This document shows, in pieces, positions 1-64,000 of a stretch of DNA of 64,000 bases. This DNA is from Ktedonobacter sp. SOSP1-85 (lineage in GTDB: Bacteria > Chloroflexota > Ktedonobacteria > Ktedonobacterales > Ktedonobacteraceae): the NCBI RefSeq assembly GCF_016587415.1, contig NZ_BNJI01000001.1, positions 4,255,501-4,319,500 of the forward strand, read 5' to 3'. Position 1 is the stretch's first letter, and the number at the start of each line of letters is the position of its first letter. Both the position numbers and the translations under genes were made by a program. Below the pieces are notes generated by a model. That model did not search any database. It was not told the DNA's origin and saw only the letters and a list, made by a program, of their open reading frames with translations.

Positions 1-614
1 CGGATATTTGGCTGAATTTCGTAGAGCGAGAGATGTTTGACGAAATCCGCTTTATAGGCCCTGAAACAGAGGTATCCTCCCAGACCTATCACAATGATAC
101 CAACAAGCACGAGCAGAGGTACGCCAAAGCTTGTATGCAGTAGGCGCGCTGTCCAGTCCTGAGTGTTCTTGGTAGAGCTGGACTGGTGGCTGGATCCGTT
201 CATTACCGTCTGAATACCGCCGTAGGCAAGCAGGCCATACGAGATGCCGGTAATGGCGTAGCCAATGCGGCCAATGATGCCCATGGTCTTTTTCCCTTTG
301 TGCTCTGTGTCTAGAATGGCCTGAAAGAGAGACCAGATGGCATAACCAAAGAGGCCGATGGCGACCACCGCCAGCAAGAATCCGCCAAATGGCTGCTGGT
401 TGATGGTTTGAAGGGCTCCTGTCTGATCAGTTGTTTTGCCACCATGTCCAACCGACAGCTCAATGGCAAGTAGGCCAATCAAGACATACACAATACCGCG
501 CACGGCGTAGCCAATACGGGCGAAGATAGTCATGCCTTTGCTGTAGGCCACGTCTTTGGCGGCGTCACCCATATCCTGGCTTGCCTGGTTGATATGCCCT
601 TTCATTTGTGTCAT
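1..614 (-). CDS. DUF1206-type membrane protein (partial, C-terminus outside window)
   Basis: The frame is open from an ATG at 614 to the left edge, giving at least 204 residues; the C-terminus is missing. A GGAG box lies 8 nt before the ATG. The protein contains two related repeats, each with a glycine-rich 'RIGYA' start (around residues 33 and 114) followed by a pair of hydrophobic helices. This is the pattern of the DUF1206 family of small integral membrane proteins, whose function is unknown. It is divergent from the SIS gene at 869 and separated by about 250 bp. The family call rests on repeat and helix pattern recognised by eye. Confidence 0.75.
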   Translation of the reverse strand, partial: MTQMKGHINQASQDMGDAAKDVAYSKGMTIFARIGYAVRGIVYVLIGLLAIELSVGHGGKTTDQTGALQTINQQPFGGFLLAVVAIGLFGYAIWSLFQAILDTEHKGKKTMGIIGRIGYAITGISYGLLAYGGIQTVMNGSSHQSSSTKNTQDWTARLLHTSFGVPLLVLVGIIVIGLGGYLCFRAYKADFVKHLSLYEIQPNI

Positions 615-868
615 GAGAGTCACTCCTTTATTAATATCATTTCATAAGTTCTCTCTATGCCTAAGGGAAATGTTTATAAACGAGAATTTCTGAAAAGATA
701 CATTGATGTCTAAATGTTGAAAGTATTCCTTCTAAGGCAAGTGCAATCTATTAAGCTACTCTTAGCACGTGCTAGCAGCGCGAAAGGATGCGCTAAGCTG
801 GGAAGGATGACGTATACTGAGAGCAGTATGCTGTAGGTTCCCTTACTACACGGAAGGAAGGACAATGT

Positions 869-1651
869 ATGAGTCAACAGAGAGAAGTCAATGATGCTTT
901 GACTGGCGTGAGCATGGAGCGTTACTGGCAGGAGGCGATGAGGACTGTTACACGCTTACAGCAAACGCAGATGGAGGGTTTGCGGGAGGCGGCGCGCCTG
1001 TGTGCCGCCTGCCTGGCGCGTGGTGGCGTGATACATACCTATGGCACGGGTCATTCACGCGCCTTTGCTATGGAACTGGCTGGCCGGGCTGGGGGGCTGG
1101 TCCCTGTGAATCGGCTGGACCTGGAGGACCTGGCCTTGCGCGCGGGGTGGTCCCCTGCGGTGGTGATGCATCCTGATATTGAGCGCGATCTCCAGGCTGG
1201 CAAAGAGCTGCTTGGATGTTACCACATTGAGCCTGAGGATCTATTTCTTATTTGTTCAAATTCTGGTGGGAATGCCGCTATTGTTGAAGTGGCGCAACAG
1301 GTGAAGCAGCGAGGCCACACCTTGCTGGCAGTCACCTCGCTGGCCCATACGCACCAGTCCCCAGCTCGTCATCCCTCTGGCAAGAAGCTCTATGAGCTTG
1401 CCGACCTCGTCATCGATAACCAGGCGCCATTCGGCGATGCCTTGCTGGCCTTACCCGATGGCAGTACCGCCTGCGCTATTTCTTCCGTCACGGGTGCGCT
1501 TATCGCCCAGATGTTGACCGCGGGTATTATTGCCCTCTTGCTTGAACAAGGACTGGAGGCCCCAGTCTATCTCTCCGCAAATGTACCAGGAGGAATGGAA
1601 CGCAATAACCGCCTGGTCCAGTACTACGCCGACCGTATCCGCCCAGTATAG
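869..1651 (+). CDS. SIS-domain sugar isomerase-like protein (UPF0309-like)
   Basis: 260 residues with a single SIS (phosphosugar isomerase) fold. Typical features are 'GTGHSRAF' near residue 59, a glycine-rich 'ICSNSGGN' phosphosugar-binding loop near 129, and 'SARHPSGKKLY'-like and 'SANVPGG' motifs that resemble the UPF0309 SIS family. A GGAAGGA box precedes the ATG; the ATG four bases upstream is out of frame and stops quickly. The substrate is unknown. Its position beside a GlcNAc kinase, a GntR regulator and nagA suggests an amino-sugar phosphate, for example an isomerase, epimerase or etherase step. It is convergent with the kinase, with a 32-bp-stem hairpin between the two stop codons. 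Confidence 0.8.
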   Translation: MSQQREVNDALTGVSMERYWQEAMRTVTRLQQTQMEGLREAARLCAACLARGGVIHTYGTGHSRAFAMELAGRAGGLVPVNRLDLEDLALRAGWSPAVVMHPDIERDLQAGKELLGCYHIEPEDLFLICSNSGGNAAIVEVAQQVKQRGHTLLAVTSLAHTHQSPARHPSGKKLYELADLVIDNQAPFGDALLALPDGSTACAISSVTGALIAQMLTAGIIALLLEQGLEAPVYLSANVPGGMERNNRLVQYYADRIRPV

Positions 1652-1656
1652 AGCTC

Positions 1657-1727
1657 GCCGACGCTGCTCAAGCACGCGTCTACATATCATGGTACGATAT
1701 GTAGACGCGTGCTTGAGCAGCGTCGGC
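1657..1727. repeat. 32-bp perfect inverted repeat between convergent genes
   Basis: Arms 1657-1688 and 1696-1727 are exact reverse complements with a 7-nt loop. The repeat lies 5 nt past the stop of the SIS gene and 15 nt before the stop of the kinase on the other strand. It has no T-tract, so it is not a classical intrinsic terminator, but it would fold into an extreme hairpin in either transcript. Confidence 0.9.
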
Positions 1728-1742
1728 CATGCTACACAACAT

Positions 1743-2693
1743 TTAGGACTGTTGCCAATGAGTGATGCTCGTAAGATTACTTGCCCCCTGAGCCGCGCTG
1801 CGTGCAGGCTCATCCACAAGCGCGATCTCACCAAGCGTGAGGCATCGGTCGAGCTGCTCTATGACCTGCTGCCGAAATGCCCCTTCGTGTATAAGTAAGC
1901 CACCACACAGTGCCAGGGCCAGCGGCTGTCCCGCGAAATTCATTTTCCTATAGACAGCACCAACTGCCAGCGCGAGTTCTTCAGCGGCGTGGTGAACGAT
2001 CTCGTTGGCCACAGCATCTCCTTCGCGTGCAGCTTGCAGGACACAGGTAGAGAGTTGCGCAATTATGGCTTTATCACCCAGAGGGTAAATGTGGGAAATC
2101 AGATCGTAGGGATTAGTGAGCTGCCAGTGCTCCAGGACGCGGTGCATTAAGGTGGTGGCGGGTCCACGCCCGTCTGCGGCGCGTACAACGGCCTGTAGGG
2201 CTTGCTGCCCCAGCGCGTAACCGCTCCCTTCATCTCCAAGGATGTGTCCCCAGCCCCCACTACGTTGTATATTGCCATGCAGGTCACGTCCAAGCGCGAT
2301 GGAGCCTGTACCAGCGATGAGGACGATGCCAATGGCCTGAGGCAGGGCACTTAGCCCCAACTCAGCATCGTTGGTCAGGAGCACGTGGGGAGCCAGTGCG
2401 CGCAGGTGAGGTGTGAAGTCGTGGCGTGCCTGGGGGGTATCGATGCCCGCGAGCCCAATCCAGGCGTTACGTACCTCAACTGGACCTGGCGCCTGGGCAC
2501 GAGCCGCTGCCGCAGCCTGGTAGATGCTTGCTTTGGCTTGCTCAAGCCCGACATTGGCATAGTTCGCGCTGCCAGCCTGCCCACGCCCAAGTTCGCGACC
2601 CTGTTCATCAATCAGGATGGCTAGCGTTTTGCTTCCACCACCATCGATGCCCAGAAAGCCGAGGGGAGCTGAAAGGGTCTGTTCTTCTGTCAT
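1743..2693 (-). CDS. BadF/BadG/BcrA/BcrD-type N-acetylglucosamine kinase
   Basis: 316 residues from the ATG at 2693, which has an AAGGAG box 5 nt upstream; a longer frame to 2726 lacks such a site. The actin-like ATPase fold is shown by 'GIDGGGSKT' (phosphate 1, near residue 15), 'NDAELG' and 'AGTGSIALG' (phosphate 2, middle), and 'GGWGHILGDEGSGYALG', a signature of the eukaryotic-type GlcNAc kinase subgroup of the BadF family. Predicted reaction: ATP plus N-acetylglucosamine to GlcNAc-6-phosphate in the cytoplasm, supplying NagA. Other amino sugars such as glucosamine or MurNAc are possible. It lies 35 bp downstream of the GntR gene and probably shares its transcript. Confidence 0.82.
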   Translation of the reverse strand: MTEEQTLSAPLGFLGIDGGGSKTLAILIDEQGRELGRGQAGSANYANVGLEQAKASIYQAAAAARAQAPGPVEVRNAWIGLAGIDTPQARHDFTPHLRALAPHVLLTNDAELGLSALPQAIGIVLIAGTGSIALGRDLHGNIQRSGGWGHILGDEGSGYALGQQALQAVVRAADGRGPATTLMHRVLEHWQLTNPYDLISHIYPLGDKAIIAQLSTCVLQAAREGDAVANEIVHHAAEELALAVGAVYRKMNFAGQPLALALCGGLLIHEGAFRQQVIEQLDRCLTLGEIALVDEPARSAAQGASNLTSITHWQQS

Positions 2694-2728
2694 ACTTGCT
2701 CCTTGCGAGACATATACCCCGTGCACAC

Positions 2729-3469
2729 TTATGGAACTAACTGATTCCGTAGCATATGAGTGTAGAATGTGTATTTATGCCCACAGTAGACCGAGCGTGC
2801 ATACTCAATGGGTAGATCACGATTGGTATAGGTGGTGCGACGCGTATAGAGGGCGGGGCTTCCTATGGGAAGATTCAGCAGCTTTGCATCTTCTTCATTG
2901 GTGAGGCCCGCCTCAAGTTCCTGTTCTGCCTGGATGAGTTGAATGCCATACCTGCTTTCCAGAATACGGTAGAGCGATTGTGTCTCCAGGTCCTCATCCA
3001 GCAGCCTTTCACAGCCAATAAATGAGAGGTGGGAGCGCTCAATTGCGAGCGGTTCGTTGTCGGCGAGCCGCAGGCGTTGCAGGCGGAAGATAGGTTGACC
3101 AACGTGCAGGCGCAGGCGTTCGGCAAGGTCTTCTGTGGCGGGAATCATATGCATGCTGAGGACGCGTGTTGCCGGGGCCTGACCCCGCGCACTGATATCC
3201 TCGGTAAAGCCAGTCAGGCGAATTAACTGCTGTGTAATCTTGTTGCGACTGACAAAGGTGCCTTTGCCCTGCTCGCGATAAAAGATACCCTCGTTCACCA
3301 GTTCGGTGAGCGCCTGGCGCGCGGTCATACGACTAATGCCATATTGTTCGCCAAGCTCGCGCTCAGAAGGAATGAGATCACCTGGCTTCCAATCGCCAGA
3401 AGTTACCTTCTCGCGCATGATCTCCTTGAGTTGATAGTAACGTGGTAGGGGGCTTTTTCGGCTTTGCAT
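2729..3469 (-). CDS. GntR-family regulator, HutC/UTRA type (NagR/DasR-like)
   Basis: 246 residues: an N-terminal winged helix-turn-helix (about residues 8-78, with 'PSERELGEQYGISRMTARQALTELV'-type spacing, the GntR signature) followed by a UTRA ligand-binding domain (about 100-240). It is the first gene of a minus-strand pair with the GlcNAc kinase and is divergent from nagA across a 440-bp region. In NagR and DasR, the ligand is GlcN-6-P or GlcNAc-6-P; the neighbours here support the same role by inference. Likely targets are the DasR-like boxes at 6359 and 6547 and the palindrome at 3662. An AGAGG box lies about 13 nt before the ATG, so the start is slightly uncertain. Confidence 0.88.
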   Translation of the reverse strand: MQSRKSPLPRYYQLKEIMREKVTSGDWKPGDLIPSERELGEQYGISRMTARQALTELVNEGIFYREQGKGTFVSRNKITQQLIRLTGFTEDISARGQAPATRVLSMHMIPATEDLAERLRLHVGQPIFRLQRLRLADNEPLAIERSHLSFIGCERLLDEDLETQSLYRILESRYGIQLIQAEQELEAGLTNEEDAKLLNLPIGSPALYTRRTTYTNRDLPIEYARSVYCGHKYTFYTHMLRNQLVP

Positions 3470-3655
3470 AAAATAGGTTCCATACCTCTTTCCGTGGATG
3501 CTCTCCAGCGTACAAGCACGATGCTAGCGACATTGCTAAATGGTACAGCGTTCTATAGGGCAGTGGCTAGCCTTTTCTGCCCCGAAGTGAGACCTTCTCT
3601 ATGACGTATTTGTGCCAGTTTGCTTGCTATTCTTCTGCTATGAAAAGAGAGATGG

Positions 3656-3680
3656 TATAATTGGTATGTTGTATATACCA
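3656..3680 (+). promoter_or_regulatory. Candidate nagA promoter -10 with adjacent operator palindrome
   Basis: TATAAT at 3656-3661 is followed directly by a 19-bp imperfect palindrome with half-sites TGGTAT (3662-3667) and ATACCA (3675-3680). A repressor bound there would cover the start point. The -35 region is weak. The rest of the 3470-3910 gap shows no convincing gene; a 60-codon frame at 3705 lacks supporting features. Confidence 0.5.
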
Positions 3681-3910
3681 GCTTGCACTGTCATAATCTC
3701 ATAAATGCAGGATGGCGTCAAGGGAGAGATTGGGAAGGATGGTGAAGCTAGCAATAAAGCAGATCTGGATATACAGGGTACGTACATGTCCAGAAAGAAG
3801 ATTGTACAATTTAACCGTGCTGTATGTTACGTATCAATAGCAGGGGAAGCCGCACAAAAGATGTTACGTCGTTATCGTATTTTTTAGGTTTCGCCTTGAA
3901 GGAGAGGTCA

Positions 3911-5119
3911 ATGCGTTTTACACTTCGTGGTGCTCGCTTAGTCGATGCTACAATGGATGTAGCTGAGGGCAATATGACTATTGCCCAGGGGACAATTCAA
4001 ACGGCGAACCAGGCTGATAGCCAGCCTGAAGTGGTGATTGATGCCACGGACGCGATTATTTTGCCCGGCTTTATTGATGTTCATACCCATGGCGGCGGTG
4101 GTCATAATCTCCATACCACTAAGCTAGAGGAGATCCTGGCCTATAATCGCTGGGTCGCCTCCACCGGGGTAACATCGTACCTGGTTGCCGTGGTCGGCAC
4201 GCCAAACTGTATGCCAGAGGCGCAGCTGCAAACCGCGGTGTCGGCGATTAAGGACTGGCAACACAGGTCCGAGGGTGCTCAACCCCTGGGGATATTTCTT
4301 GAGGGACCATATATCAATGAGAAGAAGCGAGGCGCCCATCCTCCAATCTGGTTGCGCATGCCTAGCCTGGCAGAGACTGAGCGGATTCTTGAGCTGACTG
4401 AAGGCTATTTAAAGCTGGTTACGCTTGCCCCGGAACTGGCGGGGGCCAACGAGATGATGGCGCGCCTGCTGGCTGAGGGAGTGACCATTAGCATGGGCCA
4501 TACCGAGGCCAGCTATGAGCAGACGCTTGAGGCGGTTAAATATGGCGTCTCGCATGTGACGCACTGTTTTAATGCCATGCAACCCCTGCACCACCGCAAC
4601 CCCGGTCCACTGGCCGCTATCGCCCCTCTTGAGCATGTCATGGGCGAGCTGATCGCCGATGGTGTACATGTGCATCCCTCAATGATGTATGTGCTGGTGA
4701 AGTTGCTGGGTCCCCAGCGCACCATCGTGATTACGGATGCCCAGCCGGGGGCGGGCGCTCCAGATAGCACCTTTGAGTTCGCGGGCCAGGTCGCGCGTGC
4801 GATTTGTGGCGCGGCACGCCTTGAGGATGGCACACTGGCGGGGAGTATCCTGACACTTGACCAGGGGTTGAGAAATATTCTGGAGATGACGCCGGTAAAC
4901 CTGCAAGAGGCGTCTGGCATGCTGTCCTATAACGCCGCACGCTCGATCAAGGTCGCGGACCATAAGGGGCTTCTGCGACCAGGCTACGATGCCGACTTTG
5001 TCATCCTCAACCAGGCGCTGGAACTGCAAGCCACGGTGTGCCAGGGGCGCGTCATCTATGCTCAGCCAGCCTGGGATGAGCGTTTATCCCTCTTGAAGCA
5101 GCAAGAAGAGGCGCTTTAA
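3911..5119 (+). CDS. nagA: N-acetylglucosamine-6-phosphate deacetylase
   Basis: 402 residues. The start at 3911 is chosen because GGAGAGG lies just upstream and the family begins here; the frame is open upstream to 3824. Amidohydrolase TIM-barrel markers appear in order: 'DVHTHGGGGH' (metal His near 58 and 60), 'LEGPYI' (metal Glu near 131), 'GHTEAS' (His near 197), 'THCFNAM' (His near 218), 'ADGVHVHP' and 'ITDAQPGAG' (catalytic Asp near 276). The enzyme removes acetate from GlcNAc-6-P to give glucosamine-6-P. Length matches the family. It is divergent from the GntR regulator and convergent with the SIS deaminase candidate, which would use its product. Confidence 0.95.
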   Translation: MRFTLRGARLVDATMDVAEGNMTIAQGTIQTANQADSQPEVVIDATDAIILPGFIDVHTHGGGGHNLHTTKLEEILAYNRWVASTGVTSYLVAVVGTPNCMPEAQLQTAVSAIKDWQHRSEGAQPLGIFLEGPYINEKKRGAHPPIWLRMPSLAETERILELTEGYLKLVTLAPELAGANEMMARLLAEGVTISMGHTEASYEQTLEAVKYGVSHVTHCFNAMQPLHHRNPGPLAAIAPLEHVMGELIADGVHVHPSMMYVLVKLLGPQRTIVITDAQPGAGAPDSTFEFAGQVARAICGAARLEDGTLAGSILTLDQGLRNILEMTPVNLQEASGMLSYNAARSIKVADHKGLLRPGYDADFVILNQALELQATVCQGRVIYAQPAWDERLSLLKQQEEAL

Positions 5120-5130
5120 ACGAAGCGCCT
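5109..5130 (+). terminator. Short hairpin overlapping the nagA stop
   Basis: AGGCGCTT (5109-5116) and AAGCGCCT (5123-5130) form an 8-bp stem around the nagA stop codon, followed by a pyrimidine-rich stretch (CCCTCTCCGTTTCG). It is a plausible weak terminator. Confidence 0.5.
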
Positions 5131-5153
5131 CCCTCTCCGTTTCGTTGCGAGCC

Positions 5154-5233
5154 TGTAGGGTCCATGCTGGCATGGACTCCGAGCGAAGCGATGTTTCCCC
5201 TGTAGGAGAGTCCATGCCAGCATGGACCCTACA
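5154..5233. repeat. 26-bp perfect inverted repeat (dispersed hairpin family, copy 1)
   Basis: Arms 5154-5179 and 5208-5233 are exact reverse complements with a 28-nt loop, between convergent nagA and the SIS gene. The same arm sequence recurs at 43171-43269, so this is a dispersed repeat and not a one-off terminator. Each arm is itself partly palindromic (CCATGCTGGCATGG). Confidence 0.9.
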
Positions 5234-5246
5234 ATCTTAGAGGCCA

Positions 5247-6281
5247 CTACAGCGTGCGCGTCACTTTCTGTAAGCCGCGCGGAACATCGGGATCCAGCCC
5301 CTTTGCCAGCGTAAGATGAAGCGCCAGGACCTGTCCAGGCAGGATGGCGGTGATGGGGCTGAGCCACTCAGGCACCGCTGGTGGAAGCGCCAGTGGTGTT
5401 GTCGCCTGGGAGAGAATTTCCTGCTCCTCTGAGATCACCAGGAGTTCGGCTCCGCGTTGCTTTAAATCTCTGGCGAGATCAAGCATATCGTCATATGTGG
5501 CGTCTCTGGGGGCCACCAGGAAGACGGGCAGGCCAGTATCCACGGTGGCGATTGGGCCATGGCGGAAGTCAGCCGAGGAGTATGAGGTGGCCATGACATA
5601 GGTCAGCTCCTTCAGCTTGAGGCCGAACTCAAACGCAGTAGCATAGTTATAGCCGCGACCAATAACCACGCACTGGTCCATGTAGCGATAGCGCTCAGCG
5701 CGCTGGGCCAGGGGGGCAGACATCTCAAGTGTTTGGCGCATGATCTCTGGCAGGCGTTGTAGCTCCGTCATGCGCTGAGGGTTCCCGCTCCAGGCCGCGG
5801 CGAAGAGCATCATCACCGCGAGCTGCGCGGTATAGGTTTTTGTCGCGGCCACACTGCGCTCACGGCCCGCGTGCAATTCGATGACATGATCGGCAGTAGC
5901 GGCCAGGGGAGAGCTACCGTCGTTTGTGATGGCAAGCGTGGGACGTCCCTGGCGTTTCCCCTCTTCAAGTACGGCGACAATGTCGGGTGACTGTCCCGAT
6001 TGCGAAATACCAACTACCAGGGCGTTGCGCATATGAGGGGCTTTATGGTAGAGCGTATGGAGCGAAGGGGCCGCGAGCGCGATAGGATAGCCCGCCATGA
6101 TCGGCCAGGCGTACTTGGCGTATGTCGCAGCATGATCAGACGAGCCGCGGGCCGCGATCAGAACATAATCAAATGGTGGCAACTGGGCAACCACGTTCGT
6201 AATATGCTCTGTCTCTTGCTCGAGTAAGTGGGTGATGACCTCGGGCTGGCTGTATATTTCTTGTTCGAGTAGCGAGGACAT
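5247..6281 (-). CDS. SIS-family glucosamine-6-phosphate deaminase candidate (NagB-II-like)
   Basis: 344 residues from ATG 6281 (AAGGAG box 7 nt upstream; the frame runs on to 6356 without a better start). It has two SIS domains, as in the isomerase half of GlmS: 'AARGSSDHAATYAKY' in the first, 'GISQSGQSPD' as phosphosugar loop, 'AITNDGSSPL', 'ERSVAATKTYTAQL', and 'FRHGPIATV' in the second. There is no glutaminase domain. No classical NagB gene is in the window, so this is the best candidate for converting GlcN-6-P to fructose-6-P and ammonia. A divergent 770-bp control region with two DasR-like boxes separates it from the importer. A fructosamine deglycase or AgaS-like role is the alternative. 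Confidence 0.82.
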   Translation of the reverse strand: MSSLLEQEIYSQPEVITHLLEQETEHITNVVAQLPPFDYVLIAARGSSDHAATYAKYAWPIMAGYPIALAAPSLHTLYHKAPHMRNALVVGISQSGQSPDIVAVLEEGKRQGRPTLAITNDGSSPLAATADHVIELHAGRERSVAATKTYTAQLAVMMLFAAAWSGNPQRMTELQRLPEIMRQTLEMSAPLAQRAERYRYMDQCVVIGRGYNYATAFEFGLKLKELTYVMATSYSSADFRHGPIATVDTGLPVFLVAPRDATYDDMLDLARDLKQRGAELLVISEEQEILSQATTPLALPPAVPEWLSPITAILPGQVLALHLTLAKGLDPDVPRGLQKVTRTL

Positions 6282-6342
6282 TGAGAACTCCTTCGTTGAG
6301 TAGCCTTGTGGTGATAAACATACCGACTTTCCAGTCCTTTTT

Positions 6343-6380
6343 ACTATAACACACAATATGGTCTAGTGGTCTAGATGACT
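6343..6380 (-). promoter_or_regulatory. DasR/NagR-like operator 1 with -10 of the SIS gene
   Basis: AGTGGTCTAGATGACT at 6365-6380, preceded by TGGTCT, closely resembles the DasR/NagR operator (A-Y-TGGTCTAGACCA-S-T, from memory). On the minus strand a TATAGT -10 sits at 6348-6343, about 60 bp before the SIS gene start. Repressor bound here would cover the -35 and spacer region. Confidence 0.7.
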
Positions 6381-6546
6381 AGGCATTACCCCTGCTGGAG
6401 AACGATCCCTTTGCTTCTTTGCAAGGGAAAAAGGATGAGATTTTGTCCGGTAATCGAACGTAGTATTGATTACAGCGAAGAAACAGCTAACAAAGAGCCA
6501 GGCCCAGAAGTGTAAAGGTGAATTTTACAGGAACTAACGGAATTTT

Positions 6547-6596
6547 TGGTCTAGTGGTCTAGATGACTTGACATTTGGAGAAAGAAGAGTTAAAGT
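6547..6596 (+). promoter_or_regulatory. DasR/NagR-like operator 2 abutting the importer promoter
   Basis: The same 22-bp sequence as operator 1 recurs at 6547-6568 without mismatch. A promoter TTGACA (6568-6573), N17, TAAAGT (6591-6596) starts at its last base, so the regulator would block RNA polymerase. Transcription would begin near 6603, leaving a roughly 450-nt leader before the binding-protein gene. The leader includes a 61-codon frame (6647-6832) with no recognisable family, which I do not call. Confidence 0.72.
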
Positions 6597-7051
6597 ACTA
6601 TTAAGATATTCAAGTCTTCACTCCCAAAAGAGATCCATTAGTTGAATTGCTTGTATTGAGGGTCTGGGAGAATTCAAGTCTAGTAGCGTCCTCTGAGGAG
6701 AAAGGAGCAAAGGAGAAGAAGCAGCGTTTTACGCTTATGCTAAGTGGTAGCTTGCATAGAGATGAGTTTGTCGGGTTGACCTTCTCTCATAAAGAAGGCT
6801 CGGCGCCGTTTGCCCTGTGGAAGGTTCTATAGTATATGCTTGCTGTTCTTGTCTTTCGCGCCAGGCAAACGACTTGATTATTTAGACGCTATCCCCCCAC
6901 GCTGACAGACAATGGGTGTCTGTGCATCTCGTTGGAGAGGTCCTGTTCAACCAATAACGTTTTATGTGTATTGAAGAGGCAAGTATATAGATGCTTTCGA
7001 TATTTTCGATATTTTCATATGCTTTGCCATTTCAGCGTCAGGAGGTCTTTC

Positions 7052-8752
7052 GTGTCTTCTGTCTCTTCTAGCTTGCGGACAGTGATGTTCCGTAAAAAGA
7101 TGGGCGCCGGCATGTGGCTCTGTTCCTTGCTGGTCATCCTCACTATGCTGCTGGTCGCCTGTGGCGGCAACTCTACATCCTCTGGTAATAGCAGCAAAAA
7201 GGCGGTACTCAACATTGGCGCGCATGTTGGTGGCGATTTCACCAAGGCGCTTAGCCCTTATAACCCCAATGCCAACGAGGGTGTCAAGGGCATGGTCTAT
7301 GAAACGCTGTACTACATCAACAAAATTGATAACACCAACAAGCCCTGGCTGGCCACAGATTACAAGTGGAGCAGCGACAGCAAACAGCTTACCTTTACCA
7401 TTCGCGATGGCGTTAAGTGGAACGATGGTAAAGACTTTAGCGCCGATGACGTAGCCTTCACGTTCAATATGCTCAAGCAGTACAAAGCTGCCGATGCGCA
7501 GGGCCTGTGGACAGGTGGTTATTTACAGAGCGTGACCGCGCCTGATAGCAAGACTGTTGTTATCAACTTCACGAAGCCCTATCCTCCCCTGTTCTGGTAT
7601 ATCGCTGGCCAGACCTTCATCGTTCCCAAGCATATCTTTGAGGGCGCTGGCGATCCTACCACCTTTGCGAACGAGAACCCGGTTGGTACCGGTCCCTACA
7701 CCCTGAAGAAGTTCTCAGCTCAGTTGCTGGTCTACGCCAAGAGCTCCAGCTACTGGCAGGCCGACAAGGTCAAGGTTGATGAGCTGCACTACCCATCCGT
7801 GAAGGACAATACCACCTTGCAGCTCGAGCTGGCCAAGGGTCAGATCGACTGGGGTAGCTTCTTCGCTCCCGACCTGGACAGCACCTTTGTTGCCAAGGAT
7901 TCTGCTCACAATCACTACTGGATGACGCCAACCGACGTCTTCGCGCTTTACCTCAACCTGACCCAGGCGCCTTTCAATGATGTCGCCGTCCGCCAGGCTA
8001 TCAGCGCCGCGCTGGATCGCCAGCAGTTGTCGAAGCAGGCTGAGAGCGGCTATGTGGAGCCCGCCAGCACCACTGGCTTGATCCTGCCCAACAACAAAGA
8101 CTACCTGGATCCCACCTACGCCGACGTGCAGAAGACAGCCCAGGCCGATAAGGCCACCAAGCTGCTTCAGGATGCCGGTTACGCCAAGGGTTCCGATGGC
8201 TTCTTCAAAGACAAGAGTGGCAAGAAGATGTCCTTCAACCTGACGGTGGTCTCCGGTTGGACCGACTGGGAGCAGATGTGCCAGGTCATCAAGCAGAACC
8301 TGAAAGATATCGGTATCGATGTCAACATCAATGCCATTCAGGATACCGCGTACTTCGATGCCCGTAACAACGGCAAGTACCAGATGCTGATTGGTGGCCT
8401 CTTCGGTGGTCCGAATCCCTTCTACCTCTACAACACCCATTTGAATAGTGCGAATCTCTCCCCCAATGGCTTCAACTGGGAAAAGTGGAATGATAAGCAG
8501 AGTGATTCCTTGCTGAATGACTATGCATCCACAACGGATCAGGCGAAGCAGAAGAGTGACATCCAGGCTCTGGAGAAGATCTTCGCTACGCAGCTGCCAG
8601 TCGTGCCTCTGGTGAACGCCGCTGCCTGGTATGAGTACAGCAGCAAGAACTTCACTGGCTGGCCTGACAAAGACAATGCTTACGCTGTCGGTGCCGCTTA
8701 CGCGGCGCCTGACAACCTCCAGGTTGTACTCAATCTGACTCCTGCATCGTAA
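7052..8752 (+). CDS. ABC importer substrate-binding lipoprotein, family 5 (Opp/Dpp type)
   Basis: 566 residues. The start is taken as GTG 7052 because AGGAGG (7040-7045) lies 6 nt before it; the next in-frame ATG (7085) has no such site. A signal peptide with positive charges and a hydrophobic core ends in lipobox LVAC with Cys near residue 37, so the protein is a membrane-anchored lipoprotein. The mature part follows the SBP_bac_5 pattern ('LVYETLYYIN', 'FTIRDGVKWNDGKDFSADDVAFTFN', 'FNDVAVRQAISAALDR'). Family 5 proteins bind peptides, nickel or oligosaccharides. The amino-sugar genes and the operator upstream favour chito-oligosaccharides or muropeptides; this is inference. Confidence 0.88.
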   Translation: MSSVSSSLRTVMFRKKMGAGMWLCSLLVILTMLLVACGGNSTSSGNSSKKAVLNIGAHVGGDFTKALSPYNPNANEGVKGMVYETLYYINKIDNTNKPWLATDYKWSSDSKQLTFTIRDGVKWNDGKDFSADDVAFTFNMLKQYKAADAQGLWTGGYLQSVTAPDSKTVVINFTKPYPPLFWYIAGQTFIVPKHIFEGAGDPTTFANENPVGTGPYTLKKFSAQLLVYAKSSSYWQADKVKVDELHYPSVKDNTTLQLELAKGQIDWGSFFAPDLDSTFVAKDSAHNHYWMTPTDVFALYLNLTQAPFNDVAVRQAISAALDRQQLSKQAESGYVEPASTTGLILPNNKDYLDPTYADVQKTAQADKATKLLQDAGYAKGSDGFFKDKSGKKMSFNLTVVSGWTDWEQMCQVIKQNLKDIGIDVNINAIQDTAYFDARNNGKYQMLIGGLFGGPNPFYLYNTHLNSANLSPNGFNWEKWNDKQSDSLLNDYASTTDQAKQKSDIQALEKIFATQLPVVPLVNAAAWYEYSSKNFTGWPDKDNAYAVGAAYAAPDNLQVVLNLTPAS

Positions 8753-8772
8753 GTTTCTATCCGAAATCCGGT

Positions 8773-8804
8773 GGAGATGGTCCCATAAGGGCCATCTCCA
8801 TTTT
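8773..8804 (+). terminator. Intercistronic hairpin after the binding-protein gene
   Basis: A stem of GGAGATGG and CCATCTCC, extended by TCCC/GGGC (8773-8799), is followed by TTTT. It lies between the binding-protein gene and the permeases. A partial terminator here would give more binding protein than permease, as is common for ABC importers. The rest of 8753-9027 holds nothing else I can support. Confidence 0.7.
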
Positions 8805-9027
8805 CCCTGCCTCCACCAGTGCCTTATAGATCTTATGTGGAAACCAACGCCGCTCCCGCGGCTAGTGCTTCGCGCTCAGGTTTCCGAATAGACAGATACT
8901 GGTTTGCATTCTTTCTGTATCTCTATCGTGCTATGCTACTATTACGATCCGGTAAAGATAAGCCCAGGATTTGTAGCTTCTACCCTGGCTTGGTAGAACT
9001 GGCTTGCACGCTATAAGGAGTACCATT

Positions 9028-10023
9028 ATGCGTCACCTGTTACGTCGCATTCTGTTTTATCTTGTCGCTCTCTGGGCTTCGGTCACGCTCAATTTCTTTA
9101 TCCCTCGTCTGGCACCCGGTAACCCCGCTGAGGCCATGATGCTACGCTTCGAACGGCAGGGGCATCTGGCGCCAGAGACGGAGAAGGCGCTCCAGGCTGC
9201 CTTTGGTCTCAATACGACCGATCCTCTGTATGTACAATACTTTAGGTATCTGGGCGATCTGCTCCAGGGACGCCTGGGCACCTCGCTTACCAACTATCCA
9301 ACCCCCGTGAAAGATGTGATCGCACAAGGCATCCAGTGGACTCTGGTCCTGGGCGGCATTGCGGTCATCATCAGCTTTATTCTTGGCTGTTTGCTCGGTA
9401 TTATTATGGCCTGGAAGCGTGGCTCGTTCCTGGATACATTCCTGGCTCCGGCGACGACATTTCTGTCTTCGATCCCCTATTTCTGGCTGGCCCTGATTAT
9501 TGTGTATATCTTTGGGTACACGCTTGGCTGGTTCCCCTTCTCGGATGGCTTTGATACAGCGCTGGATATAGGCTGGTCGCCTGACTTCATTTTTAGCGCG
9601 CTCTACCACGGTATTCTGCCCGCCCTGACAATTGTGCTCTCCTCCGTCTCCGGCTGGCTGCTGGTGATGCGCAACTCGATGATTACGACGCTCTCTGAAG
9701 ATTATGTCTTAATGGCAAATGCCAAGGGCCTGGCGCCCAGGCGTGTGATGTTCTCTTATGCCGCGCGCAATGCTATTCTGCCCAATGTCGCTGGCTTCGC
9801 CCTCTCGCTGGGTACGATTGTTGGCGGGCAGCTTCTTACCGAGATTGTTTTCTCGTATCCGGGTATTGGCTATACACTCTTGCAGGCGGTGCAAGGCCAG
9901 GATTATGCACTTATCCAGGGCATCTTTTTGATTATTGCTCTGGCTATCCTGGCTGCCAATTTCCTCGCCGACCTGGTCTATACCCTGCTTGATCCACGTG
10001 TCCGCCAGGAAAGGAGCGCGTAA
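9028..10023 (+). CDS. ABC importer permease, DppB/OppB type
   Basis: 331 residues from ATG 9028 (AAGGAG 7 nt upstream; the frame opens at 9004). The sequence has an N-terminal helix ('LLRRILFYLVALWASVTLNFFIPRLAPGNP', the conserved DppB start), six predicted membrane helices, and the EAA loop ('DYVLMANAKGLAPRRVMFSYAARNAILP', near residues 235-262) that contacts the ATPases. It works with the DppC-like partner encoded 3 nt downstream. Confidence 0.93.
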   Translation: MRHLLRRILFYLVALWASVTLNFFIPRLAPGNPAEAMMLRFERQGHLAPETEKALQAAFGLNTTDPLYVQYFRYLGDLLQGRLGTSLTNYPTPVKDVIAQGIQWTLVLGGIAVIISFILGCLLGIIMAWKRGSFLDTFLAPATTFLSSIPYFWLALIIVYIFGYTLGWFPFSDGFDTALDIGWSPDFIFSALYHGILPALTIVLSSVSGWLLVMRNSMITTLSEDYVLMANAKGLAPRRVMFSYAARNAILPNVAGFALSLGTIVGGQLLTEIVFSYPGIGYTLLQAVQGQDYALIQGIFLIIALAILAANFLADLVYTLLDPRVRQERSA

Positions 10024-10026
10024 ACG

Positions 10027-11073
10027 ATGTCCAATACCTCCTCTTCGCAATGGCCTCCTGCACCAAAGGATTTGAACGAGCCTCTAGCTGGAGCGGCCGC
10101 AGTTGGTGTCGGCGCGCATGCCAGTACCAACGTGACGACTGCCACATCGGTGGCGTTGCCCCTGGGGAATCCCTTCCATGTGCGCGTGTTGAATGGCTTG
10201 CGCGGCTTCTGGCACGCCATCACAGTGAATAAGAAGGTGACGGTAGGCAGTAGTATCGTGGGCCTCTTTATCCTGGTGGCGATCTTTGGCCCATTATTCG
10301 TGCATACCGATCCCACGCTGCTCACTGATCTCTCGAAGTCTCCTCCCTCGGCCCAGCACTGGCTGGGCACAACTGTGACGGGTCAGGATATCTTTAGCCA
10401 GCTCATCTACGGTACGCGTACCTCGATTATGTGGGCCTTTTTCACGGGGTTCGCTGTGACCTTCATCTCCGTGGTCGTTGGCCTGGTGGGTGGTTACTTC
10501 GGTGGCATCATTGATGATATCCTTTCATTAGTGACGAATATCTTTCTGGTCCTTCCTGCATTACCCCTGGCGATTGTCCTGGCGTCGTACTTTCCGCGTG
10601 GCCCACAGATGGTAGCCCTGATTGTAACCTTCACCAGCTGGGCCTGGGGCGCGCGTGTCCTGCGTGCGCAAACTCTTTCTATGCGTAGCCGTGAGTTTGT
10701 GACTGCGGCGAAGGCAAGTGGTGAGAGAACCTGGCGCATCATCTTCCTTGAGATTTTGCCCAATGAAATCTCTATTGTTGCCGCGAACTTTGTAAGTACG
10801 ACAATTTATGTTATTCTATACTCAGCATCGCTAGAATTTCTGGGCCTGGGCGATCTCAACTCCGTAAGCTGGGGTTGGATGTTCTACTGGGCGCAGAAGA
10901 CAAACGCCCTGATTCTTGGTCTCTGGTGGTGGTTTATCCCGCCTGGTATCTGTATCGCGGCGCTGGGGGCTGGTCTGGCTCTGATTAATTTCGGTATTGA
11001 TGAGGTCGCCAATCCACGCCTGCGTAATGAGCCGGCACCCAAAGAGATCAAGCACAAGAAAGTGGTGAAATAA
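10027..11073 (+). CDS. ABC importer permease, DppC/OppC type
   Basis: 348 residues. A roughly 65-residue cytoplasmic N-terminal extension precedes the first membrane helix and the usual DppC feature 'HWLGTTVTGQDIFSQLIYGTRTS'. The EAA loop 'EFVTAAKASGERTWRIIFLEILPNE' contacts the ATPase. The stop overlaps the next start (TAATG at 11071-11075), indicating translational coupling. It forms a heterodimer with the permease encoded upstream. Confidence 0.93.
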   Translation: MSNTSSSQWPPAPKDLNEPLAGAAAVGVGAHASTNVTTATSVALPLGNPFHVRVLNGLRGFWHAITVNKKVTVGSSIVGLFILVAIFGPLFVHTDPTLLTDLSKSPPSAQHWLGTTVTGQDIFSQLIYGTRTSIMWAFFTGFAVTFISVVVGLVGGYFGGIIDDILSLVTNIFLVLPALPLAIVLASYFPRGPQMVALIVTFTSWAWGARVLRAQTLSMRSREFVTAAKASGERTWRIIFLEILPNEISIVAANFVSTTIYVILYSASLEFLGLGDLNSVSWGWMFYWAQKTNALILGLWWWFIPPGICIAALGAGLALINFGIDEVANPRLRNEPAPKEIKHKKVVK

Positions 11074-12239
11074 TGCAGGACACGGCTGTAAAGAAGCAGT
11101 CAAAAGACCTTTTGCTAGAGGTGAACAATCTCTGCGTGGATTATTTCGCGTCCAATGGCGCTGTACACGCTGTCCGAGACGTGAGCTTTGTATTGCGTCG
11201 TGGCGAAATTCTGGGCCTGGCGGGCGAGAGTGGCTGTGGTAAATCGACGCTGGCCTATGCTATCTCGCGCCTGTTGCGCCCACCCGCCTATATCACTGGC
11301 GGCCAGGTCCTCTACTACCCTCGAGGACATGAAGGTGGGGCAACTGCTGCCGTACAGAGCAAATTGCCGAAAAAAGGCAGACAGATAGGCAGTAATGGTG
11401 ACGAGGCCATCGATGTATTGCAACTCTCTCCCTCCGAACTGCGTGCCTTCCGCTGGAGCGAGGTCTCTATTGTCTTCCAGAGTGCTATGAACGCCCTTAA
11501 CCCCGTGATGTCGGTTGGCGACCAGATCGTGGATGTGTTGAAGGCTCATCGCCCCGATATGGGTCCCAATCAGCGCAAAAAGCGCGCTATTGAGTTGCTC
11601 AACCTGGTTGGTATCGCCTCTGATCGTCTGAATAGCTATCCCCATGAGTTAAGTGGCGGCATGCGTCAGCGCGCCGTCATCGCCATTGCGCTGGCCCTCA
11701 ATCCCGAGCTGATCATTATGGACGAGCCTACGACGGCGCTTGACGTTGTGGTGCAGCGCGAGATTTTGCAGCTGATCAGTGATCTCTGCCGCGAGTTTAA
11801 TACCGCCCTGCTCTTCATTACGCATGACCTGTCGCTGTTGCTGGAGCTCTCTGACCAGATCGCGATCATGTATGCCGGTAAAATGGTGGAGAAGGCGAGC
11901 AGCGTGGCGATCTACGAGCATCCCCGCCATCCCTATAGCCATGGCTTGCTCAATGCTTTCCCCAACTTGCATGGTCCCATTCGCAAGATGGTCGGTATCC
12001 CCGGTTCACCGCCAGATCTGCGCTTCGTCCCATCGGGTTGCCCCTTCCGCGAGCGCTGCCCGCTGGCCTTTGAGGCCTGCTCCGCGGTTGTACCTCAGCT
12101 TCAGCCCGCATCGCTTGAGAATCAGCAGCAACTGGTAGCCTGCCATCTCTATGATAGAAAGTTCCGGCCTCAGGGGGCACCATCTGCAGCCGAGGTGGCG
12201 GGTGCCTATGAGAGCCTGGTAGAAGGGAGCCGTGCGTAA
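11073..12239 (+). CDS. ABC importer ATPase, DppD/OppD type
   Basis: 388 residues. Walker A 'GESGCGKST' (about residue 50), signature 'LSGGMRQR' and Walker B 'LIIMDEPTTALD' are intact, followed by the switch histidine 'FITHDLSLL'. The C-terminal oligopeptide-transporter domain has the cysteine-rich 'SGCPFRERCPLAFEAC' segment typical of DppD. An insert of about 40 residues (around 85-125, containing 'AVQSKLPKKGRQIG') separates Walker A from the Q-loop region and is longer than usual. It overlaps both neighbours by TAATG junctions. Confidence 0.93.
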   Translation: MQDTAVKKQSKDLLLEVNNLCVDYFASNGAVHAVRDVSFVLRRGEILGLAGESGCGKSTLAYAISRLLRPPAYITGGQVLYYPRGHEGGATAAVQSKLPKKGRQIGSNGDEAIDVLQLSPSELRAFRWSEVSIVFQSAMNALNPVMSVGDQIVDVLKAHRPDMGPNQRKKRAIELLNLVGIASDRLNSYPHELSGGMRQRAVIAIALALNPELIIMDEPTTALDVVVQREILQLISDLCREFNTALLFITHDLSLLLELSDQIAIMYAGKMVEKASSVAIYEHPRHPYSHGLLNAFPNLHGPIRKMVGIPGSPPDLRFVPSGCPFRERCPLAFEACSAVVPQLQPASLENQQQLVACHLYDRKFRPQGAPSAAEVAGAYESLVEGSRA

Positions 12240-13330
12240 TGAGCGTGTCAAACGTCACTACATCGAAGCCAGTTCGGGATGCTGGCGTTCAGCCGATTAT
12301 GGAGGCAGAGCACCTGCGCAAGGAATTCCCTTTGCGCCAGATAAAGGTTTTTGGAGCCGCTCAGGCGGTTCGCGCGGTTGAAGATGCCTCTTTCTCGCTC
12401 TATCCTGGCCGGGCCACGGCCCTGGTGGGTGAGAGCGGTAGCGGGAAGACGACCATTGCGCGTATGCTGGCGCGCCTCTATGAACCCACTTCGGGCACCC
12501 TTCGCTTCCGTGATGAGGCGGTGAAACTAGGACGAGGTGCCAATTTAAATGCCTATCGCAGCCATGTGCAGCTGGTCTTCCAGGACCCCTTTGCCTCGCT
12601 CAACCCCGTGCATAGCGTGCGCTATCACCTGAGTCGCCCGTTACGTATTTACGGTCATGCCCGCAACCGCATCCAGGAGACAGAGCAGATTTTGTCTCTG
12701 CTGCGGCGCGTCAACCTGACGCCTGCCGAGCAGTTCATCGAGAAGTTTCCGCACCAACTGAGCGGCGGTCAGCGTCAGCGTATCGCCATCGCGCGCGCCC
12801 TGGCTGTGCAGCCCGAGGTCTTGCTGGCCGACGAGCCTGTCTCCATGCTTGATGTCTCGATTCGCCTGGATATTCTTAACCTCCTGCGTCGCTTGAAGGA
12901 TGAGGAGCAACTGGCTCTACTCTATATCACGCATGATATCGCCAGTGCCCGCTACTTCGCCGAAGAAACGCTGGTGATGTACGCAGGCCAGATGGTTGAG
13001 GGAGGGCCAAGCGAAGAGGTCACTCAGCAGCCCAAGCATCCCTATACCCGCTTGCTGCTCTCGGCCGCGCCCGATCCTACCCGCGTGAAGAACAAGGATA
13101 AGGGTCAGCTCCCCGCACGTGGCGAGATTCCAAGCCTGATCAACCCGCCGACTGGCTGCCGCTTCCATCCACGTTGTCCCCATGCCATGCCTGTCTGTAA
13201 GGAGCGCTTCCCTGGCCGCACTGACCTGGGGAATGGTCACTGGACCAATTGTTTCCTTTATGGTGATGGTGCTCAGCCGATACCGTATACTGGCACAACG
13301 GGAACCACGACCACGTCCAGAGCGGAATAA
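12239..13330 (+). CDS. ABC importer ATPase, DppF/OppF type
   Basis: 363 residues. Walker A 'GESGSGKTT', signature 'LSGGQRQR', Walker B '[12 protein letters not shown]' and H-loop 'YITHDIA' are intact; 'VSMLDVS' is typical of DppF. A C-terminal cysteine-rich segment '[16 protein letters not shown]' is present. It is the last gene of the importer operon and ends 22 nt before a 39-bp-stem bidirectional terminator. Confidence 0.93.
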
Positions 13331-13352
13331 GCCTTTCCTGTTACGCAACAGA

Positions 13353-13432
13353 GTAGTGTTCAGTAAAAAAAAGAGGGGAGGTGCAGGAGGGTTCCCTCCT
13401 GCACCTCCCCTCTTTTTTTTACTGAACACTAC
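13353..13432. terminator. 39-bp perfect inverted repeat, bidirectional terminator
   Basis: Arms 13353-13391 and 13394-13432 are exact reverse complements with a 2-nt loop. A run of eight A on the left arm and eight T on the right means each transcript has a GC-rich inner stem followed by a U-tract, so it fits an intrinsic terminator for the importer operon (+) and prfA (-). Its outer 10 bp beyond the A/T tracts also pair, which ordinary terminators do not need. Confidence 0.92.
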
Positions 13433-13435
13433 CAC

Positions 13436-14512
13436 TTAGACGAACATGCCCTGGAGTTTCTCGGCCTGGTCGACGGTAATCAGATTATCGATGAATTCAT
13501 CGAGGCTGCCATCCAGAATGCCCGGTAAGTTGTGGCGCGTCAGGCCAATACGGTGATCCGTGACGCGGTCCTGGGGGAAGTTATAGGTGCGAATCTTCTC
13601 GCTGCGATCGCCCGTCTGTACCTGTGAGCGGCGTGCTTTTCCTAGCTCTTCCTGGCGTTTGGCCTCTTCCAGGTCCCACAGGCGTGACTTCAGCACGTTG
13701 AGGGCTTTCTGCTTATTCTTCAACTGCGACTTTTCATCCTGACAGGTGACAACCAGGCCAGTTGGCAGGTGCGTGATACGTACCGCCGAGTCGGTGGTGT
13801 TGACGCTCTGACCACCATGGCCTGTGGAGCGATAGACGTCGACGCGGATATCCGAGTCCTTTACCTCGATCTGGATATCATCGTCGGCCTCTGGCAGGAC
13901 GATGACCTTGGCCGTTGAGGTATGGATGCGGCCGTTGGCCTCGGTCGAGGGGACGCGTTGCACGCGATGGGTGCCGCCCTCGTACTTCATCCGGCTATAG
14001 GCTCCCTTCCCTCTAATCACAAAGGTAATGTCTTTGAAGCCGCCTTGTTCAGTATCGTTCCCGTCAAGAATCTCGATCTTCCAGCGACGGCCATCGGCGT
14101 AGCGACTGTACATACGGAAGAGGTCAGCGGCAAAGAGCGCGGCTTCGTCGCCACCCGCTCCACCCTGGATGGTCACGACGGCATTCTTCTCGTCCATGAT
14201 ATCTTTGGGGAGGAGGGCGACCTGGACATCCTCCAGGAGCTGCTCTTTCCTGGCTTTGAGTTGTTCCAGCTCTTCAAACGCCATGTCGCGCAGCTCGCCT
14301 TCCTCGCTGTCGTACATCTCCTGAGCTTCCTTGATCTGCTTATCCGTATCAATCAGCTCGTGGTATTTTTCAACCACAGTCGATAGCTCAGACTGCTCGC
14401 GACCATAGCGCTGCAAGAGCGCTATATCGGTAAGCACATCGGGCTGTGCCATCAAATTGTTTAGTTCTTCGTAGCGTGTAGCCAGTGTGGCCAGTTTGTC
14501 CATTAGATCCAT
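13436..14512 (-). CDS. prfA: Peptide chain release factor 1
   Basis: 358 residues, full family length. The GGQ peptidyl-tRNA hydrolysis motif is in 'TGHGGQSVNTTDSA', and the stop-codon recognition tripeptide position reads P-S-T in 'VQRVPSTEANGRIHTS', the RF1 P-x-T form and not the RF2 S-P-F form. It therefore recognises UAG and UAA. Transcription likely starts from the promoter at 14886-14858, giving an unusually long leader. No prmC methyltransferase gene follows; the gene ends at the bidirectional terminator. Confidence 0.96.
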   Translation of the reverse strand: MDLMDKLATLATRYEELNNLMAQPDVLTDIALLQRYGREQSELSTVVEKYHELIDTDKQIKEAQEMYDSEEGELRDMAFEELEQLKARKEQLLEDVQVALLPKDIMDEKNAVVTIQGGAGGDEAALFAADLFRMYSRYADGRRWKIEILDGNDTEQGGFKDITFVIRGKGAYSRMKYEGGTHRVQRVPSTEANGRIHTSTAKVIVLPEADDDIQIEVKDSDIRVDVYRSTGHGGQSVNTTDSAVRITHLPTGLVVTCQDEKSQLKNKQKALNVLKSRLWDLEEAKRQEELGKARRSQVQTGDRSEKIRTYNFPQDRVTDHRIGLTRHNLPGILDGSLDEFIDNLITVDQAEKLQGMFV

Positions 14513-14857
14513 AGCGACCGGGTTCCTCTCGCTTCTCTATCTCTTCTCTGTACGCCTGGCATACTCGTTGCAGCCAGGGGCATAAGTCATGCGCGGACAG
14601 GGAAGGTAAAATGCTTTGTTTTTTCGTGAAAAAGACAGCTAATAATTATAGGTTCTATTAAGGTCTGCAATGAGGGTTGTGCCATGCAATCAGGGGTCCC
14701 GATTGCTCTCTACTCATGGCATGGTGGAAGGCAGAATGAGGCGTCGCTACCCGGCTGTAAGCAGGTAACGCTCAATGGTAATCAGGCAAATATGACGCGC
14801 AAGAGTTGTCGGTAACGACAGGCATATATGGTGAAGCATGGCAGGTTTCATAGCTCT

Positions 14858-14886
14858 ATTATAGCAGTAACCAAATGAACAATCAA
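14858..14886 (-). promoter_or_regulatory. Candidate prfA promoter (TTGATT-N17-TATAAT)
   Basis: On the minus strand, TTGATT (14886-14881) and TATAAT (14863-14858) are 17 nt apart. The start point would be near 14851, giving a leader of about 340 nt before prfA. The leader contains a 34-codon frame starting a few nt after the predicted start point, whose reality is doubtful. I see no other gene in 14513-15328. Confidence 0.6.
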
Positions 14887-15328
14887 ACTCACTCCAACAA
14901 AAGAGCCCACAGGCTTATTCCCTCTACAACACCAGGCAAATCTCATCTACATATGTCCAGCAAAGACCAGGAAAATATACCACATAAGGTGTCAAGTTTA
15001 GGTGTCAAATTCATCCTCTTATAAAAGCATATAAACCCTCATAGCAAGCCATTTCAAGTGTCTTCACTCTTACATTAGAATGTACAACAATAACTCATAT
15101 CAGCCTCTAGGGTCTGTGCTCTGCACCGTTCGGGGTAACGCGCCATTCCTGCTCTCGCCTCCCTATGAAAAATATTTGCGCGAAACAACTCACTTGCGCA
15201 TTGCTACCAACCGGCATGATGTCTCAGGCATCTGCAAGAGAGGGAACCTTTTTCCGAGTACATTCGTCTTTTCTCTGTCTGCTTGGACAAAAGCAAGGAG
15301 AAATTTCTAAGGAAGAAGGATCTTTCCA

Positions 15329-15709
15329 ATGAAACGATTTCAATCGCATGAGCGCTCTGCATCAGAGCAGGCGCCATCTCGCTCGCTTTCCCAAAAAACG
15401 CTCATCTCTTCTCCCACCATCACTTCCATCATCGTCTTTGGCCTCGCCATCACGTCCTTTCATGCCTTCCTCTTTACCGCAGAAATGGCTCGCCTGTCTC
15501 ATGACCCGATTCACTACCAGTTTCTGGGAACAGCACGACAAGCTTCAAGTGACAGCGCTTGGGCTTTGGTAGGCAGAGCAGTTATATCTGACGAAGATAC
15601 AATGGGGCACATTGGCATCTTGCCGCAACAAAGCCCAGCAACCGATGTAGGTCCAGCCAGTGCGACCGGATTCCTGGCATTTGCGTCTCCTTGGTGGATG
15701 GATGCCTAG
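15329..15709 (+). CDS. Hypothetical small protein with one membrane segment
   Basis: 126 residues. A GAAGGA box precedes the ATG. A Ser-rich N-terminus leads to one hydrophobic stretch (around 31-52); the rest has no recognised motif and ends in a Trp-rich C-terminus. Its stop overlaps the start of the next small ORF (ATGCCTAG), which suggests coupling. Function unknown; it could also be the front part of a decayed gene. Confidence 0.4.
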   Translation: MKRFQSHERSASEQAPSRSLSQKTLISSPTITSIIVFGLAITSFHAFLFTAEMARLSHDPIHYQFLGTARQASSDSAWALVGRAVISDEDTMGHIGILPQQSPATDVGPASATGFLAFASPWWMDA

Positions 15710-16055
15710 CAGGGAACTCTCCCTCCTGCTCCTGCTAGGTTGGATGATCCTGCTCTCCGCTAGCGGTGCCGCTATACTCCAATCGCTTCGGCAAAGACAG
15801 TGGGGCTGGCTCTTTGCCATGATCGGCTCCTTCCTCATCTGGGTACTCATTGGCCACCTCACCTCTGGCACCTACACTCCAGACCAGACCACCTCCCTAG
15901 CGTTCACCCTCGTTTTGCATACCGTCATGTTTTTCGCTGGTCCTCTCCTTTTTGCGCTCTTTGCCGACCCAAGAGCAAAGAGCAGACGTGAAGAGGTTAG
16001 CCTTCATGTCTCCAACACGGTGCAGAGGCAGAGAGACTGGGAAAAGAGCTCGTAA
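15702..16055 (+). CDS. Hypothetical small multi-helix membrane protein
   Basis: 117 residues from ATG 15702, which overlaps the previous stop. It has about three hydrophobic helices (residues 4-25, 32-50 and 64-85) and a charged C-terminal tail. Past the stop, another frame stays open to about 16213 with plausible coding character ('ALNTIWPMVKEWL'), so a frameshift near 16000 is possible. No family recognised. Confidence 0.42.
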   Translation: MPSRELSLLLLLGWMILLSASGAAILQSLRQRQWGWLFAMIGSFLIWVLIGHLTSGTYTPDQTTSLAFTLVLHTVMFFAGPLLFALFADPRAKSRREEVSLHVSNTVQRQRDWEKSS

Positions 16056-16242
16056 ATGAACAAGGTGCCGGTGCAGAACTGGCTCTCAACACCATATGGC
16101 CGATGGTTAAGGAATGGCTGATGGAGGAGTATTCGTCATCTTGCTCATTATGTCCAGGTGGAACTGGCGAAATCATAAGACTTTTACCAGAAATCCATAT
16201 CACTATTATGTAGAACCAATTGTCTCTAAATAACGAAGTAGA

Positions 16243-16270
16243 TGGTAATGGCTCACTTGAGCCATTACCA
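16243..16270. terminator. 13-bp hairpin without T-tract
   Basis: TGGTAATGGCTCA (16243-16255) and its reverse complement (16258-16270) form a perfect stem with a minimal loop. It lies between the small membrane-protein ORF and the integrase remnant. No long T-run follows on either strand, so termination is only possible. Confidence 0.4.
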
Positions 16271-16288
16271 GATGTTAATATAACTCTG

Positions 16289-16483
16289 CTATTCTTTCTC
16301 TTCTCCTTCAAAGAGATGCCCTATTTCCTGCGCAGCTTCTTTGTGTTGATCTTGCGTCGTATGCCCACAGGTAGTATCCATCATCTCTAGACTTGTATGA
16401 CCTAACATTTCCATCCTCACCACCAGATCAATTTTTAACTTTCTCAAAATCCGAGAAGCATTGTGACGCAGGCATTGCTCCAC
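16289..16483 (-). pseudogene. Remnant of a tyrosine recombinase (phage integrase) C-terminus
   Basis: The 64-residue frame matches the C-terminal catalytic end of phage-type integrases: 'CLRHNASRIL' (box II LRHxxAS), 'RMEMLGHTSLEMMD' (LGHxS) and 'TTCGHT' where the family has T-x-x-x-Y-x-H. The catalytic tyrosine position is Cys and everything N-terminal of box II is missing. It is therefore a non-functional relic of an integrated element. No attachment repeats were found nearby. Confidence 0.72.
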
Positions 16484-16500
16484 TTGCGTTGGTATTTTAA

Positions 16501-17208
16501 CTATGAGTTTTGGGCCGAGGGGATACTCAGGTGGGCAATGTCGTTCATTATATAGAGAACACGTGTGTCTCCTGAGGCGCGTACGAGGGTGAGCGAGGTA
16601 TTGGCGCAGGGGAAAAAGAACTCTTTCTCCAGTCCCAGGACCTCGGCGACGTAGGCGTTGATGACGCCCCCATGGGCGAAGACGAGCACGCGCTGCCCAA
16701 GATGGCGACTCGCGATCTCGTCAAGTGCCTGGACGACGCGCTGGCGAAAGGCCTTCGATGACTCGCTGTGCGCGAAGGCATCCCAGTTGCCCGAGGAACC
16801 TGCAATACGCACTATCTTGTCCTGGCGCTCATGTAGTGCCTGGGTCAGCATGGCGAGATCGGCCCCTTCGGGGATCTCTGGAATGGGAACCAGGTCGTCG
16901 AGGCGAATCTCTTTGAGCTGTTCCACGATGATGGCCTGTAACCCTAGCTCAGCCAGAAGTGGCGCGCCAGTCTCCTGGCAGCGGCGCAGGGGACTGCTAT
17001 AGGCCGCGTCAAAATGGCTGCTCTTCAGGCGTGCGGCCAGTGCCTGGGCCTGCTGGCGCCCAATCTTGCTCAAGGGCAGATTATCATACACGCCACTGGG
17101 AATAATTTCGTCTGCTTCGGGGATCGCATCTCCATGGCGGATCAGAAAGAGCTCTGCCGCGTGCTGGCGATGAACAAGAAACGGGTCTTGCTGTACGTTG
17201 CTCTCCAT
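16501..17208 (-). CDS. Histidine phosphatase superfamily protein
   Basis: 235 residues. The catalytic 'LIRHGD' is near residue 22, 'SSPLRRCQETGAPL' near 76 (second Arg), a Glu in the 'EIRLDDL' stretch, and the second catalytic His in 'VFAHGGVINAYV' near 180. This is the phosphoglycerate-mutase-like fold, with phosphohistidine chemistry. The substrate cannot be read from sequence. It lies 32 bp downstream of an acyl-CoA dehydrogenase on the same strand, probably co-transcribed. Confidence 0.88.
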   Translation of the reverse strand: MESNVQQDPFLVHRQHAAELFLIRHGDAIPEADEIIPSGVYDNLPLSKIGRQQAQALAARLKSSHFDAAYSSPLRRCQETGAPLLAELGLQAIIVEQLKEIRLDDLVPIPEIPEGADLAMLTQALHERQDKIVRIAGSSGNWDAFAHSESSKAFRQRVVQALDEIASRHLGQRVLVFAHGGVINAYVAEVLGLEKEFFFPCANTSLTLVRASGDTRVLYIMNDIAHLSIPSAQNS

Positions 17209-17240
17209 AAGGGTCCTTTATAGTGGTGTAGATGGATAGA

Positions 17241-18452
17241 TTAGTCTTGTGTTAGCTGCTGGATGATGGAGCGTGCCAGGGTGCGCTTATGAACCTCATC
17301 TGGCCCATCCACAATGTGTAACGTGCGTCCATGCGCCCAGAGGGAGGCCAGCGGAAAATCATCGCTGAGGCCTGCAGCCCCAAAGACCTGCATGGCTCTG
17401 CTGACGACATTGGTATGTACCTCGGGCGCCACGATTTTGATCATGGCAATGGCATCTTTCGCGGCCTTCTTGCCCTGGGTATCGATGAGCCAGGCCGCTT
17501 TCAGCGTGAGCAGCCGCGCCTGCTCGATCTCCAACTGCGACTGCGCGATCCATTCCTGAATAACTCCCTGCTCGACCAGCGGTTTGCCAAAGGCGACGCG
17601 CTGTGTCGCGCGCTGGCAGAGGAGTTCAAGCGCGTACTGGGCTGTACCAATGGAGCGCATACAATGATGAATGCGACCGGGCCCAAGGCGTGCCTGAGCG
17701 ATAGCAAAGCCGCTCCCCTCCTCACCGAGGAGATTGCTGGCAGGAACGCGCACGTTCTCAAAACGCAGTTCGCAGTGGCCTTCATTATCGATATAGCCCA
17801 TGACAGGCAGGTTACGAACCACGGTCAGTCCAGGGGTGTCGCGTGGCACCAGGATCATACTTTGCTGCTTATGGCGGGCCGGATTCTGGGGATCGGTCTT
17901 TCCCATGACGATAAAGATTTTGCAGCGTTCGCGAGCCGCCCCCGAGATCCACCATTTGCGCCCATTGAGTACATAGTCGTCTCCATCGCGCATGATGGTT
18001 AGTTGAATATTGGTCGCGTCAGAGCTGGCCACATCTGGCTCCGTCATGGCAAAGGCCGAGCGAATCTCGCCATCAAGGAGGGGACGCAGCCAGCGTTGTT
18101 GTTGCTCCTCCGTGCCAAACTGAGCAAGAATTTCCATATTTCCAGTATCAGGGGCCGCACAATTGAAGACCTCCGATGCCCAGGTGACACGACCCATAAT
18201 CTCAGCCAGGGGCGCATACTCCAGGTTAGTCAGGCCAGCTCCGTATTCAGTGTCGGGCAGAAAGAGGTTCCAGAGACCCTCTGCCTTCGCACGTTCTTTC
18301 AGTTCATCAACGATCTCCGCGTGATGGTGAGGATTGCCTGAGGCCGCGATCTGTTCTTTATAGCGTTGCTGGTTGGGGTAAATAGCGTGTTCCATAAAGT
18401 TAGTCAGGCGCTGTCGTAGAGCGTCGACTTTCTCCGAATAGGCGAAATCCAT
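17241..18452 (-). CDS. Acyl-CoA dehydrogenase (ACAD10/11-like)
   Basis: 403 residues from ATG 18452 with an AAGGAG box 9 nt upstream; the frame runs to 18509 without support. Features are '[17 protein letters not shown]' (FAD/substrate loop), '[13 protein letters not shown]', 'RVAFGKPL' and the C-terminal '[10 protein letters not shown]', characteristic of the ACAD11-like subgroup. It is a cytoplasmic FAD enzyme that oxidises acyl-CoA to enoyl-CoA; chain-length preference is unknown. It is the first gene of a two-gene unit with the histidine phosphatase. Confidence 0.92.
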
Positions 18453-18917
18453 AATCCTGATCTCCTTTGTCTTGCTTGGCGACATTACCATACTTTTTGA
18501 ATATATCACATCCTATGCGTCTCTTGTGATAAGGGCGTAGGATGTTGAAGGAAAGAGATATGCCGATAATATTCTGATGTAATAGCTCTCAGGAGCAGTC
18601 GCATATATTTGGTGCGAGCAGCGTCTTTCTTACTAGAGAGAATAGTTGCGTATCTTTTCCATCTCTATGTTCGTAAAAGAAGAAAGTAACTTTTATCGGT
18701 CTCGTTTTACTGAAGCAGCCGAATCTGGCGGTGAGCATGTGTGGGGAGCACTCACGGAAGGGAATAAGCATAGTAAGCCTGGCGTTATTGTGGATACACA
18801 TGTGAAATGTTTTGTGACACCTTGAAATAGCATCCCAAAGAGCGTGTCAGGAACATTGCCGTAAGTGAACGCTATACCGGGAATAATACCAACGGAGCCG
18901 CTGTTATAAATGGTGAG
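18453..18917. other. Intergenic region without a supported gene
   Basis: About 465 bp between the divergent acyl-CoA dehydrogenase and clpE genes. Short frames here lack ribosome-binding sites and family features. The right end leads into the CIRCE operator. Confidence 0.5.
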
Positions 18918-18944
18918 TTAGCAATCAAGTCGCAAGAGTGCTAG
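18918..18944 (+). promoter_or_regulatory. CIRCE operator (HrcA binding site)
   Basis: TTAGCAATC-N9-GAGTGCTAG matches the CIRCE consensus TTAGCACTC-N9-GAGTGCTAA at 16 of 18 positions with the correct 9-nt spacer. It overlaps the -35 box of the clpE promoter, so HrcA would repress this gene until heat stress. hrcA itself is not in the window. Confidence 0.9.
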
Positions 18945-18970
18945 ACAGAGCAAAAAGAATATGCTATACT
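18942..18970 (+). promoter_or_regulatory. clpE promoter (TAGACA-N17-TATACT)
   Basis: TAGACA at 18942-18947 and TATACT at 18965-18970 are 17 nt apart. The -35 shares its first bases with the right half of CIRCE. The start point would be near 18977, about 80 nt before the ATG. Confidence 0.75.
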
Positions 18971-19055
18971 TTTAGCAGTCAGACGAACCAATTGCTAACT
19001 ACTAACCGAAGGGAATCATCCCCTATCTTGAGAAAAGATGAGGAGCATATAAATA

Positions 19056-21296
19056 ATGAAATGTGAGCGTTGTCGAAAGAATCCCGCGCGTGTTCGTGTA
19101 GATCAGATGGTTGACGGGCGACGCGAATCGCACTACTTGTGCCAGTCGTGCGTTGACGAACTGATGAACGCGATGGGCCAGATGGGTGGCATTGACAATA
19201 TGGATATTGCAGGTGCTCCCTTCCCATTTGGTTTCTCGGGCGGTTCACAGAAAGCTTCGGGTGGTCAGGGGAGTGTCAATACTGCGACGGCTGAACGGCA
19301 GCCGAAGCAGAGCAAGACTCCCACGCTTGATCAATATGGTCGCGATCTGACGGCTGAAGCGGCTGAGGGGAAACTTGATCCTGCCGCCGGGCGTGCGAAA
19401 GAGCTACGCCGCATGATTACTGTCCTGGGTCGCAGGCAGAAGAATAATCCTGTCCTGATTGGCGAGCCAGGTGTTGGTAAAACTGCAATCGTTGAGGGCC
19501 TGGCACGCCGCATTCAATCGGGTGATATTCCACCCAATCTGAGTGGCAAGCGCATTGTCTCGCTCAACATTGGCGGTATGGTCGCAGGTGCGATGTTCCG
19601 TGGTCAGTTTGAGCAGCGTATCAAATCTATTCTGGAAGAACTGCGCGATAATCCCGATACAATCGTCTTTATTGATGAATTGCATACTGTTGTTGGTGCT
19701 GGCGCGGCTGAGGGCGCGGTTGGCGCGGGTGATATGATCAAGCCTGCCCTGGCACGCGGTGAGTTGCGTTGTATTGGTGCCACTACCCTGGACGAGTACC
19801 GCAAGCATATTGAGAAGGATGCCGCTCTGGAGCGCCGCTTCCAGCCAATTATGGTGAGCGAGCCCAGTGTCGAGGAAGCCATCGACATGCTGCATATCGT
19901 GCGCGCCAATTATGAGGCCCACCATGGCATTGGTATATCAGATGAGGCTATTGAGGCCGCGGTAAAGCTGTCTGATCGCTATATCAATGATCGCTTCCTG
20001 CCTGATAAGGCTATCGACGTCATGGACGAGGCTGGTTCCGCCCTGCGCCTGGAGGCGACCGAGAAGGGCATCTTGAGTCCAACTTTGATCGCTGACCTCG
20101 AGAAAGAGTTGGCAGAGATTCAGGCTCAGAAAGAGGCCGCGGCGAACGCGGAAGACTACGAGCATGCGGCTTTGATGCGCCAGCAAGAACTCCTGGTGCT
20201 AGAGAAGTTGAGCGAGGCGCGTGGTAAGTCTCAGGATGAAGTCTCACTCATCGTGACCCCCGAGCATATCGCCAGGGTCGTAGAGACCTGGACCGGCGTA
20301 CCAGTGAGCCAGATGCTGGAGAGCGAGCGTCAGAACCTGCGCCACCTGGAGCAGGACCTGCGCAAGCATGTTATCGGCCAGGATGAGGCCATTTCAGCCG
20401 TGGCGCGTGCGATTCGCCGCTCGCGTGCGGGCCTCAAAGATCCGAAGCGCCCGATTGGGTCCTTCCTCTTCCTGGGTCCAACTGGTGTTGGTAAGACCGA
20501 GCTGGCGAAGGCTCTGGCCGCTGAACTCTTTGGTGGTGCCGACCACATCATTCGCTTCGATATGTCGGAGTATATGGAGCCGCATACCGTCTCGCGTCTG
20601 TTTGGTAGCCCTCCCGGATATGTGGGGCATGACGAGGGTGGTCAGCTGACGGAGCAGGTACGCCGTCGTCCCTACAGTGTCATCCTCTTTGACGAGGTTG
20701 AGAAGGCGCATCCTGAGGTCTTCAATGCCCTGTTGCAGATCATGGATGATGGTCGCCTGACCGATGGTCAGGGTCGCACGGTCGACTTTAAGAACACTGT
20801 CGTGATCATGACCAGTAACGTAGGCGGTTCAGACCTGAAGAAGGCCGCGAACATTGGCTTCACCATCAAGAAGGGTGAGTCTCTGCGCGAGGAGCAGAAA
20901 GAGGCCATGCGCTCGAAGGCGTTTGAGGGTCTCAAGCGGGTCTTCCGCCCTGAGTTCATCAACCGTATCGACCAGATCGTTGTCTTTAACTCGCTGGCCA
21001 AGAAAGAGCTCTACAGCATCGTTGAACTCTTGTTGGACCAGGTTCGCTCACGCTTGAGCGAGCAGCGGATCGAACTGGTGGTCAGTGATGGCGCCCGTGA
21101 CTTCCTGCTTGAGGAAGGCTTCGATGAGGAGTATGGCGCCCGCCCATTGCGCCGGGCCATCCAGTCCTATGTCGATGACGCGCTGGCAGATGCCTTGCTG
21201 GCAGGTGAAATTGTCAGTGGCCAGGCGGTATACGTCGATGTGGAAGATAAGAAAATCGTTGTTCGCCCCTACGAGGCGGTGAAAAATAACGCCTAG
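19056..21296 (+). CDS. clpE: ClpE-like AAA+ unfoldase with N-terminal zinc finger
   Basis: 746 residues. A four-Cys zinc finger (C3, C6, C29, C32) replaces the usual Clp-N repeats, as in ClpE. AAA-1 has Walker A 'GEPGVGKT' near 136 and Walker B 'VFIDELH'; a UVR-type coiled segment lies near 345-375; AAA-2 has 'GPTGVGKT' near 473 and '[15 protein letters not shown]'. An 'IGF' tripeptide in AAA-2 ('ANIGFTIKK') could be the ClpP-docking loop, so it probably feeds ClpP. A CIRCE operator precedes it. It could be annotated as ClpC; the zinc finger and missing N-domain favour ClpE. Confidence 0.9.
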
Positions 21297-21318
21297 CACA
21301 GGCGAAGCCGCAGATAAG

Positions 21319-21362
21319 AAAAAGCCAGGCGACCGGGAGGATTCCCGGTCGCCTGGCTTTTT
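21319..21362 (+). terminator. 20-bp perfect stem terminator after clpE
   Basis: Arms 21319-21338 and 21343-21362 are exact reverse complements with a 4-nt loop. The right arm ends in five T, making a strong intrinsic terminator 22 nt past the clpE stop. The left arm begins with five A, so it could also work in reverse. Confidence 0.9.
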
Positions 21363-21627
21363 GGCACAGAGTTCTATCCCTGGGGAAAAGAGGTTGCTTG
21401 CATCTATTCTGAGAACTCAGCCGTGTAAAGAGCAAGTGAAAGAAACTTCCCTTTTTTTGGCAGAAAATCTAGGCATGATAATCTGTACGTCTCTATAAAA
21501 TTGGGAGGTTTTGTTGGGCCTGGGAGGTGCCTGGAGGAGTAGGTGAGGGTGGTCATAAGCGGGTCAGGGCGGTGGTAAAAATGTCTATATCAAAACTTTT
21601 GAAGTTGAAGAATAAAGGCAGCATCGT

Positions 21628-22968
21628 ATGATGGCAGACAAAAGTCCTGAATGGGGACAATATAAAAGCGTGGAAGTAAACAATTTGCAGCGACAACTCC
21701 ACGAGAGCGAAGCGCGCTATCGTTCTCTGGCCGCGGCATTAGCGCAAATGGTGTGGGTAGTGGATGCTGAAGGGGCTATGGAGCGCCAGATGGAGGCCTG
21801 GCATGCTTATACCGGGCAGTACGGCAAGCGGTTGAGCTATCAAGATATGCAAGCGATGGTTCATCCCGAGGATCAACAGTGGGTGGAGCATGCCTGGCAA
21901 AGCGCCTCCCTCAGCGGGAGACCGTATGAGCTTGCATATCGTATCCAGCGCTTTGATGGTATCTACCACCACTTTGGTGTACGTGCCATTCCCGTTCTGG
22001 GTGAGTATGGCAAGGTGCGGGAGTGGATCTTTATCGGCACCGACATTGATGAGCGCAAGCGTGAAGAGTTAGAAATGTCCCAGCACGTAGAGTCCGCCCA
22101 CCCTGACATACAAGAGTGTGATCTGGCACGAGAGACGTCTGTACTGATTAGCGAGCGGCAGCATCTCCTGCGTGCGCGTGAGGAGACACGGCATCAGGTC
22201 GTGACTTTGCATGCCACGGCCCAACGCCTGGAAGAGTTTATTGGTGTTGCCAGCCATGAGTTACGTACTCCATTGACTGCGATTAAAGTCAACGTTCAAC
22301 TGGCGATGCGACGCCTCAAGACGGCTATGAAACAGTTGGATATACATGAGGCAGAGACATTTGATAAGATTAAGATGGCCAGCGACCTGATGGAGCGTGC
22401 CGAGCGCCAGATCGGTGTGCTTTCCAACCTGGTAAGTGACATGGTAGATATCTCGCGGATTCAGTCTGGGCGCTTTGCGTCCTACCTGCGGCAAGATGAA
22501 TGCGATGTGCGCGCAATAGTGGAGCAGGTTGTCAGTGAGCAACAAAAGGTCAACCCTGAACGTACAATACATAAAGAATTCTCTTCAGACGATACCCTGA
22601 CAGTTATTGCTGACGCGGGAAGAATCTCCCAGGTAGTAAATAGCTATCTACGCAATGCCTTAAAGTATTCGGCCGCCGACAAGGAGATTACTCTATCTCT
22701 TCAGCGAGCAGGAGCGTGCGTGCGCCTGGAGGTGCGCGATCAAGGGCAGGGTCTTACTGTGGAAGAGCAGCAGCGTGTCTGGGAGTGTTTCTATCAATGT
22801 CCAAAGATCCGGGTGTTAAGTGGTTCTGGCGTTGGGCTGGGACTGGGACTCTACATCAGCCAGACAGTTATAGAGCACCATCATGGGCATGTAGGTGTAG
22901 AGAGTATTCCCGGTCAAGGATCAACGTTCTGGTTTGAGCTTCCACTGGCACACCAGGAGTTAATCTAG
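21628..22968 (+). CDS. PAS-domain sensor histidine kinase (soluble)
   Basis: 446 residues with no membrane helix. A PAS/PAC domain (about 27-150, ending 'GTDIDERKREELE') is followed by a coiled linker, a HisKA dimerisation domain with phospho-acceptor His in 'FIGVASHELRTPLTAIK' (near 211) and an HATPase domain with N box 'NSYLRNALKYS', G1 'DQGQGL' and G2 'GLGLGLYIS'. It probably senses a cytoplasmic signal. No response regulator gene is adjacent, so it is an orphan kinase. The start could also be the second ATG, three bases on. Confidence 0.9.
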   Translation: MMADKSPEWGQYKSVEVNNLQRQLHESEARYRSLAAALAQMVWVVDAEGAMERQMEAWHAYTGQYGKRLSYQDMQAMVHPEDQQWVEHAWQSASLSGRPYELAYRIQRFDGIYHHFGVRAIPVLGEYGKVREWIFIGTDIDERKREELEMSQHVESAHPDIQECDLARETSVLISERQHLLRAREETRHQVVTLHATAQRLEEFIGVASHELRTPLTAIKVNVQLAMRRLKTAMKQLDIHEAETFDKIKMASDLMERAERQIGVLSNLVSDMVDISRIQSGRFASYLRQDECDVRAIVEQVVSEQQKVNPERTIHKEFSSDDTLTVIADAGRISQVVNSYLRNALKYSAADKEITLSLQRAGACVRLEVRDQGQGLTVEEQQRVWECFYQCPKIRVLSGSGVGLGLGLYISQTVIEHHHGHVGVESIPGQGSTFWFELPLAHQELI

Positions 22969-22986
22969 CTATGCCAGGAGAAAAGA

Positions 22987-23979
22987 ATGCAGTCAAAGCG
23001 AGTGAATAAGTGGTTAGCCTGGGGAGCAGTATCGCTGACAGCGCTCGGTGTTGGGGCGGCGATCAAAAGTTTGATGCCTCCTCGTTTTAACATGCAATTG
23101 TTGCCCGCCGGAGAGAATGGTACTGAGAAGCAACAGCGGGACCAGCAGCTACCCGACGTGGATGTTCATATTTTGCGCTGTGGAAGCGTCTTCTGGCCCG
23201 AGCTGGTCATGGTTCGTGGCTCGCTCTCGCTCAAGCCGAGAAAGATTGCCCACAGTTCGGTTCTGATTCGGCATCCTCAGGGTACCTTCCTCTATGATAC
23301 AGGCTTGAGTGGCGACATCTATCAGCACCTGAAGGATCAGCCATTGCCTTTTCGCCAGACGCTGGCCCGCTTCAAAGTAGAACAGACACTGCGTGGGGCC
23401 TTACATGAGCAGGGCCTAAAACCGGAAGACCTGGACTTTGTGTTGCTCTCGCACCTGCACTGGGACCATGTCAGCGGTGTTCCCGATATCGTAGGTGTGC
23501 CGCTGCGCGTCAATCGCGTCGAGTTTGATGCAGCCAAGCAAGGTGTGATTCCCCTCCATAAGGGTCTGGTATGGCGTCTGATGGAGGGTAGTCCTCTTAC
23601 CTGCTTTGACCTGGAGGGGCCTTCGTATGAAGGTTTCCGTTCCAGTCTGGATGTGTTTGGTGATGGCTCTATTGTGCTCGTTCCATTGCCGGGCCACACT
23701 CCTGGCAATACCGGTATGTTCATCAATCGCGCCAATGGTGCTCGCCTCTTTTTCCTGGGCGATGCCGCGCATGTGGCCGAAAATTACCTCTATCCAACGA
23801 CGCCCCACCCGCTCTTCTGGAATGGTGTGACGAGCGATAAAGCTACGGCCTTACAGACATTGTTAGAGCTTCATCACTTCGCACGTTCTCATCCAGAGGT
23901 ACCTTTGATTGCGATGCACGATGCGCGCATGCAAGAGGCGAGTATGCAGGTAGAAAATGAGCGCCTGGCAAGGATATAA
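22987..23979 (+). CDS. Metallo-beta-lactamase-fold hydrolase (AHL lactonase-like)
   Basis: 330 residues. An AGGAG box precedes the ATG by 6 nt. An N-terminal hydrophobic helix (about 10-31) suggests a membrane anchor or signal. The zinc motif 'SHLHWDHVSG' (near 155) is intact, with 'PGHTPGNTGMFI' and 'FLGDAAHVAENY' as later ligands. The layout resembles the AHL-lactonase/AttM branch, but the substrate is not deducible. It lies 18 bp after the kinase gene and 87 bp before another kinase gene, and may be co-transcribed with them. Confidence 0.88.
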   Translation: MQSKRVNKWLAWGAVSLTALGVGAAIKSLMPPRFNMQLLPAGENGTEKQQRDQQLPDVDVHILRCGSVFWPELVMVRGSLSLKPRKIAHSSVLIRHPQGTFLYDTGLSGDIYQHLKDQPLPFRQTLARFKVEQTLRGALHEQGLKPEDLDFVLLSHLHWDHVSGVPDIVGVPLRVNRVEFDAAKQGVIPLHKGLVWRLMEGSPLTCFDLEGPSYEGFRSSLDVFGDGSIVLVPLPGHTPGNTGMFINRANGARLFFLGDAAHVAENYLYPTTPHPLFWNGVTSDKATALQTLLELHHFARSHPEVPLIAMHDARMQEASMQVENERLARI

Positions 23980-23994
23980 TAAAGCAGCGCAGTC

Positions 23995-24024
23995 CAACTC
24001 CTGGAAAATGACTTTCAGGAGTTG
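23995..24024 (+). other. 9-bp intercistronic hairpin
   Basis: CAACTCCTG (23995-24003) and CAGGAGTTG (24016-24024) pair between the hydrolase and the second kinase. No T-tract follows. It may modulate read-through or mRNA stability. Confidence 0.45.
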
Positions 24025-24066
24025 ATAATTGAGAAGAGCAGAGGCGTTCCAATAGGGATAGAGCGG

Positions 24067-25293
24067 ATGACGACCACGAAGTCAACACAAAAAGATACAT
24101 ATATCGATCACCAGGGAAGGCGTATTCGACGTATGACGTTCGAGCAGCGGGCGGAATTACGAAGAAACTTTACCGCCTCCCTTCCACTATGGCGTCACCC
24201 ACTGATTGGCTATCTCCTGAGCATCTTGCTCGTGGGCCTGCTTGGCTGGGGACAGCAAGCCCTTGATGGCTGGATAGGTGGGGGCGGAATCTATTTTGCG
24301 GGTTCGCTGCTTCTGCTCCCGGTGCTGTTTATTGCCACCTTCTGGGGTACCATGCCCTCGCTCTTTACGGTGCTGCTGGGCGCACTCTATATTGATTACT
24401 TCTTTATCGGTTATAACCAGAGCATTAGCTGGCAACATTGGGAGGATGGTCTACGAATCCTCCCATTCTTCATTTCTGGCATTACGATTGCCATCATCAC
24501 GGCCCAGCGCGAGCGTGCGCGTTGGCAGACCTTGATAGCCGAGCAAGAGCTGAAAGCATATGCCGCTGAATTAGAGGTTAGCAACCAGAAGCTTGAGGAT
24601 GCCAATCAAACGAAGGATCGCTTCCTCTCCATTGCCTCTCATGAATTGAAGACACCTATCACCACTATTCGCGGCCAGGCCCAGCTGGCTCTGCGCCGCC
24701 TGGCCAAGCAGGATGGCGAGATGAATGTGAGCGATATGGGTACCGCCCTGGAGCGTATTAATGAACAGACAGTACGCCTGACGACATTAATTGAAGAGCT
24801 ACTCGATGTCAGCAGTCTGCGTACAGGTAAGATGGCGCTTAATAAGAGTAAGCTAAACATTAATGAGCTTTGCCAGCAGGTGGTTGATGACCAGAAATTG
24901 CTCACCGGACGGCATATAGAGCTAAAGTTGCCGCCAAAGGAGGTCATGGTGAGCGTAGATCGAGATCGGATCGAGCAAGTCTTGATCAATCTTGTGGGGA
25001 ACGCGGTCAAGTATTCTCCAGAGGGGAGCGTGGTCCAGGTCTGTGTTGAGCGCAAATGGCGCAAGGCGCTGATCCATGTGCGCGATCATGGCAAAGGCAT
25101 CGCCCCCGATCAGCTCGAAAAAGTTTTCGACACCTTTTATCGTACCCCTGACGCCGAAGCCTCCACGAAAAAGGGCCTGGGCCTGGGCCTGAGCATCTCC
25201 AAAGAGATCGTCGAGCGCCACGAAGGCCGCATATGGTGCGAATCCCAGCCCGGCCAGGGCAGCGAGTTCTTCGTCGAATTACCTCTGAAGTAA
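24067..25293 (+). CDS. DUF4118-type membrane sensor histidine kinase
   Basis: 408 residues from ATG 24067; a TTG-started frame at 24022 has no spaced ribosome-binding site. Four membrane helices (about 42-145) have the KdpD-like DUF4118 pattern. A short coiled segment leads to HisKA ('FLSIASHELKTPITTIR', His near 198) and HATPase with 'NLVGNAVKYS', 'DHGKGI' and 'GLGLGLSIS'. No cognate response regulator is in view. The gene ends at 25293, before 500 bp with no called gene. Confidence 0.9.
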   Translation: MTTTKSTQKDTYIDHQGRRIRRMTFEQRAELRRNFTASLPLWRHPLIGYLLSILLVGLLGWGQQALDGWIGGGGIYFAGSLLLLPVLFIATFWGTMPSLFTVLLGALYIDYFFIGYNQSISWQHWEDGLRILPFFISGITIAIITAQRERARWQTLIAEQELKAYAAELEVSNQKLEDANQTKDRFLSIASHELKTPITTIRGQAQLALRRLAKQDGEMNVSDMGTALERINEQTVRLTTLIEELLDVSSLRTGKMALNKSKLNINELCQQVVDDQKLLTGRHIELKLPPKEVMVSVDRDRIEQVLINLVGNAVKYSPEGSVVQVCVERKWRKALIHVRDHGKGIAPDQLEKVFDTFYRTPDAEASTKKGLGLGLSISKEIVERHEGRIWCESQPGQGSEFFVELPLK

Positions 25294-25795
25294 AGTTTTT
25301 TTCAACTAAATGATATTAACCATTCTAAATCAACAATTGAACCTTCTATATGCAAGTACCTTATCTTCTTTGTCACTTACATACTTATAAATAGGCGTAT
25401 GTTTGTTTGCTTGTATTTATCAAATGGGCCCGTAAAAACCTAGCTTGAGCGATGGGGATACAAGTGCCGTTTCTTGTGGGAATGACTTGGATGGTGGAGC
25501 AACAAAAAAAGGAAAACGAGGGCTTGACACAAAAGCGGGACTTTTGTATACTGTTTTCTAGAAATTATGTTCAATGCCTGTAAACAGGTCTTTGCACTGA
25601 CACGAGCAGAAATGCCGTGAGGTACTTTACCGGTAATATATAAGTCTATGTGCTTAAAGGCATTACCACTAATGCGAGTCGAAAATTTATGCATGTCTTT
25701 AGATACATGAGCATTAAATGCAGCGCTGGTAAGGTTTGTGGGAGCAGGAGGAGAAATAAAACTGTTTTGGCATAAGCACTCAAATATGTTAAAAT
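25294..25795. other. AT-rich intergenic region with an orphan promoter
   Basis: About 500 bp between the kinase and the IS607-type element. It holds one near-consensus promoter at 25524 and no frame of gene quality; a 17-codon frame (ATG near 25568) follows the promoter. CATAAGCA (25771-25778) and TGCTTATG (25797-25804) form an inverted repeat around the tnpA start. Confidence 0.5.
25524..25552 (+). promoter_or_regulatory. Consensus promoter with a dyad in its spacer
   Basis: TTGACA (25524-25529), N17, TATACT (25547-25552). The spacer contains ACAAAAG-N5-CTTTTGT, a perfect dyad that could bind a repressor between the boxes. No recognised gene follows for about 240 bp, until the IS607 tnpA. 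Confidence 0.7.
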
Positions 25796-26416
25796 ATGCT
25801 TATGCAAAACACATATAGCATTCAGGCATTTGGGAAGCTTATTGGCAAGTCAACCAAGACGCTGCAAAAATGGGACCGCGATGGCAAGTTAGTTGCTCAT
25901 CGTTCTCCACAATCAAACAGGCGCTACTACACCCACGATCAGTATCTTGAGTATCGCGGGCTCAAAGCACCAGAACAGGGACGTACCATTGTCTATGCGC
26001 GCGTTTCAGGGGTCTCACAAAAACCTGACCTTACCAACCAAATGACTGCCTTACAAGCGTATTGTACTGCTCATGAGATCACTGTCGATGAATGGGTACA
26101 GGATATTGGCAGTGGACTCAATTACAAACGCAAAGGCTTCAATCATGTGATGGAGATGGTTGAGTTAGGGCAGGTTCGCACGATTATCATTGCCCATAAG
26201 GATCGCTTAGTGCGGTTTGGGTATGACTACTTTGAGGCGTTCTGCGAACGGCATCACACCCAACTGGTTCTTCTTCATGGTGACCACCTTTCTCCTGAGC
26301 AAGAGCTTGTGCGCGATCTTATCGCCATCATAACCGTATTTAGTGCCAGGCTTCACGGACTCAGATCCTACAAGAAAGTGATGAAAGATGCTGCTTTGCA
26401 AAAAGATCAAGATTGA
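25796..26416 (+). CDS. tnpA: IS607-family serine recombinase TnpA
   Basis: 206 residues. An N-terminal MerR-like helix-turn-helix ('GKLIGKSTKTLQKWDRDGKL', about 12-31) is followed by a small serine-recombinase domain with nucleophile Ser in 'IVYARVSGVSQ' (near 71) and 'IIIAHKDRLVRFGYDYF' with conserved Arg. This is the IS607 transposase layout. No clear ribosome-binding site is visible; the third codon ATG (25802) is an alternative start. The 3' end overlaps tnpB by 29 nt. Confidence 0.9.
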   Translation: MLMQNTYSIQAFGKLIGKSTKTLQKWDRDGKLVAHRSPQSNRRYYTHDQYLEYRGLKAPEQGRTIVYARVSGVSQKPDLTNQMTALQAYCTAHEITVDEWVQDIGSGLNYKRKGFNHVMEMVELGQVRTIIIAHKDRLVRFGYDYFEAFCERHHTQLVLLHGDHLSPEQELVRDLIAIITVFSARLHGLRSYKKVMKDAALQKDQD

Positions 26417-27611
26417 CGTGAGCGAGCAGGACGCTGCTACGCTTGAGTTCATGCAAAGCAAATGTCGAGGGCTGTACAACTGGTGGGTTATGAGGCTCAG
26501 GGAAGGAGAGAAGTGGAATCTCTACGAAGCCAAACGGAGTTTACAAGAAAGTAAGCACCATGATCCTGAGCTTATTCAGGTGTATGGCAAGTTGCTTCAA
26601 GAGGTCTACTATCGCCTTGATGGGGCCATGAAAGCATTCTATCGTAGAGTGAAAGCAGGTGAAAAGCCTGGATTTCCACGTGTACGTCCAAGACACGGCT
26701 TTTTTACGCTCTGCTATCCTGCCATGTACCTCAAACGTGAGGGTGACAAGCTCATCTTGCCTACAGGTGGTGGCGGGAAGCATGGGGCAAAGGTACATCC
26801 CAACGTCACTGCCCGTCTCACTGAGAGACCGCCAGAACAGTTCAAAAAGGTGGCGATCAGTCGGGATGCCAGAGGCAACTACTATGCTTCCTTCCCGGCA
26901 GAGCGGCCATCAAAGCCCTGTTCAACTGATGATGTTGCCGCCTTTGATCTTGGCATCAAAACCCTAGCAACAGGCGTGAATGAGCAAGGCAGAGTCTACA
27001 CCATTGGCGGATTCAAAGGGGCAAAATGGTATAACAAGCAACTGGACAACATTCGATCCAAGCGTGATAAATGCAAGAAAAAGTCACGTCGCTATCTCCA
27101 TCTCAGCAAAGTGTACAAGCGCGTATCCCAGAAAAAACGCAAGAAACAACGGGATAGTTTGCATAAAGCATCCCACCTGATGGCCCACAAACTGGTTGAA
27201 AGAACCGTTGTGGTTGGCGATCTCTCCCAGAGACAAATGGTCACAAAACAGCATGTAGAGCGCAATAAGCAGCTCAATAGAGCGGTCTATAATGAGTGGG
27301 GACTCTCCACCTTCCTCGAAATGCTGAAGTACAAATGCCAATTGTACGGGAAAGAATTGCACTTCTTAGATGAGCGCAACACCTCCAAGCAGTGTAGTGG
27401 CTGTGGGAATCTGCAAGCCAGGCCGCTGTGGAAGAGAACCTACTGTTGCGTAGAATGTGGACTCGTCATGGATCGCGATGAGAATAGCGCGGTGAACATT
27501 TTGACGAGGTTCCTTGCCCGGCGAGGGCCACACACTCCCTCTGTGGAGTGCGGTGTGCTGCAGGCGACCCAAAGCAGCGGAGAAGTCAAAGAGGCTTCCT
27601 GTGAGGGGTAA
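26388..27611 (+). CDS. tnpB: TnpB RNA-guided nuclease of the IS607 element
   Basis: 407 residues. RuvC-I 'AFDLGIKTLATG' (Asp near 186), zinc finger 'CSGCGNLQARPLWKRTYCCVECG' pattern with four Cys, and RuvC-III 'DRDENSAVN' are present. The RuvC-II site reads 'VVVGDLSQ', so the canonical Glu before Asp is Gly; a Glu is instead found in 'LDERNTSKQC' just before the zinc finger. Such relocated-Glu TnpBs are described, to my recollection. The guide RNA (omega/re RNA) in such elements normally overlaps the tnpB 3' end and continues downstream. The protein supports element retention and homing. Confidence 0.9.
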   Translation: MLLCKKIKIDVSEQDAATLEFMQSKCRGLYNWWVMRLREGEKWNLYEAKRSLQESKHHDPELIQVYGKLLQEVYYRLDGAMKAFYRRVKAGEKPGFPRVRPRHGFFTLCYPAMYLKREGDKLILPTGGGGKHGAKVHPNVTARLTERPPEQFKKVAISRDARGNYYASFPAERPSKPCSTDDVAAFDLGIKTLATGVNEQGRVYTIGGFKGAKWYNKQLDNIRSKRDKCKKKSRRYLHLSKVYKRVSQKKRKKQRDSLHKASHLMAHKLVERTVVVGDLSQRQMVTKQHVERNKQLNRAVYNEWGLSTFLEMLKYKCQLYGKELHFLDERNTSKQCSGCGNLQARPLWKRTYCCVECGLVMDRDENSAVNILTRFLARRGPHTPSVECGVLQATQSSGEVKEASCEG

Positions 27612-27676
27612 GTGCAGCAATTGGATCTATTCGAATGGGCTTCGCGCACATTTGAGGAGATTTAGAAAGGCAGTGT

Positions 27677-28234
27677 ATGGATAAAAAAGAAGAGATTATT
27701 TCTTTGCTGCAACAAGGAATGTCTTATAACGAAATAGCGAAGAAAGTGGGATGCAATAAATCAACTATATCCTTTCATGCCCAAAAGATGAAGATGTCTA
27801 GAAACCAAACGCCTCAGTACGACTGGCAAGAGATTCAGAAATATCATGATGCAGGTCACGGTATGAGAGAATGCCAGAAAAACTTTGGGTTTGCTAATAG
27901 CACATGGTCTAAGGCGATTAAAAGAGGTGATATTGAACCGAACGACCACATCATTCCTCTTGAAGTTCTGTTAGTGAGTGATCGTCATAAAACAGCAAGA
28001 TACCATTTGAAGAATCGTTTGTTACGAGCTGGAGTCTTAAAAAGAGAGTGTGCCATTTGTGGTATAACCGAATGGCAGGGGAAGCCACTGGCCTTTGATC
28101 TAGATCATATTAATGGTATAAATAACGATAATAGATTAGAAAATCTGCGTATACTTTGCCCCAACTGTCATAGTCAAACTGAAACTCATGCTGGGAAAAA
28201 CAATTTGTATAAGAAAAAGCGTCTCCTAGAGTAA
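27677..28234 (+). CDS. HNH endonuclease with N-terminal HTH
   Basis: 185 residues. The N-terminus is a resolvase-like helix-turn-helix ('MSYNEIAKKVGCNKSTISFH', about 15-34). The C-terminus has an HNH nuclease: 'CAICGITEWQGKPLAFDLDHINGINNDNRLENLRILCPNCHSQ' pattern with zinc Cys pairs (about 121-164) and the DH-N-H core. GC content is lower than in neighbours by eye, suggesting transfer. It lies 65 bp after IS607 tnpB and is convergent with a tRNA pair. It may be a homing-type or stand-alone nuclease; the target is unknown. Its stop codon lies in the terminator hairpin at 28217. Confidence 0.85.
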   Translation: MDKKEEIISLLQQGMSYNEIAKKVGCNKSTISFHAQKMKMSRNQTPQYDWQEIQKYHDAGHGMRECQKNFGFANSTWSKAIKRGDIEPNDHIIPLEVLLVSDRHKTARYHLKNRLLRAGVLKRECAICGITEWQGKPLAFDLDHINGINNDNRLENLRILCPNCHSQTETHAGKNNLYKKKRLLE

Positions 28235-28244
28235 GGAGACGCTT
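28217..28244. terminator. 11-bp hairpin, tRNA operon terminator overlapping the HNH stop
   Basis: AAGCGTCTCCT (28217-28227) and AGGAGACGCTT (28234-28244) pair exactly. On the minus strand the stem is followed by a T-run (TTTTTC counting the stem end), a good intrinsic terminator for the tRNA transcript. The HNH stop codon (28232-28234) ends at the first base of the right arm. Confidence 0.85.
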
Positions 28245-28252
28245 AAGCTAGA

Positions 28253-28325
28253 CAGGGGTGAAAGGAGTCGAACCTTCTGAAAGTCGTTTTGGAGACGACC
28301 GCCTCAACCGTTGGGCACCACCCCT
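28253..28325 (-). tRNA. tRNA-Trp (anticodon CCA)
   Basis: 73 nt fold as a cloverleaf: acceptor AGGGGTG/CACCCCT, D arm with GCC/GGC stem, anticodon stem GTCGT/ACGAC with loop CTCCAAA (anticodon CCA), T loop TTCGACT, and discriminator G as expected for Trp. The 3' CCA is not encoded. It lies 42 bp downstream of tRNA-Ser on the same strand. Confidence 0.95.
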
Positions 28326-28367
28326 ACAGGGTCTAAAACTGTTAACTCTACATATTTGTAAAGCTAG

Positions 28368-28454
28368 CGGAGAGGGAGAGATTCGAACTCTCGGAAGGAT
28401 TGCTCCTTCAGCGGTTTAGCAAACCGCCGCACTAGGCCACTATGCGACCTCTCC
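28368..28454 (-). tRNA. tRNA-Ser (anticodon GCT)
   Basis: 87 nt fold as a class II tRNA: acceptor GGAGAGG/CCTCTCC, discriminator G, anticodon loop TTGCTAA (anticodon GCT), a long variable arm as in serine tRNAs, and T loop TTCGAAT. The 3' CCA is not encoded. It is the first of two tRNAs transcribed from 28527. Confidence 0.96.
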
Positions 28455-28498
28455 GGACAGTGTCCGCCGAAGCTATTCACTCCTTCGAACTGGAAATA

Positions 28499-28527
28499 AG
28501 TATATAGCACAGGCGCCATTTTGTCAA
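28499..28527 (-). promoter_or_regulatory. tRNA operon promoter (TTGACA-N17-TATACT)
   Basis: On the minus strand TTGACA (28527-28522) and TATACT (28504-28499) are 17 nt apart, a near-perfect vegetative promoter. The start point near 28492 is about 38 nt before tRNA-Ser. Confidence 0.88.
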
Positions 28528-28544
28528 CACTTTTTATCAGGTTT

Positions 28545-29030
28545 TTAGAGGCGTTGATAGTTCCAACTGAGGCATTCGCCGTTGCGGAAGAGCATGTGTC
28601 CATGAAAGGGCTGAGGCTCGCCATCAAAGACCATGGGCAGGAAATACTTGTCGCTGGGCCACATGGGTAGAGTGGTGATGGTATCGCGCGGCACCCACTC
28701 CAGCGTGCCTTCAGCGTTTCCGCTGTGTGCCGTGCCATGCCAGGCATCGATCAGGAAGATAAAGCCGAACCAGTCGGCCCCGTTCTTGCCGAAGCCTTGC
28801 CAGGAAACGGTGCCGCGAAGCTGCATATGGTCTGCTTCTAGCCCCGACTCCTCGCGTATCTCGCGGCGCATGCCCGTAACAATATCTTCATTGGCCTCTA
28901 CACGGCCACCCAGGCCATTGTATTTGCCATAGTGCAGGTCGTCTGGTCGTTTGTTGCGATGAATCATCAGGATCTGCTTCCCGTCGGGGGAGAGAATATA
29001 CCCCAGGGTTGCCAAAATTGGTTGGAACAT
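28545..29030 (-). CDS. Nudix hydrolase (MutT/8-oxo-dGTPase-like)
   Basis: 161 residues. The Nudix box G-x5-E-x7-REVxEExG is present as 'GRVEANEDIVTGMRREIREE' (about 42-61), giving the Mg-binding helix. 'YNGLGGRVE' and the C-terminal 'LEWVPRDTITTLPMWPSDKYFLPM' resemble the MutT/MTH1 8-oxo-dGTP branch. It likely removes oxidised nucleotides, but related enzymes act on other nucleoside diphosphates. The 3' end lies in the tRNA promoter region, transcribed in the same direction. Confidence 0.9.
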   Translation of the reverse strand: MFQPILATLGYILSPDGKQILMIHRNKRPDDLHYGKYNGLGGRVEANEDIVTGMRREIREESGLEADHMQLRGTVSWQGFGKNGADWFGFIFLIDAWHGTAHSGNAEGTLEWVPRDTITTLPMWPSDKYFLPMVFDGEPQPFHGHMLFRNGECLSWNYQRL

Positions 29031-29080
29031 AGCAATGTATCTCTTTCAGTTGTGCTTGACCTCTCGCGCCGCGGCGCTCG

Positions 29081-29148
29081 CCTGATAGGTGGTCTGGTGC
29101 GTGGCTGCCAGCCGCAGGTTAGCAGCACGCACCAGACCACCTATCAGG
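29081..29148. repeat. 23-bp perfect inverted repeat upstream of the Nudix gene
   Basis: Arms 29081-29103 and 29126-29148 are exact reverse complements with a 22-nt loop. The repeat lies between the Nudix start (29030) and the receiver gene stop (29265), both on the minus strand, so it could terminate the receiver transcript, although no T-run follows. Confidence 0.88.
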
Positions 29149-29264
29149 AATTTAAATCATCTCTCTCATTGTAAGCGAGCGAGTGTGTTGGTGACCAGTG
29201 GAGAGGAGATTTGGACTATCGCGCAGCGAGCTGGCCCTGTTTCAGGCAGGGCCATAAAACTATC

Positions 29265-29645
29265 CTAACACGCTTCAAGGGGGCTTTGATGAGGTTGTGG
29301 TTGAGGCAAACGTGCTTTGAACTGGCTAAAGCGTCCAATCGTCCTGAGTAAATGCGTCAAGCGAAATGGCATCTTGTGAATCGCAGGTAGATTATATTCC
29401 CTCGCCATACACACGTTCCACTCATAAAAAGTAAGAATCAAGATGGGTATGCAATAGCCACGCATAAGCTGAGAAATGGCGGGAAAGCCTTGCCCGAACT
29501 CTCCTGGCTCAACAATGAGCAGGTCATATAAGCGGAATTGTTCTGGCATTGTGCCATAGATATCGACTCTATGACCCCCTAGCTCCAAAGCATGGTGTAG
29601 CATATCTCGGATCAGTGGTTCTTCCTCAATTACCGCGATATACAT
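29265..29645 (-). CDS. Degenerate receiver-domain (CheY-like) protein
   Basis: 126 residues, a stand-alone receiver-like fold: 'IAVIEEEPLIRDMLHHALE' has the acidic pair as E-E, the phospho-acceptor position reads 'LLIVEPGE' (Glu in place of Asp), the Thr/Ser position 'ILTFYE', and Lys in 'IHKMPF'. The Asp to Glu change means it is probably not phosphorylated and may be constitutively active or signal by binding. A C-terminal Pro/Gln-rich tail follows. It is alone on the minus strand with no DNA-binding domain. Confidence 0.7.
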   Translation of the reverse strand: MYIAVIEEEPLIRDMLHHALELGGHRVDIYGTMPEQFRLYDLLIVEPGEFGQGFPAISQLMRGYCIPILILTFYEWNVCMAREYNLPAIHKMPFRLTHLLRTIGRFSQFKARLPQPQPHQSPLEAC

Positions 29646-29774
29646 AACGTTACTTCCTTGTAATGGAAATTAAGCATACTGGACACGCAACTGCTTATAA
29701 GCAATAATACCATGAAATACGTGAATTTTGATATTAAAATCTTATAAGTATTTTCAAATGTCAAAAAATGATAT

Positions 29775-29824
29775 AGAAATGCAAACAAAAGTTTCGCATT
29801 TGCGAAACTTTTGTTTGCATTTCT
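29775..29824. terminator. 24-bp perfect inverted repeat after the men operon
   Basis: Arms 29775-29798 and 29801-29824 are exact reverse complements, loop TT. It lies 26 nt past the menE stop on the minus strand and is AT-rich at its outer end, with TTTTTTGA soon after on that strand. It is a likely end of the men operon transcript. Confidence 0.8.
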
Positions 29825-29850
29825 GTTGTTCATTTGTAGCGCTTCTGTCG

Positions 29851-31386
29851 TTAGGAGGGGAGTAATCCAGGTAGCTCACGCCGCAAGAGCTTCCCGGCTG
29901 AGTTGCGTGGAAGTTGTGCGACCGCGTAAATAGCCTTTGGCCGTTTGTAGTGTGCTAGATGCTGTGTAACATATGGAAGTAGCTCCGTGGTTGTGAGGCT
30001 ACTCCCCTCTCTCAGGCGTACAAAGGCGATGGGGAGCTGTCCCCACTGTGGATCATCAACGCCGCATACGCCTGCCTCCTCTACCTCTGGATGGATCATG
30101 AGCACAGCCTCAATCTCTGCTGGATAGACATTCTCGCCGCCAGAGATGATCAGGTCGGTGCGCCGGTCAAGCACATACAGGTATCCCTCTTCATCCACAT
30201 ATCCCAGGTCTCCCGTGGTGAACCAGCCATTGTGAAATGCGCGCGTGGTGGCCTCGGGACGATGATCATAGCCGGGTGTAATGGTTGGTCCCTGGAGATG
30301 AATAATACCTGGCTCGCCAGGAGGAACGGGCTGATGGTCTTCAGTGAGGATACGCAACTGCACGGGGAAGAGGGGCTTGCCAGCCGAACCAAGTTTGCGT
30401 AGCGCATCGGCAGGCAGGAGCGTTACCGCCTGTGCGCATGACTCGGTCAGGCCATAGGTCTGTACTACAGGAATATTTTTAGCGGCGCAGCGCTCTAATA
30501 GGGGTCTGGGGGCTGGTCCTCCTCCCAGGAGCACGCAGCGCAACGTCGCGGGGTACCTTCCCTGTGCCCCTGGGGCGTCGAGGGCATCAAGCATCCGCTG
30601 GAGGACGACGGCCACAACCGAAATAATGGTAACTCGCTCCTCAAAGATGGCTCGATTGACGGCTTCAGGCTCAAATTTCTCGTGTAAGTTGACGCTAATA
30701 CCGTTGATAACGCTGCGCATCAGGACTGTTAGTCCGCTTACATGGAAGAGCGGTAGACAGGCAAGCCAGCAGTCATCGGCATAATGGCCAAGAGTGAGCG
30801 CCGAGCCGAGCGCGCCCCAGCAGAGCATGCCATAGGTAATCAATACCCCTTTTGGATGCCCCGTGGTGCCGGAGGTGTACATAATGGAGTGAACCGCATC
30901 CAGGCCAATGGTCTCTTGCAGCGCGATCACAGGCCCCTCGGTCTGATTCGCGACAAGAACGTTCTGCTGGACATCGCTTGTAATGAGCACATGCGCGAGA
31001 GGCGTAATTTCGTCAGCTAGTTGTTGGGCTATATCGGCGTAGCGCTGGTCACTACAGAGAAATGTTGCCCGGACGTCGCTCAATTGCCAGGCAAGCTCCT
31101 GCTGGGTCAGGCGGGTATTGAGCGGGACCAGGATGGCGCCCAGGCGCATCAAGGCGTGGACCGTGACGACAAAGGGCAGACCGTTCGTCGCCAGCAGGGC
31201 AACACGACTCTCCTTGCTCACGCCACGAGCCGCGAGCTGGTAGGCCAGGTGATCGGCCTGGCGCAGCAATTCGGTGAAGCTCCAACGCATAGAACCACAT
31301 TGTATAGCCGGGTGGTTAGGCTGATTCTCGGCACAGCGTAGGAGCCAGTTGGGCAAGATGGTATCGTGAGATAAAGCGGTGTTCAT
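29851..31386 (-). CDS. menE: o-Succinylbenzoate-CoA ligase
   Basis: 511 residues, an ANL-superfamily adenylating enzyme. 'MYTSGTTGHPKGV' (A3, near 172), 'QTYGLTESC' (A5), 'TTGDLGYVDEEG' (A7), 'RRTDLIISGGENVYPAEIE' (A8) and catalytic Lys in 'RNSAGKLLRREL' (A10) are all present. It makes OSB-CoA from OSB, ATP and CoA. Its start overlaps the menC stop by 4 nt, so the two are translationally coupled. The menC/menB/menH context settles the substrate. It is the last gene of the operon. Confidence 0.94.
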   Translation of the reverse strand: MNTALSHDTILPNWLLRCAENQPNHPAIQCGSMRWSFTELLRQADHLAYQLAARGVSKESRVALLATNGLPFVVTVHALMRLGAILVPLNTRLTQQELAWQLSDVRATFLCSDQRYADIAQQLADEITPLAHVLITSDVQQNVLVANQTEGPVIALQETIGLDAVHSIMYTSGTTGHPKGVLITYGMLCWGALGSALTLGHYADDCWLACLPLFHVSGLTVLMRSVINGISVNLHEKFEPEAVNRAIFEERVTIISVVAVVLQRMLDALDAPGAQGRYPATLRCVLLGGGPAPRPLLERCAAKNIPVVQTYGLTESCAQAVTLLPADALRKLGSAGKPLFPVQLRILTEDHQPVPPGEPGIIHLQGPTITPGYDHRPEATTRAFHNGWFTTGDLGYVDEEGYLYVLDRRTDLIISGGENVYPAEIEAVLMIHPEVEEAGVCGVDDPQWGQLPIAFVRLREGSSLTTTELLPYVTQHLAHYKRPKAIYAVAQLPRNSAGKLLRRELPGLLPS

Positions 31387-32516
31387 CGAACTTCCTCTTG
31401 TGATGGCATGAATGTATAGCGAGCCAGGGCCGCCTGATCAAGCTGTACACCTAACCCTGGCGTTGTCGGAACGGGCATTAAACCGTCCCTGATAGTGATT
31501 TGATTGGTGAGTAAATCATCTTCGAGAAGCGCAAGCGTGGCTAAGCCACATTCCATCGTCACTTCGGGCGAGGCGGCTGCGAGGTGGAGCGTGGCTGCCA
31601 GTGATATACCTGCCTCAAGCGAGCTTGTAAGCACGCAACGCACGCCCGCGGCGTTGGCCGTTTGAATGATGGAGCGTGCCGGGTAGAGCCCACCCACCAG
31701 CTGCGGCTTGATAATCAGCACATCGGCGGCCTGCCAGTCTAAGATGCGACGCGTGCTTGCCAGGTCGTAGACCGCCTCATCAGCTGCCAGGGGGATTGCT
31801 ACCCTTTGCCTGAGTTGATACATGCCCTCAAGGTCAAAGGCACGCAGTGGCTGCTCTACATATTGAATGTCATATTGGGTGCAGGCTTCCAGGATGGTTG
31901 CTGCTTGCTCCAGGCTCCATTTCTCGTTGACATCCAGGCGCAGGTGTACCTGTGGTCCTATCGCGGCTCGTACGGCTGCGACTCGCTTAATTTCCTCTTC
32001 GGGATGATCAGACAGACCCATCTTGAGCTTTAGACAGCCAAAACCCGCCTGGATGGCTTTTTGCGCGGCCTGTGTCACGGCCTCGGTTGTGGCGGCGCCA
32101 ATGACGGCGTTCACAGCGACATTAGCACGTGGTCGCGTGCCAGCGGGGGCTAACAGTGTATGCAGGCTCATGCCTTCGTGCTGGCCCCATGCATCAAGCA
32201 GCGCGCATTCCAGGCCATAGAGGGCTGAGGCGGGATATCCCTGCTCTTCCAGGAGGGGATAGAGGCTGCTTACTGCCTCCACACAGTCGCGCTGGAGCAG
32301 CTGATCCCGCAGGGTGTTGAGAGCAGCATAGGTCTCGGCGAAGGTAGCGCCACCGAAATCTGGCAGTGGTGCCGCTTCGCCCAGGCCTATGATGCCCCCT
32401 GATGTCGTAATCTTGATTAGACAGCCCTCACGCTGCGCAAACGTGCCATGTGCCGTCGTGAAGCCCCCAGGCATAGGGATGCGATAGGGGAGAAGGTCGA
32501 TTGCCTGTACCTGCAT
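31383..32516 (-). CDS. menC: o-Succinylbenzoate synthase
   Basis: 377 residues, enolase superfamily, of the OSBS/N-acylamino-acid racemase type. The catalytic Lys is in 'LKLKMGL' (near 162), and metal ligands are Asp in 'RLDVNEKW', Glu in 'VEQPL' and Asp in 'ADEAVYD', with the second Lys in 'IIKPQLVGG'. It dehydrates SHCHC to OSB. NAAAR side activity is common in this branch, but the men operon supports OSBS. An in-operon hairpin lies between it and menB. Confidence 0.94.
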   Translation of the reverse strand: MQVQAIDLLPYRIPMPGGFTTAHGTFAQREGCLIKITTSGGIIGLGEAAPLPDFGGATFAETYAALNTLRDQLLQRDCVEAVSSLYPLLEEQGYPASALYGLECALLDAWGQHEGMSLHTLLAPAGTRPRANVAVNAVIGAATTEAVTQAAQKAIQAGFGCLKLKMGLSDHPEEEIKRVAAVRAAIGPQVHLRLDVNEKWSLEQAATILEACTQYDIQYVEQPLRAFDLEGMYQLRQRVAIPLAADEAVYDLASTRRILDWQAADVLIIKPQLVGGLYPARSIIQTANAAGVRCVLTSSLEAGISLAATLHLAAASPEVTMECGLATLALLEDDLLTNQITIRDGLMPVPTTPGLGVQLDQAALARYTFMPSQEEVR

Positions 32517-32574
32517 ATGCTCGTTTCCTCTATGCTCAAAGATGTTCTCTCAATACGTCCCAGGTACAATAGCA

Positions 32575-32606
32575 TGCAGCTACCAGATTGATTGCTGGTA
32601 GCTGCA
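32575..32606 (-). other. 12-bp hairpin between menB and menC
   Basis: TGCAGCTACCAG (32575-32586) and CTGGTAGCTGCA (32595-32606) pair exactly with an 8-nt loop, inside the 120-bp menB-menC gap. No T-tract follows on the minus strand, so it is more likely an mRNA processing or stability element than a full terminator. Confidence 0.6.
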
Positions 32607-32636
32607 CGCATGATGCTTCTTGGTCGTGTAGCTGGC

Positions 32637-33455
32637 TTAGGGCAGGCGTGGATACTTCGAGAAATCGGGCTTGCGCTTCTCCAGGAAGGCGTTTTTCCCC
32701 TCTTTGCCCTCTTCGGTCATATAGTAGAGCATGGTGGCATTGCCTGCAAGCTCTTGAATGCCGGCGAGCCCATCTGTATCGGCATTAAATGCGGACTTGA
32801 GGAAGCGCAGCGCGATGGGACTCTTCTCCAGAATTTCGCGACACCACTGGACGGTCTCCTCTTCAAGCTTCTCCAGGGGCACGACTGTGTTGACCAGGCC
32901 CATGTCCAGGGCTTCCTGGGCATTGTACTGGCGGCACAGATACCAGATTTCGCGGGCCTTCTTGTGCCCAACGACGCGCGCCAGGTAGGTCGCGCCCCAA
33001 CCGGCATCGAAGCTGCCCACGCGTGGACCGGTCTGACCGAAGCGGGCGTTGTCGGCGGCGATGGTCAGGTCGCAGAGCAGGTGTAGGACATGCCCGCCGC
33101 CAATAGCGTAGCCCGCGACCATAGCGATGACGGGCTTGGTCAGGTATTTAATTACCTTCTGCAACTCCAGGGCGTTCAAACGAGGAACGCCATCCTCGCC
33201 AACGTAGCCGCCCTCGCCACGCACGCGCTGGTCGCCACCTGAGCAGAAGGCACGCCCACCGGCACCTGTGAAGATAACGACGCCAATCTCTGGGTCTTCG
33301 CCGCAACGGCTAAAAGCATCAATCAACTCAAACAGGGTACGCGGGCGAAAGGCGTTGTGTACTTCGGGGCGATTGATGGTGATTTTGCCAATGCCCTCGG
33401 CCTTCTCAAAGATAATATCGGTATAGTCGCAGACTTTCTGCCAATCCAAAGACAT
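32637..33455 (-). CDS. menB: 1,4-Dihydroxy-2-naphthoyl-CoA synthase
   Basis: 272 residues from ATG 33455 with a GGAG box 8 nt upstream; the frame extends to 33515 without one. Crotonase fold with 'FCSGGDQ' and '[19 protein letters not shown]' (oxyanion hole), the MenB-specific '[18 protein letters not shown]' and '[15 protein letters not shown]', and C-terminal '[16 protein letters not shown]'. It cyclises OSB-CoA to DHNA-CoA. Length and motifs match the family. Confidence 0.97.
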
Positions 33456-33551
33456 GGTATATTCTCCTTCGAATAAGTTATAGATCAAAGAGATATGCTC
33501 TGCAAGCAAGCGCAATACATACTGGATCGCGCCTGCTCGCTCTTTTATCCC

Positions 33552-34406
33552 TTATGATAACACTTGGGTACAGAAATTCCCTACCTGGGCAACAAAGCGC
33601 TCAGGCTGCTCCAGATGGGGCGCATGGCCCGCTCCAGGAATGATATGCCAGCTTGCACGAGGCAATTTTTGTTGCATCTGTTGCGCGATGGCACAGAACT
33701 TGCTATCCAATTCGCCTGTGAGCAAGAGTGTGGGAAGGTCGAGCTCGCCCAGGCGTGCATGGAGCGCTGGTTGTGAGCCAGTGCCAACTCCACGTAGACT
33801 ATTTGCCAGACCCGTCGCTTGGTTGTCCAGGCGTTGCTGATGGATGGCTTCCCGCTCCTCTTCTGGCAATCTTTGCTGGCTCTCGAAGAGTGGTTGTTTC
33901 TCCCAGTAGTCAACGAAGGCCGGAATGCCCTCGCGCTCAATCCGTTTTGCGAGCGCCTCGTCATTTGTTCGGCGCTGAAGACGCGCCTCGCTGTCAGCCA
34001 TCCCTGGCGAGGCACTTTCTAAGATGAGCGCGCGGAAGAAGCCGGAAAAGGCGTTGTAGAGCGCGATCCGACCGCCCATGGAGTAGCCAAGCAGAATAGC
34101 TGTCCCTGGCTGGACATCCAGTTGGCGGAGCGCCTCCAGAATATCTTCCTGACAATGCTCCATAGCATAGCGCGCTGGATCGCTGGGGGCGTCAGACTGG
34201 CCATGTCCCAGCATATCAAGCGCGATCAGTTTGACGTTATATGAAGAAAGCGATGCGAATAGTGGGCTCCAGGAGAGGGCGCTCCCGGTAAAGCCATGCA
34301 GCAAGACCAGGGGGGGATGCTGTGGCTTCCCATAGATCACCGCCCCCATGTGCACACCATTCACAGCAAGCTGTCTCAGACTCATAATGCGTAGTGTACT
34401 GCCCAT
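33552..34406 (-). CDS. menH: MenH-like alpha/beta hydrolase (SHCHC synthase)
   Basis: 284 residues. 'LLHGFTGSALSW' (oxyanion region, near 35), nucleophile Ser in 'LLGYSMGGRIAL' (near 107), acid in 'GELDSKF' and catalytic His in 'GAGHAPHLEQPERF' complete the triad. The 'GYSMGGR' elbow and men context identify 2-succinyl-6-hydroxy-2,4-cyclohexadiene-1-carboxylate synthase, which eliminates pyruvate from SEPHCHC. It begins 28 bp after menD ends. A second in-frame ATG (34385) is possible, but GGGAGG supports 34406. Confidence 0.9.
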   Translation of the reverse strand: MGSTLRIMSLRQLAVNGVHMGAVIYGKPQHPPLVLLHGFTGSALSWSPLFASLSSYNVKLIALDMLGHGQSDAPSDPARYAMEHCQEDILEALRQLDVQPGTAILLGYSMGGRIALYNAFSGFFRALILESASPGMADSEARLQRRTNDEALAKRIEREGIPAFVDYWEKQPLFESQQRLPEEEREAIHQQRLDNQATGLANSLRGVGTGSQPALHARLGELDLPTLLLTGELDSKFCAIAQQMQQKLPRASWHIIPGAGHAPHLEQPERFVAQVGNFCTQVLS

Positions 34407-34434
34407 ACCGTGTCTACCTCCCTCTCTGCTCTGC

Positions 34435-36258
34435 TTATGCCAGGTTCTTGAGGGCCTTATCGACTACCTGCCATAGTTGGCGATGCATTGCGACGTTACT
34501 TGCACGCTCGGTGCGTATCTCTACAACATGTAATCCGCCCTGGTCTATACCTGCCGTGACTGCCTGGCGGAAGACGTTCCAATCCTCTGCGAGGGAGTAA
34601 CGCCCTCCATACATCCCAATCACGGGCGCGAAATCCAGCCCGGTCGGAGTGCCAAAGAGTTCCTCAAAATGTGCCGGTTGCGCGGCCTGGGGCAGGAATG
34701 AGAAGATGCCGCCCCCGTCATTATTTACCAGCACAATCGTCAAATTAAGCTTATGCAGGCGTGCCGCTAGAAGCCCATTGAGATCATGGAAGAACGACAG
34801 GTCGCCAATCACCAGCACTGTCGGCACTGGCTGCTCCTGCACCGCGTTGGCGGCACTGGTTCCTAACGCGCTTGAGATCACGCCATCGATACCGTTGGCT
34901 CCTCGGTTGGCAAGGACGCGTATAGGGCGTGGCTGGCACCAGAAGAAGGTATCCAGATCGCGCACAGGCATGCTATTGCCTACAAAAAGTGTTGCCTCTG
35001 TGGGTAGCAGTTCCGCTAGCTCAGTGAAGACTCGCCCCTCGAAGGGTTCGGCGAAATCCTGAATCGCGGTATGTAATGCCTGACGTGTTAGCTGGTCGGC
35101 CTGTTGCCACGCTGCGAGCCAGGAAGAGCTTTCTGGTGCCTCTGTATCGATTAGCGTAGCCAGGAGATCCCGACAGAACGCAGCGGGCTCGGTGTGAAGC
35201 ATCATGCTGCTCAGGTGGGTTGGGTCCTGCCAGTCTCCCTGTCCATCAATCACGATCTGCTGGCAGCTGGGATAGTGTTGTAGGTAGAGCAAGAATGGTT
35301 TTGCCACCGGCATAGGGCCAAAGCGCAACACCACCTCAGGCTCGTAGCGTTCAGCAAAGGTGTTGAGCCGCAGGAAGGCATCATAGCTGGAGAGCACTAA
35401 CTGCTGATCGATAGGCGCACAGCGTAGCTGCGAGAGAGGATCAGCCAGAATAGGATAGCCCAGTTTTTGTGCCAGTGGGATGAGCGAGCTCGCCAGGGTA
35501 GGATCGGTGCCTGGGCCAACCACAATCAGGCCGCGAGGCTGCTGCTGAAGGCGCGCGGCCAGCATAGAGAGCGTGACCTCTGGCAAGCGTCCTAATGGAG
35601 CTTCATGGACCGCTGTATATGGCAGTGCGTTATCGCGCCCCTGCCAGGCGGTGGTCAGGCGTTCTTCTGGTGGTGGGAGCGGTGCTCCAGGCTGTGGGTC
35701 CTGTGTGAGTGGCTCGCGGAAGGGCATATTCAGGTGAACAGGACCGGCAGGCGTGGCGTGTGTCAGAGCGCTCACTCGATGTGCGAGCGCGCGAATGTAA
35801 CGGAGAGCTGGCTGGCTCGCCTCTGGCAGCGCGACATCCATAAACCACTTTGTATGTGTGCCAAAGAGGCGATTCTGATCAATGGCCTGGGGGGCGCCGC
35901 TCTCTCGTAGCTCATGTGGGCGGTCGGCGGTCAGGACCAGGAGCGGAACATGGGTCAGGTGGGCCTCAACCACGGCAGGAAAGAAGTTTGCCGCGGCTGT
36001 ACCGGAGGTGCAGAAGAGCGCCACCGTCTCCCCCAGCGCTTTGGCCAGGCCGAGAGCAAAGAAGGCCGCGGAACGCTCATCGACGTGAAGCCAGGCGCGT
36101 ATGTGAGGTGATTGAGCAAAGCTATATGCCAGGGGTGTAGAGCGCGAACCAGGACAATAGACCACGTGGTGAACGCCTGCTCGTGCCAGCTCCTCAACGA
36201 AGGCGCCGACATAGGCATAGGTTGCGTTCTGTGGACGGAGATGTTCTTGTGACTGCAT
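34435..36258 (-). CDS. menD: SEPHCHC synthase (MenD)
   Basis: 607 residues, a ThDP-dependent enzyme. The N-terminal PYR domain has 'VYCPGSRSTPLAYSFAQSP' and the catalytic-Glu region 'DERSAAFFALGLAKA' (near 60). The C-terminal PP domain has 'ILANRGANGIDG', 'VIGDLSFFHDLNGL' and 'VNNDGGGIFSFLPQA' for ThDP-Mg binding. It condenses isochorismate with 2-oxoglutarate. It follows menF with a 59-bp gap. The start has a GGAGG box, but about 17 nt away, so the exact start is less certain. Confidence 0.96.
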   Translation of the reverse strand: MQSQEHLRPQNATYAYVGAFVEELARAGVHHVVYCPGSRSTPLAYSFAQSPHIRAWLHVDERSAAFFALGLAKALGETVALFCTSGTAAANFFPAVVEAHLTHVPLLVLTADRPHELRESGAPQAIDQNRLFGTHTKWFMDVALPEASQPALRYIRALAHRVSALTHATPAGPVHLNMPFREPLTQDPQPGAPLPPPEERLTTAWQGRDNALPYTAVHEAPLGRLPEVTLSMLAARLQQQPRGLIVVGPGTDPTLASSLIPLAQKLGYPILADPLSQLRCAPIDQQLVLSSYDAFLRLNTFAERYEPEVVLRFGPMPVAKPFLLYLQHYPSCQQIVIDGQGDWQDPTHLSSMMLHTEPAAFCRDLLATLIDTEAPESSSWLAAWQQADQLTRQALHTAIQDFAEPFEGRVFTELAELLPTEATLFVGNSMPVRDLDTFFWCQPRPIRVLANRGANGIDGVISSALGTSAANAVQEQPVPTVLVIGDLSFFHDLNGLLAARLHKLNLTIVLVNNDGGGIFSFLPQAAQPAHFEELFGTPTGLDFAPVIGMYGGRYSLAEDWNVFRQAVTAGIDQGGLHVVEIRTERASNVAMHRQLWQVVDKALKNLA

Positions 36259-36317
36259 AAGATTGACTACGTTTTCCTCCCTACTGCGTCAGCTTGACTA
36301 TTTTAATAGAGACTTGC

Positions 36318-37817
36318 TTACTCTTCATCTCCCAGGCTGCGTAACATCACTGGCAACTTCCAATTGGTTTCAGTATACTCCGCTTCGGGATCAGAGCTAG
36401 CGACTATCCCATTCCCTGCGAAAAGAGTCGCTTTGGCGCCTGTAAGCAGGGCTGAGCGTAAGGCGACCGCGAACTCTCCGTTGCCCCTGGTATCGATCCA
36501 GCCCAGGGGAGACGCGTACCATCCTCGATCAAGCTCTTCATGGTCTCGTATCTCTTTGAGCGCGATTTCGCGTGGTAAGCCACCAACAGCTGGCGTAGGA
36601 TGCAGGCGCGCGACCGCTTCCAGCAGGTTATGACCGGGCTTGAGTCGCCCCTCAATCGAGGTCTCCAGGTGTTGGATATTCTTGAGTTTACGCACATGGG
36701 GTTGTTCCCCAATCTCGATCTGGTTGCACAGCTCACTCAAGGACTCACGAATGAGATCAATCACAAACTGGTGCTCCTGGCGAGTCTTGTTTCCGTAGAG
36801 CTGTTGCTGACTGATATACTCATCCTCTGCAAGCGTATGTCCGCGGGGAGCCGAACCTGCCAGGGCCATGGTTCGCATCCTGCCCTCTTGTGCACTTACC
36901 AGGCGTTCTGGAGTTGCCCCTACAAAGTAGTGCTTCCCACGCTGTAAAGCGAAGACGAAGGTGTCAGGATAGCTCTGGCGCAGGCGATACAGCGTAGTTT
37001 CAACATCGAAAACCCCCTCTGGATGAAGCACCTCGACCGCGCGAGCCAGGACAATCTTCTGGTAGGCTCCCTGACGCATCTGCTCTACAGCCTGAGCGAC
37101 AATCGAGATCCACTGCTGAGCGGGCAGCACTTCATGTTTGGGCATGGACGTGGTCTGGGTGCTGAGTTCTTGCAAACGCTGGAATGGGAAGTGTTCAACG
37201 ATGGCGCTTAAGCGTTGCAGCAGGGCCAGTGTTTCTGTGACCTGTTGCTCCAGGTCATCTTCGGTCATCTGCGGACGGATACAGGCATGGATAGAGAGCG
37301 AGGCCTGGTCGTCATCGAGACGATACAGTAGTTGGGGCAGGGTAAGTAGGCCAGCGGGAAAGCCCTGCCAGAGTTGTGTGCCCGGACGCTGTGGATCGAA
37401 GGCAAAGCCACCAAAGAGAGCTGGAGCCGGGACGCGCTTCATAGGAACTGTAGTGGCGACCAGGCAGGTATCCTGAAAGGTGCTCAAGGCCCGCGCCGCC
37501 ACATCAAAGCGGTCAGCGTCGTCGGCTGCAATGGTCAGGACGGCTCCGACGCCGACTAATGCCTCATTGCTAGCTGGTTTCTCCCAGAAAAAACGCTCGC
37601 CCAACTCAAGGACTTGAAGGGCACTAAAGATGTGTAAGGCATCGCGCGACTCGACAGGAAGCGTAAGGGCCGTAAAGATATTTTGCTGCTGCTGTTGGGC
37701 GCGTGTTGCCGCTTGTTGCAAGAGGGTAAGAAGCTGTGTTCGCTCGCAAGCAAGCACCCAGGAGGGGCGTGTGCTATGAATATGTGATGTTGCTCTATCT
37801 GTAAAGACAGTCTCCAT
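36318..37817 (-). CDS. menF: Isochorismate synthase
   Basis: 499 residues, chorismate-utilising fold. The C-terminal catalytic half has 'QGAYQKIVLARAVEV', 'ALQRGKHYFVGATPERLVS', 'LAGSAPRGHTLAEDE', 'PTPAVGGLPREIAL' and 'DRGWYASPLGWID', all family signatures with Mg-binding Glu residues. It converts chorismate to isochorismate. As the first gene of the men operon (GGAG box 9 nt before the ATG), it channels to MenD. EntC-type siderophore use is unlikely in this context. Confidence 0.95.
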   Translation of the reverse strand: METVFTDRATSHIHSTRPSWVLACERTQLLTLLQQAATRAQQQQQNIFTALTLPVESRDALHIFSALQVLELGERFFWEKPASNEALVGVGAVLTIAADDADRFDVAARALSTFQDTCLVATTVPMKRVPAPALFGGFAFDPQRPGTQLWQGFPAGLLTLPQLLYRLDDDQASLSIHACIRPQMTEDDLEQQVTETLALLQRLSAIVEHFPFQRLQELSTQTTSMPKHEVLPAQQWISIVAQAVEQMRQGAYQKIVLARAVEVLHPEGVFDVETTLYRLRQSYPDTFVFALQRGKHYFVGATPERLVSAQEGRMRTMALAGSAPRGHTLAEDEYISQQQLYGNKTRQEHQFVIDLIRESLSELCNQIEIGEQPHVRKLKNIQHLETSIEGRLKPGHNLLEAVARLHPTPAVGGLPREIALKEIRDHEELDRGWYASPLGWIDTRGNGEFAVALRSALLTGAKATLFAGNGIVASSDPEAEYTETNWKLPVMLRSLGDEE

Positions 37818-38619
37818 AGTCTAAGTCTCCAACGTGGCATCGTTCTCTGTTGATAGTTGCCCTTGTGATCAGGGAAGCACGCTAGCCGCTATGCATACTA
37901 CACAGCATATACAATAGATGTGCTTATAGTCATATTTGAGCGTGTATGTGTATGCCAATATAGTGTCTTTTTTTGAGCAGAGAAGGCAGGATGAATACGC
38001 GCAAGCAGAGCATAGTGCCATAAAGATGGGTTGTGAGAAGCTCACACAGCCCATCGCGTGATACCTGTGGCATTCGTGCTCAATAAGGCATGCATGGGTT
38101 AATCTCGATAATCTCGATAATCTCGATAATCCCTAATATATTATTCGACTCACATGTAGCCACCAATAGAGCAGGTAGCTATGCAAGTGGAAAAAAACGA
38201 AGCCAGTAGTCCTGTAGCAGGACCAGAAAATGGCCAGTAGGGCTGTTTGGTGGCGACGGCGCTCTGAAGGAGTTAGCAGCCAGAAAGCAATACCCGTAGT
38301 ATTATAGCACGCCCGGAGAGATGCGACCAATGGAGTCCCAAGGGCTTCCAGAGCAGCTTCACCGAACTTACACACAGGGTAAGTTATTTTTCAGATTTTG
38401 GATTGGTGTAGTGTAGATTGATTTTCTGTTGCTTGTGTAAATTGTTGCACCTATAATAGGATAATAGTAATTTTTAATGCCTAAAGGATTGTAATATAAG
38501 ACACAACATTGTATACATTGAAATATACGAGAAAAAAGCCAGCATGTAGAAACGATGGGTGGAGGAATAAGTGGGCTGGTGGCTGGCAGTGTTGGAAGTT
38601 GAGGTTGAGGAGAGAAGTG
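37818..38619. other. Intergenic region with a short tandem repeat
   Basis: 800 bp between the divergent menF and permease genes. It holds the 9-bp tandem repeat at 38100 and no frame with family support. An 80-codon minus frame (38133-38375) has two similar hydrophobic segments but no clear ribosome-binding site, so it is not called. Confidence 0.5.
38100..38135. repeat. 9-bp tandem repeat (TAATCTCGA x3 plus a variant)
   Basis: Three exact copies of TAATCTCGA (38100-38126) followed by TAATCCCTA (38127-38135). It could be a slippage-prone tract or protein-binding array upstream of menF or the permease gene; it is not within a called gene. Confidence 0.85.
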
Positions 38620-40155
38620 ATGCAGGCCTCAAAAAACGTTGAAGTAGTTCAAGGGAGAGCAGCGCGCGAGGTAGAGGCGAGAGGCCAGGGAGCGTTGCCT
38701 TCCGAGCAATATGTCCCCAAAATTATGCCCTCTGTCGTTGGTGGGCGGGACCTGTTGGCATGTTATATTGTGGCCATGTTTCTCATTACAAACGCGGTTT
38801 TGCAAGCCTCGGGTGGCGTAGTGGCGCTGACCTATACTGTACTGGGTGCGGTGGCTTTTTTTCTTCCCTGCGTGCTTGCGACCGCGCAGCTAGGCATAGC
38901 CTATCCCCATGAAGGTTCCCTCTATAACTGGACATATCACGCTTTAGGCCGCTTCTGGAGTTTCTTTGTCGGACTATGCTACTGGCTCAGTGGTGTACTG
39001 GCTCCAGTGACAGCCGCCAATGCCTTTGTCACCATCCTGGCAGGCTTAAATAAAAACTGGCTTACAGAGCCCTGGCAGCAGGGATGTGTGATGATTGGCT
39101 TGCTGCTGGTAGGTTCCTTCTTATGTACCAGGCGTTTGCGTATCGCCCTCAACATGATCAATATTTCGGCCCTGGCTCTCTTGCTGGCGGTGCTAGGTAT
39201 TGTCATTGCGGCCGCTTTATGGCTATGGAGTGGGCACCCTTTGCAGAAAGACCTGGTAGATGGAGCCTCCTGGCGTATTACCCCCGATAACTTCTCGCTC
39301 TTTAGTGTGGTCACTCTGAGCTTTATCGGCGCGAGTGGACCTTTGAATATGGCGGGTGAATTGAGGAGTGAAGCAGGGAGGGCAAAGCGACGTATGGTAC
39401 TGGCCCACCTCTTTGGTGGAACTCCCATTGTGTTTGCCTGTTACTTTCTGGTTCCCTTTGCCATTTTGATTGTGCTCGGGCGCGCTGTCTTGCAGGAGGC
39501 AGTACCGTCATTTGCGGGTATTCATGTCATGGATGCGGTCTTTGGCTCGTGGGCTGGAAGTGTCGTCGCAAGTATCACCTTGCTCTCTTGCCTGGCAACA
39601 ATTGTCTTTTATATCGGAGCTTCGGCGCGCTTACTCTTTGTGGCTGGTGCGGACCGCTTTCTTCCCCGGCAAATGGTCTACCTTAATCGGCATCGACAGC
39701 CAGTGATTGCGATACGTTTCCATACAGCCGCGGCCGTGCTTGTAGTAGTTGTTGTGTTTATGGTCTTGCCATATGTGGTAAAGCTGGGGACAACAACCAT
39801 GCTGGTCCCCCGTATCTATGCCATACTTTCGGCGGTACTGACGATCATCTGGACCATTGCGACGGCGTTCTACTTTATAAATCTCTTCAGCCTCTTCCTG
39901 GGGAAGAGGCGGCACGCACAAGGGCAGCAGAAAATCTTGCCTCGCCCCGTGCTCTTACTAATTAGTGTCGTTGGGCTGCTTACCTGCCTGGCGACGATTG
40001 TGAGCACCTTTGCCTATCCCTGGTCACCTCTGATCCGGGGTGATATCTGGATTGTCTCGGTTGGTGGAATCACAGCCGTATGCCTGGTGATTGCCATCAA
40101 TATTAGTATGATCGCGCACAGCGAAGCCAGGTGGGAATTATTGCGTGATAGCTAG
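38620..40155 (+). CDS. APC-family amino-acid permease
   Basis: 511 residues from ATG 38620 with GAGGAG upstream; the open frame begins at 38509. About 12 membrane helices and the APC superfamily pattern 'AYPHEGSLYNWTYHALG' (helix 2-3) and 'GASGPLNMAGELRSEAG' (helix 6 region) are visible. It is a secondary transporter for an amino acid or related amine; the substrate is unknown. It stands alone, convergent with the DNA polymerase gene, with only 8 bp between stop codons. Confidence 0.87.
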   Translation: MQASKNVEVVQGRAAREVEARGQGALPSEQYVPKIMPSVVGGRDLLACYIVAMFLITNAVLQASGGVVALTYTVLGAVAFFLPCVLATAQLGIAYPHEGSLYNWTYHALGRFWSFFVGLCYWLSGVLAPVTAANAFVTILAGLNKNWLTEPWQQGCVMIGLLLVGSFLCTRRLRIALNMINISALALLLAVLGIVIAAALWLWSGHPLQKDLVDGASWRITPDNFSLFSVVTLSFIGASGPLNMAGELRSEAGRAKRRMVLAHLFGGTPIVFACYFLVPFAILIVLGRAVLQEAVPSFAGIHVMDAVFGSWAGSVVASITLLSCLATIVFYIGASARLLFVAGADRFLPRQMVYLNRHRQPVIAIRFHTAAAVLVVVVVFMVLPYVVKLGTTTMLVPRIYAILSAVLTIIWTIATAFYFINLFSLFLGKRRHAQGQQKILPRPVLLLISVVGLLTCLATIVSTFAYPWSPLIRGDIWIVSVGGITAVCLVIAINISMIAHSEARWELLRDS

Positions 40156-40163
40156 CCGGGCCG

Positions 40164-42707
40164 TTAGAGATTGATGCTGGTTGTCTCACGCTCCAGACGG
40201 GGGCGAATTTCCTCGATTGGGCGCTCATAGAGATCGAAGAGGCCGGGCTGGTTGAGGCTGAAAAGTTGCTCAAAATCTTCGGGTGCGAAGGCTTTACGCA
40301 GGCGCGCGGCGTAGGAGGTGACCAGCATTTGCACATAATGCTCTACATCGTAATCCTGGCGCACCCGTTGTTTGGGGGAAGACTGCTTCTCCGAGGCCTG
40401 GTGTTGTCGCCAGTGTTGCGGTGTGGTATTCTCCTCGGCTGCCTCCTCTGGAAGCCAGATGTAGCGTCGCTGTCCTCGCCCCTTGTAGAAGCGCACACGC
40501 TCTCCTGGTAGCCACTCGTTGCGGCCAGCATTTAAGAGTGCTTCGTAAGCTGGCTCCTGATGTGAATTGCGGGATGTTTGATAGGTCGCGGGACTCTTGC
40601 TCAGGCGCACGCGGGTTGCCACATCAACGGCGGAGAACTGACGATTGCGCAGGGCATTGACGGTTTCAAGGAAGGCCTGGCGCACGCCAGGAATATCGCC
40701 CATAAGCGTACAGCTCAGGGCTTTACGTAGGAAACGCTCACCAAAGGGTTCTGAGCGGCTCGAACGCAGCGCTACGCCACGCACGATGAGCTTGCCATCA
40801 TAGGTCAGGAGGGCATAGTTTTTGACCTCGTGGCTGAGCATGGCACGGTAGCGCCCCTCATATTCCAGGCGGATGCCCGCGGGTAGCTCGGCTCCGATTT
40901 CAGCCACGAGGGCGCGTTCTTTGTCGTCCGTCCAGGTCTGAGGGACCGCGAAATAGACGCCATCGGTATCGGCTTCGATGGGTAGGAGTCCGCGCGTCTC
41001 CAATGCGCGCAGCACCTGCGAGAGGATTGCGCGCCCACGGCTGGTGACCTCATTGGCGGCCTGCGGATCGGCGAAGAGCGCCATCTGTCCAGCTCCCATA
41101 TAGCCATAGGCGGCGTTGATCAGAATCTTCATCGCGGCCTGCGTGGCGTTATGGTGGTTCCCCTCAATAGAGGTGGGGTCGGCGAGGCGTGCGGCCTCCT
41201 TGTGGGCCAGGCGCAGATCTGTGAGGCGCGCCAGGATTTTGAGCAAGGCTCCCAGGCGATCGCAGGCGGGACCAATCTGAAATGTACGCATGAGCGAAGG
41301 ATAAAGCGAGGCAACATCGGCCTTGACGATGTGTTCGGCGACTCCGCTGGCGAAGAGGTGAACGGCACCACCCGCGTGTGGCTCGACACCGGCGTTGTTC
41401 GTGGCATAATCAGCCTGGCAGGGAAGCGCGGTTCCGGCGCGCAGGTAGGCGCGCACGAGAATAGGTTCGAGGATGCCCATGGCGGGGCCTGCCGAGGCGA
41501 GCCGTTCATAGCGGCGTGGGGCCATGGCTGCCAGGGCAAAGGGGGCACCCAGGAGTCGGCGTGAGAGTCCATCCACTTCATCGACATCATCGAGGGCGTA
41601 ACGACGCACCTTCTCTGGCTGCTGGCGATAGGTATCATAGATCGCGCTTCCCTCGATATACACGCGTTGGGGCGAGGCAATGCCAAAGTAGCGCGCGATC
41701 TCTTTCAGGCTATAGCTGGGAATGTCGCGTACGACGAAGTCATGGCGGCGTACGGCATCAAGTGTATCAATCAACTCGCGCCCGGCCACGGTGTAGCGTG
41801 TGCGGTGGCGAGCCTCGGGACCCACGGCCAGCGTCTCTTCACGGCTCTCAAGTATTGCATGGTAGCCTGCTGGCCCCATGCGTCCTATAGCCAGGGGAAT
41901 CTCATGCACGAGTGCGCGGCGGCTGAGAAATGAGAGATCGAAGCCAAAGAGGTTATGATTTTCAATCACATCGGGGTCGCGCTCACGGATAATCTGGCAA
42001 AGCTCCTGAATTAGCTGGGGCTCGTCACCGACTTGCGGCGCCTCCAGGATCTTAGTAAAGCCACGGCTATCACGAATGGAGACGAGAAAGATGCGTCCCT
42101 GACGTGGATCGAGCGAGGTCGTCTCCAGGTCGAATTGCAGGCGGTGCAGGTCCTCGTAGTTCATGCCATGGAAATAGGTGCGCCCTGTGCTCATAAGGTA
42201 TTGCTCGACGGCCCCCACGCGGTAATAGGTATGCTCCAGGTCGGTTTCGGCAAGACTCTTGACCTGGTATTTGAGGCGATGGGACGCGCCAAAGAGGATC
42301 TCACGTTCTAGCAAACGCCCATCCGTGGACGAGAGGAGATAGCGGTAAGAGCCAGGTGGGCCATCAAGCTCACGGAACCAGATAGCATGCCGCGTCCTGG
42401 GAACACTTTCGTGTGGAAGCAGGCTTGAACCCAGGTGAGCCAGGTCCTCAAGGGTTGTGGCAAAGAGCCAGGGGCGGAAGCGGTCAGGAAGACAAACAAC
42501 TTGCTCACTCTCTTGCTCTCGTACGCGCCGCCAGATGAGAGCGCGCCCATCCCGATGCGCCCAGACAGAGACAATGCCCGGCATGGGGTCCCAACCAAAG
42601 AGATAGCTATCATCAGTTGTATGCTGATCCTGCATAGGAGATCGGGCGACTACTGTAGATTGCCGGGTTTCTGGGTTTGTGGATGACGCTGTTTCTCCTG
42701 TGGCCAT
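40164..42707 (-). CDS. Family B DNA polymerase (bacterial, exonuclease-proficient)
   Basis: 847 residues from ATG 42707 (GAGAGG box close upstream). ExoI 'FDLETTSLD' (near 192), ExoII 'NHNLFGFDLSF' and ExoIII 'YALDDVDEV' carry all acidic proofreading residues. Polymerase motifs are A 'DVASLYPSLM' (near 463), B 'INAAYGYMG' and C 'EADTDGVYF' (near 578, D-T-D intact). It is therefore a complete proofreading polymerase of the PolB type, related to archaeal and E. coli Pol II enzymes. A role in repair or translesion replication is a guess. No replication partners lie nearby. Confidence 0.92.
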   Translation of the reverse strand: MATGETASSTNPETRQSTVVARSPMQDQHTTDDSYLFGWDPMPGIVSVWAHRDGRALIWRRVREQESEQVVCLPDRFRPWLFATTLEDLAHLGSSLLPHESVPRTRHAIWFRELDGPPGSYRYLLSSTDGRLLEREILFGASHRLKYQVKSLAETDLEHTYYRVGAVEQYLMSTGRTYFHGMNYEDLHRLQFDLETTSLDPRQGRIFLVSIRDSRGFTKILEAPQVGDEPQLIQELCQIIRERDPDVIENHNLFGFDLSFLSRRALVHEIPLAIGRMGPAGYHAILESREETLAVGPEARHRTRYTVAGRELIDTLDAVRRHDFVVRDIPSYSLKEIARYFGIASPQRVYIEGSAIYDTYRQQPEKVRRYALDDVDEVDGLSRRLLGAPFALAAMAPRRYERLASAGPAMGILEPILVRAYLRAGTALPCQADYATNNAGVEPHAGGAVHLFASGVAEHIVKADVASLYPSLMRTFQIGPACDRLGALLKILARLTDLRLAHKEAARLADPTSIEGNHHNATQAAMKILINAAYGYMGAGQMALFADPQAANEVTSRGRAILSQVLRALETRGLLPIEADTDGVYFAVPQTWTDDKERALVAEIGAELPAGIRLEYEGRYRAMLSHEVKNYALLTYDGKLIVRGVALRSSRSEPFGERFLRKALSCTLMGDIPGVRQAFLETVNALRNRQFSAVDVATRVRLSKSPATYQTSRNSHQEPAYEALLNAGRNEWLPGERVRFYKGRGQRRYIWLPEEAAEENTTPQHWRQHQASEKQSSPKQRVRQDYDVEHYVQMLVTSYAARLRKAFAPEDFEQLFSLNQPGLFDLYERPIEEIRPRLERETTSINL

Positions 42708-42937
42708 AGCACCTCTCGGTTTGCATTGCGTGGTTGACAAAAGCAAGAACGCCTATTCTAGAAGCTATTATACCATACCCCCGTTCAGGCTGTAGAGGGC
42801 TTTTCTAGAGTAAGGGGCAGCTAAATGAACAGAGGATGTAGACAAAGCGGATGTTTGCGCGTTTACTCAATAGAGTGTTATATTTCTATTTTATTTGCTG
42901 TGTGTGTATGCCTGTTAAGAAGGTTAGTGAGAACACA

Positions 42938-43132
42938 ATGAAGTATTCGCCTCGCTCTGGCATGCTCGTTGTAAGCATGACATTTTTGTTGCTGGCGGTA
43001 GGTATTCTACTTATGTTTGCCGCGGCCAGCTCGCTCCCCTATACGGGGCGCCCATTACAATATTTTGAAACGCCAACGCCCGGCTCGACACCTGGCGTCA
43101 TTAATTGTTTGAGCCTCCGCTGTCATCACTAG
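42938..43132 (+). CDS. Small single-helix membrane protein with Thr/Pro tail
   Basis: 64 residues from ATG 42938 (the frame is open from 42851). One hydrophobic helix (about 10-31), then a Thr/Pro-rich outer tail ('FETPTPGSTPGV') and two Cys near the C-terminus. Function unknown. It is convergent with the STAND gene at 43275. A similar small gene sits in the same position beside the second STAND gene. Confidence 0.5.
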   Translation: MKYSPRSGMLVVSMTFLLLAVGILLMFAAASSLPYTGRPLQYFETPTPGSTPGVINCLSLRCHH

Positions 43133-43170
43133 CTTGCGTGGCGTCCTACAATTGAATTTACCCAACCTCT

Positions 43171-43269
43171 TGTAGGGTCCATGCTGGCATGGACTCCGAG
43201 ACCCACAGGCCGATACCCCTGCACAGGGAGGTCGCTTCGCTCGGAGTCCATGCCAGCATGGACCCTACA
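43171..43269. repeat. 30-bp perfect inverted repeat (dispersed hairpin family, copy 2)
   Basis: Arms 43171-43200 and 43240-43269 are exact reverse complements with a 39-nt loop. The outer 26 bp of each arm are identical to the arms of the repeat at 5154-5233, 38 kb away. It sits 6 nt from the STAND gene stop. Confidence 0.93.
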
Positions 43270-43274
43270 TTTGT

Positions 43275-45659
43275 TTAAAGTGGGCTGGAGGGCATGGAGA
43301 GGGAGGCAAGCCAGGTACGGACCTCGGCCTCTTTGCGGTGCCCACTCATGACGAGGCTTGCAAGGCAGATATCGCCGAGGCGGCGCGCTTCGGTAATATC
43401 GCCCTGCGCGGCGGCTACGCGTGCCAGGCCATACTGCCCCAGGATATACATCTCGTGGTCTCCCTCGGGGAGGGTCGTGAGCATGTGCTGATAGGCTGTC
43501 GAGGCCTGCTCGACCAGGTCGAGATGTAGGTAGAGTTCGCCATAGAGGTTATGCGCTGAGGCGATAATGCGCGGCGAGCCAATTTCTTGCGCGACTTTAA
43601 GGCCCTGTACAAGAAAATCTTCTGCCTGAGTGTACGTTCCCTGCTTGATCTTCATTTCACCAATATTAATGAGAAGGATGCCAATCCATTCGCGTAGGTG
43701 AAAGTGTTGTGCCAGCTTCAGGCCTTCCTGGAGGTGTGTCTCGGCCAGTTCATAATGTTCCTGCTCATAGGCCAGGGTTCCGAGATTGAGCAAGAAGATG
43801 ATAGTGAGTTCACAGTGGACGATCTGGCGTGCCAGGCTAAGACCTTCGTTGAGGAAGTGTTCGGCCTTCTCATTCTGGCCCTGCTCGGCATAAGTCACGC
43901 CAATGCTGAGATAGAGGCGACTGACCTTTTCGCGGTCCCCCTGCGTACGGGCGAGACTAAGCGCCTCCTGTAGATATACCTCGGAGCGGTTATAGTCGCC
44001 ACCACTGGCTATGATGGAGCCGAGCACGCGGAGTTGTTCGATAAGATACTCGGGATAGTTATCCTGCTGGGCGATAGTGAGACCCTCGCGCAGATAGGAC
44101 TCGGCGCTGCTATAATCGCTGCGCTTCCAGACGAGCCAGCCCTGGCCCGTGAGGTGCGCACAGAGATAGCGACGGTTATTCCAGCGCCGCGCCAGTTCTA
44201 TGCCCTGTTGATAGGTTGAGTGCGCGAGAGTATATTCGCCAAGGCGATAGGCGATCTCGCCGATCTGGAGCAGCGTATTGAGGATGCCGTCACGATCCTG
44301 AAGGATATTCGCGGCCTGGTAAGCGCGCTGGAGATGAGTATGGGCAAGAGCATATGAGCCACGCATGAGCAGGAAAGGGGCGAAGGCACAGACGCCCTTG
44401 ACTAGTTCAGCCCAGTACTGGTGTTCATAGGCGGCGTCGAGTGCACCCAGGATAACCGCGCTCTCACCCTCAAGTAGCTCGTAGTCTTTCTCATGCTGCT
44501 CGACATAATCCAGGATATAAGCGATGAAGCGAGCGTAGGGCGCAGACTCCTCTAAGTGAGCACGCGCGTAGTCGGAGATGGTCTGGTGTAGTGTATAGCG
44601 CTCACTGGTGCTACACTCCAGGAGACCTGCATCAATAAGCACATCAAGCGTAGCGGGATCGCAGTCAGCGACAGTGAGCGCAGCCTCTTCAGAGAAGCTA
44701 TGTGGCTTGGGTGGCAGAATAGAGAGCGCATAGAGCGCGGCACGAGCCGTTGAGGAGAGCTGCCGATCTGTAATAGCGATCACCGACTGAAGCGAGCGCA
44801 GTTTCGGCGCGCCCGGCTCCGGCTCTAAATTAGCGTCGTACGCCTCACTTAATTCCAGGCGTTGTCTGGTATTGCTCAGGCTTTGAATAGCGTTCTGAAT
44901 ATGCTGCGTATTGCCATGGTTGGCCTGTTTGCGCAGGTAGTTGCCCATGAGGGTCAGGGCCAGGGGGAGACCGCCCACAGCCTGGACAAGGTCACTCTCT
45001 TTATGAGAATCATGACGAAAAACGGTTGGCGCGAGATGACGCAGGAGGCGCATACTCTCCTCTTTATTCAACTCGGGGAGCGTCAATGGTCCATTGACTG
45101 CGAAATGCGCGGCGACGGTGGGGAAGCGAGTGGTCACCAGGTGCGCGCAATGTGGCCCTCCAATCTTGAAAGGAAGCACATCCTCAAGCGACCAGGCGTC
45201 GTCAATAATGATCAGCAGGCGGCGCGAGCCGATGGCGGCGTGCAGCGCCCTGGTCCAGGCCGCATAGTCTATACTCTGCTCCGCCAGGGAGAGACCAAGC
45301 AGGCGGCCCCAACGGCTCAAGATGCTAGGAATATTGGCGCTCGGACCCAGGCCTGCCCAGAGGATACCATCCGCGAAAGATTCAAGCACCTCTTCATCAT
45401 AGGCCAGGGTGATGGCCAGCGTTGTCTTTCCGATGCCAGGCAATCCGTTGAGTGTGGTCAGCGAGGCATTGCCATCCTCCCATAGATGCTGCTTAAGCAG
45501 TTCCAGATCGTTGGCGCGTCCAATCAAGGGGGAACTCGGCTGGCGCGGGATCGCGGGATCAAAAATGGGCAGAGGGCGTGTGGGCACGGAGGACAGACGG
45601 TGCAGCCGCGAGGACGCTTGTGGCGAGTGCATCTGAGCTTTCGATGTGTTATGTTGCAT
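43275..45659 (-). CDS. NB-ARC/TPR (STAND) protein without HTH
   Basis: 794 residues from ATG 45659 (GGAGG box upstream; the frame runs to 45893). NB-ARC ATPase: Walker A 'GLPGIGKTT' (near 75), Walker B 'LLIIIDDAW', and 'LVTTRFP' (sensor/RNBS-B). A winged-helix-like region precedes TPR repeats of about 40 residues from about 440 to the end, with recurring 'A-x-x-L-x-x-GL-x-x-A' phasing. STAND proteins act as ATP-switch scaffolds in regulation or defence. It is paralogous to the protein at 52424 but has no DNA-binding N-terminus. Confidence 0.88.
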   Translation of the reverse strand: MQHNTSKAQMHSPQASSRLHRLSSVPTRPLPIFDPAIPRQPSSPLIGRANDLELLKQHLWEDGNASLTTLNGLPGIGKTTLAITLAYDEEVLESFADGILWAGLGPSANIPSILSRWGRLLGLSLAEQSIDYAAWTRALHAAIGSRRLLIIIDDAWSLEDVLPFKIGGPHCAHLVTTRFPTVAAHFAVNGPLTLPELNKEESMRLLRHLAPTVFRHDSHKESDLVQAVGGLPLALTLMGNYLRKQANHGNTQHIQNAIQSLSNTRQRLELSEAYDANLEPEPGAPKLRSLQSVIAITDRQLSSTARAALYALSILPPKPHSFSEEAALTVADCDPATLDVLIDAGLLECSTSERYTLHQTISDYARAHLEESAPYARFIAYILDYVEQHEKDYELLEGESAVILGALDAAYEHQYWAELVKGVCAFAPFLLMRGSYALAHTHLQRAYQAANILQDRDGILNTLLQIGEIAYRLGEYTLAHSTYQQGIELARRWNNRRYLCAHLTGQGWLVWKRSDYSSAESYLREGLTIAQQDNYPEYLIEQLRVLGSIIASGGDYNRSEVYLQEALSLARTQGDREKVSRLYLSIGVTYAEQGQNEKAEHFLNEGLSLARQIVHCELTIIFLLNLGTLAYEQEHYELAETHLQEGLKLAQHFHLREWIGILLINIGEMKIKQGTYTQAEDFLVQGLKVAQEIGSPRIIASAHNLYGELYLHLDLVEQASTAYQHMLTTLPEGDHEMYILGQYGLARVAAAQGDITEARRLGDICLASLVMSGHRKEAEVRTWLASLSMPSSPL

Positions 45660-45850
45660 AACGAGGGAAACCTCCTCCAGGTGCCGCGAAGGAGCCGGGC
45701 AGTCAGCCTTTGCCTGTAATGTACGAGAAGAGTCTACTTCATAATGTCTATAATAACATAAAAGTGCATTAAAATACCGTAAAGAATTAGCCTGCTCCCC
45801 TGCTTTAATTGACGCAAAAAACACCCATGAAATCAACCCCCCCCTAACTT

Positions 45851-45906
45851 CCAGTAGACGCGTACGCCAGTAGCGGGTGCCCGTTACTGGCATACGCGTC
45901 TACTGG
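45851..45906. repeat. 27-bp inverted repeat with two G-T wobble pairs
   Basis: Arms 45851-45877 and 45880-45906 pair along 27 bp, with two positions that are G-U in RNA. It sits between the divergent STAND and methyltransferase genes, so it is not a terminator. It contains the ACGCCAGTAGCGG motif that recurs at 61016. Confidence 0.85.
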
Positions 45907-46029
45907 TGATGCCCTAAAAGCATCAATTTTTGCAAAAATAAGTATTAGACAATATCAAGCAGGAGTGGGTATACTTGGGATGTGCACAACATTTAGGATA
46001 TGCCCAGGCTGTAGAAGAGGAGAAAATTT

Positions 46030-46806
46030 ATGACCGATGAGCGTAATGAGCGGATTCAGAGCCGCTTTGGCGTGGCTGCCAGCGATTATGTCACCAGCGC
46101 GGTACATGCTCAGGGACCTGATTTACAGTGGCTAATCGAGGTGGCACGACTGGATGGAAGCGAGGTAGTGGTGGATGTAGCGACCGGGACAGGCCATACC
46201 GCGCTGGCGCTGGCTCCCCATGCCCGCGAGGTTGTGGCTATTGACTTCACAACTCCCATGCTTGAGGCGGGCCGCAAGCTCGCTGAGGAGCGCCATATCT
46301 CCAATGTGAGATTTATCGAGGGGGATGCGCACGTGCTTCCACTGCCGGATGCATACGCGGATGTCGTGGCCTGCCGTCACTCGGCGCACCATTTTGTGGA
46401 CCTGCCCCAGGCAGTGAGAGAATGGGCGCGTATCCTCAAACCCGGTGGGCGGCTGGTAGTGATTGATGCAATCGTGCCAGAGGAGCAGACCCTGGACGAC
46501 TTTATTAATCAAATAGAGGCCCTGCGCGATCCCTCACATATACGCAACCGTTCTGTGAACACGTGGCTACACTTATTGGGGGAGGCAGGTATTTTAGCGT
46601 GCCTCGAGCGCAGTTGGGGTATTCACATGGATGTACCAACCTGGACGCAGCGTATGCGCACGCCCTCGGAGAATGTGCAACGCATCCTATCTATGTTCGC
46701 GGCGGCTACACCAGAAGAGCGAGCCAGCCTCAAGCTACAGCAGGTAGATGGCGTCGACTGGTTTGATCTCCCAACTGGACTATTTGTCGGCGAGAAAAAT
46801 AAATAA
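46030..46806 (+). CDS. Class I SAM-dependent methyltransferase (UbiE/Methyltransf_11 type)
   Basis: 258 residues. SAM-binding motif I 'VVDVATGTGHTALAL' (near 47), motif II acid 'AIDFTTPMLEAG', 'EGDAHVLPLPDAYADVV' and 'LKPGGRLVVID' follow the Methyltransf_11 order. A GAGGAG box precedes the ATG. The substrate is unknown; although the class includes MenG/UbiE, the specific menaquinone-methylase signatures are not evident, and it is 8 kb from the men genes. It is followed by a 28-bp-stem terminator. Confidence 0.88.
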   Translation: MTDERNERIQSRFGVAASDYVTSAVHAQGPDLQWLIEVARLDGSEVVVDVATGTGHTALALAPHAREVVAIDFTTPMLEAGRKLAEERHISNVRFIEGDAHVLPLPDAYADVVACRHSAHHFVDLPQAVREWARILKPGGRLVVIDAIVPEEQTLDDFINQIEALRDPSHIRNRSVNTWLHLLGEAGILACLERSWGIHMDVPTWTQRMRTPSENVQRILSMFAAATPEERASLKLQQVDGVDWFDLPTGLFVGEKNK

Positions 46807-46860
46807 GAAGAGGTTCTGGCCGGGAAGGGCACGCCCTTCCCGGCCAGAACCTCTTCTTAT
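46803..46860. terminator. 28-bp perfect inverted repeat, bidirectional
   Basis: Arms 46803-46830 and 46833-46860 are exact reverse complements, loop AC. It overlaps the methyltransferase stop codon by a few bases and precedes the glycosyltransferase stop (46871) on the other strand. The outer arms are A/G- and T/C-rich, with only short T-runs. Confidence 0.88.
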
Positions 46861-46870
46861 TCACCAGGTT

Positions 46871-48043
46871 TTAGATGGCGTCGGGATGGCTAATGGGGAG
46901 GAGACAGCGATCCGGCTGAACGGTATCAGGCATAACCTGGCGGTAGACATCGAGGTAAGCGCGAGTCATGGCCCTGGACGAGAAGTGTTCGTCGACATGG
47001 GCACGCACCTGGGCGCGGTCGAGGTCTTTCACTCGCGGCATGGCCTCGACCATTTCATCGAGTGTATCCACAACGAAGCCGCTGACACCGTTATATACGA
47101 CCTCAGGTGCTGCGCCGCGTCCAAAGGTAATCACGGGACAACCCAGGGCCATGGCCTCGATCATGACCATGCCAAAGGGCTCTTCCCACTCGATAGGGTT
47201 GAGAAACGCCGTGGCGCGACTAAAGGCCTGGATCTTGCCCTCCATATCCAGAGGACCGAGATAGCGTATTTGCTCATCATCAAACTGTGGCTCAAGTTGC
47301 TCATGAAAGTACTGTTCAGCCTCGGGCGAGGAAGTATCGATGGTTCCGCCCAGATGCAGAGGAACTCCAGCACGTCGTGCCGCCTCAATAGCCAGGTGCG
47401 GTCCCTTTTCGGGCGAAAAGCGACCCAGCCAGACATAGTACGGCTCAACCTGGGCATCGGCTGGAACAGTATACTCCTTCATGGAGATACCATTGTAGAC
47501 AACGCCTGCCCAATTTAAGGGCGCCTGCCCCGCCTCCACCTGACAGGCCTTGCGACTGATCGCGACGACGGGGCACTGACGCCCCCATTCATAGAAGAAG
47601 TAGTTGTCCGCGTCACCCAGCCAGGTGCCGGCCCGGTCAAAGGGCATATGGCTATGCATCGTAATGATATGCGCCATCTCCAGCGAGGCCAGCATAGGCA
47701 GAAGATACATATCTGTAGATGAAGAGAGATGCCCATGAACGACATCGTAGTCATTCTCCTGCTGGATGTGCTGCACAGCTTTATACATATGGAAGTAGGC
47801 CTTAAGGTGAGCTTGCCAGGGAGTACCCTCTTTGAGGAGCGAGTCATGATAAAATGAGATATGCCGGGCCGAGGTCTGTGCATCGGCAGGTGCATAAAGC
47901 GTAACATCATGTCCCTCGGCGACAAGCTCTTCCACAAGATTATTCAAAACAGACTCTGTCCCGCCATAGTTTTCCGGAGGAATTGGCAGCCAGGGCGGTG
48001 CGATCTGCGCGATTTTTAAGCGTTTCTTTTGCTTTGTACTCAT
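46871..48043 (-). CDS. Glycosyltransferase family 4
   Basis: 390 residues, GT-B fold. The N-terminal 'PPENYGGTESVLNNLVEELV' nucleotide-sugar enzyme start, 'HSHMPFDRAG', 'VVYNGISMKEY', 'YYVWLGRFSPEKGPHLAIEAA' (donor-site start, near 215), and 'EWEEPFGMVMIEAMALGCPVI' with the E-x7-E motif (near 285) are visible. It is a cytoplasmic retaining glycosyltransferase with unknown acceptor. It is monocistronic, convergent with the methyltransferase. Confidence 0.9.
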   Translation of the reverse strand: MSTKQKKRLKIAQIAPPWLPIPPENYGGTESVLNNLVEELVAEGHDVTLYAPADAQTSARHISFYHDSLLKEGTPWQAHLKAYFHMYKAVQHIQQENDYDVVHGHLSSSTDMYLLPMLASLEMAHIITMHSHMPFDRAGTWLGDADNYFFYEWGRQCPVVAISRKACQVEAGQAPLNWAGVVYNGISMKEYTVPADAQVEPYYVWLGRFSPEKGPHLAIEAARRAGVPLHLGGTIDTSSPEAEQYFHEQLEPQFDDEQIRYLGPLDMEGKIQAFSRATAFLNPIEWEEPFGMVMIEAMALGCPVITFGRGAAPEVVYNGVSGFVVDTLDEMVEAMPRVKDLDRAQVRAHVDEHFSSRAMTRAYLDVYRQVMPDTVQPDRCLLPISHPDAI

Positions 48044-48249
48044 AAATGACTTTTTGTGCCTTTCTTATATTCATAGAACCAAAGTATTCTTCTTCCAACC
48101 AACACAATCTTACTTACCTCATCCCTTATAGTACGTTTCTCTCTGGGTAGAAGGCTACTCATGCATAGTAGTTTGGTAGGGGGCTGCGCTGCTAAAGCAC
48201 GCGGGTCGCTTTTGCATTTGTTGCATGTATTTGTCCCTTGTTTTTGCCA

Positions 48250-49878
48250 CTAAAAATAGATGGAGGGGATGCTGACGGTGAGGCTGGTGGCAGAAAGATG
48301 CCAGGTGCTATGCTTTTGTAAACTGGTGGCGCGGTAATAGAGGTCGATGGTGGGGAGGTGCCAGCGTACATCTGAAGGCAGGTAGGCGCTGTTCCCGGCC
48401 GTCAGGAGGAGGTTGGCGATATCCTTGCAGGCCGAGGATTGGAGACAGTTCAGTGTGACATGAGTCATGCTGGGCGTGATAGTTACCTGTGAGAGGCTGT
48501 ATGGCGCATTGTGGCTGGAGCGAGGTGTGGGAATGATCTGCCCAGTGTGAAAAGGCAGGGTGAATTGAAAGCGGAGCGGCTGTGACCCTTTATAGACGGT
48601 AGTAGTGCCGCCTGTCGTCTGGTCGACAAGCCATATTGAGTGGATATCCAGGGTTACATGAAGCTGGTGAATCTCGCCTGGGGTTGGACTTGAGGGTAGA
48701 TAGAAGAAAGAGATATCGTTGTTAGTGTTGTACTGGCCAAAGAACGTGCTATAGGCCGCGTACTTGTGCCCTATGGTTATGCTTGTGTGTAGCTCCTGGA
48801 TGGAGAGCGTACCAAACATGTCCGTGACATCGTTCAAGTTGTTGTAAGCGGACTGGAGGAGAGTATAAGCCAGGCCGATAGCATTAGCATCGGCGTAAGC
48901 TTGTTGAAGCCTGAAAATAAAGCCGGGGCGCGTAGATTGTTGCTGATTAATATCGCTGTAGAGATGTGAATTGCAGATGGAGGGCTGCGCGTGGCTATCG
49001 TTGGACTCGTCGGCGAAGAAGCAAGCTGGCCGATCGACGCGGGCATCATAGTACGCAGGGGTGAAGACTGGAGGGGCTTTAAGCTGGCTTGAAGAGACTA
49101 ACTGATTTTTATTCACAAGCAGCAGGGCCATACCGGACGTAAGCAGAGAGACGACGAGAAGCAGAGAGGTAAGCATCAGTCCCAGGCGCAGGAAGATGCG
49201 TTGGCGCAGGGGGCGCGTATAGGAGGCCGAGGATGAGAGGCGAAGCAGAGTCAGCCCCTGCTGATTGGACTGTTCGCCCTCCTCTTCTTCGCTAGCCAGA
49301 AAGGGTGAGCTGACCTGCTCGCCAGGCTGTGGCAGAGCCAGGATAGCCTCGCGAAGCTCCTCCTCCGTCGCGGAGGCATATTCATCAGAACGCAGCCAGG
49401 ACCAGGCTGACTCCAGGTGGGTGCGCACGCGCCGCTCAGGTAGACCCAGGCAAGCGGTAATCTCGGCCAGCGAGAGCCGGGCCACCACATGCAGGACCAG
49501 GCAGGCTCGTTCATAGAAGGGCAAGCGAAGCACCGCCTTAATGAGTGGGGGGGTGCTTGTAGGCAGCGCGAGGAGTTTATAGAGGGGCCAGGAATGGCGA
49601 CGCAGACCGCGAGCAGAGGGCTCCTGGGCGTCATAGGCGATATTGGTCGCGATACGGTAGAGCCAGGTGAGAAAATCCGCGCCAGGCTCCAGGCCTGGCA
49701 GAGCCTCCCAGGCACTCCGAAATGTGTGAACAGTCAAAGGGGTGGCTTTCTCTTCCCCCAGCAGGCGCACAAGATAGAGTTGGATGCGAGGACTATAGCG
49801 TACGAAGATCCCCTGTATACCCGCGATATCGCCAGCCTGCGCCTGCGAGATAAGATCCTTGTCCCCGGAACTGCTCAT
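48250..49878 (-). CDS. ECF-type sigma factor fused to a membrane helix and outer domain
   Basis: 542 residues. Sigma-70 region 2 (about 8-85, 'TFRSAWEALPGLEPGADFLTWLYRIATNIAYD') and region 4 (about 112-165, 'LPFYERACLVLHVVARLSLAEITACLGL') form an ECF-like sigma. A linker leads to one membrane helix (about 232-257) and then a roughly 280-residue domain that would lie outside. The sigma would thus be membrane-tethered, with the sensor in the same chain in place of a separate anti-sigma. Whether proteolysis releases it is unknown. The outer domain is not recognised. Confidence 0.85.
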   Translation of the reverse strand: MSSSGDKDLISQAQAGDIAGIQGIFVRYSPRIQLYLVRLLGEEKATPLTVHTFRSAWEALPGLEPGADFLTWLYRIATNIAYDAQEPSARGLRRHSWPLYKLLALPTSTPPLIKAVLRLPFYERACLVLHVVARLSLAEITACLGLPERRVRTHLESAWSWLRSDEYASATEEELREAILALPQPGEQVSSPFLASEEEEGEQSNQQGLTLLRLSSSASYTRPLRQRIFLRLGLMLTSLLLVVSLLTSGMALLLVNKNQLVSSSQLKAPPVFTPAYYDARVDRPACFFADESNDSHAQPSICNSHLYSDINQQQSTRPGFIFRLQQAYADANAIGLAYTLLQSAYNNLNDVTDMFGTLSIQELHTSITIGHKYAAYSTFFGQYNTNNDISFFYLPSSPTPGEIHQLHVTLDIHSIWLVDQTTGGTTTVYKGSQPLRFQFTLPFHTGQIIPTPRSSHNAPYSLSQVTITPSMTHVTLNCLQSSACKDIANLLLTAGNSAYLPSDVRWHLPTIDLYYRATSLQKHSTWHLSATSLTVSIPSIYF

Positions 49879-49908
49879 TGCTTTAGCTCCTTTATTTTGT
49901 TCAGATCG

Positions 49909-49926
49909 GGTAGTGCTTCTAAAGGG
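49909..49926 (+). repeat. Partial copy of the conserved-loop element (copy D)
   Basis: GGTAGTGCTTCTAAAGGG matches the first 18 nt of the GGTAG-loop-CTACC element, then diverges. It is 30 bp upstream of the sigma-fusion gene start. Confidence 0.8.
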
Positions 49927-49993
49927 CTCCCTATATGCCTTAAGCTAAGGATTTCCCGCCTATGCAGGAAGGGCCTTGACATGATCGTGTTGC

Positions 49994-50140
49994 CCATGCA
50001 GGAGGGGCCAGGCAATCATCCCGCCGTCCATGCGGGAGGGGTCTTAGTAGCCGGCGCCGTCCATGCAGGAGGTACCCAGCAATCATCCAGCCGCCCATGC
50101 AGGAGGTACCCAGCAATCATCCAGCCGCCCATGCAGGAGG
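49994..50140 (+). repeat. 34-bp tandem repeat array (4 units plus partial)
   Basis: Units begin CCATGCAGGAGG or CCATGCGGGAGG at 49994, 50028, 50061 and 50095, with a partial unit at 50129. Units 3 and 4 (50061-50094 and 50095-50128) are identical. The unit start matches the left-arm sequence of hairpin copies A and B. There are no unique spacers, so it is not a CRISPR array. Confidence 0.88.
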
Positions 50141-50188
50141 GGCCTTGGTAGTGCTTCTAAAGGGCGCACCTACCAAGACCCCTCCTGC
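50133..50188. repeat. Conserved-loop hairpin, copy A (upstream of RAYT)
   Basis: Arms 50133-50151 and 50170-50188 pair at 18 of 19 positions around the loop TGCTTCTAAAGGGCGCAC (50152-50169). The inner stem is GGTAG/CTACC. Confidence 0.9.
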
Positions 50189-50440
50189 TGGACGGCTGCA
50201 CGTCCGGGTGCGCCCCACGCCCGGTAGGTGCGTGGATACTATCTGATATCTGATAAACCCGCCCAAATTGGCTTGGATGGTTGGATATATTTTGCCATTC
50301 TCCAAATGTATAGCTATATTAGAATATACATCAAAAATGTTTAACAATAAATAGCTGTACTCAGAAAATGCCAGGCTGCACATGAAAATTTGCCTACCTG
50401 AATTGCGATGCCATTTTGGATAGTGTATAAAAGAGATGTT

Positions 50441-50956
50441 ATGAGTTCATATAATCGTAAAAGGATCTTGGGTTCTTCTTTTGAACCTAAGCAGCATCAT
50501 TTGCCTGGGTATGATTACAGTAAACCGGGTATATATCATGTCACGATTCATTGTCATAAGCTGGCTCCTCCACTTAGTGATATCGATCACGTGACAGCAC
50601 AAGTTATCTTTTCTCCTGAAGGAAAAAGCGTTTGTGAAGCAATTCAGAAGGTTCCATTATATTTTCCTTTTGTGCAGATAGATTGCTACGCAGTTATGCC
50701 AACCCATATACACATTCTTTTCATTGTGGGAGAGCAACCGCAGCCACAATTTGGGCATACTCGTGTTCGTTTGGGTGATATTGTAGGCAAACTAAAGGGC
50801 CTGGCAACATATCAAACACGCCGTGCAGGAACCTTCGACTTCAGTTGGCAAAGCGATTTTTGCGACACTATCATTTGGAATCGATCTCAATATGAAGTTG
50901 CTCGCCAGTACATTCATGATAACCCTCTATGCTGGCTAGAAAACCACGCTGAATAA
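50441..50956 (+). CDS. REP-associated tyrosine transposase (RAYT, Y1 family)
   Basis: 171 residues from ATG 50441; an ATG at 50408 in frame is also possible. The HUH-like 'VMPTHIHILF' (metal-binding His pair, near 90) and the C-terminal 'QYEVARQYIHDNPLCW' with the catalytic Tyr position are typical of the Transposase_17/RAYT branch. No transposon ends surround it; it is flanked on both sides by hairpin repeats, the arrangement of domesticated RAYT-REP systems. The N-terminal 'HHLPGYDYSKPGIYHVTIHC' pattern also fits RAYTs. It probably nicks and mobilises the hairpins, by analogy. Confidence 0.88.
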   Translation: MSSYNRKRILGSSFEPKQHHLPGYDYSKPGIYHVTIHCHKLAPPLSDIDHVTAQVIFSPEGKSVCEAIQKVPLYFPFVQIDCYAVMPTHIHILFIVGEQPQPQFGHTRVRLGDIVGKLKGLATYQTRRAGTFDFSWQSDFCDTIIWNRSQYEVARQYIHDNPLCWLENHAE

Positions 50957-50972
50957 GCGGCCCACCGCCCAT

Positions 50973-51028
50973 GCAGGAGGGTCTGGTAGTAGTGCTTCTA
51001 AAGGGCGCACCTACCAGACCCCTCCTGC
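50973..51028. repeat. Conserved-loop hairpin, copy B (downstream of RAYT)
   Basis: Left arm 50973-50989 and right arm 51011-51028 pair with one 1-nt indel. The same loop, TGCTTCTAAAGGGCGCAC, lies at 50993-51010. The stem is the same type as copy A (GCAGGAGG...CCTCCTGC). Confidence 0.9.
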
Positions 51029-51096
51029 TGGGAGGCTACGTTTCTATTAGCACCTACCAGACTCCTCTTGCTGGGAGGCCGCATTTCTCTGGTACG

Positions 51097-51169
51097 CCCA
51101 CGCCCGGCAGGTGCGAAAGGTAGGTGCGCCCTTTAGAAGCACTACCTTTCGCACCTGCATGGGCGTGGG
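51097..51169. repeat. Conserved-loop hairpin, copy C (inverted loop, different stem)
   Basis: Arms 51097-51123 and 51142-51169 pair with a small mismatch, but their outer sequence (CCCACGCCC...) differs from copies A and B. The loop at 51124-51141 is the exact reverse complement of the A/B loop. The right arm unit GCACCTGCATGGGCGTGGG recurs at 51197. Confidence 0.9.
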
Positions 51170-52095
51170 TGGCTGCACGTATGTATAACCATTCGCGCAC
51201 CTGCATGGGCGTGGGTGGCCTGCACGTATGTGATGCCTGGCTCGACCTGCATGGGCGGAGGTATATATTTAGACTCTCCTGTCAGTTAGTACTACAGAAG
51301 TTGAAGGTTGAAGAACAAGACATACCAATTTTTGGGGACGTCACGCATAAATTTGACGGCTTTGATGAGTGCAGAAGGTGTTTTTGTGCTATAATGGGGC
51401 AGGATTGCTCGTTGAGCAGGTTATTTTTTCAACCTTCGGGACCATGCTAGTACTTTTTGCCAGAAAAGATGCTAGACATGACGATTAGCAAAAAATCTTA
51501 TACTATCTTTTCTAGGTATCGATACTGAGGTATAAGACATTTGACCCGTGGAAGTTCCGTTTTCAGTCTTTTATCAGTCTTTTGGAATAAGACACAACCT
51601 CACCACCCAGAGGGGTTGAGATCGGGAATATTTCTGGCGGGTTGGTCGCAGGATACAAGATTACTTTGTTGGCGCGTGAGCTGGCTCACACATGCTCGCC
51701 GCCAATGGCAGGGTTCGCGCGGATTGTGGCAGCCCAGAGCTGGCACCCAGTGACCACAATCCCCCTGAACGCCAGTGGGGCATTTGCTAGCACGATCCCA
51801 CTGCGAAAGGCAGCACTGCACATCCGTGGATCGGAAACTAACAATGTGTAGATCATGTGCGTTAAGCACCCAAGAAGGCACATGATAGTAATTTTGGGGG
51901 ATGTACATGTATTGATGCTTGAGGCCCATAGGCAGAAACGGGTATCCTGAACATCAGTGGGACTGGTGGCGAGTAGGCAGGCTCACTCACGCCTACTAAA
52001 TTGGAGATCATGGATATGTCGGGTTGGACCGCAACTTGAGGCTTCAGGTAGTGAATACGCGCGATTATTTCCCCAGGGAAAGGTAGAGAAATCGT
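51170..52095. other. Repeat-containing non-coding region
   Basis: It begins with a direct repeat of GCACCTGCATGGGCGTGGG (51151 and 51197) and then becomes unique. A short direct repeat CAGTCTTTT occurs near 51570. Frames here (for example 51600-51929 minus) lack recognisable features or sites, and none is called. Confidence 0.5.
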
Positions 52096-52275
52096 ATGTT
52101 CAGAAATATGCTGCGTTGGATTATTCCACTGGTCGTCTTGCTCATCGTCATCACTGTCGTCGCCATCGGCGCAGTCACCTATACCCACGCCGCCGGTACC
52201 GCACCGACGCGCCACACAACTGACCAGACCACCCCAACTCCAAGCACACAGCCAAATATCTTCTGGAATGGTTAG
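52096..52275 (+). CDS. Small single-helix membrane or secreted protein with Thr/Pro tail
   Basis: 59 residues, just below common ORF cut-offs. A short basic N-terminus (MFRNMLRW) precedes a strongly hydrophobic helix (about 9-29), then a Thr/Pro-rich tail ('DQTTPTPSTQP'). AAAGG lies about 14 nt upstream. The layout parallels the 64-residue protein at 42938. It is convergent with the STAND gene at 52424. Function unknown. Confidence 0.55.
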   Translation: MFRNMLRWIIPLVVLLIVITVVAIGAVTYTHAAGTAPTRHTTDQTTPTPSTQPNIFWNG

Positions 52276-52423
52276 AAAAACTATGATGAATTATATGCAG
52301 GGAGTAGCGCCACCTTCGCTCGCTGGCGCTCCCTGGCAGGGGGATGCGTTACTTACGTACGCGCCTTTGTGTGGTTGTTGCGCATTAGTATTGTTACTAT
52401 AGTTATCTTTATTTTAGTTATCT

Positions 52424-55027
52424 TTATTTGACGGAAGCTAGCCATTCGCGGACCTCTTCGGCATTGCCATGACCTATCTGTTCTAAAATCTTTAAGCTTT
52501 GTTCACCTAATTGTTGTGCTTCTTGTCCATGTCCTTGTAAGGCGGCAATGCGTGCTCGACCATATTGAGCCTGGGCTTTTTGATCGATAGCACCTTCTGG
52601 AAGAATATTTAACATCTCAGAGAAAGCGCCGTCTGCTTCTTGAAGCCTATTCTGGATAAGAAGAACATTACCCAGTTCGTATAATGCTCCTGCTGTCATC
52701 TGAGGAATACCAATTTGCCTTGACAATGCTAGGCTTTCTTGCAGGTAAGACTCTGCTTGTTTATAACTCCCTTTTTTGCCAGTTACTAAGCCCAAGTTGA
52801 TGAGCAAAATACTCGTCCATTCTCGATGTTCAATTTGGCGTGCAATGCTAAGACCTTCTATGAGATGGGCTTCTGCTTGTCCAAAGTTACCTATTCCCAT
52901 TTCTGCCGCCCCTAAATTTGCAAGTAAAGCACTCATTCGTTCACGATGCCCAACTTGGCGTGCTAATTCCAAGCCTTCTTGAAAGTACTCTTTTGCTTGT
53001 GAATAATTTCCTTGTTGACCAGCATTAACACCCAAGTTCATTAGAATAACACTTGCCATTTCGTGATCTTGCATCTGTCTAGCAAGAGTTAGACTTTCGT
53101 GTAAACATGCTATTGCTTCACTATATTCTCCTTGTAAATTTTTAACTGCTCCTAGCACTCTGAGGATAGCGCTAACACGTTTCTTGTCGTTAATTTGGCG
53201 CGCAATAGTTAGCCCCTCTTGTAGATAATGCTCAGCTTGAGAGTAATTGCCACTTTTCCAAGTAATCCAGCCCAAATCGTTTAGGAACGCGCTAATTTGC
53301 TCTAAGTCATTGTTCTCGCGTGCGAGGGTAAGCCCTTGTTGAAAGACGTCAGCTGCCTGGGGGAGTTTGCCTTGCTGCTGGAGGACCTGGCCGGTGTAGA
53401 GGAGGAGGGTGGAGAGGGAACGCTGGTCGTTGAGGGTGAGGGCGGCTTCCTGGGCGCGCTGGAGGTGTTGCTCGGCCTGGGCGTAGAGACCACGGAGCTG
53501 GAGGTAGGGGGTGAAGGCGATAGTGGCCTGGATAAGCTCGGGGAGCATGGCGAGCTGGTGGGCCTGTTCGAGGGCCGTGAGGATGGTGGGACTCTCAAGC
53601 TCAAGCTGCTCGTAGTCGCTGCTGTGCTCCGCGAGGAAGGCGCAGGTGTAGGCGACGAGGCGGCGCTGGGCGGCGTCGTGCTCGGGGGCGCGCTGGAGCT
53701 GGAGATAGGTGTAGTCGCGAATGGTCTGGTGGAGGGTGTAGCGGCTGGCCCCGCTGCTCTCCAGGATGCCGATGTCGATGAGGGTGTCGAGGATATCGAC
53801 CTCGCAGGTGGCGACGGCCAGAGCTGCCTCCTCGGAGAAGGTGTTGGGGCGCGCCGGGAAGACAGAGAGGGCATAGAAGGCCGAGCGCGTGGCCGAGCTG
53901 AGCTGCTGATCGGTGACGGCGATGACGGAGTGTAGCGAGAGCTGGATATCGCTGGTCAGGCTAGGGTGCGACTCGACGGGACCATGTGGCTCCTGAATTT
54001 GCAGGCGCTCCTCGGCGTTGCTCAGGCGCTCCAGGGCGGCGGTGATGCGGCGCGTCTGCCCGCTATAGGTCTGTTTGCGCAGGTAGTTGCCCATGAGGGT
54101 CAGGGCCAGGGGGAGGCCGCCCACGGCATGAACCAGGTCCTGGGCCTTCTGCACCTCGCGATCAACCACGCCCGGCGCCAGGAGGCGCAGCAGGGTCATG
54201 CTCTCCTCGTCGTTGAGGGCCTGGATCTTCTTCGCGCCATCCAGGGCGATAAATGAGGCGATCTCGGGATAACGCGTGGTCAGCAGGTGCGCGCAATTGG
54301 AGCCGCCAACCTTGAAGGCCAGGGCCTCCTCAGTGCTCCAGGCGTCGTCGATGACCAGGAGCATATAGCGTGTGCCAATGGCGTTATGAATGGCGCGCGC
54401 CCAGGCGTGCACATCGCTCAGAGAGGCCATCTCTGTCGCGGAGATGCCCAGAAGGGTGCCCCAGCGACTCAGCAGGCCCAGAATGTTTGGTTTAGGACCG
54501 AGACCTGCCCAGAGAATGCCATCGCGGAAATGGGTGCGTACCTCGCGGTCATGGGCCAGGGCGATGGAGAGCGTAGTCTTGCCCACGCCAGGAAGACCAT
54601 TGAGCGCGGTCAGAGCCACGTTGCCGCCCGTGAAGAGGCGGCGCTTGATATCGGCGAGCTCTTCATCGCGGCCAACCAGGCGAATGGCAGGCAGAAGCGG
54701 AACGGAGGGATCAACAATAGCCGCGGTAGGTGTGTGGGGCTCCTCGGCAGGAGATTCTACTTCATCGATATTTGAAGTGGTAGTGGCTGGGGGTTCGGAG
54801 CTTGCGTTGGGCACAAGGTCGAGTTCCTGGGCGGTCAGGCCGAAGAGCTGGCAGAGCTTGCGCCGAAAATAAGGATTGGGGCGCGTAATGCCGCGCTCCC
54901 AGCGGCTCACATTCACATGCGTGGTCCCGATCTGTTCCGCGACATCCTGTTGTGAGAGCGAGCGCGCCATCCGAGCTTCGGTGAGCTTCAGACGCGGTTG
55001 TGGCTCAGTTGAGGGAATGTGATCCAC
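52424..55027 (-). CDS. XRE-HTH + NB-ARC + TPR (STAND) regulator
   Basis: 867 residues from GTG 55027 (AAAGGA 7 nt upstream; the frame runs to 55105). An XRE-type helix-turn-helix (about 10-65, 'SQQDVAEQIGTTHVNVSRWERG') is followed by NB-ARC with Walker A 'GLPGVGKTT' (near 148) and 'LLVIDDAWS', then TPR repeats from about 500 to the end. The first about 565 residues are encoded by visibly GC-rich DNA and the rest by AT-richer DNA, with the change inside the TPR array near 53335. It is probably a ligand- or partner-triggered transcription regulator; a defence role is possible. Confidence 0.88.
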   Translation of the reverse strand: MDHIPSTEPQPRLKLTEARMARSLSQQDVAEQIGTTHVNVSRWERGITRPNPYFRRKLCQLFGLTAQELDLVPNASSEPPATTTSNIDEVESPAEEPHTPTAAIVDPSVPLLPAIRLVGRDEELADIKRRLFTGGNVALTALNGLPGVGKTTLSIALAHDREVRTHFRDGILWAGLGPKPNILGLLSRWGTLLGISATEMASLSDVHAWARAIHNAIGTRYMLLVIDDAWSTEEALAFKVGGSNCAHLLTTRYPEIASFIALDGAKKIQALNDEESMTLLRLLAPGVVDREVQKAQDLVHAVGGLPLALTLMGNYLRKQTYSGQTRRITAALERLSNAEERLQIQEPHGPVESHPSLTSDIQLSLHSVIAVTDQQLSSATRSAFYALSVFPARPNTFSEEAALAVATCEVDILDTLIDIGILESSGASRYTLHQTIRDYTYLQLQRAPEHDAAQRRLVAYTCAFLAEHSSDYEQLELESPTILTALEQAHQLAMLPELIQATIAFTPYLQLRGLYAQAEQHLQRAQEAALTLNDQRSLSTLLLYTGQVLQQQGKLPQAADVFQQGLTLARENNDLEQISAFLNDLGWITWKSGNYSQAEHYLQEGLTIARQINDKKRVSAILRVLGAVKNLQGEYSEAIACLHESLTLARQMQDHEMASVILMNLGVNAGQQGNYSQAKEYFQEGLELARQVGHRERMSALLANLGAAEMGIGNFGQAEAHLIEGLSIARQIEHREWTSILLINLGLVTGKKGSYKQAESYLQESLALSRQIGIPQMTAGALYELGNVLLIQNRLQEADGAFSEMLNILPEGAIDQKAQAQYGRARIAALQGHGQEAQQLGEQSLKILEQIGHGNAEEVREWLASVK

Positions 55028-55417
55028 GTGCCATTCCTTTCTGGGCAACAGAAAATGATAAATATGTTTAATTGAATGATAACATATGATCTTTGCTCTG
55101 TACATGTTGATCAGGCATAATTAGATCAGTAAATCTACCTGCTACGTGAGGGAATACGCGGAATGGTAGAAGCCGGGCAAGGGGGGAGGGACTGAAGCGC
55201 ATCAAACCCGGAGCGCGTAAGCGCTGGCAACTAAGGGACTGGCTGCCAGGGAGCGATGAGGAACTCTTCCCCAGAACCTTTTTTACTACTTATCCGAAAA
55301 CCTGAGCACGAAGCGCTAGTCACGCGAGTGACGTTGGGTTTCGGAATAAGATCTTAGTAAGAAGGTAGCAAAACCAGGACACAGGCATTTCCGGGCACAG
55401 GCAACAAAGGAGCTGCG
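55028..55417. other. Intergenic region with a nested hairpin
   Basis: CTTATCCGAAAACC (55289-55302) pairs imperfectly with GGTTTCGGAATAAG (55337-55350), enclosing GTCAC/GTGAC (55319-55323 and 55328-55332). The region separates the divergent STAND and hypothetical genes. No frame is supported. Confidence 0.55.
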
Positions 55418-55954
55418 ATGCATATGCAAGAGCAAGAATGCAGAGCGAATGTGTGGAATCCCGTACAGGGAACGGTGGCGACGCAGGCATATCCAGGTGT
55501 GCGGCGCGTACGCAGCATAGACCTTGTTCCATTTGAGGGCGAGGCCACACAGAACTCCGATGAATATGTCTGGGAGGGCGCGTGGGAAGCACCTGAACAT
55601 ATAGATGAATTCGCCGTTTCGGGCATACATGTTCAGAGCGAGCCACTGCACCAGGAAGCGATCGACTGGATCTACGAGGCCAGCCCGGCCGCCGAGATAA
55701 GTCGGATTACTACGCAGAAGCTTCCCCGGCAGCGTGGCCAGACCACTGGTATGACGCCGATCATCCTGGAGGCGAAGTCCACGCAATCCGCGGCGACGCA
55801 GGTAGAGCAACATGTACCCACCATGAGCAAGCACGAGCAACCTGTGAAAGGGAGACGCATCTTCCTCTGGCTATTGAGCCTGTTGGTGTTAGGAATCGTA
55901 GGCATCATAGTCTGCGGTTATCTGCTCGCCGCCATAGGCAACGGAACCCTGTAG
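55418..55954 (+). CDS. Hypothetical protein with C-terminal membrane anchor
   Basis: 178 residues. AAAGGAG lies 5 nt before the ATG. The first about 145 residues are hydrophilic, rich in Glu, Gln and Thr, with no recognised domain. One hydrophobic helix (about 149-172, after 'KGRR') follows, so the protein would be tail-anchored with its bulk in the cytoplasm. It is followed by another hypothetical gene 46 bp on and is divergent from the STAND regulator. Function unknown. Confidence 0.7.
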   Translation: MHMQEQECRANVWNPVQGTVATQAYPGVRRVRSIDLVPFEGEATQNSDEYVWEGAWEAPEHIDEFAVSGIHVQSEPLHQEAIDWIYEASPAAEISRITTQKLPRQRGQTTGMTPIILEAKSTQSAATQVEQHVPTMSKHEQPVKGRRIFLWLLSLLVLGIVGIIVCGYLLAAIGNGTL

Positions 55955-56000
55955 AGCTGTACCAATAGCGCCACGCACTCACAAGGCAGGAGAAAACAGC

Positions 56001-56531
56001 ATGCAAAGGCCAGCAACACGCAGTAAAAGCAAGATGACTTCAAGCGATCTGCGACGAGACAACGAAATCTTACACTTCTCCCTGCAAGATGCGTTGCCGC
56101 AAGGGCATATCATGGCCCTTAATCCCAAATTTGGTACGCTCTCCTATCTCTCATACGAGAGCGACCGCCTGCTGATGATCGCGCAGGAGCAATTTACCGG
56201 CACCGAGATGAGTGTTCTGCTCCCGCTGCTGGAAATGTTCCCCTACTACTGCCCATACGAAGTCCTGTACGCCAGCTTCTATAACGGCAGTGTCAGCAAG
56301 GAGAACGTCGAAGAGAGCCGCGAGAAGCTCGACCAGGCGCTGGAAGAAGGTCTATGGGACCAGGAGATGCGCCCGATTCGCGATGCCCTCTCGCGCACCC
56401 GCATCAAGCTGCGCAAGTTTGGCATTGACATCTCATCGATCCTGGCCACAGGCTACATCCTGATGGTAGCCTCAATGCCCAGGCCCATCATCAAGCCGCG
56501 CGAAATCGAGCGCGAAGCCATCGTCCTGTAA
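56001..56531 (+). CDS. Hypothetical cytoplasmic protein
   Basis: 176 residues. An AGGAG box sits 8 nt before the ATG. It looks alpha-helical, with 'LPLLEMFPYYCPYEVLYASFYNGSVSKENVEESREKLDQALEEG' resembling a winged-helix or transcriptional-regulator C-terminal region (OmpR-like helix pattern), but I cannot assign a family. It probably forms an operon with the tail-anchored protein. Function unknown. Confidence 0.7.
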   Translation: MQRPATRSKSKMTSSDLRRDNEILHFSLQDALPQGHIMALNPKFGTLSYLSYESDRLLMIAQEQFTGTEMSVLLPLLEMFPYYCPYEVLYASFYNGSVSKENVEESREKLDQALEEGLWDQEMRPIRDALSRTRIKLRKFGIDISSILATGYILMVASMPRPIIKPREIEREAIVL

Positions 56532-56951
56532 CCAACAGCCCAAGTAGCTGCGTACGCCAGGGCACAGCCCAAGTAGCCGCGTACGCAAGTAGCGGGCCAA
56601 ACACCGGGTTTGAGCAAAGGGTGCCATACACCACACCGTCCCTTTGCTCCCTCACCCCCGGTCGGCATGCGTGGGGTTTTGCGGTCCCCCCACGCATCCG
56701 ATGCGGGTTCTTTTTTATTTTTGGCGCCGTTCGAGGTAATGGCTGGTTGCTTTTGGATTGGTGTTGGGTATACACTAATAGGGTGAAGGGTGAGCATTTC
56801 TGTTTTCCCCCGTTTTTCTCCTCTGAGAAGATGTACGGTGAGCCTGCGGGCCTGTGTATAAGCATGACCACAGTGGAATATTTCTCTGTATTACGTGGTG
56901 TGAGTTTGGTGTTGGGCCTGGTTCTATGCTTTTTTGATATTATGAGGTCTT
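56532..56951. other. Intergenic region with direct repeats and a terminator
   Basis: CAGCCCAAGTAGC-Y-GCGTACGC is repeated at 56536-56557 and 56565-56586 (21 of 22 identical). A terminator hairpin follows at 56667. A frame at 56621-57085 overlaps these and is not supported. Confidence 0.6.
56667..56716 (+). terminator. 10-bp hairpin with downstream T-run
   Basis: ATGCGTGGGG (56667-56676) and CCCCACGCAT (56688-56697) pair exactly; TTTTTT follows at 56711-56716. It would end the transcript of the two hypothetical genes, although the T-run is 13 nt past the stem. Confidence 0.6.
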
Positions 56952-57374
56952 ATGAAAAAGTTGGTGCATTTCTCTGCTTTCTGGCGGCAGTTCCAGTTGA
57001 CGCGGGCGGATCTGGCCTATGGGGCGCGCCTGATCCTGGTCGTACTGCCGCCTTTGCTTATTGGTCCCGCTATTGGTCAGAGTAAACTGGCGGCCATGGG
57101 GATGCTGGGTGGATTGTATACAGCCATTGGTGGCACGAGTGGACGCTATCGCGACCGGGTGGTGGATATGCTGTGTATCGCGAGCGGCATGGCCATAATT
57201 GCCTTCCTGGCGAGTGGCCTGAGCGTTAGCGGCGTTGTACTGGCGATAGCGGCCGCTCTGTTGATTCCTTTTATTTTGAAGGCCGGGCCGCCGCATTCCC
57301 CTCGCCTTCAGGCAGGGGTTAGGCGGCCCCTCTCGCTCTATTCTAGCATGGTATGGCATACCATGCTAGAATAG
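56952..57374 (+). pseudogene. FUSC-family membrane protein, N-terminal fragment (split by IS)
   Basis: The first about 110 residues (to about 57281) are FUSC-like: a start 'MKKLVHFSAFWRQFQLTRADLAYGARL', then three or four membrane helices. A GAGG box 4 nt before the ATG supports the start. The rest of this frame is read from the left end of an IS605-type element and stops at 57374. The remaining FUSC sequence continues after the element at 59030. The intact protein would have been about 775 residues, a membrane exporter-like protein similar to YccS/aromatic-acid exporters. Confidence 0.82.
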
Positions 57375-57377
57375 AGC
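57335..57377 (+). repeat. 43-bp palindrome at the tnpA start
   Basis: Arms 57335-57355 and 57357-57377 are exact reverse complements around one central G. The right arm ends 2 nt before the tnpA ATG and contains its AGAATAGAG leader. In read-through RNA the ribosome-binding region would be locked in a stem. Confidence 0.92.
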
Positions 57378-57379
57378 GT

Positions 57380-57778
57380 ATGAGAGAACAACATACGAAG
57401 CATGCCATATATAAAATAGCATACCATTTTGTATGGTGTCCCAAGTATCGCAAGACTATTCTGGTGGGGAATATCGCCACGTTTATTGAGGAAGAAATCA
57501 GGCGATTATGTGAGGCGAATACTTGGGAGATCGGCGCACTCAATGTACAGGAAGACCACGTTCACCTCTTTTTGAGTGCGCCACCCGCTATTGCGCCCTC
57601 TCTCATTGTTAATACCCTCAAAGGGATTACTGCGAGACAAGTCTTTAAGCAGCATCCCGAAGTCAAAAAACAACTGTGGGGTGGGAATTTCTGGTCTCGC
57701 AGTTACTACGTTGGCACCGTCGGAGACATGACCGAGGAAACCGTCAAAAAATATATCGAGTTGGGACAAGGGACATGA
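57380..57778 (+). CDS. tnpA: IS200/IS605-family transposase TnpA (Y1)
   Basis: 132 residues from ATG 57380. The fold is the small HUH single-strand transposase: 'FVWCPKYRK' start, HUH 'EDHVHLFLSAPP' (His near 59-61), and the catalytic Tyr in 'VKKYIELG' near the C-terminus. 'GGNFWSRSYYVGTVGD' is a family signature. It cuts and joins single strands at the element's hairpin ends. The stop overlaps the tnpB start (ATGA). Confidence 0.95.
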   Translation: MREQHTKHAIYKIAYHFVWCPKYRKTILVGNIATFIEEEIRRLCEANTWEIGALNVQEDHVHLFLSAPPAIAPSLIVNTLKGITARQVFKQHPEVKKQLWGGNFWSRSYYVGTVGDMTEETVKKYIELGQGT

Positions 57779-58995
57779 GAAAAACGTACAAGTACCGTTT
57801 AGCTCCCAATAAGACGGTGGAGAACAAACTCCATTGGGTTCTGGCACGTTGTCGAGAACTCTACAATGCGGGTCTTTCCGAGAGGAAGGATGCTTACCGT
57901 ATGGCGGGCAAATCGATCACCTACTATGATCAACAAAATGTCCTTCCAGAGATCAAGGCAAAGATCAGAGAAGAGTATCAGGATATCGCTGCTCATGTCC
58001 TGCAAGATGTGTTAAAACGACTGGACAAGGCATTTCAACGGTTTTTTGATCGCTGTGCCAAAGGCCAGAAACCAGGATACCCGCGTTTTCAGGGTCGTAA
58101 CCGCTATAACTCGTTTACCTACCCGGACGGCGCTGGCTGGAAATTGGATCAACAAACACGCCCGCCTGATAAGAAGGGCATGGTCAGAGTCAATCTGAAA
58201 TTGACGAAGATTGGAACAGTGAAACTGCACCTGCATCGAGACATGATAGGCAAAGTCAAAACCTTGACCATCAAGCGCGAGGGAGAGCATTGGTATGCCT
58301 GTTTTAGCTGCGAAGTGGACAAGCCGGAAGCCTTGCCTAGCAGCTATGAGGATGTAGGGATAGACCTGGGTGTGACTCACTTTGCCGCCCTGTCCAATGG
58401 TGAATTCCTTGAGAACCCGCGCCATTATCGGAGAGCAGAGAACAAGCTCAAGAAGCTACAAGAGTCCTTGTCTCGCAAGAAGCGCGGCAGTCATCGCAGA
58501 GCGAAGGCAGTGAAGCGCGTGGCAAAGGCCCATCGTAAGGTCCGCAATCAGCGTGCCGACTTCGCTCACAAAGCCTCAAGAAAGCTCGTCAATCGCTATC
58601 AAGTGATCGTGCTTGAGGATCTCACCATGGCCAATCTGGTGAAACAGCCCAAGCCGAAGCAGGACGAAGAGACAGGACAGTATTTGCCTAATGGGGCGGC
58701 GGCCAAAGCGGGATTAAACAAATCAATAGCCGACGCTGGTTGGAGTCAATTTGTGGGAATGTGTACGTACAAGGCAGCATGGGCCGGGCGTACTCTCGTA
58801 CAAGTTGATCCTAAGTACACCAGCCAGATTTGCCCGAATTGCGGGAATGTACGCAAGAAGACGTTAGAAGAGCGGTGGCATTCTTGTACGTGTGGGTGTG
58901 AACTGGATCGGGATACGGCCTCAGCGAAGGTCATCCTCGGTATCGGACGAAAACAGCTTTCGGTCGGGACGCGGCCAACGCGGGCAACTGCGTAG
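57775..58995 (+). CDS. tnpB: TnpB RNA-guided nuclease of the IS605-type element
   Basis: 406 residues from ATG 57775; the open frame starts at 57676 but overlaps tnpA by too much. RuvC-I 'VGIDLGVTHFAAL' (Asp near 197), RuvC-II 'VIVLEDLTMANLV' (Glu present), a zinc finger 'CPNCGNVRKKTLEERWHSCTCG' pattern, and RuvC-III 'ELDRDTASAK' form a canonical catalytic triad. It thus contrasts with the relocated-Glu TnpB at 26388. The guide RNA would be expected over the 3' end and right terminus (about 58850-59029). Confidence 0.94.
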   Translation: MRKTYKYRLAPNKTVENKLHWVLARCRELYNAGLSERKDAYRMAGKSITYYDQQNVLPEIKAKIREEYQDIAAHVLQDVLKRLDKAFQRFFDRCAKGQKPGYPRFQGRNRYNSFTYPDGAGWKLDQQTRPPDKKGMVRVNLKLTKIGTVKLHLHRDMIGKVKTLTIKREGEHWYACFSCEVDKPEALPSSYEDVGIDLGVTHFAALSNGEFLENPRHYRRAENKLKKLQESLSRKKRGSHRRAKAVKRVAKAHRKVRNQRADFAHKASRKLVNRYQVIVLEDLTMANLVKQPKPKQDEETGQYLPNGAAAKAGLNKSIADAGWSQFVGMCTYKAAWAGRTLVQVDPKYTSQICPNCGNVRKKTLEERWHSCTCGCELDRDTASAKVILGIGRKQLSVGTRPTRATA

Positions 58996-59029
58996 AAGCC
59001 TCTCCATTCTATGGGGAGGTACGTTCACT

Positions 59030-61021
59030 ATGTTGGGAATATTTGGGACCTCAGCGGGGCGTGTGGGTCTACTGGTTACAATTGTCTTTGCCATGGTATT
59101 GAGTGAGGAGGGGAGCTGGCAGACCGGTATCTATGTGGCACTGTCTATGCTCATCTGTGGCCTGTGGGCCATAGTGCCGACACTGTTGCTGTGGCCGCTG
59201 AGACCCTACCAGCCGGAGAGACAGGCTGTGGCGAGCTATTACCGGGCGCTGGCCGTCTTTTGTAGTGCGCTTGAGGGCCCAATGCATGACGAGGGGCAGC
59301 GGAAAGCCCTCAAGCGCGTGCGTGGAGCGGTCTGGCAGACCTATAACCAGGCGCATAGCATGGTGGTTGCTGTGCATGCCGGGTCGGAGGAGACGCCCCT
59401 GCCTTTGCAGCGCCTCTTCCTCTTAACCCTGCACGCGGACCACTTCTTTCAGACGGCAATCTCACTGGCAAAGTTTGGCGAATCAATGCCACAGGTGGCG
59501 CGTGTGGAACCTGTGCGCCAGGCATTGAACGTGGCGGTCAGCGAGTTTGGGCGTGTCTTGCGTCAGGTGGCTGCCTCGGCCCTGAATGAGAAGGTGCTGG
59601 TAGAGACGAATGAACTGAATCGCAGGCTGGTAGAGGTGAAGGCGCGTGAGGATGAGTTGCGACGCCACATGCAGTCCCTGATGGCGCGCTACGCGGCGGA
59701 GCCAGTGGGGCGCGCGAGTACCCTAACGAGGGTTCACCTGACGCGGCTGGTGGATGAGGAAGATTATAAGGGGATGATGCAGGTCTTGCAGGTGTTGCGA
59801 ACCTTCCACCAGGTAAGCAATGCCCTGCTGGTAATCGTCGCGATGCTGAAGCAACAGGACCAGGAAGAGAGCTTGCTCCAAACGGCGCTGCGCCTGGCCT
59901 ATCGCCAGGAGGTAAAGCGCAAGAATCTCCTGGAGACCTTAAAGACCCAGTTCACGATGCAGTCGGCCACCTTTCGCCATGCCCTGAGAATCGGCCTGGC
60001 GATGGGGGTTGCCACAGCGATCTATAGACTGTTTGAGATACCGCATGGTTTCTGGATTGCCCTGACGATCATGGTGTGCCTCAAGCCGAATTATAGTACC
60101 TCGAACCAGAAACTGGCGCAGCGCTTTATAGGCACATGTATTGGCGCCTGCATTGCCGCCGCGCTGGTCGCCCTCGTACGCGTGCCATCCGAGATGCTGC
60201 TGCTACTGGCGGTCTTTGGCTTTATCGGCTTCTGCTACTACCAGCGCAACTATCGCGTCTTCGTGATGTTTATCGCCCCCTTCTCCCTGTTGCTTAACTC
60301 CATGGCCATGCCGGGTCAATGGGAGATAGCTCTTCTGCGCGTGGGCTGTACGCTGCTGGGCTGTCTACTGTCGCTGCTAGCGGTGCGCTTCCTCTGGCCG
60401 GAGTGGGAGCGTGAGCGCCTGCCCAAACGGCTGGCAAAGGCCATCGCTGCCAACCGCGATTACCTGCGGCGCGTGCTGGCGGGCTACGAGGGCCAGGAGA
60501 GCAGCATTAACGGTATACATAAAGTATATAAAGCCATGTCACTGGCCAACGCCGATGTCGCGAGTGCCTTTCAGAGCCTCATGGACGAGCCAAAGGGGCA
60601 GAGGGGAGATGTCGAGCGCTGGGACGCCTTGATTACCTATAATCAGCAGCTCGCCGATTGTATTACCGCGCTCTCCGCGCACATCCCGTTGATGGTGCGC
60701 GAACGGCGCAATCTCCCTCGCCTGGAGCGCTTCGCTAGAACCATAGACAACGTCTTATACCAGATCGAGGAGACGCTCCTTGAAGGCAAGCAGACGCAGG
60801 AGGTAAGCGGCCTGGTGGAGAACCTGCAAGAGTTGCAGGCGACCCTGCAAAGCCTGATTGCCGAGCGCCTGAGCTGGCAGCGAGCCAAGCATATGCAGAC
60901 CCAGGCCATGAGCGCTCGTCGCCAGGCCTTGAAAGACCTCGTCCCCATGATGCTGGTTCTCGACGAGATCGCCCAATACACCACCGGCATGTGGAATACC
61001 GTGAAGATAGGAATACAGTAG
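59030..61021 (+). pseudogene. FUSC-family membrane protein, C-terminal fragment (663 residues)
   Basis: The reading frame continues the FUSC protein after the IS, from ATG 59030 in frame with 'GTSAGRVGLLVTIVFAMVLSEEGSW'. GGGGAGG in the right-end hairpin (59013-59019) sits 10 nt before this ATG, so the fragment could still be translated. It contains the end of the first helix bundle, a soluble middle region (about 100-340), and the second FUSC bundle ('FEIPHGFWIALTIMVCLKPNYSTS', about 345-490). A long C-terminal helical region follows. Without its first helices it is probably non-functional. Confidence 0.82.
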
Positions 61022-61046
61022 CCGCATACGCCAGTAGCGGCTACTG
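61016..61046 (+). terminator. 10-bp hairpin overlapping the FUSC stop
   Basis: CAGTAGCCGC (61016-61025) and GCGGCTACTG (61037-61046) pair exactly. The loop sequence gives ACGCCAGTAGCGG, also found in the repeat at 45851. No T-run follows. Confidence 0.65.
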
Positions 61047-61053
61047 TGGGGGA

Positions 61054-62280
61054 CTAATGCGCCTGATAATAGGCTTTGGCGGCTTTGAGTGCGGCACCGG
61101 GTTGGGGGAGTGTGTAGCCACATTCAGGCAGGATATGTTCCAGGGCGCTCAAGACGGTGTAGATGTTCTGGCGGCTGGCATTGTAGCCCATCAGTCCGAT
61201 GCGGATGAGGCGGCCTTTCAGCTCGCCAAGCCCACCTCCGACCTCGATGCTGTACTCGTTGAGGAGGGCCTTGCGTACAGCCAGCTCATCGACACCTTCA
61301 GGGATGAGGATGGCCGTGAGCACGGGAAGTTGGTAGCCTGGCTGGGCAAGCAGTTCCAGGCCTATGGCCTTGATACCGGCTTTGAGGGCATCGCCATGGA
61401 GCTGGTGGCGCGCGAAGCGGGCTTCGAGTCCCTCAGTGTATGCGATGCGCAGGGCTTCGTACATCCCATAGACAAGATTACTACAGATCGTATGGTGGTA
61501 GGCGTGATCGCCGTTCCAGTAGCGACTGAGCGCCAGGAGATCGAGATAATAGCTTTGAACAGGTGTGCTGCGCTTCTTAATTACCTCGACGGCGCGCTCA
61601 TTGAGCGTCACAGGGGCCAGTCCGGGCAGCGCGCCGATACACTTCTGGCTGCCAGAGTAAGAGGCATCAATGTGCAGAGCGTCGACCTGCACTGGGAGGC
61701 CACCCAGACCACAGACGGTATCGACGACAAAGAGCGCGTTATGGGCGTGGGTCACGCGCTCAAGGTCTGTGAGCGGCTGATGCAGCCCGGTCGAGGTCTC
61801 CGCGATGGCGGTAGCGAAGATCTTGGCCTCGGGATGCTCCTTGAAGGCTTGCTCAAGCGCTGCGGAATCCAGGGGCTGGCCTGGCTCGGTCGCCAGTACA
61901 ACAACATTAGCTCCGGCGCGGCGCGAGATATCAATGATCTTACCGCTAAAGTAGCCCAGGCTCCCCGCGATCAGAGTATCGCCAGGCTCAAGCAGGTTGG
62001 TTAGCACGGCCTCGGCCCCAGAGAAGCCCGAGCCAGAGACGCAGCAGGTCAGCTCGTTCTCGGTCTGGAAGAGCCAGCGCAGCAGCCCTGCGGTCTCCTG
62101 CATAATTGCGAAGAGCTCTGGATCGAGATGTCCCAGTTGGGGCGCGGCACCCACCCGTAGCACACGCGGATCAACATTGCAGGGACCAGGCCCCAGCAGC
62201 AGACGATAGGAAGGATTCAGCTCGGGAGGCGTAGCTCCCTCTGAGGAGCTTGTATATGGGCGGGCAAATGTTTGCGACAT
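61054..62280 (-). CDS. Alanine/serine-glyoxylate aminotransferase (class V)
   Basis: 408 residues, fold-type I PLP enzyme. 'LLLGPGPCNVDPRVL' (start signature of AGXT, near 27), 'GSGFSGAEAVLTNLLEPGD', 'AETSTGLHQPL', 'VVDTVCGLGGLPVQVD' (PLP Asp) and the PLP lysine in 'SGSQKCIGALPGLAP' (near 213) are in order. It transfers an amino group to glyoxylate from alanine or serine. It is 74 bp downstream of the hydroxypyruvate/glyoxylate reductase gene, which would use a product, so the pair fits glyoxylate/serine metabolism. Confidence 0.92.
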   Translation of the reverse strand: MSQTFARPYTSSSEGATPPELNPSYRLLLGPGPCNVDPRVLRVGAAPQLGHLDPELFAIMQETAGLLRWLFQTENELTCCVSGSGFSGAEAVLTNLLEPGDTLIAGSLGYFSGKIIDISRRAGANVVVLATEPGQPLDSAALEQAFKEHPEAKIFATAIAETSTGLHQPLTDLERVTHAHNALFVVDTVCGLGGLPVQVDALHIDASYSGSQKCIGALPGLAPVTLNERAVEVIKKRSTPVQSYYLDLLALSRYWNGDHAYHHTICSNLVYGMYEALRIAYTEGLEARFARHQLHGDALKAGIKAIGLELLAQPGYQLPVLTAILIPEGVDELAVRKALLNEYSIEVGGGLGELKGRLIRIGLMGYNASRQNIYTVLSALEHILPECGYTLPQPGAALKAAKAYYQAH

Positions 62281-62302
62281 GAGTAGTTTTCCCTTCTAGT
62301 CA

Positions 62303-62352
62303 TGTTATGGTGTGTGGTGCTGGATGACTTCCATTCACCATACACCATAACA
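62303..62352 (-). other. 17-bp hairpin between reductase and aminotransferase genes
   Basis: Arms 62303-62319 and 62336-62352 pair at 16 of 17 positions, plus one G-T pair. It sits in the 74-bp gap, 2 nt from the reductase stop, and could attenuate transcription into the aminotransferase gene. Confidence 0.7.
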
Positions 62353-62354
62353 CA

Positions 62355-63338
62355 TTATCTATTGACCTGGTTGGGTGGGCGCTGGCCCTGGGCGTGGGCC
62401 GCGATATTTTCGGCGGCCATAGTTGCCATGCGTGTGCGTGTTTTCAGCGAGGCGCTGGCGATATGGGGTACGAGAACCACGTTCTCCATCGTCAGAAGCT
62501 CAGGTTCAACGGCGGGTTCGTGCTCGAAGACATCGAGGCCAGCCCCCGCGATCCGCCCGGATTGCAGGGCGCGTACCAGGGCCTTCTCGTCCACCACCGG
62601 TCCACGCGCGGTGTTGACGAGAATTGCCGACGGTTTCATCAGTGCCAGCTCGCGCTCGCCAATGAGGTGATGGGTTGAGGATGCGTAAGGGACGTGCAAG
62701 CTCACAAAGTCGGACTGGCGCAATAGTTCATCCAGTTCAACATAGGTAAGCTGGTAACGATCCTCGATATCTGCCGGAAGGCGCTTTGTATTGTAGTAGA
62801 GCACATGCATATCGAAGCCCCCGGCGCGTTTCGCCATGAGCTGGCCGATGCGCCCGGCGCCGATGATTCCCAGCGTTGAGCCATGGACCTCGGACCCACA
62901 GAAGAGGAGGGGGCCCCAGCCGGTAAACTTGCCCGCGCGCAGGAATCGTTCGGCCTCGGGTACGCGCCTGGCGGTTGCCAGCAGCAGGGCGAAGGCCAGG
63001 TCGGTGGTGGTATCCGAGAGAATGCCCGGCGTATTGCTTACCGCGATCTGCTGGCGAGTCGCGGCCTCGACATCGATATTGTTATAGCCGACCGCCATGT
63101 TCGCCACCAGCTTGAGGCGAGGCGAGGCGCTGGCGCAAGCCTCTAGTAAGCGCGCGTCGATGGTATCGGTAAGCAGGCAGAGCAGATAGTCATGGCCGGG
63201 GACGCGGCGCAACAGTTCTTCCGGAGACCAGATAACACCCTCGTCCATATTGGCCTCAACCTCGCCAATGGCATGCAGGAGGGAGTAGGCGTCGGCAGGG
63301 ATTTTCTGCGTCACAAGAATCTTCGGTCGCTCAGGCAT
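62355..63338 (-). CDS. D-isomer 2-hydroxyacid dehydrogenase (glyoxylate/hydroxypyruvate reductase)
   Basis: 327 residues. The NAD-binding 'GIIGAGRIGQLMAKRA' (near 153), 'NTARGPVVDEKALVRAL' with catalytic Arg, 'AGLDVFEHEP' (Glu) and His in 'VPHIASAS' complete the catalytic set. The 'TDTIDARLL' and 'VGYNNIDV' segments resemble GyaR/GRHPR glyoxylate reductases. It reduces glyoxylate or hydroxypyruvate, or oxidises glycerate. The neighbouring aminotransferase supports this substrate range. Confidence 0.92.
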   Translation of the reverse strand: MPERPKILVTQKIPADAYSLLHAIGEVEANMDEGVIWSPEELLRRVPGHDYLLCLLTDTIDARLLEACASASPRLKLVANMAVGYNNIDVEAATRQQIAVSNTPGILSDTTTDLAFALLLATARRVPEAERFLRAGKFTGWGPLLFCGSEVHGSTLGIIGAGRIGQLMAKRAGGFDMHVLYYNTKRLPADIEDRYQLTYVELDELLRQSDFVSLHVPYASSTHHLIGERELALMKPSAILVNTARGPVVDEKALVRALQSGRIAGAGLDVFEHEPAVEPELLTMENVVLVPHIASASLKTRTRMATMAAENIAAHAQGQRPPNQVNR

Positions 63339-63443
63339 GCAAAGACCTCCAGAAAAAATAGCAGTGAATTGGGAAAAGGGAGAAGCGGACTTTCATTGTA
63401 GCAAACGTATCGCTGGAGGTGCAAGCTAAAGCAGTGCATTTGT

Positions 63444-63509
63444 TTAACCTGGTACAAAAATAGAGCCGGGAGGAATTAGCCTCCCGGCTCTATTTTTGTA
63501 CCAGGTTAA
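63444..63509. terminator. 30-bp perfect inverted repeat
   Basis: Arms 63444-63473 and 63480-63509 are exact reverse complements with a 6-nt loop. The right arm contains the stop codon of the minus-strand gene at 63506. Five A and five T in the arms give U-tracts within the stem, similar to the repeat at 13353. It separates that gene from the reductase operon. Confidence 0.9.
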
Positions 63510-64000
63510 GATGTGAGGCGCTCGGCGACGTCGTTGAGGCGACGCAGGAACTGACGATCCTGGAGACGCTCCAGGGTGGGGCGCGCCATGTCAAGGTACC
63601 TGCGGTCACCCGTGCGCTCGGCGAGCACGATATCCAGGCGCGCGGCATGGACGACTTCTTGATATTGTTCAAGCTTTTCCAGGGCGCGGGCAAAGCGCTC
63701 GTTATCGTTATTGAGTAACGCGTAAGCAGCCTCAATATACTGTTTGAAGGAATCGCTTGAGCCTAAGCCATCACTTTGGGTGTTGGTAATAAGCTCTTCT
63801 GGAAAAGCTAAGTTGCGTTCAAGGCAGAATAGCAGTATTACCCGTGCCAATCCTCCTTGAATCTCTGTTAGCTTTAAAGAGGTCAGCGAGACATCATCAG
63901 CCTGAAAAGTACTAATAATATTAGTAAATTGTTCACCCAAAGTAGGGACCTCGCCAAGGAAACGGCGTAGGAATGATGCAATGGCATCAATAGTTGGTCG
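63506..64000 (-). CDS. Hypothetical protein (N-terminus outside window)
   Basis: The frame is open through the right edge, so at least 164 residues of a longer protein are seen. It looks all-helical, with a tail rich in Glu, Arg and Leu, including 'FARALEKLEQYQEVVHAARLDIVLAERTGDRRYLDMARPTLERL', which has a TPR-like rhythm. No family is assigned. It ends inside the 30-bp-stem hairpin. Confidence 0.65.
   Translation of the reverse strand, partial: RPTIDAIASFLRRFLGEVPTLGEQFTNIISTFQADDVSLTSLKLTEIQGGLARVILLFCLERNLAFPEELITNTQSDGLGSSDSFKQYIEAAYALLNNDNERFARALEKLEQYQEVVHAARLDIVLAERTGDRRYLDMARPTLERLQDRQFLRRLNDVAERLTS

Follow-up and report, generated by a model that had tools for sequence, protein, structure and literature searches.

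A single-copy RAYT gene with a probable family of GTAG REPs borne at the tips of variable but paired stems in Ktedonobacter sp. SOSP1-85

A stretch of 64,000 nucleotides of Ktedonobacter sp. SOSP1-85 DNA (hereafter the window, in which positions are given) harbours what is probably a REPtron: a single-copy RAYT gene with its own family of GTAG REPs, of which the tip and the foot would be read while the outer stem would merely have to pair. The recognised object would be GTAG followed by a 19-nt mini-hairpin (four base pairs, a GCC/AA internal loop, one base pair and a TTNA tip) on one strand, and the RAYT may read GTAG, the internal loop and TTNA. The outer stem, needing no more than to pair, would help the tip to fold in single-stranded or extruded DNA, and copies would additionally have spread as passengers in IS4-type MITEs of about 250 bp.

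The RAYT locus

Three full hairpins and one partial copy surround the gene where the first-pass annotation of the window had placed them, as sequence comparison and repeat analysis agree. Their common 18-nt stretch has four matches in the window when 0.08 are expected, and none of 100 shuffles reaches four. Pattern searches locate the cores. Hairpin A (50122-50198, minus strand) carries its core, GTAG-GTGCGCCCTTTAGAAGCA, at 50152-50173 (minus strand) on an outer stem of about 29 bp. Hairpin B (50964-51036) and its core (50993-51014) are likewise on the minus strand, while hairpin C (51095-51171) and its core (51120-51141) are on the plus strand, inverted relative to B, so that the GTAG ends face inward. 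Copy C does have, as had been remarked, the exact reverse complement of the loop on different arms. Folded as single-stranded DNA, hairpins A, B and C reach -34.8, -25.4 and -37.4 kcal/mol (z of -9.3, -6.1 and -9.7). The partial copy (49905-49931, minus strand; CAGATCGGGTAG...), of the short-stem type, has a decayed GTAG side. Repeat detection further reveals half-arms on the plus strand: a tandem array of six CCGCCCATGCAGGAGG with a period of about 34 nt (49956-50146), an additional core-less copy of the 3' half-arm of B (51050-51088), and three tandem CGCACCTGCATGGGCGTGGGTGGC with a 46-nt period (51150-51265).

The block of gene and REP copies (49892-51285, unstranded) is bounded by flanks collinear with K. 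robiniae (48241-49891, 93%; 51286-52813, 84%). At the orthologous place K. robiniae lacks the 1.4-kb block and has 179 unrelated bp between these flanks, a difference that is either a gain in SOSP1-85 or a loss in K. robiniae. The neighbouring genes code for a 542-aa protein (48250-49878) that matches sigma-70 regions 2 and 4 only weakly, under the Pfam cut-offs, and for an 893-aa HTH - NB-ARC - TPR protein adjoining the block (52424-55105).

The RAYT gene (50441-50956, plus strand; the ORF may start at 50408) codes for 171 residues, and its identity holds on several grounds, namely NF047646, an alignment, and a profile and a fold that both point to 4er8. The profile match with 4er8 has an E of 6e-8, and an AlphaFold model (pLDDT 86) has 4er8 as its top Foldseek match (E 1e-6). 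Solved structures searched with the single RAYT sequence gave no match; a nine-member alignment did match. The motifs are intact (HIH, Gln137, Lys119, Tyr157), and HIH, Lys119, Trp136-Gln137 and Tyr157 are invariant across nine aligned homologs, so that the protein has the HUH motif and the single catalytic tyrosine of the Y1 fold. Curated models score it low, NCBIfam NF047646 at 35.7 bits (E 7e-9) under a cut-off of 80 and Pfam Y1_Tnp at 15.1 under a cut-off of 23, these cut-offs being annotation thresholds and no defining trait of RAYTs. The low scores are due to a divergent sequence, no part of which is missing, and a congeneric profile recovers the assignment.

The gene is single-copy in the genome, flanked by the three cores and the partial copy, and the many remaining Y1 matches are IS200-type transposases, one of which lies at 57407-57760. 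The protein is devoid of the C-terminal tail of 4er8, an absence that is a group-3 trait, and the TTNA of its presumed substrate is constant; it may be a group-3 TnpAREP. A tryptophan stands at the position aligned with Arg104 of E. coli, which may alter contact with the foot. The genome collection contains no close relative of this RAYT, and the three congeners show no RAYT remnant at E values up to 10. Several homologs of the class bear GTAG hairpins on both sides: GTAG-GGACAAGATTTATCTTGTCC, GTAG-GGGCGACC-CTTGC-GGTCGCCC and GTAG-GGGCGTACCCTTGTGGTCGCCC; a repeat search adds GTAG-GGAAGCCATTTATTATTCC to this set of homolog-associated hairpins.

The loop read as a REP

Read on the GTAG strand, the copies take the form GTAG-GTGC-GCC-N-TTNA-N'-AA-GCAC. 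By its sequence, the 18-nt loop is thus an ordinary GTAG-tagged REP, GTAG with a 19-nt mini-hairpin, on one strand only. As in GTAG REP families, the tag sits at the foot of a short one-strand hairpin, here with 4 bp, an internal loop and TTNA, and the copies are many, extragenic and often in inverted pairs. GTAG is found in all 51 long-stem alignable copies and its partner CTAC in 24 of the 51, which makes the foot strand-specific. Among 112 copies drawn from SOSP1-85, two congeners and one genome of the same family, foot bases 3 and 4, TT.A and AA, all near-invariant and unpaired in the mini-hairpin, are conserved at 99-100%, while the G and T of the foot and the GC of GCC stand at 96-99%. 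The pair next to the tip varies in the same 112 copies (C-G 63, G-C 35, A-T 5), and the third base of the tip is free (T in 92, C in 11, G in 8, A in 1). In genome G028 the basal stem is GGGC/GCCC, replacing GTGC/GCAC.

The proposal of the first-pass annotation that a constant loop would set these hairpins apart from known REPs is not supported: what was called a loop proves to be a classical REP, and loop reading by RAYTs is already known, because the loop requirement of the Marinomonas RAYT has been published. There, SELEX and mutation showed that T12, T13 and A15 are needed while position 14 is free, which amounts to TTNA, the very tip of the Ktedonobacter core; Stenotrophomonas TnpAREP depends on the loop and tolerates changes in the stem (PMC8266576). 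With these group-3 systems the present one would share decisive loop positions and a largely tolerated stem sequence, and it shares the missing C-terminal tail. Their REPs have a single plain short stem, however, to which the Ktedonobacter core adds the GCC/AA internal loop and the outer stem (PMC8266576).

The tip, and not the outer stem, is indeed the constant part, though not absolutely so. At least eight of the loci examined have a longer loop, GTAGGTTGTGCCCCTGCGCCCCCGAATGGGGGTTTAGAAGCAC, which keeps the basal GTGC/GCAC and is borne by the same arms; some copies hence share the stem and differ in the loop, an arrangement that had been named beforehand as contrary to the reading. This longer form, which has an inner hairpin of CCCCC/GGGGG, is seen at L065, L073, L075, L123, L127, L135, L136 and L166.

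A variable but paired outer stem

The sequence of the arms varies, as had been remarked, and their pairing persists. The 51 alignable copies display 36 distinct 16-mers and 23 distinct inner 10-mers; the outer stem in this genus is mostly 16-33 bp long. At arm positions 5-20 the paired fraction is 0.876, as against 0.606 (sd 0.020, maximum 0.694) once 3' arms are swapped between copies; copies having been selected for at least 15 of 20 paired positions, the absolute value partly reflects this choice and it is the swap contrast that is informative. Three or more Watson-Crick pair types occur at 11 of 16 arm positions, counts that overstate the number of independent changes because many copies are relatives. 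Pairing is lowest at foot positions 2 and 3 (0.67 and 0.62) and reaches 0.92-1.0 at positions 5-17, which suggests that mispairing at the TA of GTAG is tolerated, or even favoured as an opening of the guide. In about a dozen copies the stem is only 6 bp long (GGGTAG/CTACCC), and the flanks are fixed.

An orthologous site shared by K. robiniae (L127) and SOSP1-85 (L082) illustrates both sorts of change. In its right hairpin the core is the same and both arms differ (GTGCGAAAGG/CCTTTCACAC versus GAGAAAAAAGG/CCTTTTTCTC), while in its left hairpin the stem is kept and the loop differs.

Persistent pairing would favour an outer stem that serves as a folding aid, which is the reading that we prefer. 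Its serious rival is quasipalindrome correction, in which template switching at replication rewrites one arm after the pattern of its partner; the arms would then drift while staying matched, and the pairing would be a by-product without function. This possibility deserves real, if lesser, credence. Imperfect palindromes are an established setting for template switching, and at L127/L082 neighbouring bases of one arm have changed to match the other arm, as such copying would have it; paired arms of this origin would also weaken the case for a REPtron. Yet correction of that blind kind ought to repair the foot too, and mispairing is concentrated precisely there, even though the outcome could be skewed by selection that keeps GTAG on one strand. 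The short-stem copies, too, remain unpaired past 6 bp within their fixed flanks.

Two other origins of the arrangement were considered. That the arms are an independent repeat which received the core was rejected, the arm 12-mer CCTGCATGGGCG being almost always accompanied by cores; the sole core-less hairpin with the same arm sequence, L170 (G000:C3:564557-564665, G000 standing for SOSP1-85), adjoins a MITE terminal inverted repeat (TIR) and a GTAG palindrome, GTAGGGTCCATGCTGGCATGGACC. Insertion of a core into a pre-existing palindrome at K. racemifer L138 is unsupported, since the orthologous sites of K. robiniae and SOSP1-85 bear another GTAG palindrome pair. That pair (L224 and L225), GTAG-ACGCGTGCTTTAGCAGCGT, has the same 19-nt layout, and the REP family at an intergenic site seems to change from one species to the next.

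Genomic spread and nesting in MITEs

The core is a repeat found throughout the genome (11.0 Mb, three contigs). The 18-mer occurs there 31 times exactly and 88 times with at most three mismatches (control, 9), and the core with its GTAG foot 78 times with at most two mismatches (control, 0). Cores often form inverted pairs about 65-130 bp apart and are mostly extragenic: 64 of 75 lie outside long ORFs and 11 inside, when 59% of background positions are inside. Among 84,980 prokaryotic species genomes, a set from which the source genome is possibly excluded, the core pattern is present only in K. racemifer and K. robiniae, with 17 and 20 cores respectively; the congener G032 has none, and none was found in viral contigs. 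A search for clean empty sites of lone cores yielded none, which counts against the REPtron reading. The first-pass annotation would have been wrong had the core been restricted to its locus, and it is not; its other reservation, copies in genomes without this RAYT, does apply, as the two congeners bear cores with no detectable RAYT, a further point against a REPtron.

Inverted repeats CATTGGCGTCAAG (at most two mismatches) enclose at least 21 of the 75 copies, which form inverted pairs within units 240-284 bp long, and a few further copies bear a related TIR. Exact 20-bp direct repeats flank six of 11 such units, another has a single mismatch, and in others the repeats are inverted or have diverged. 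Of the six exact duplications, five correspond to the body of a further REP family, GTAG-GGACCAGCTTTAGCGCGTCC, and the sixth is an unrelated sequence. One pair of units, 100% identical along 263 bp, has distinct duplications, which points to recent movement. The units lie at G000:C1:4756864-4757127, at G000:C2:622019-622282 and at nine more places. The second family, which has a TTNA tip too, counts dozens of copies in SOSP1-85, in pairs about 135 bp apart (for example C1:833969-834132 and C1:6004172-6004199), and no RAYT of its own was found.

A near-identical TIR, CATAGGCGTCAAGTTAAG, bounds an IS4-family element of 1.42-1.44 kb (transposase NF033592, E 7e-50), found eight times in G032 and once in K. 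racemifer (loci L237-L245); autonomous copies were thus seen in congeners and none in SOSP1-85. Its target duplications are unusually long, 20-22 bp, and are mostly terminator-like hairpins beside A/T runs. The core-carrying units, with their near-identical TIR and 20-bp duplications, are therefore most plausibly MITEs of the IS4-family element that insert in palindromes.

With at least 21 of 75 copies inside such MITEs, much of the spread of the core need not stem from the RAYT, which tells against the REPtron reading as well. It is nevertheless unlikely that the hairpins were amplified solely as cargo, with the RAYT a bystander. The exact duplications, the identical units and the presence in congeners of an insertion sequence with near-identical TIR and duplications of 20-22 bp all speak for cargo; over half of the copies, those adjacent to the RAYT included, are without such a TIR, the RAYTs of relatives bear GTAG hairpins of their own, and the highest number of cores is that of the single congener that possesses the RAYT.

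Relation to known systems

Action of the RAYT on the GTAG core, with the outer stem as an aid to folding, would then be the preferred reading. A bolder form of it, rather improbable in our opinion, would have the outer stem as a sequence-free folding handle, whose long perfect arms extrude the REP tip as a cruciform from double-stranded DNA, allowing the RAYT to act without the single strand of a replication fork and the arms to be exchanged provided that they pair. Very improbable is a role at the RNA level, as terminators or 3'-end stabilisers: strong folds and a position mainly outside long ORFs would suit it, but conservation resides in GTAG and the tip and not in any U-run, the strands are asymmetric, and no Rfam family exceeds its cut-off, the miRNA-precursor matches being far under theirs and dismissed as hairpin artefacts.

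That the system belongs to the REP/RAYT kind has good support. With GTAG REPtrons (PMC3733652, PMC2817692) the system shares the GTAG foot, a short hairpin, inverted pairs, extragenic location and a RAYT flanked by copies; it differs in that the Ktedonobacter REP tops an additional stem, mostly of 16-33 bp, of varying sequence and constant pairing. 'Double-foot' REPs of TnpAY1 subclass 2.4 (PMC6006769) likewise combine a GTAG end with a complementary foot at the opposite end; in Ktedonobacter about half of the copies show a degenerate second foot, and the pairing extends outward. REPINs (PMC3116915) have in common with it inverted doublets, and compensatory changes are reported in their spacer stem; in REPINs, however, the REPs form the outer ends of a hairpin, while here each REP tips a hairpin of its own. 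Insertion sequences within REPs are known, among them the IS4-family element ISRm22, which also inserts in REP palindromes (PMC1525189); its duplications are of 6 bp, against 20-22 bp here, where the inserting MITE itself bears REPs of another family. In the literature searched, of which coverage was partial, we found no description of a REP on the tip of a long variable stem. The long outer stem, free in sequence yet paired, and the nesting in MITEs look new.

Some 112 natural copies make up a ready mutational scan of a RAYT substrate, in which fixed bases (GTAG, GCC, TT.A, AA) stand apart from those that only pair, and natural variation of the tip repeats, in a distant phylum, what SELEX had found in the laboratory. 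From this system it could be learned how far REP recognition relies on the tip alone, and whether paired arms persist through selection or through replication correction. The system could also show how two unrelated mobile systems come to nest in each other's palindromes.
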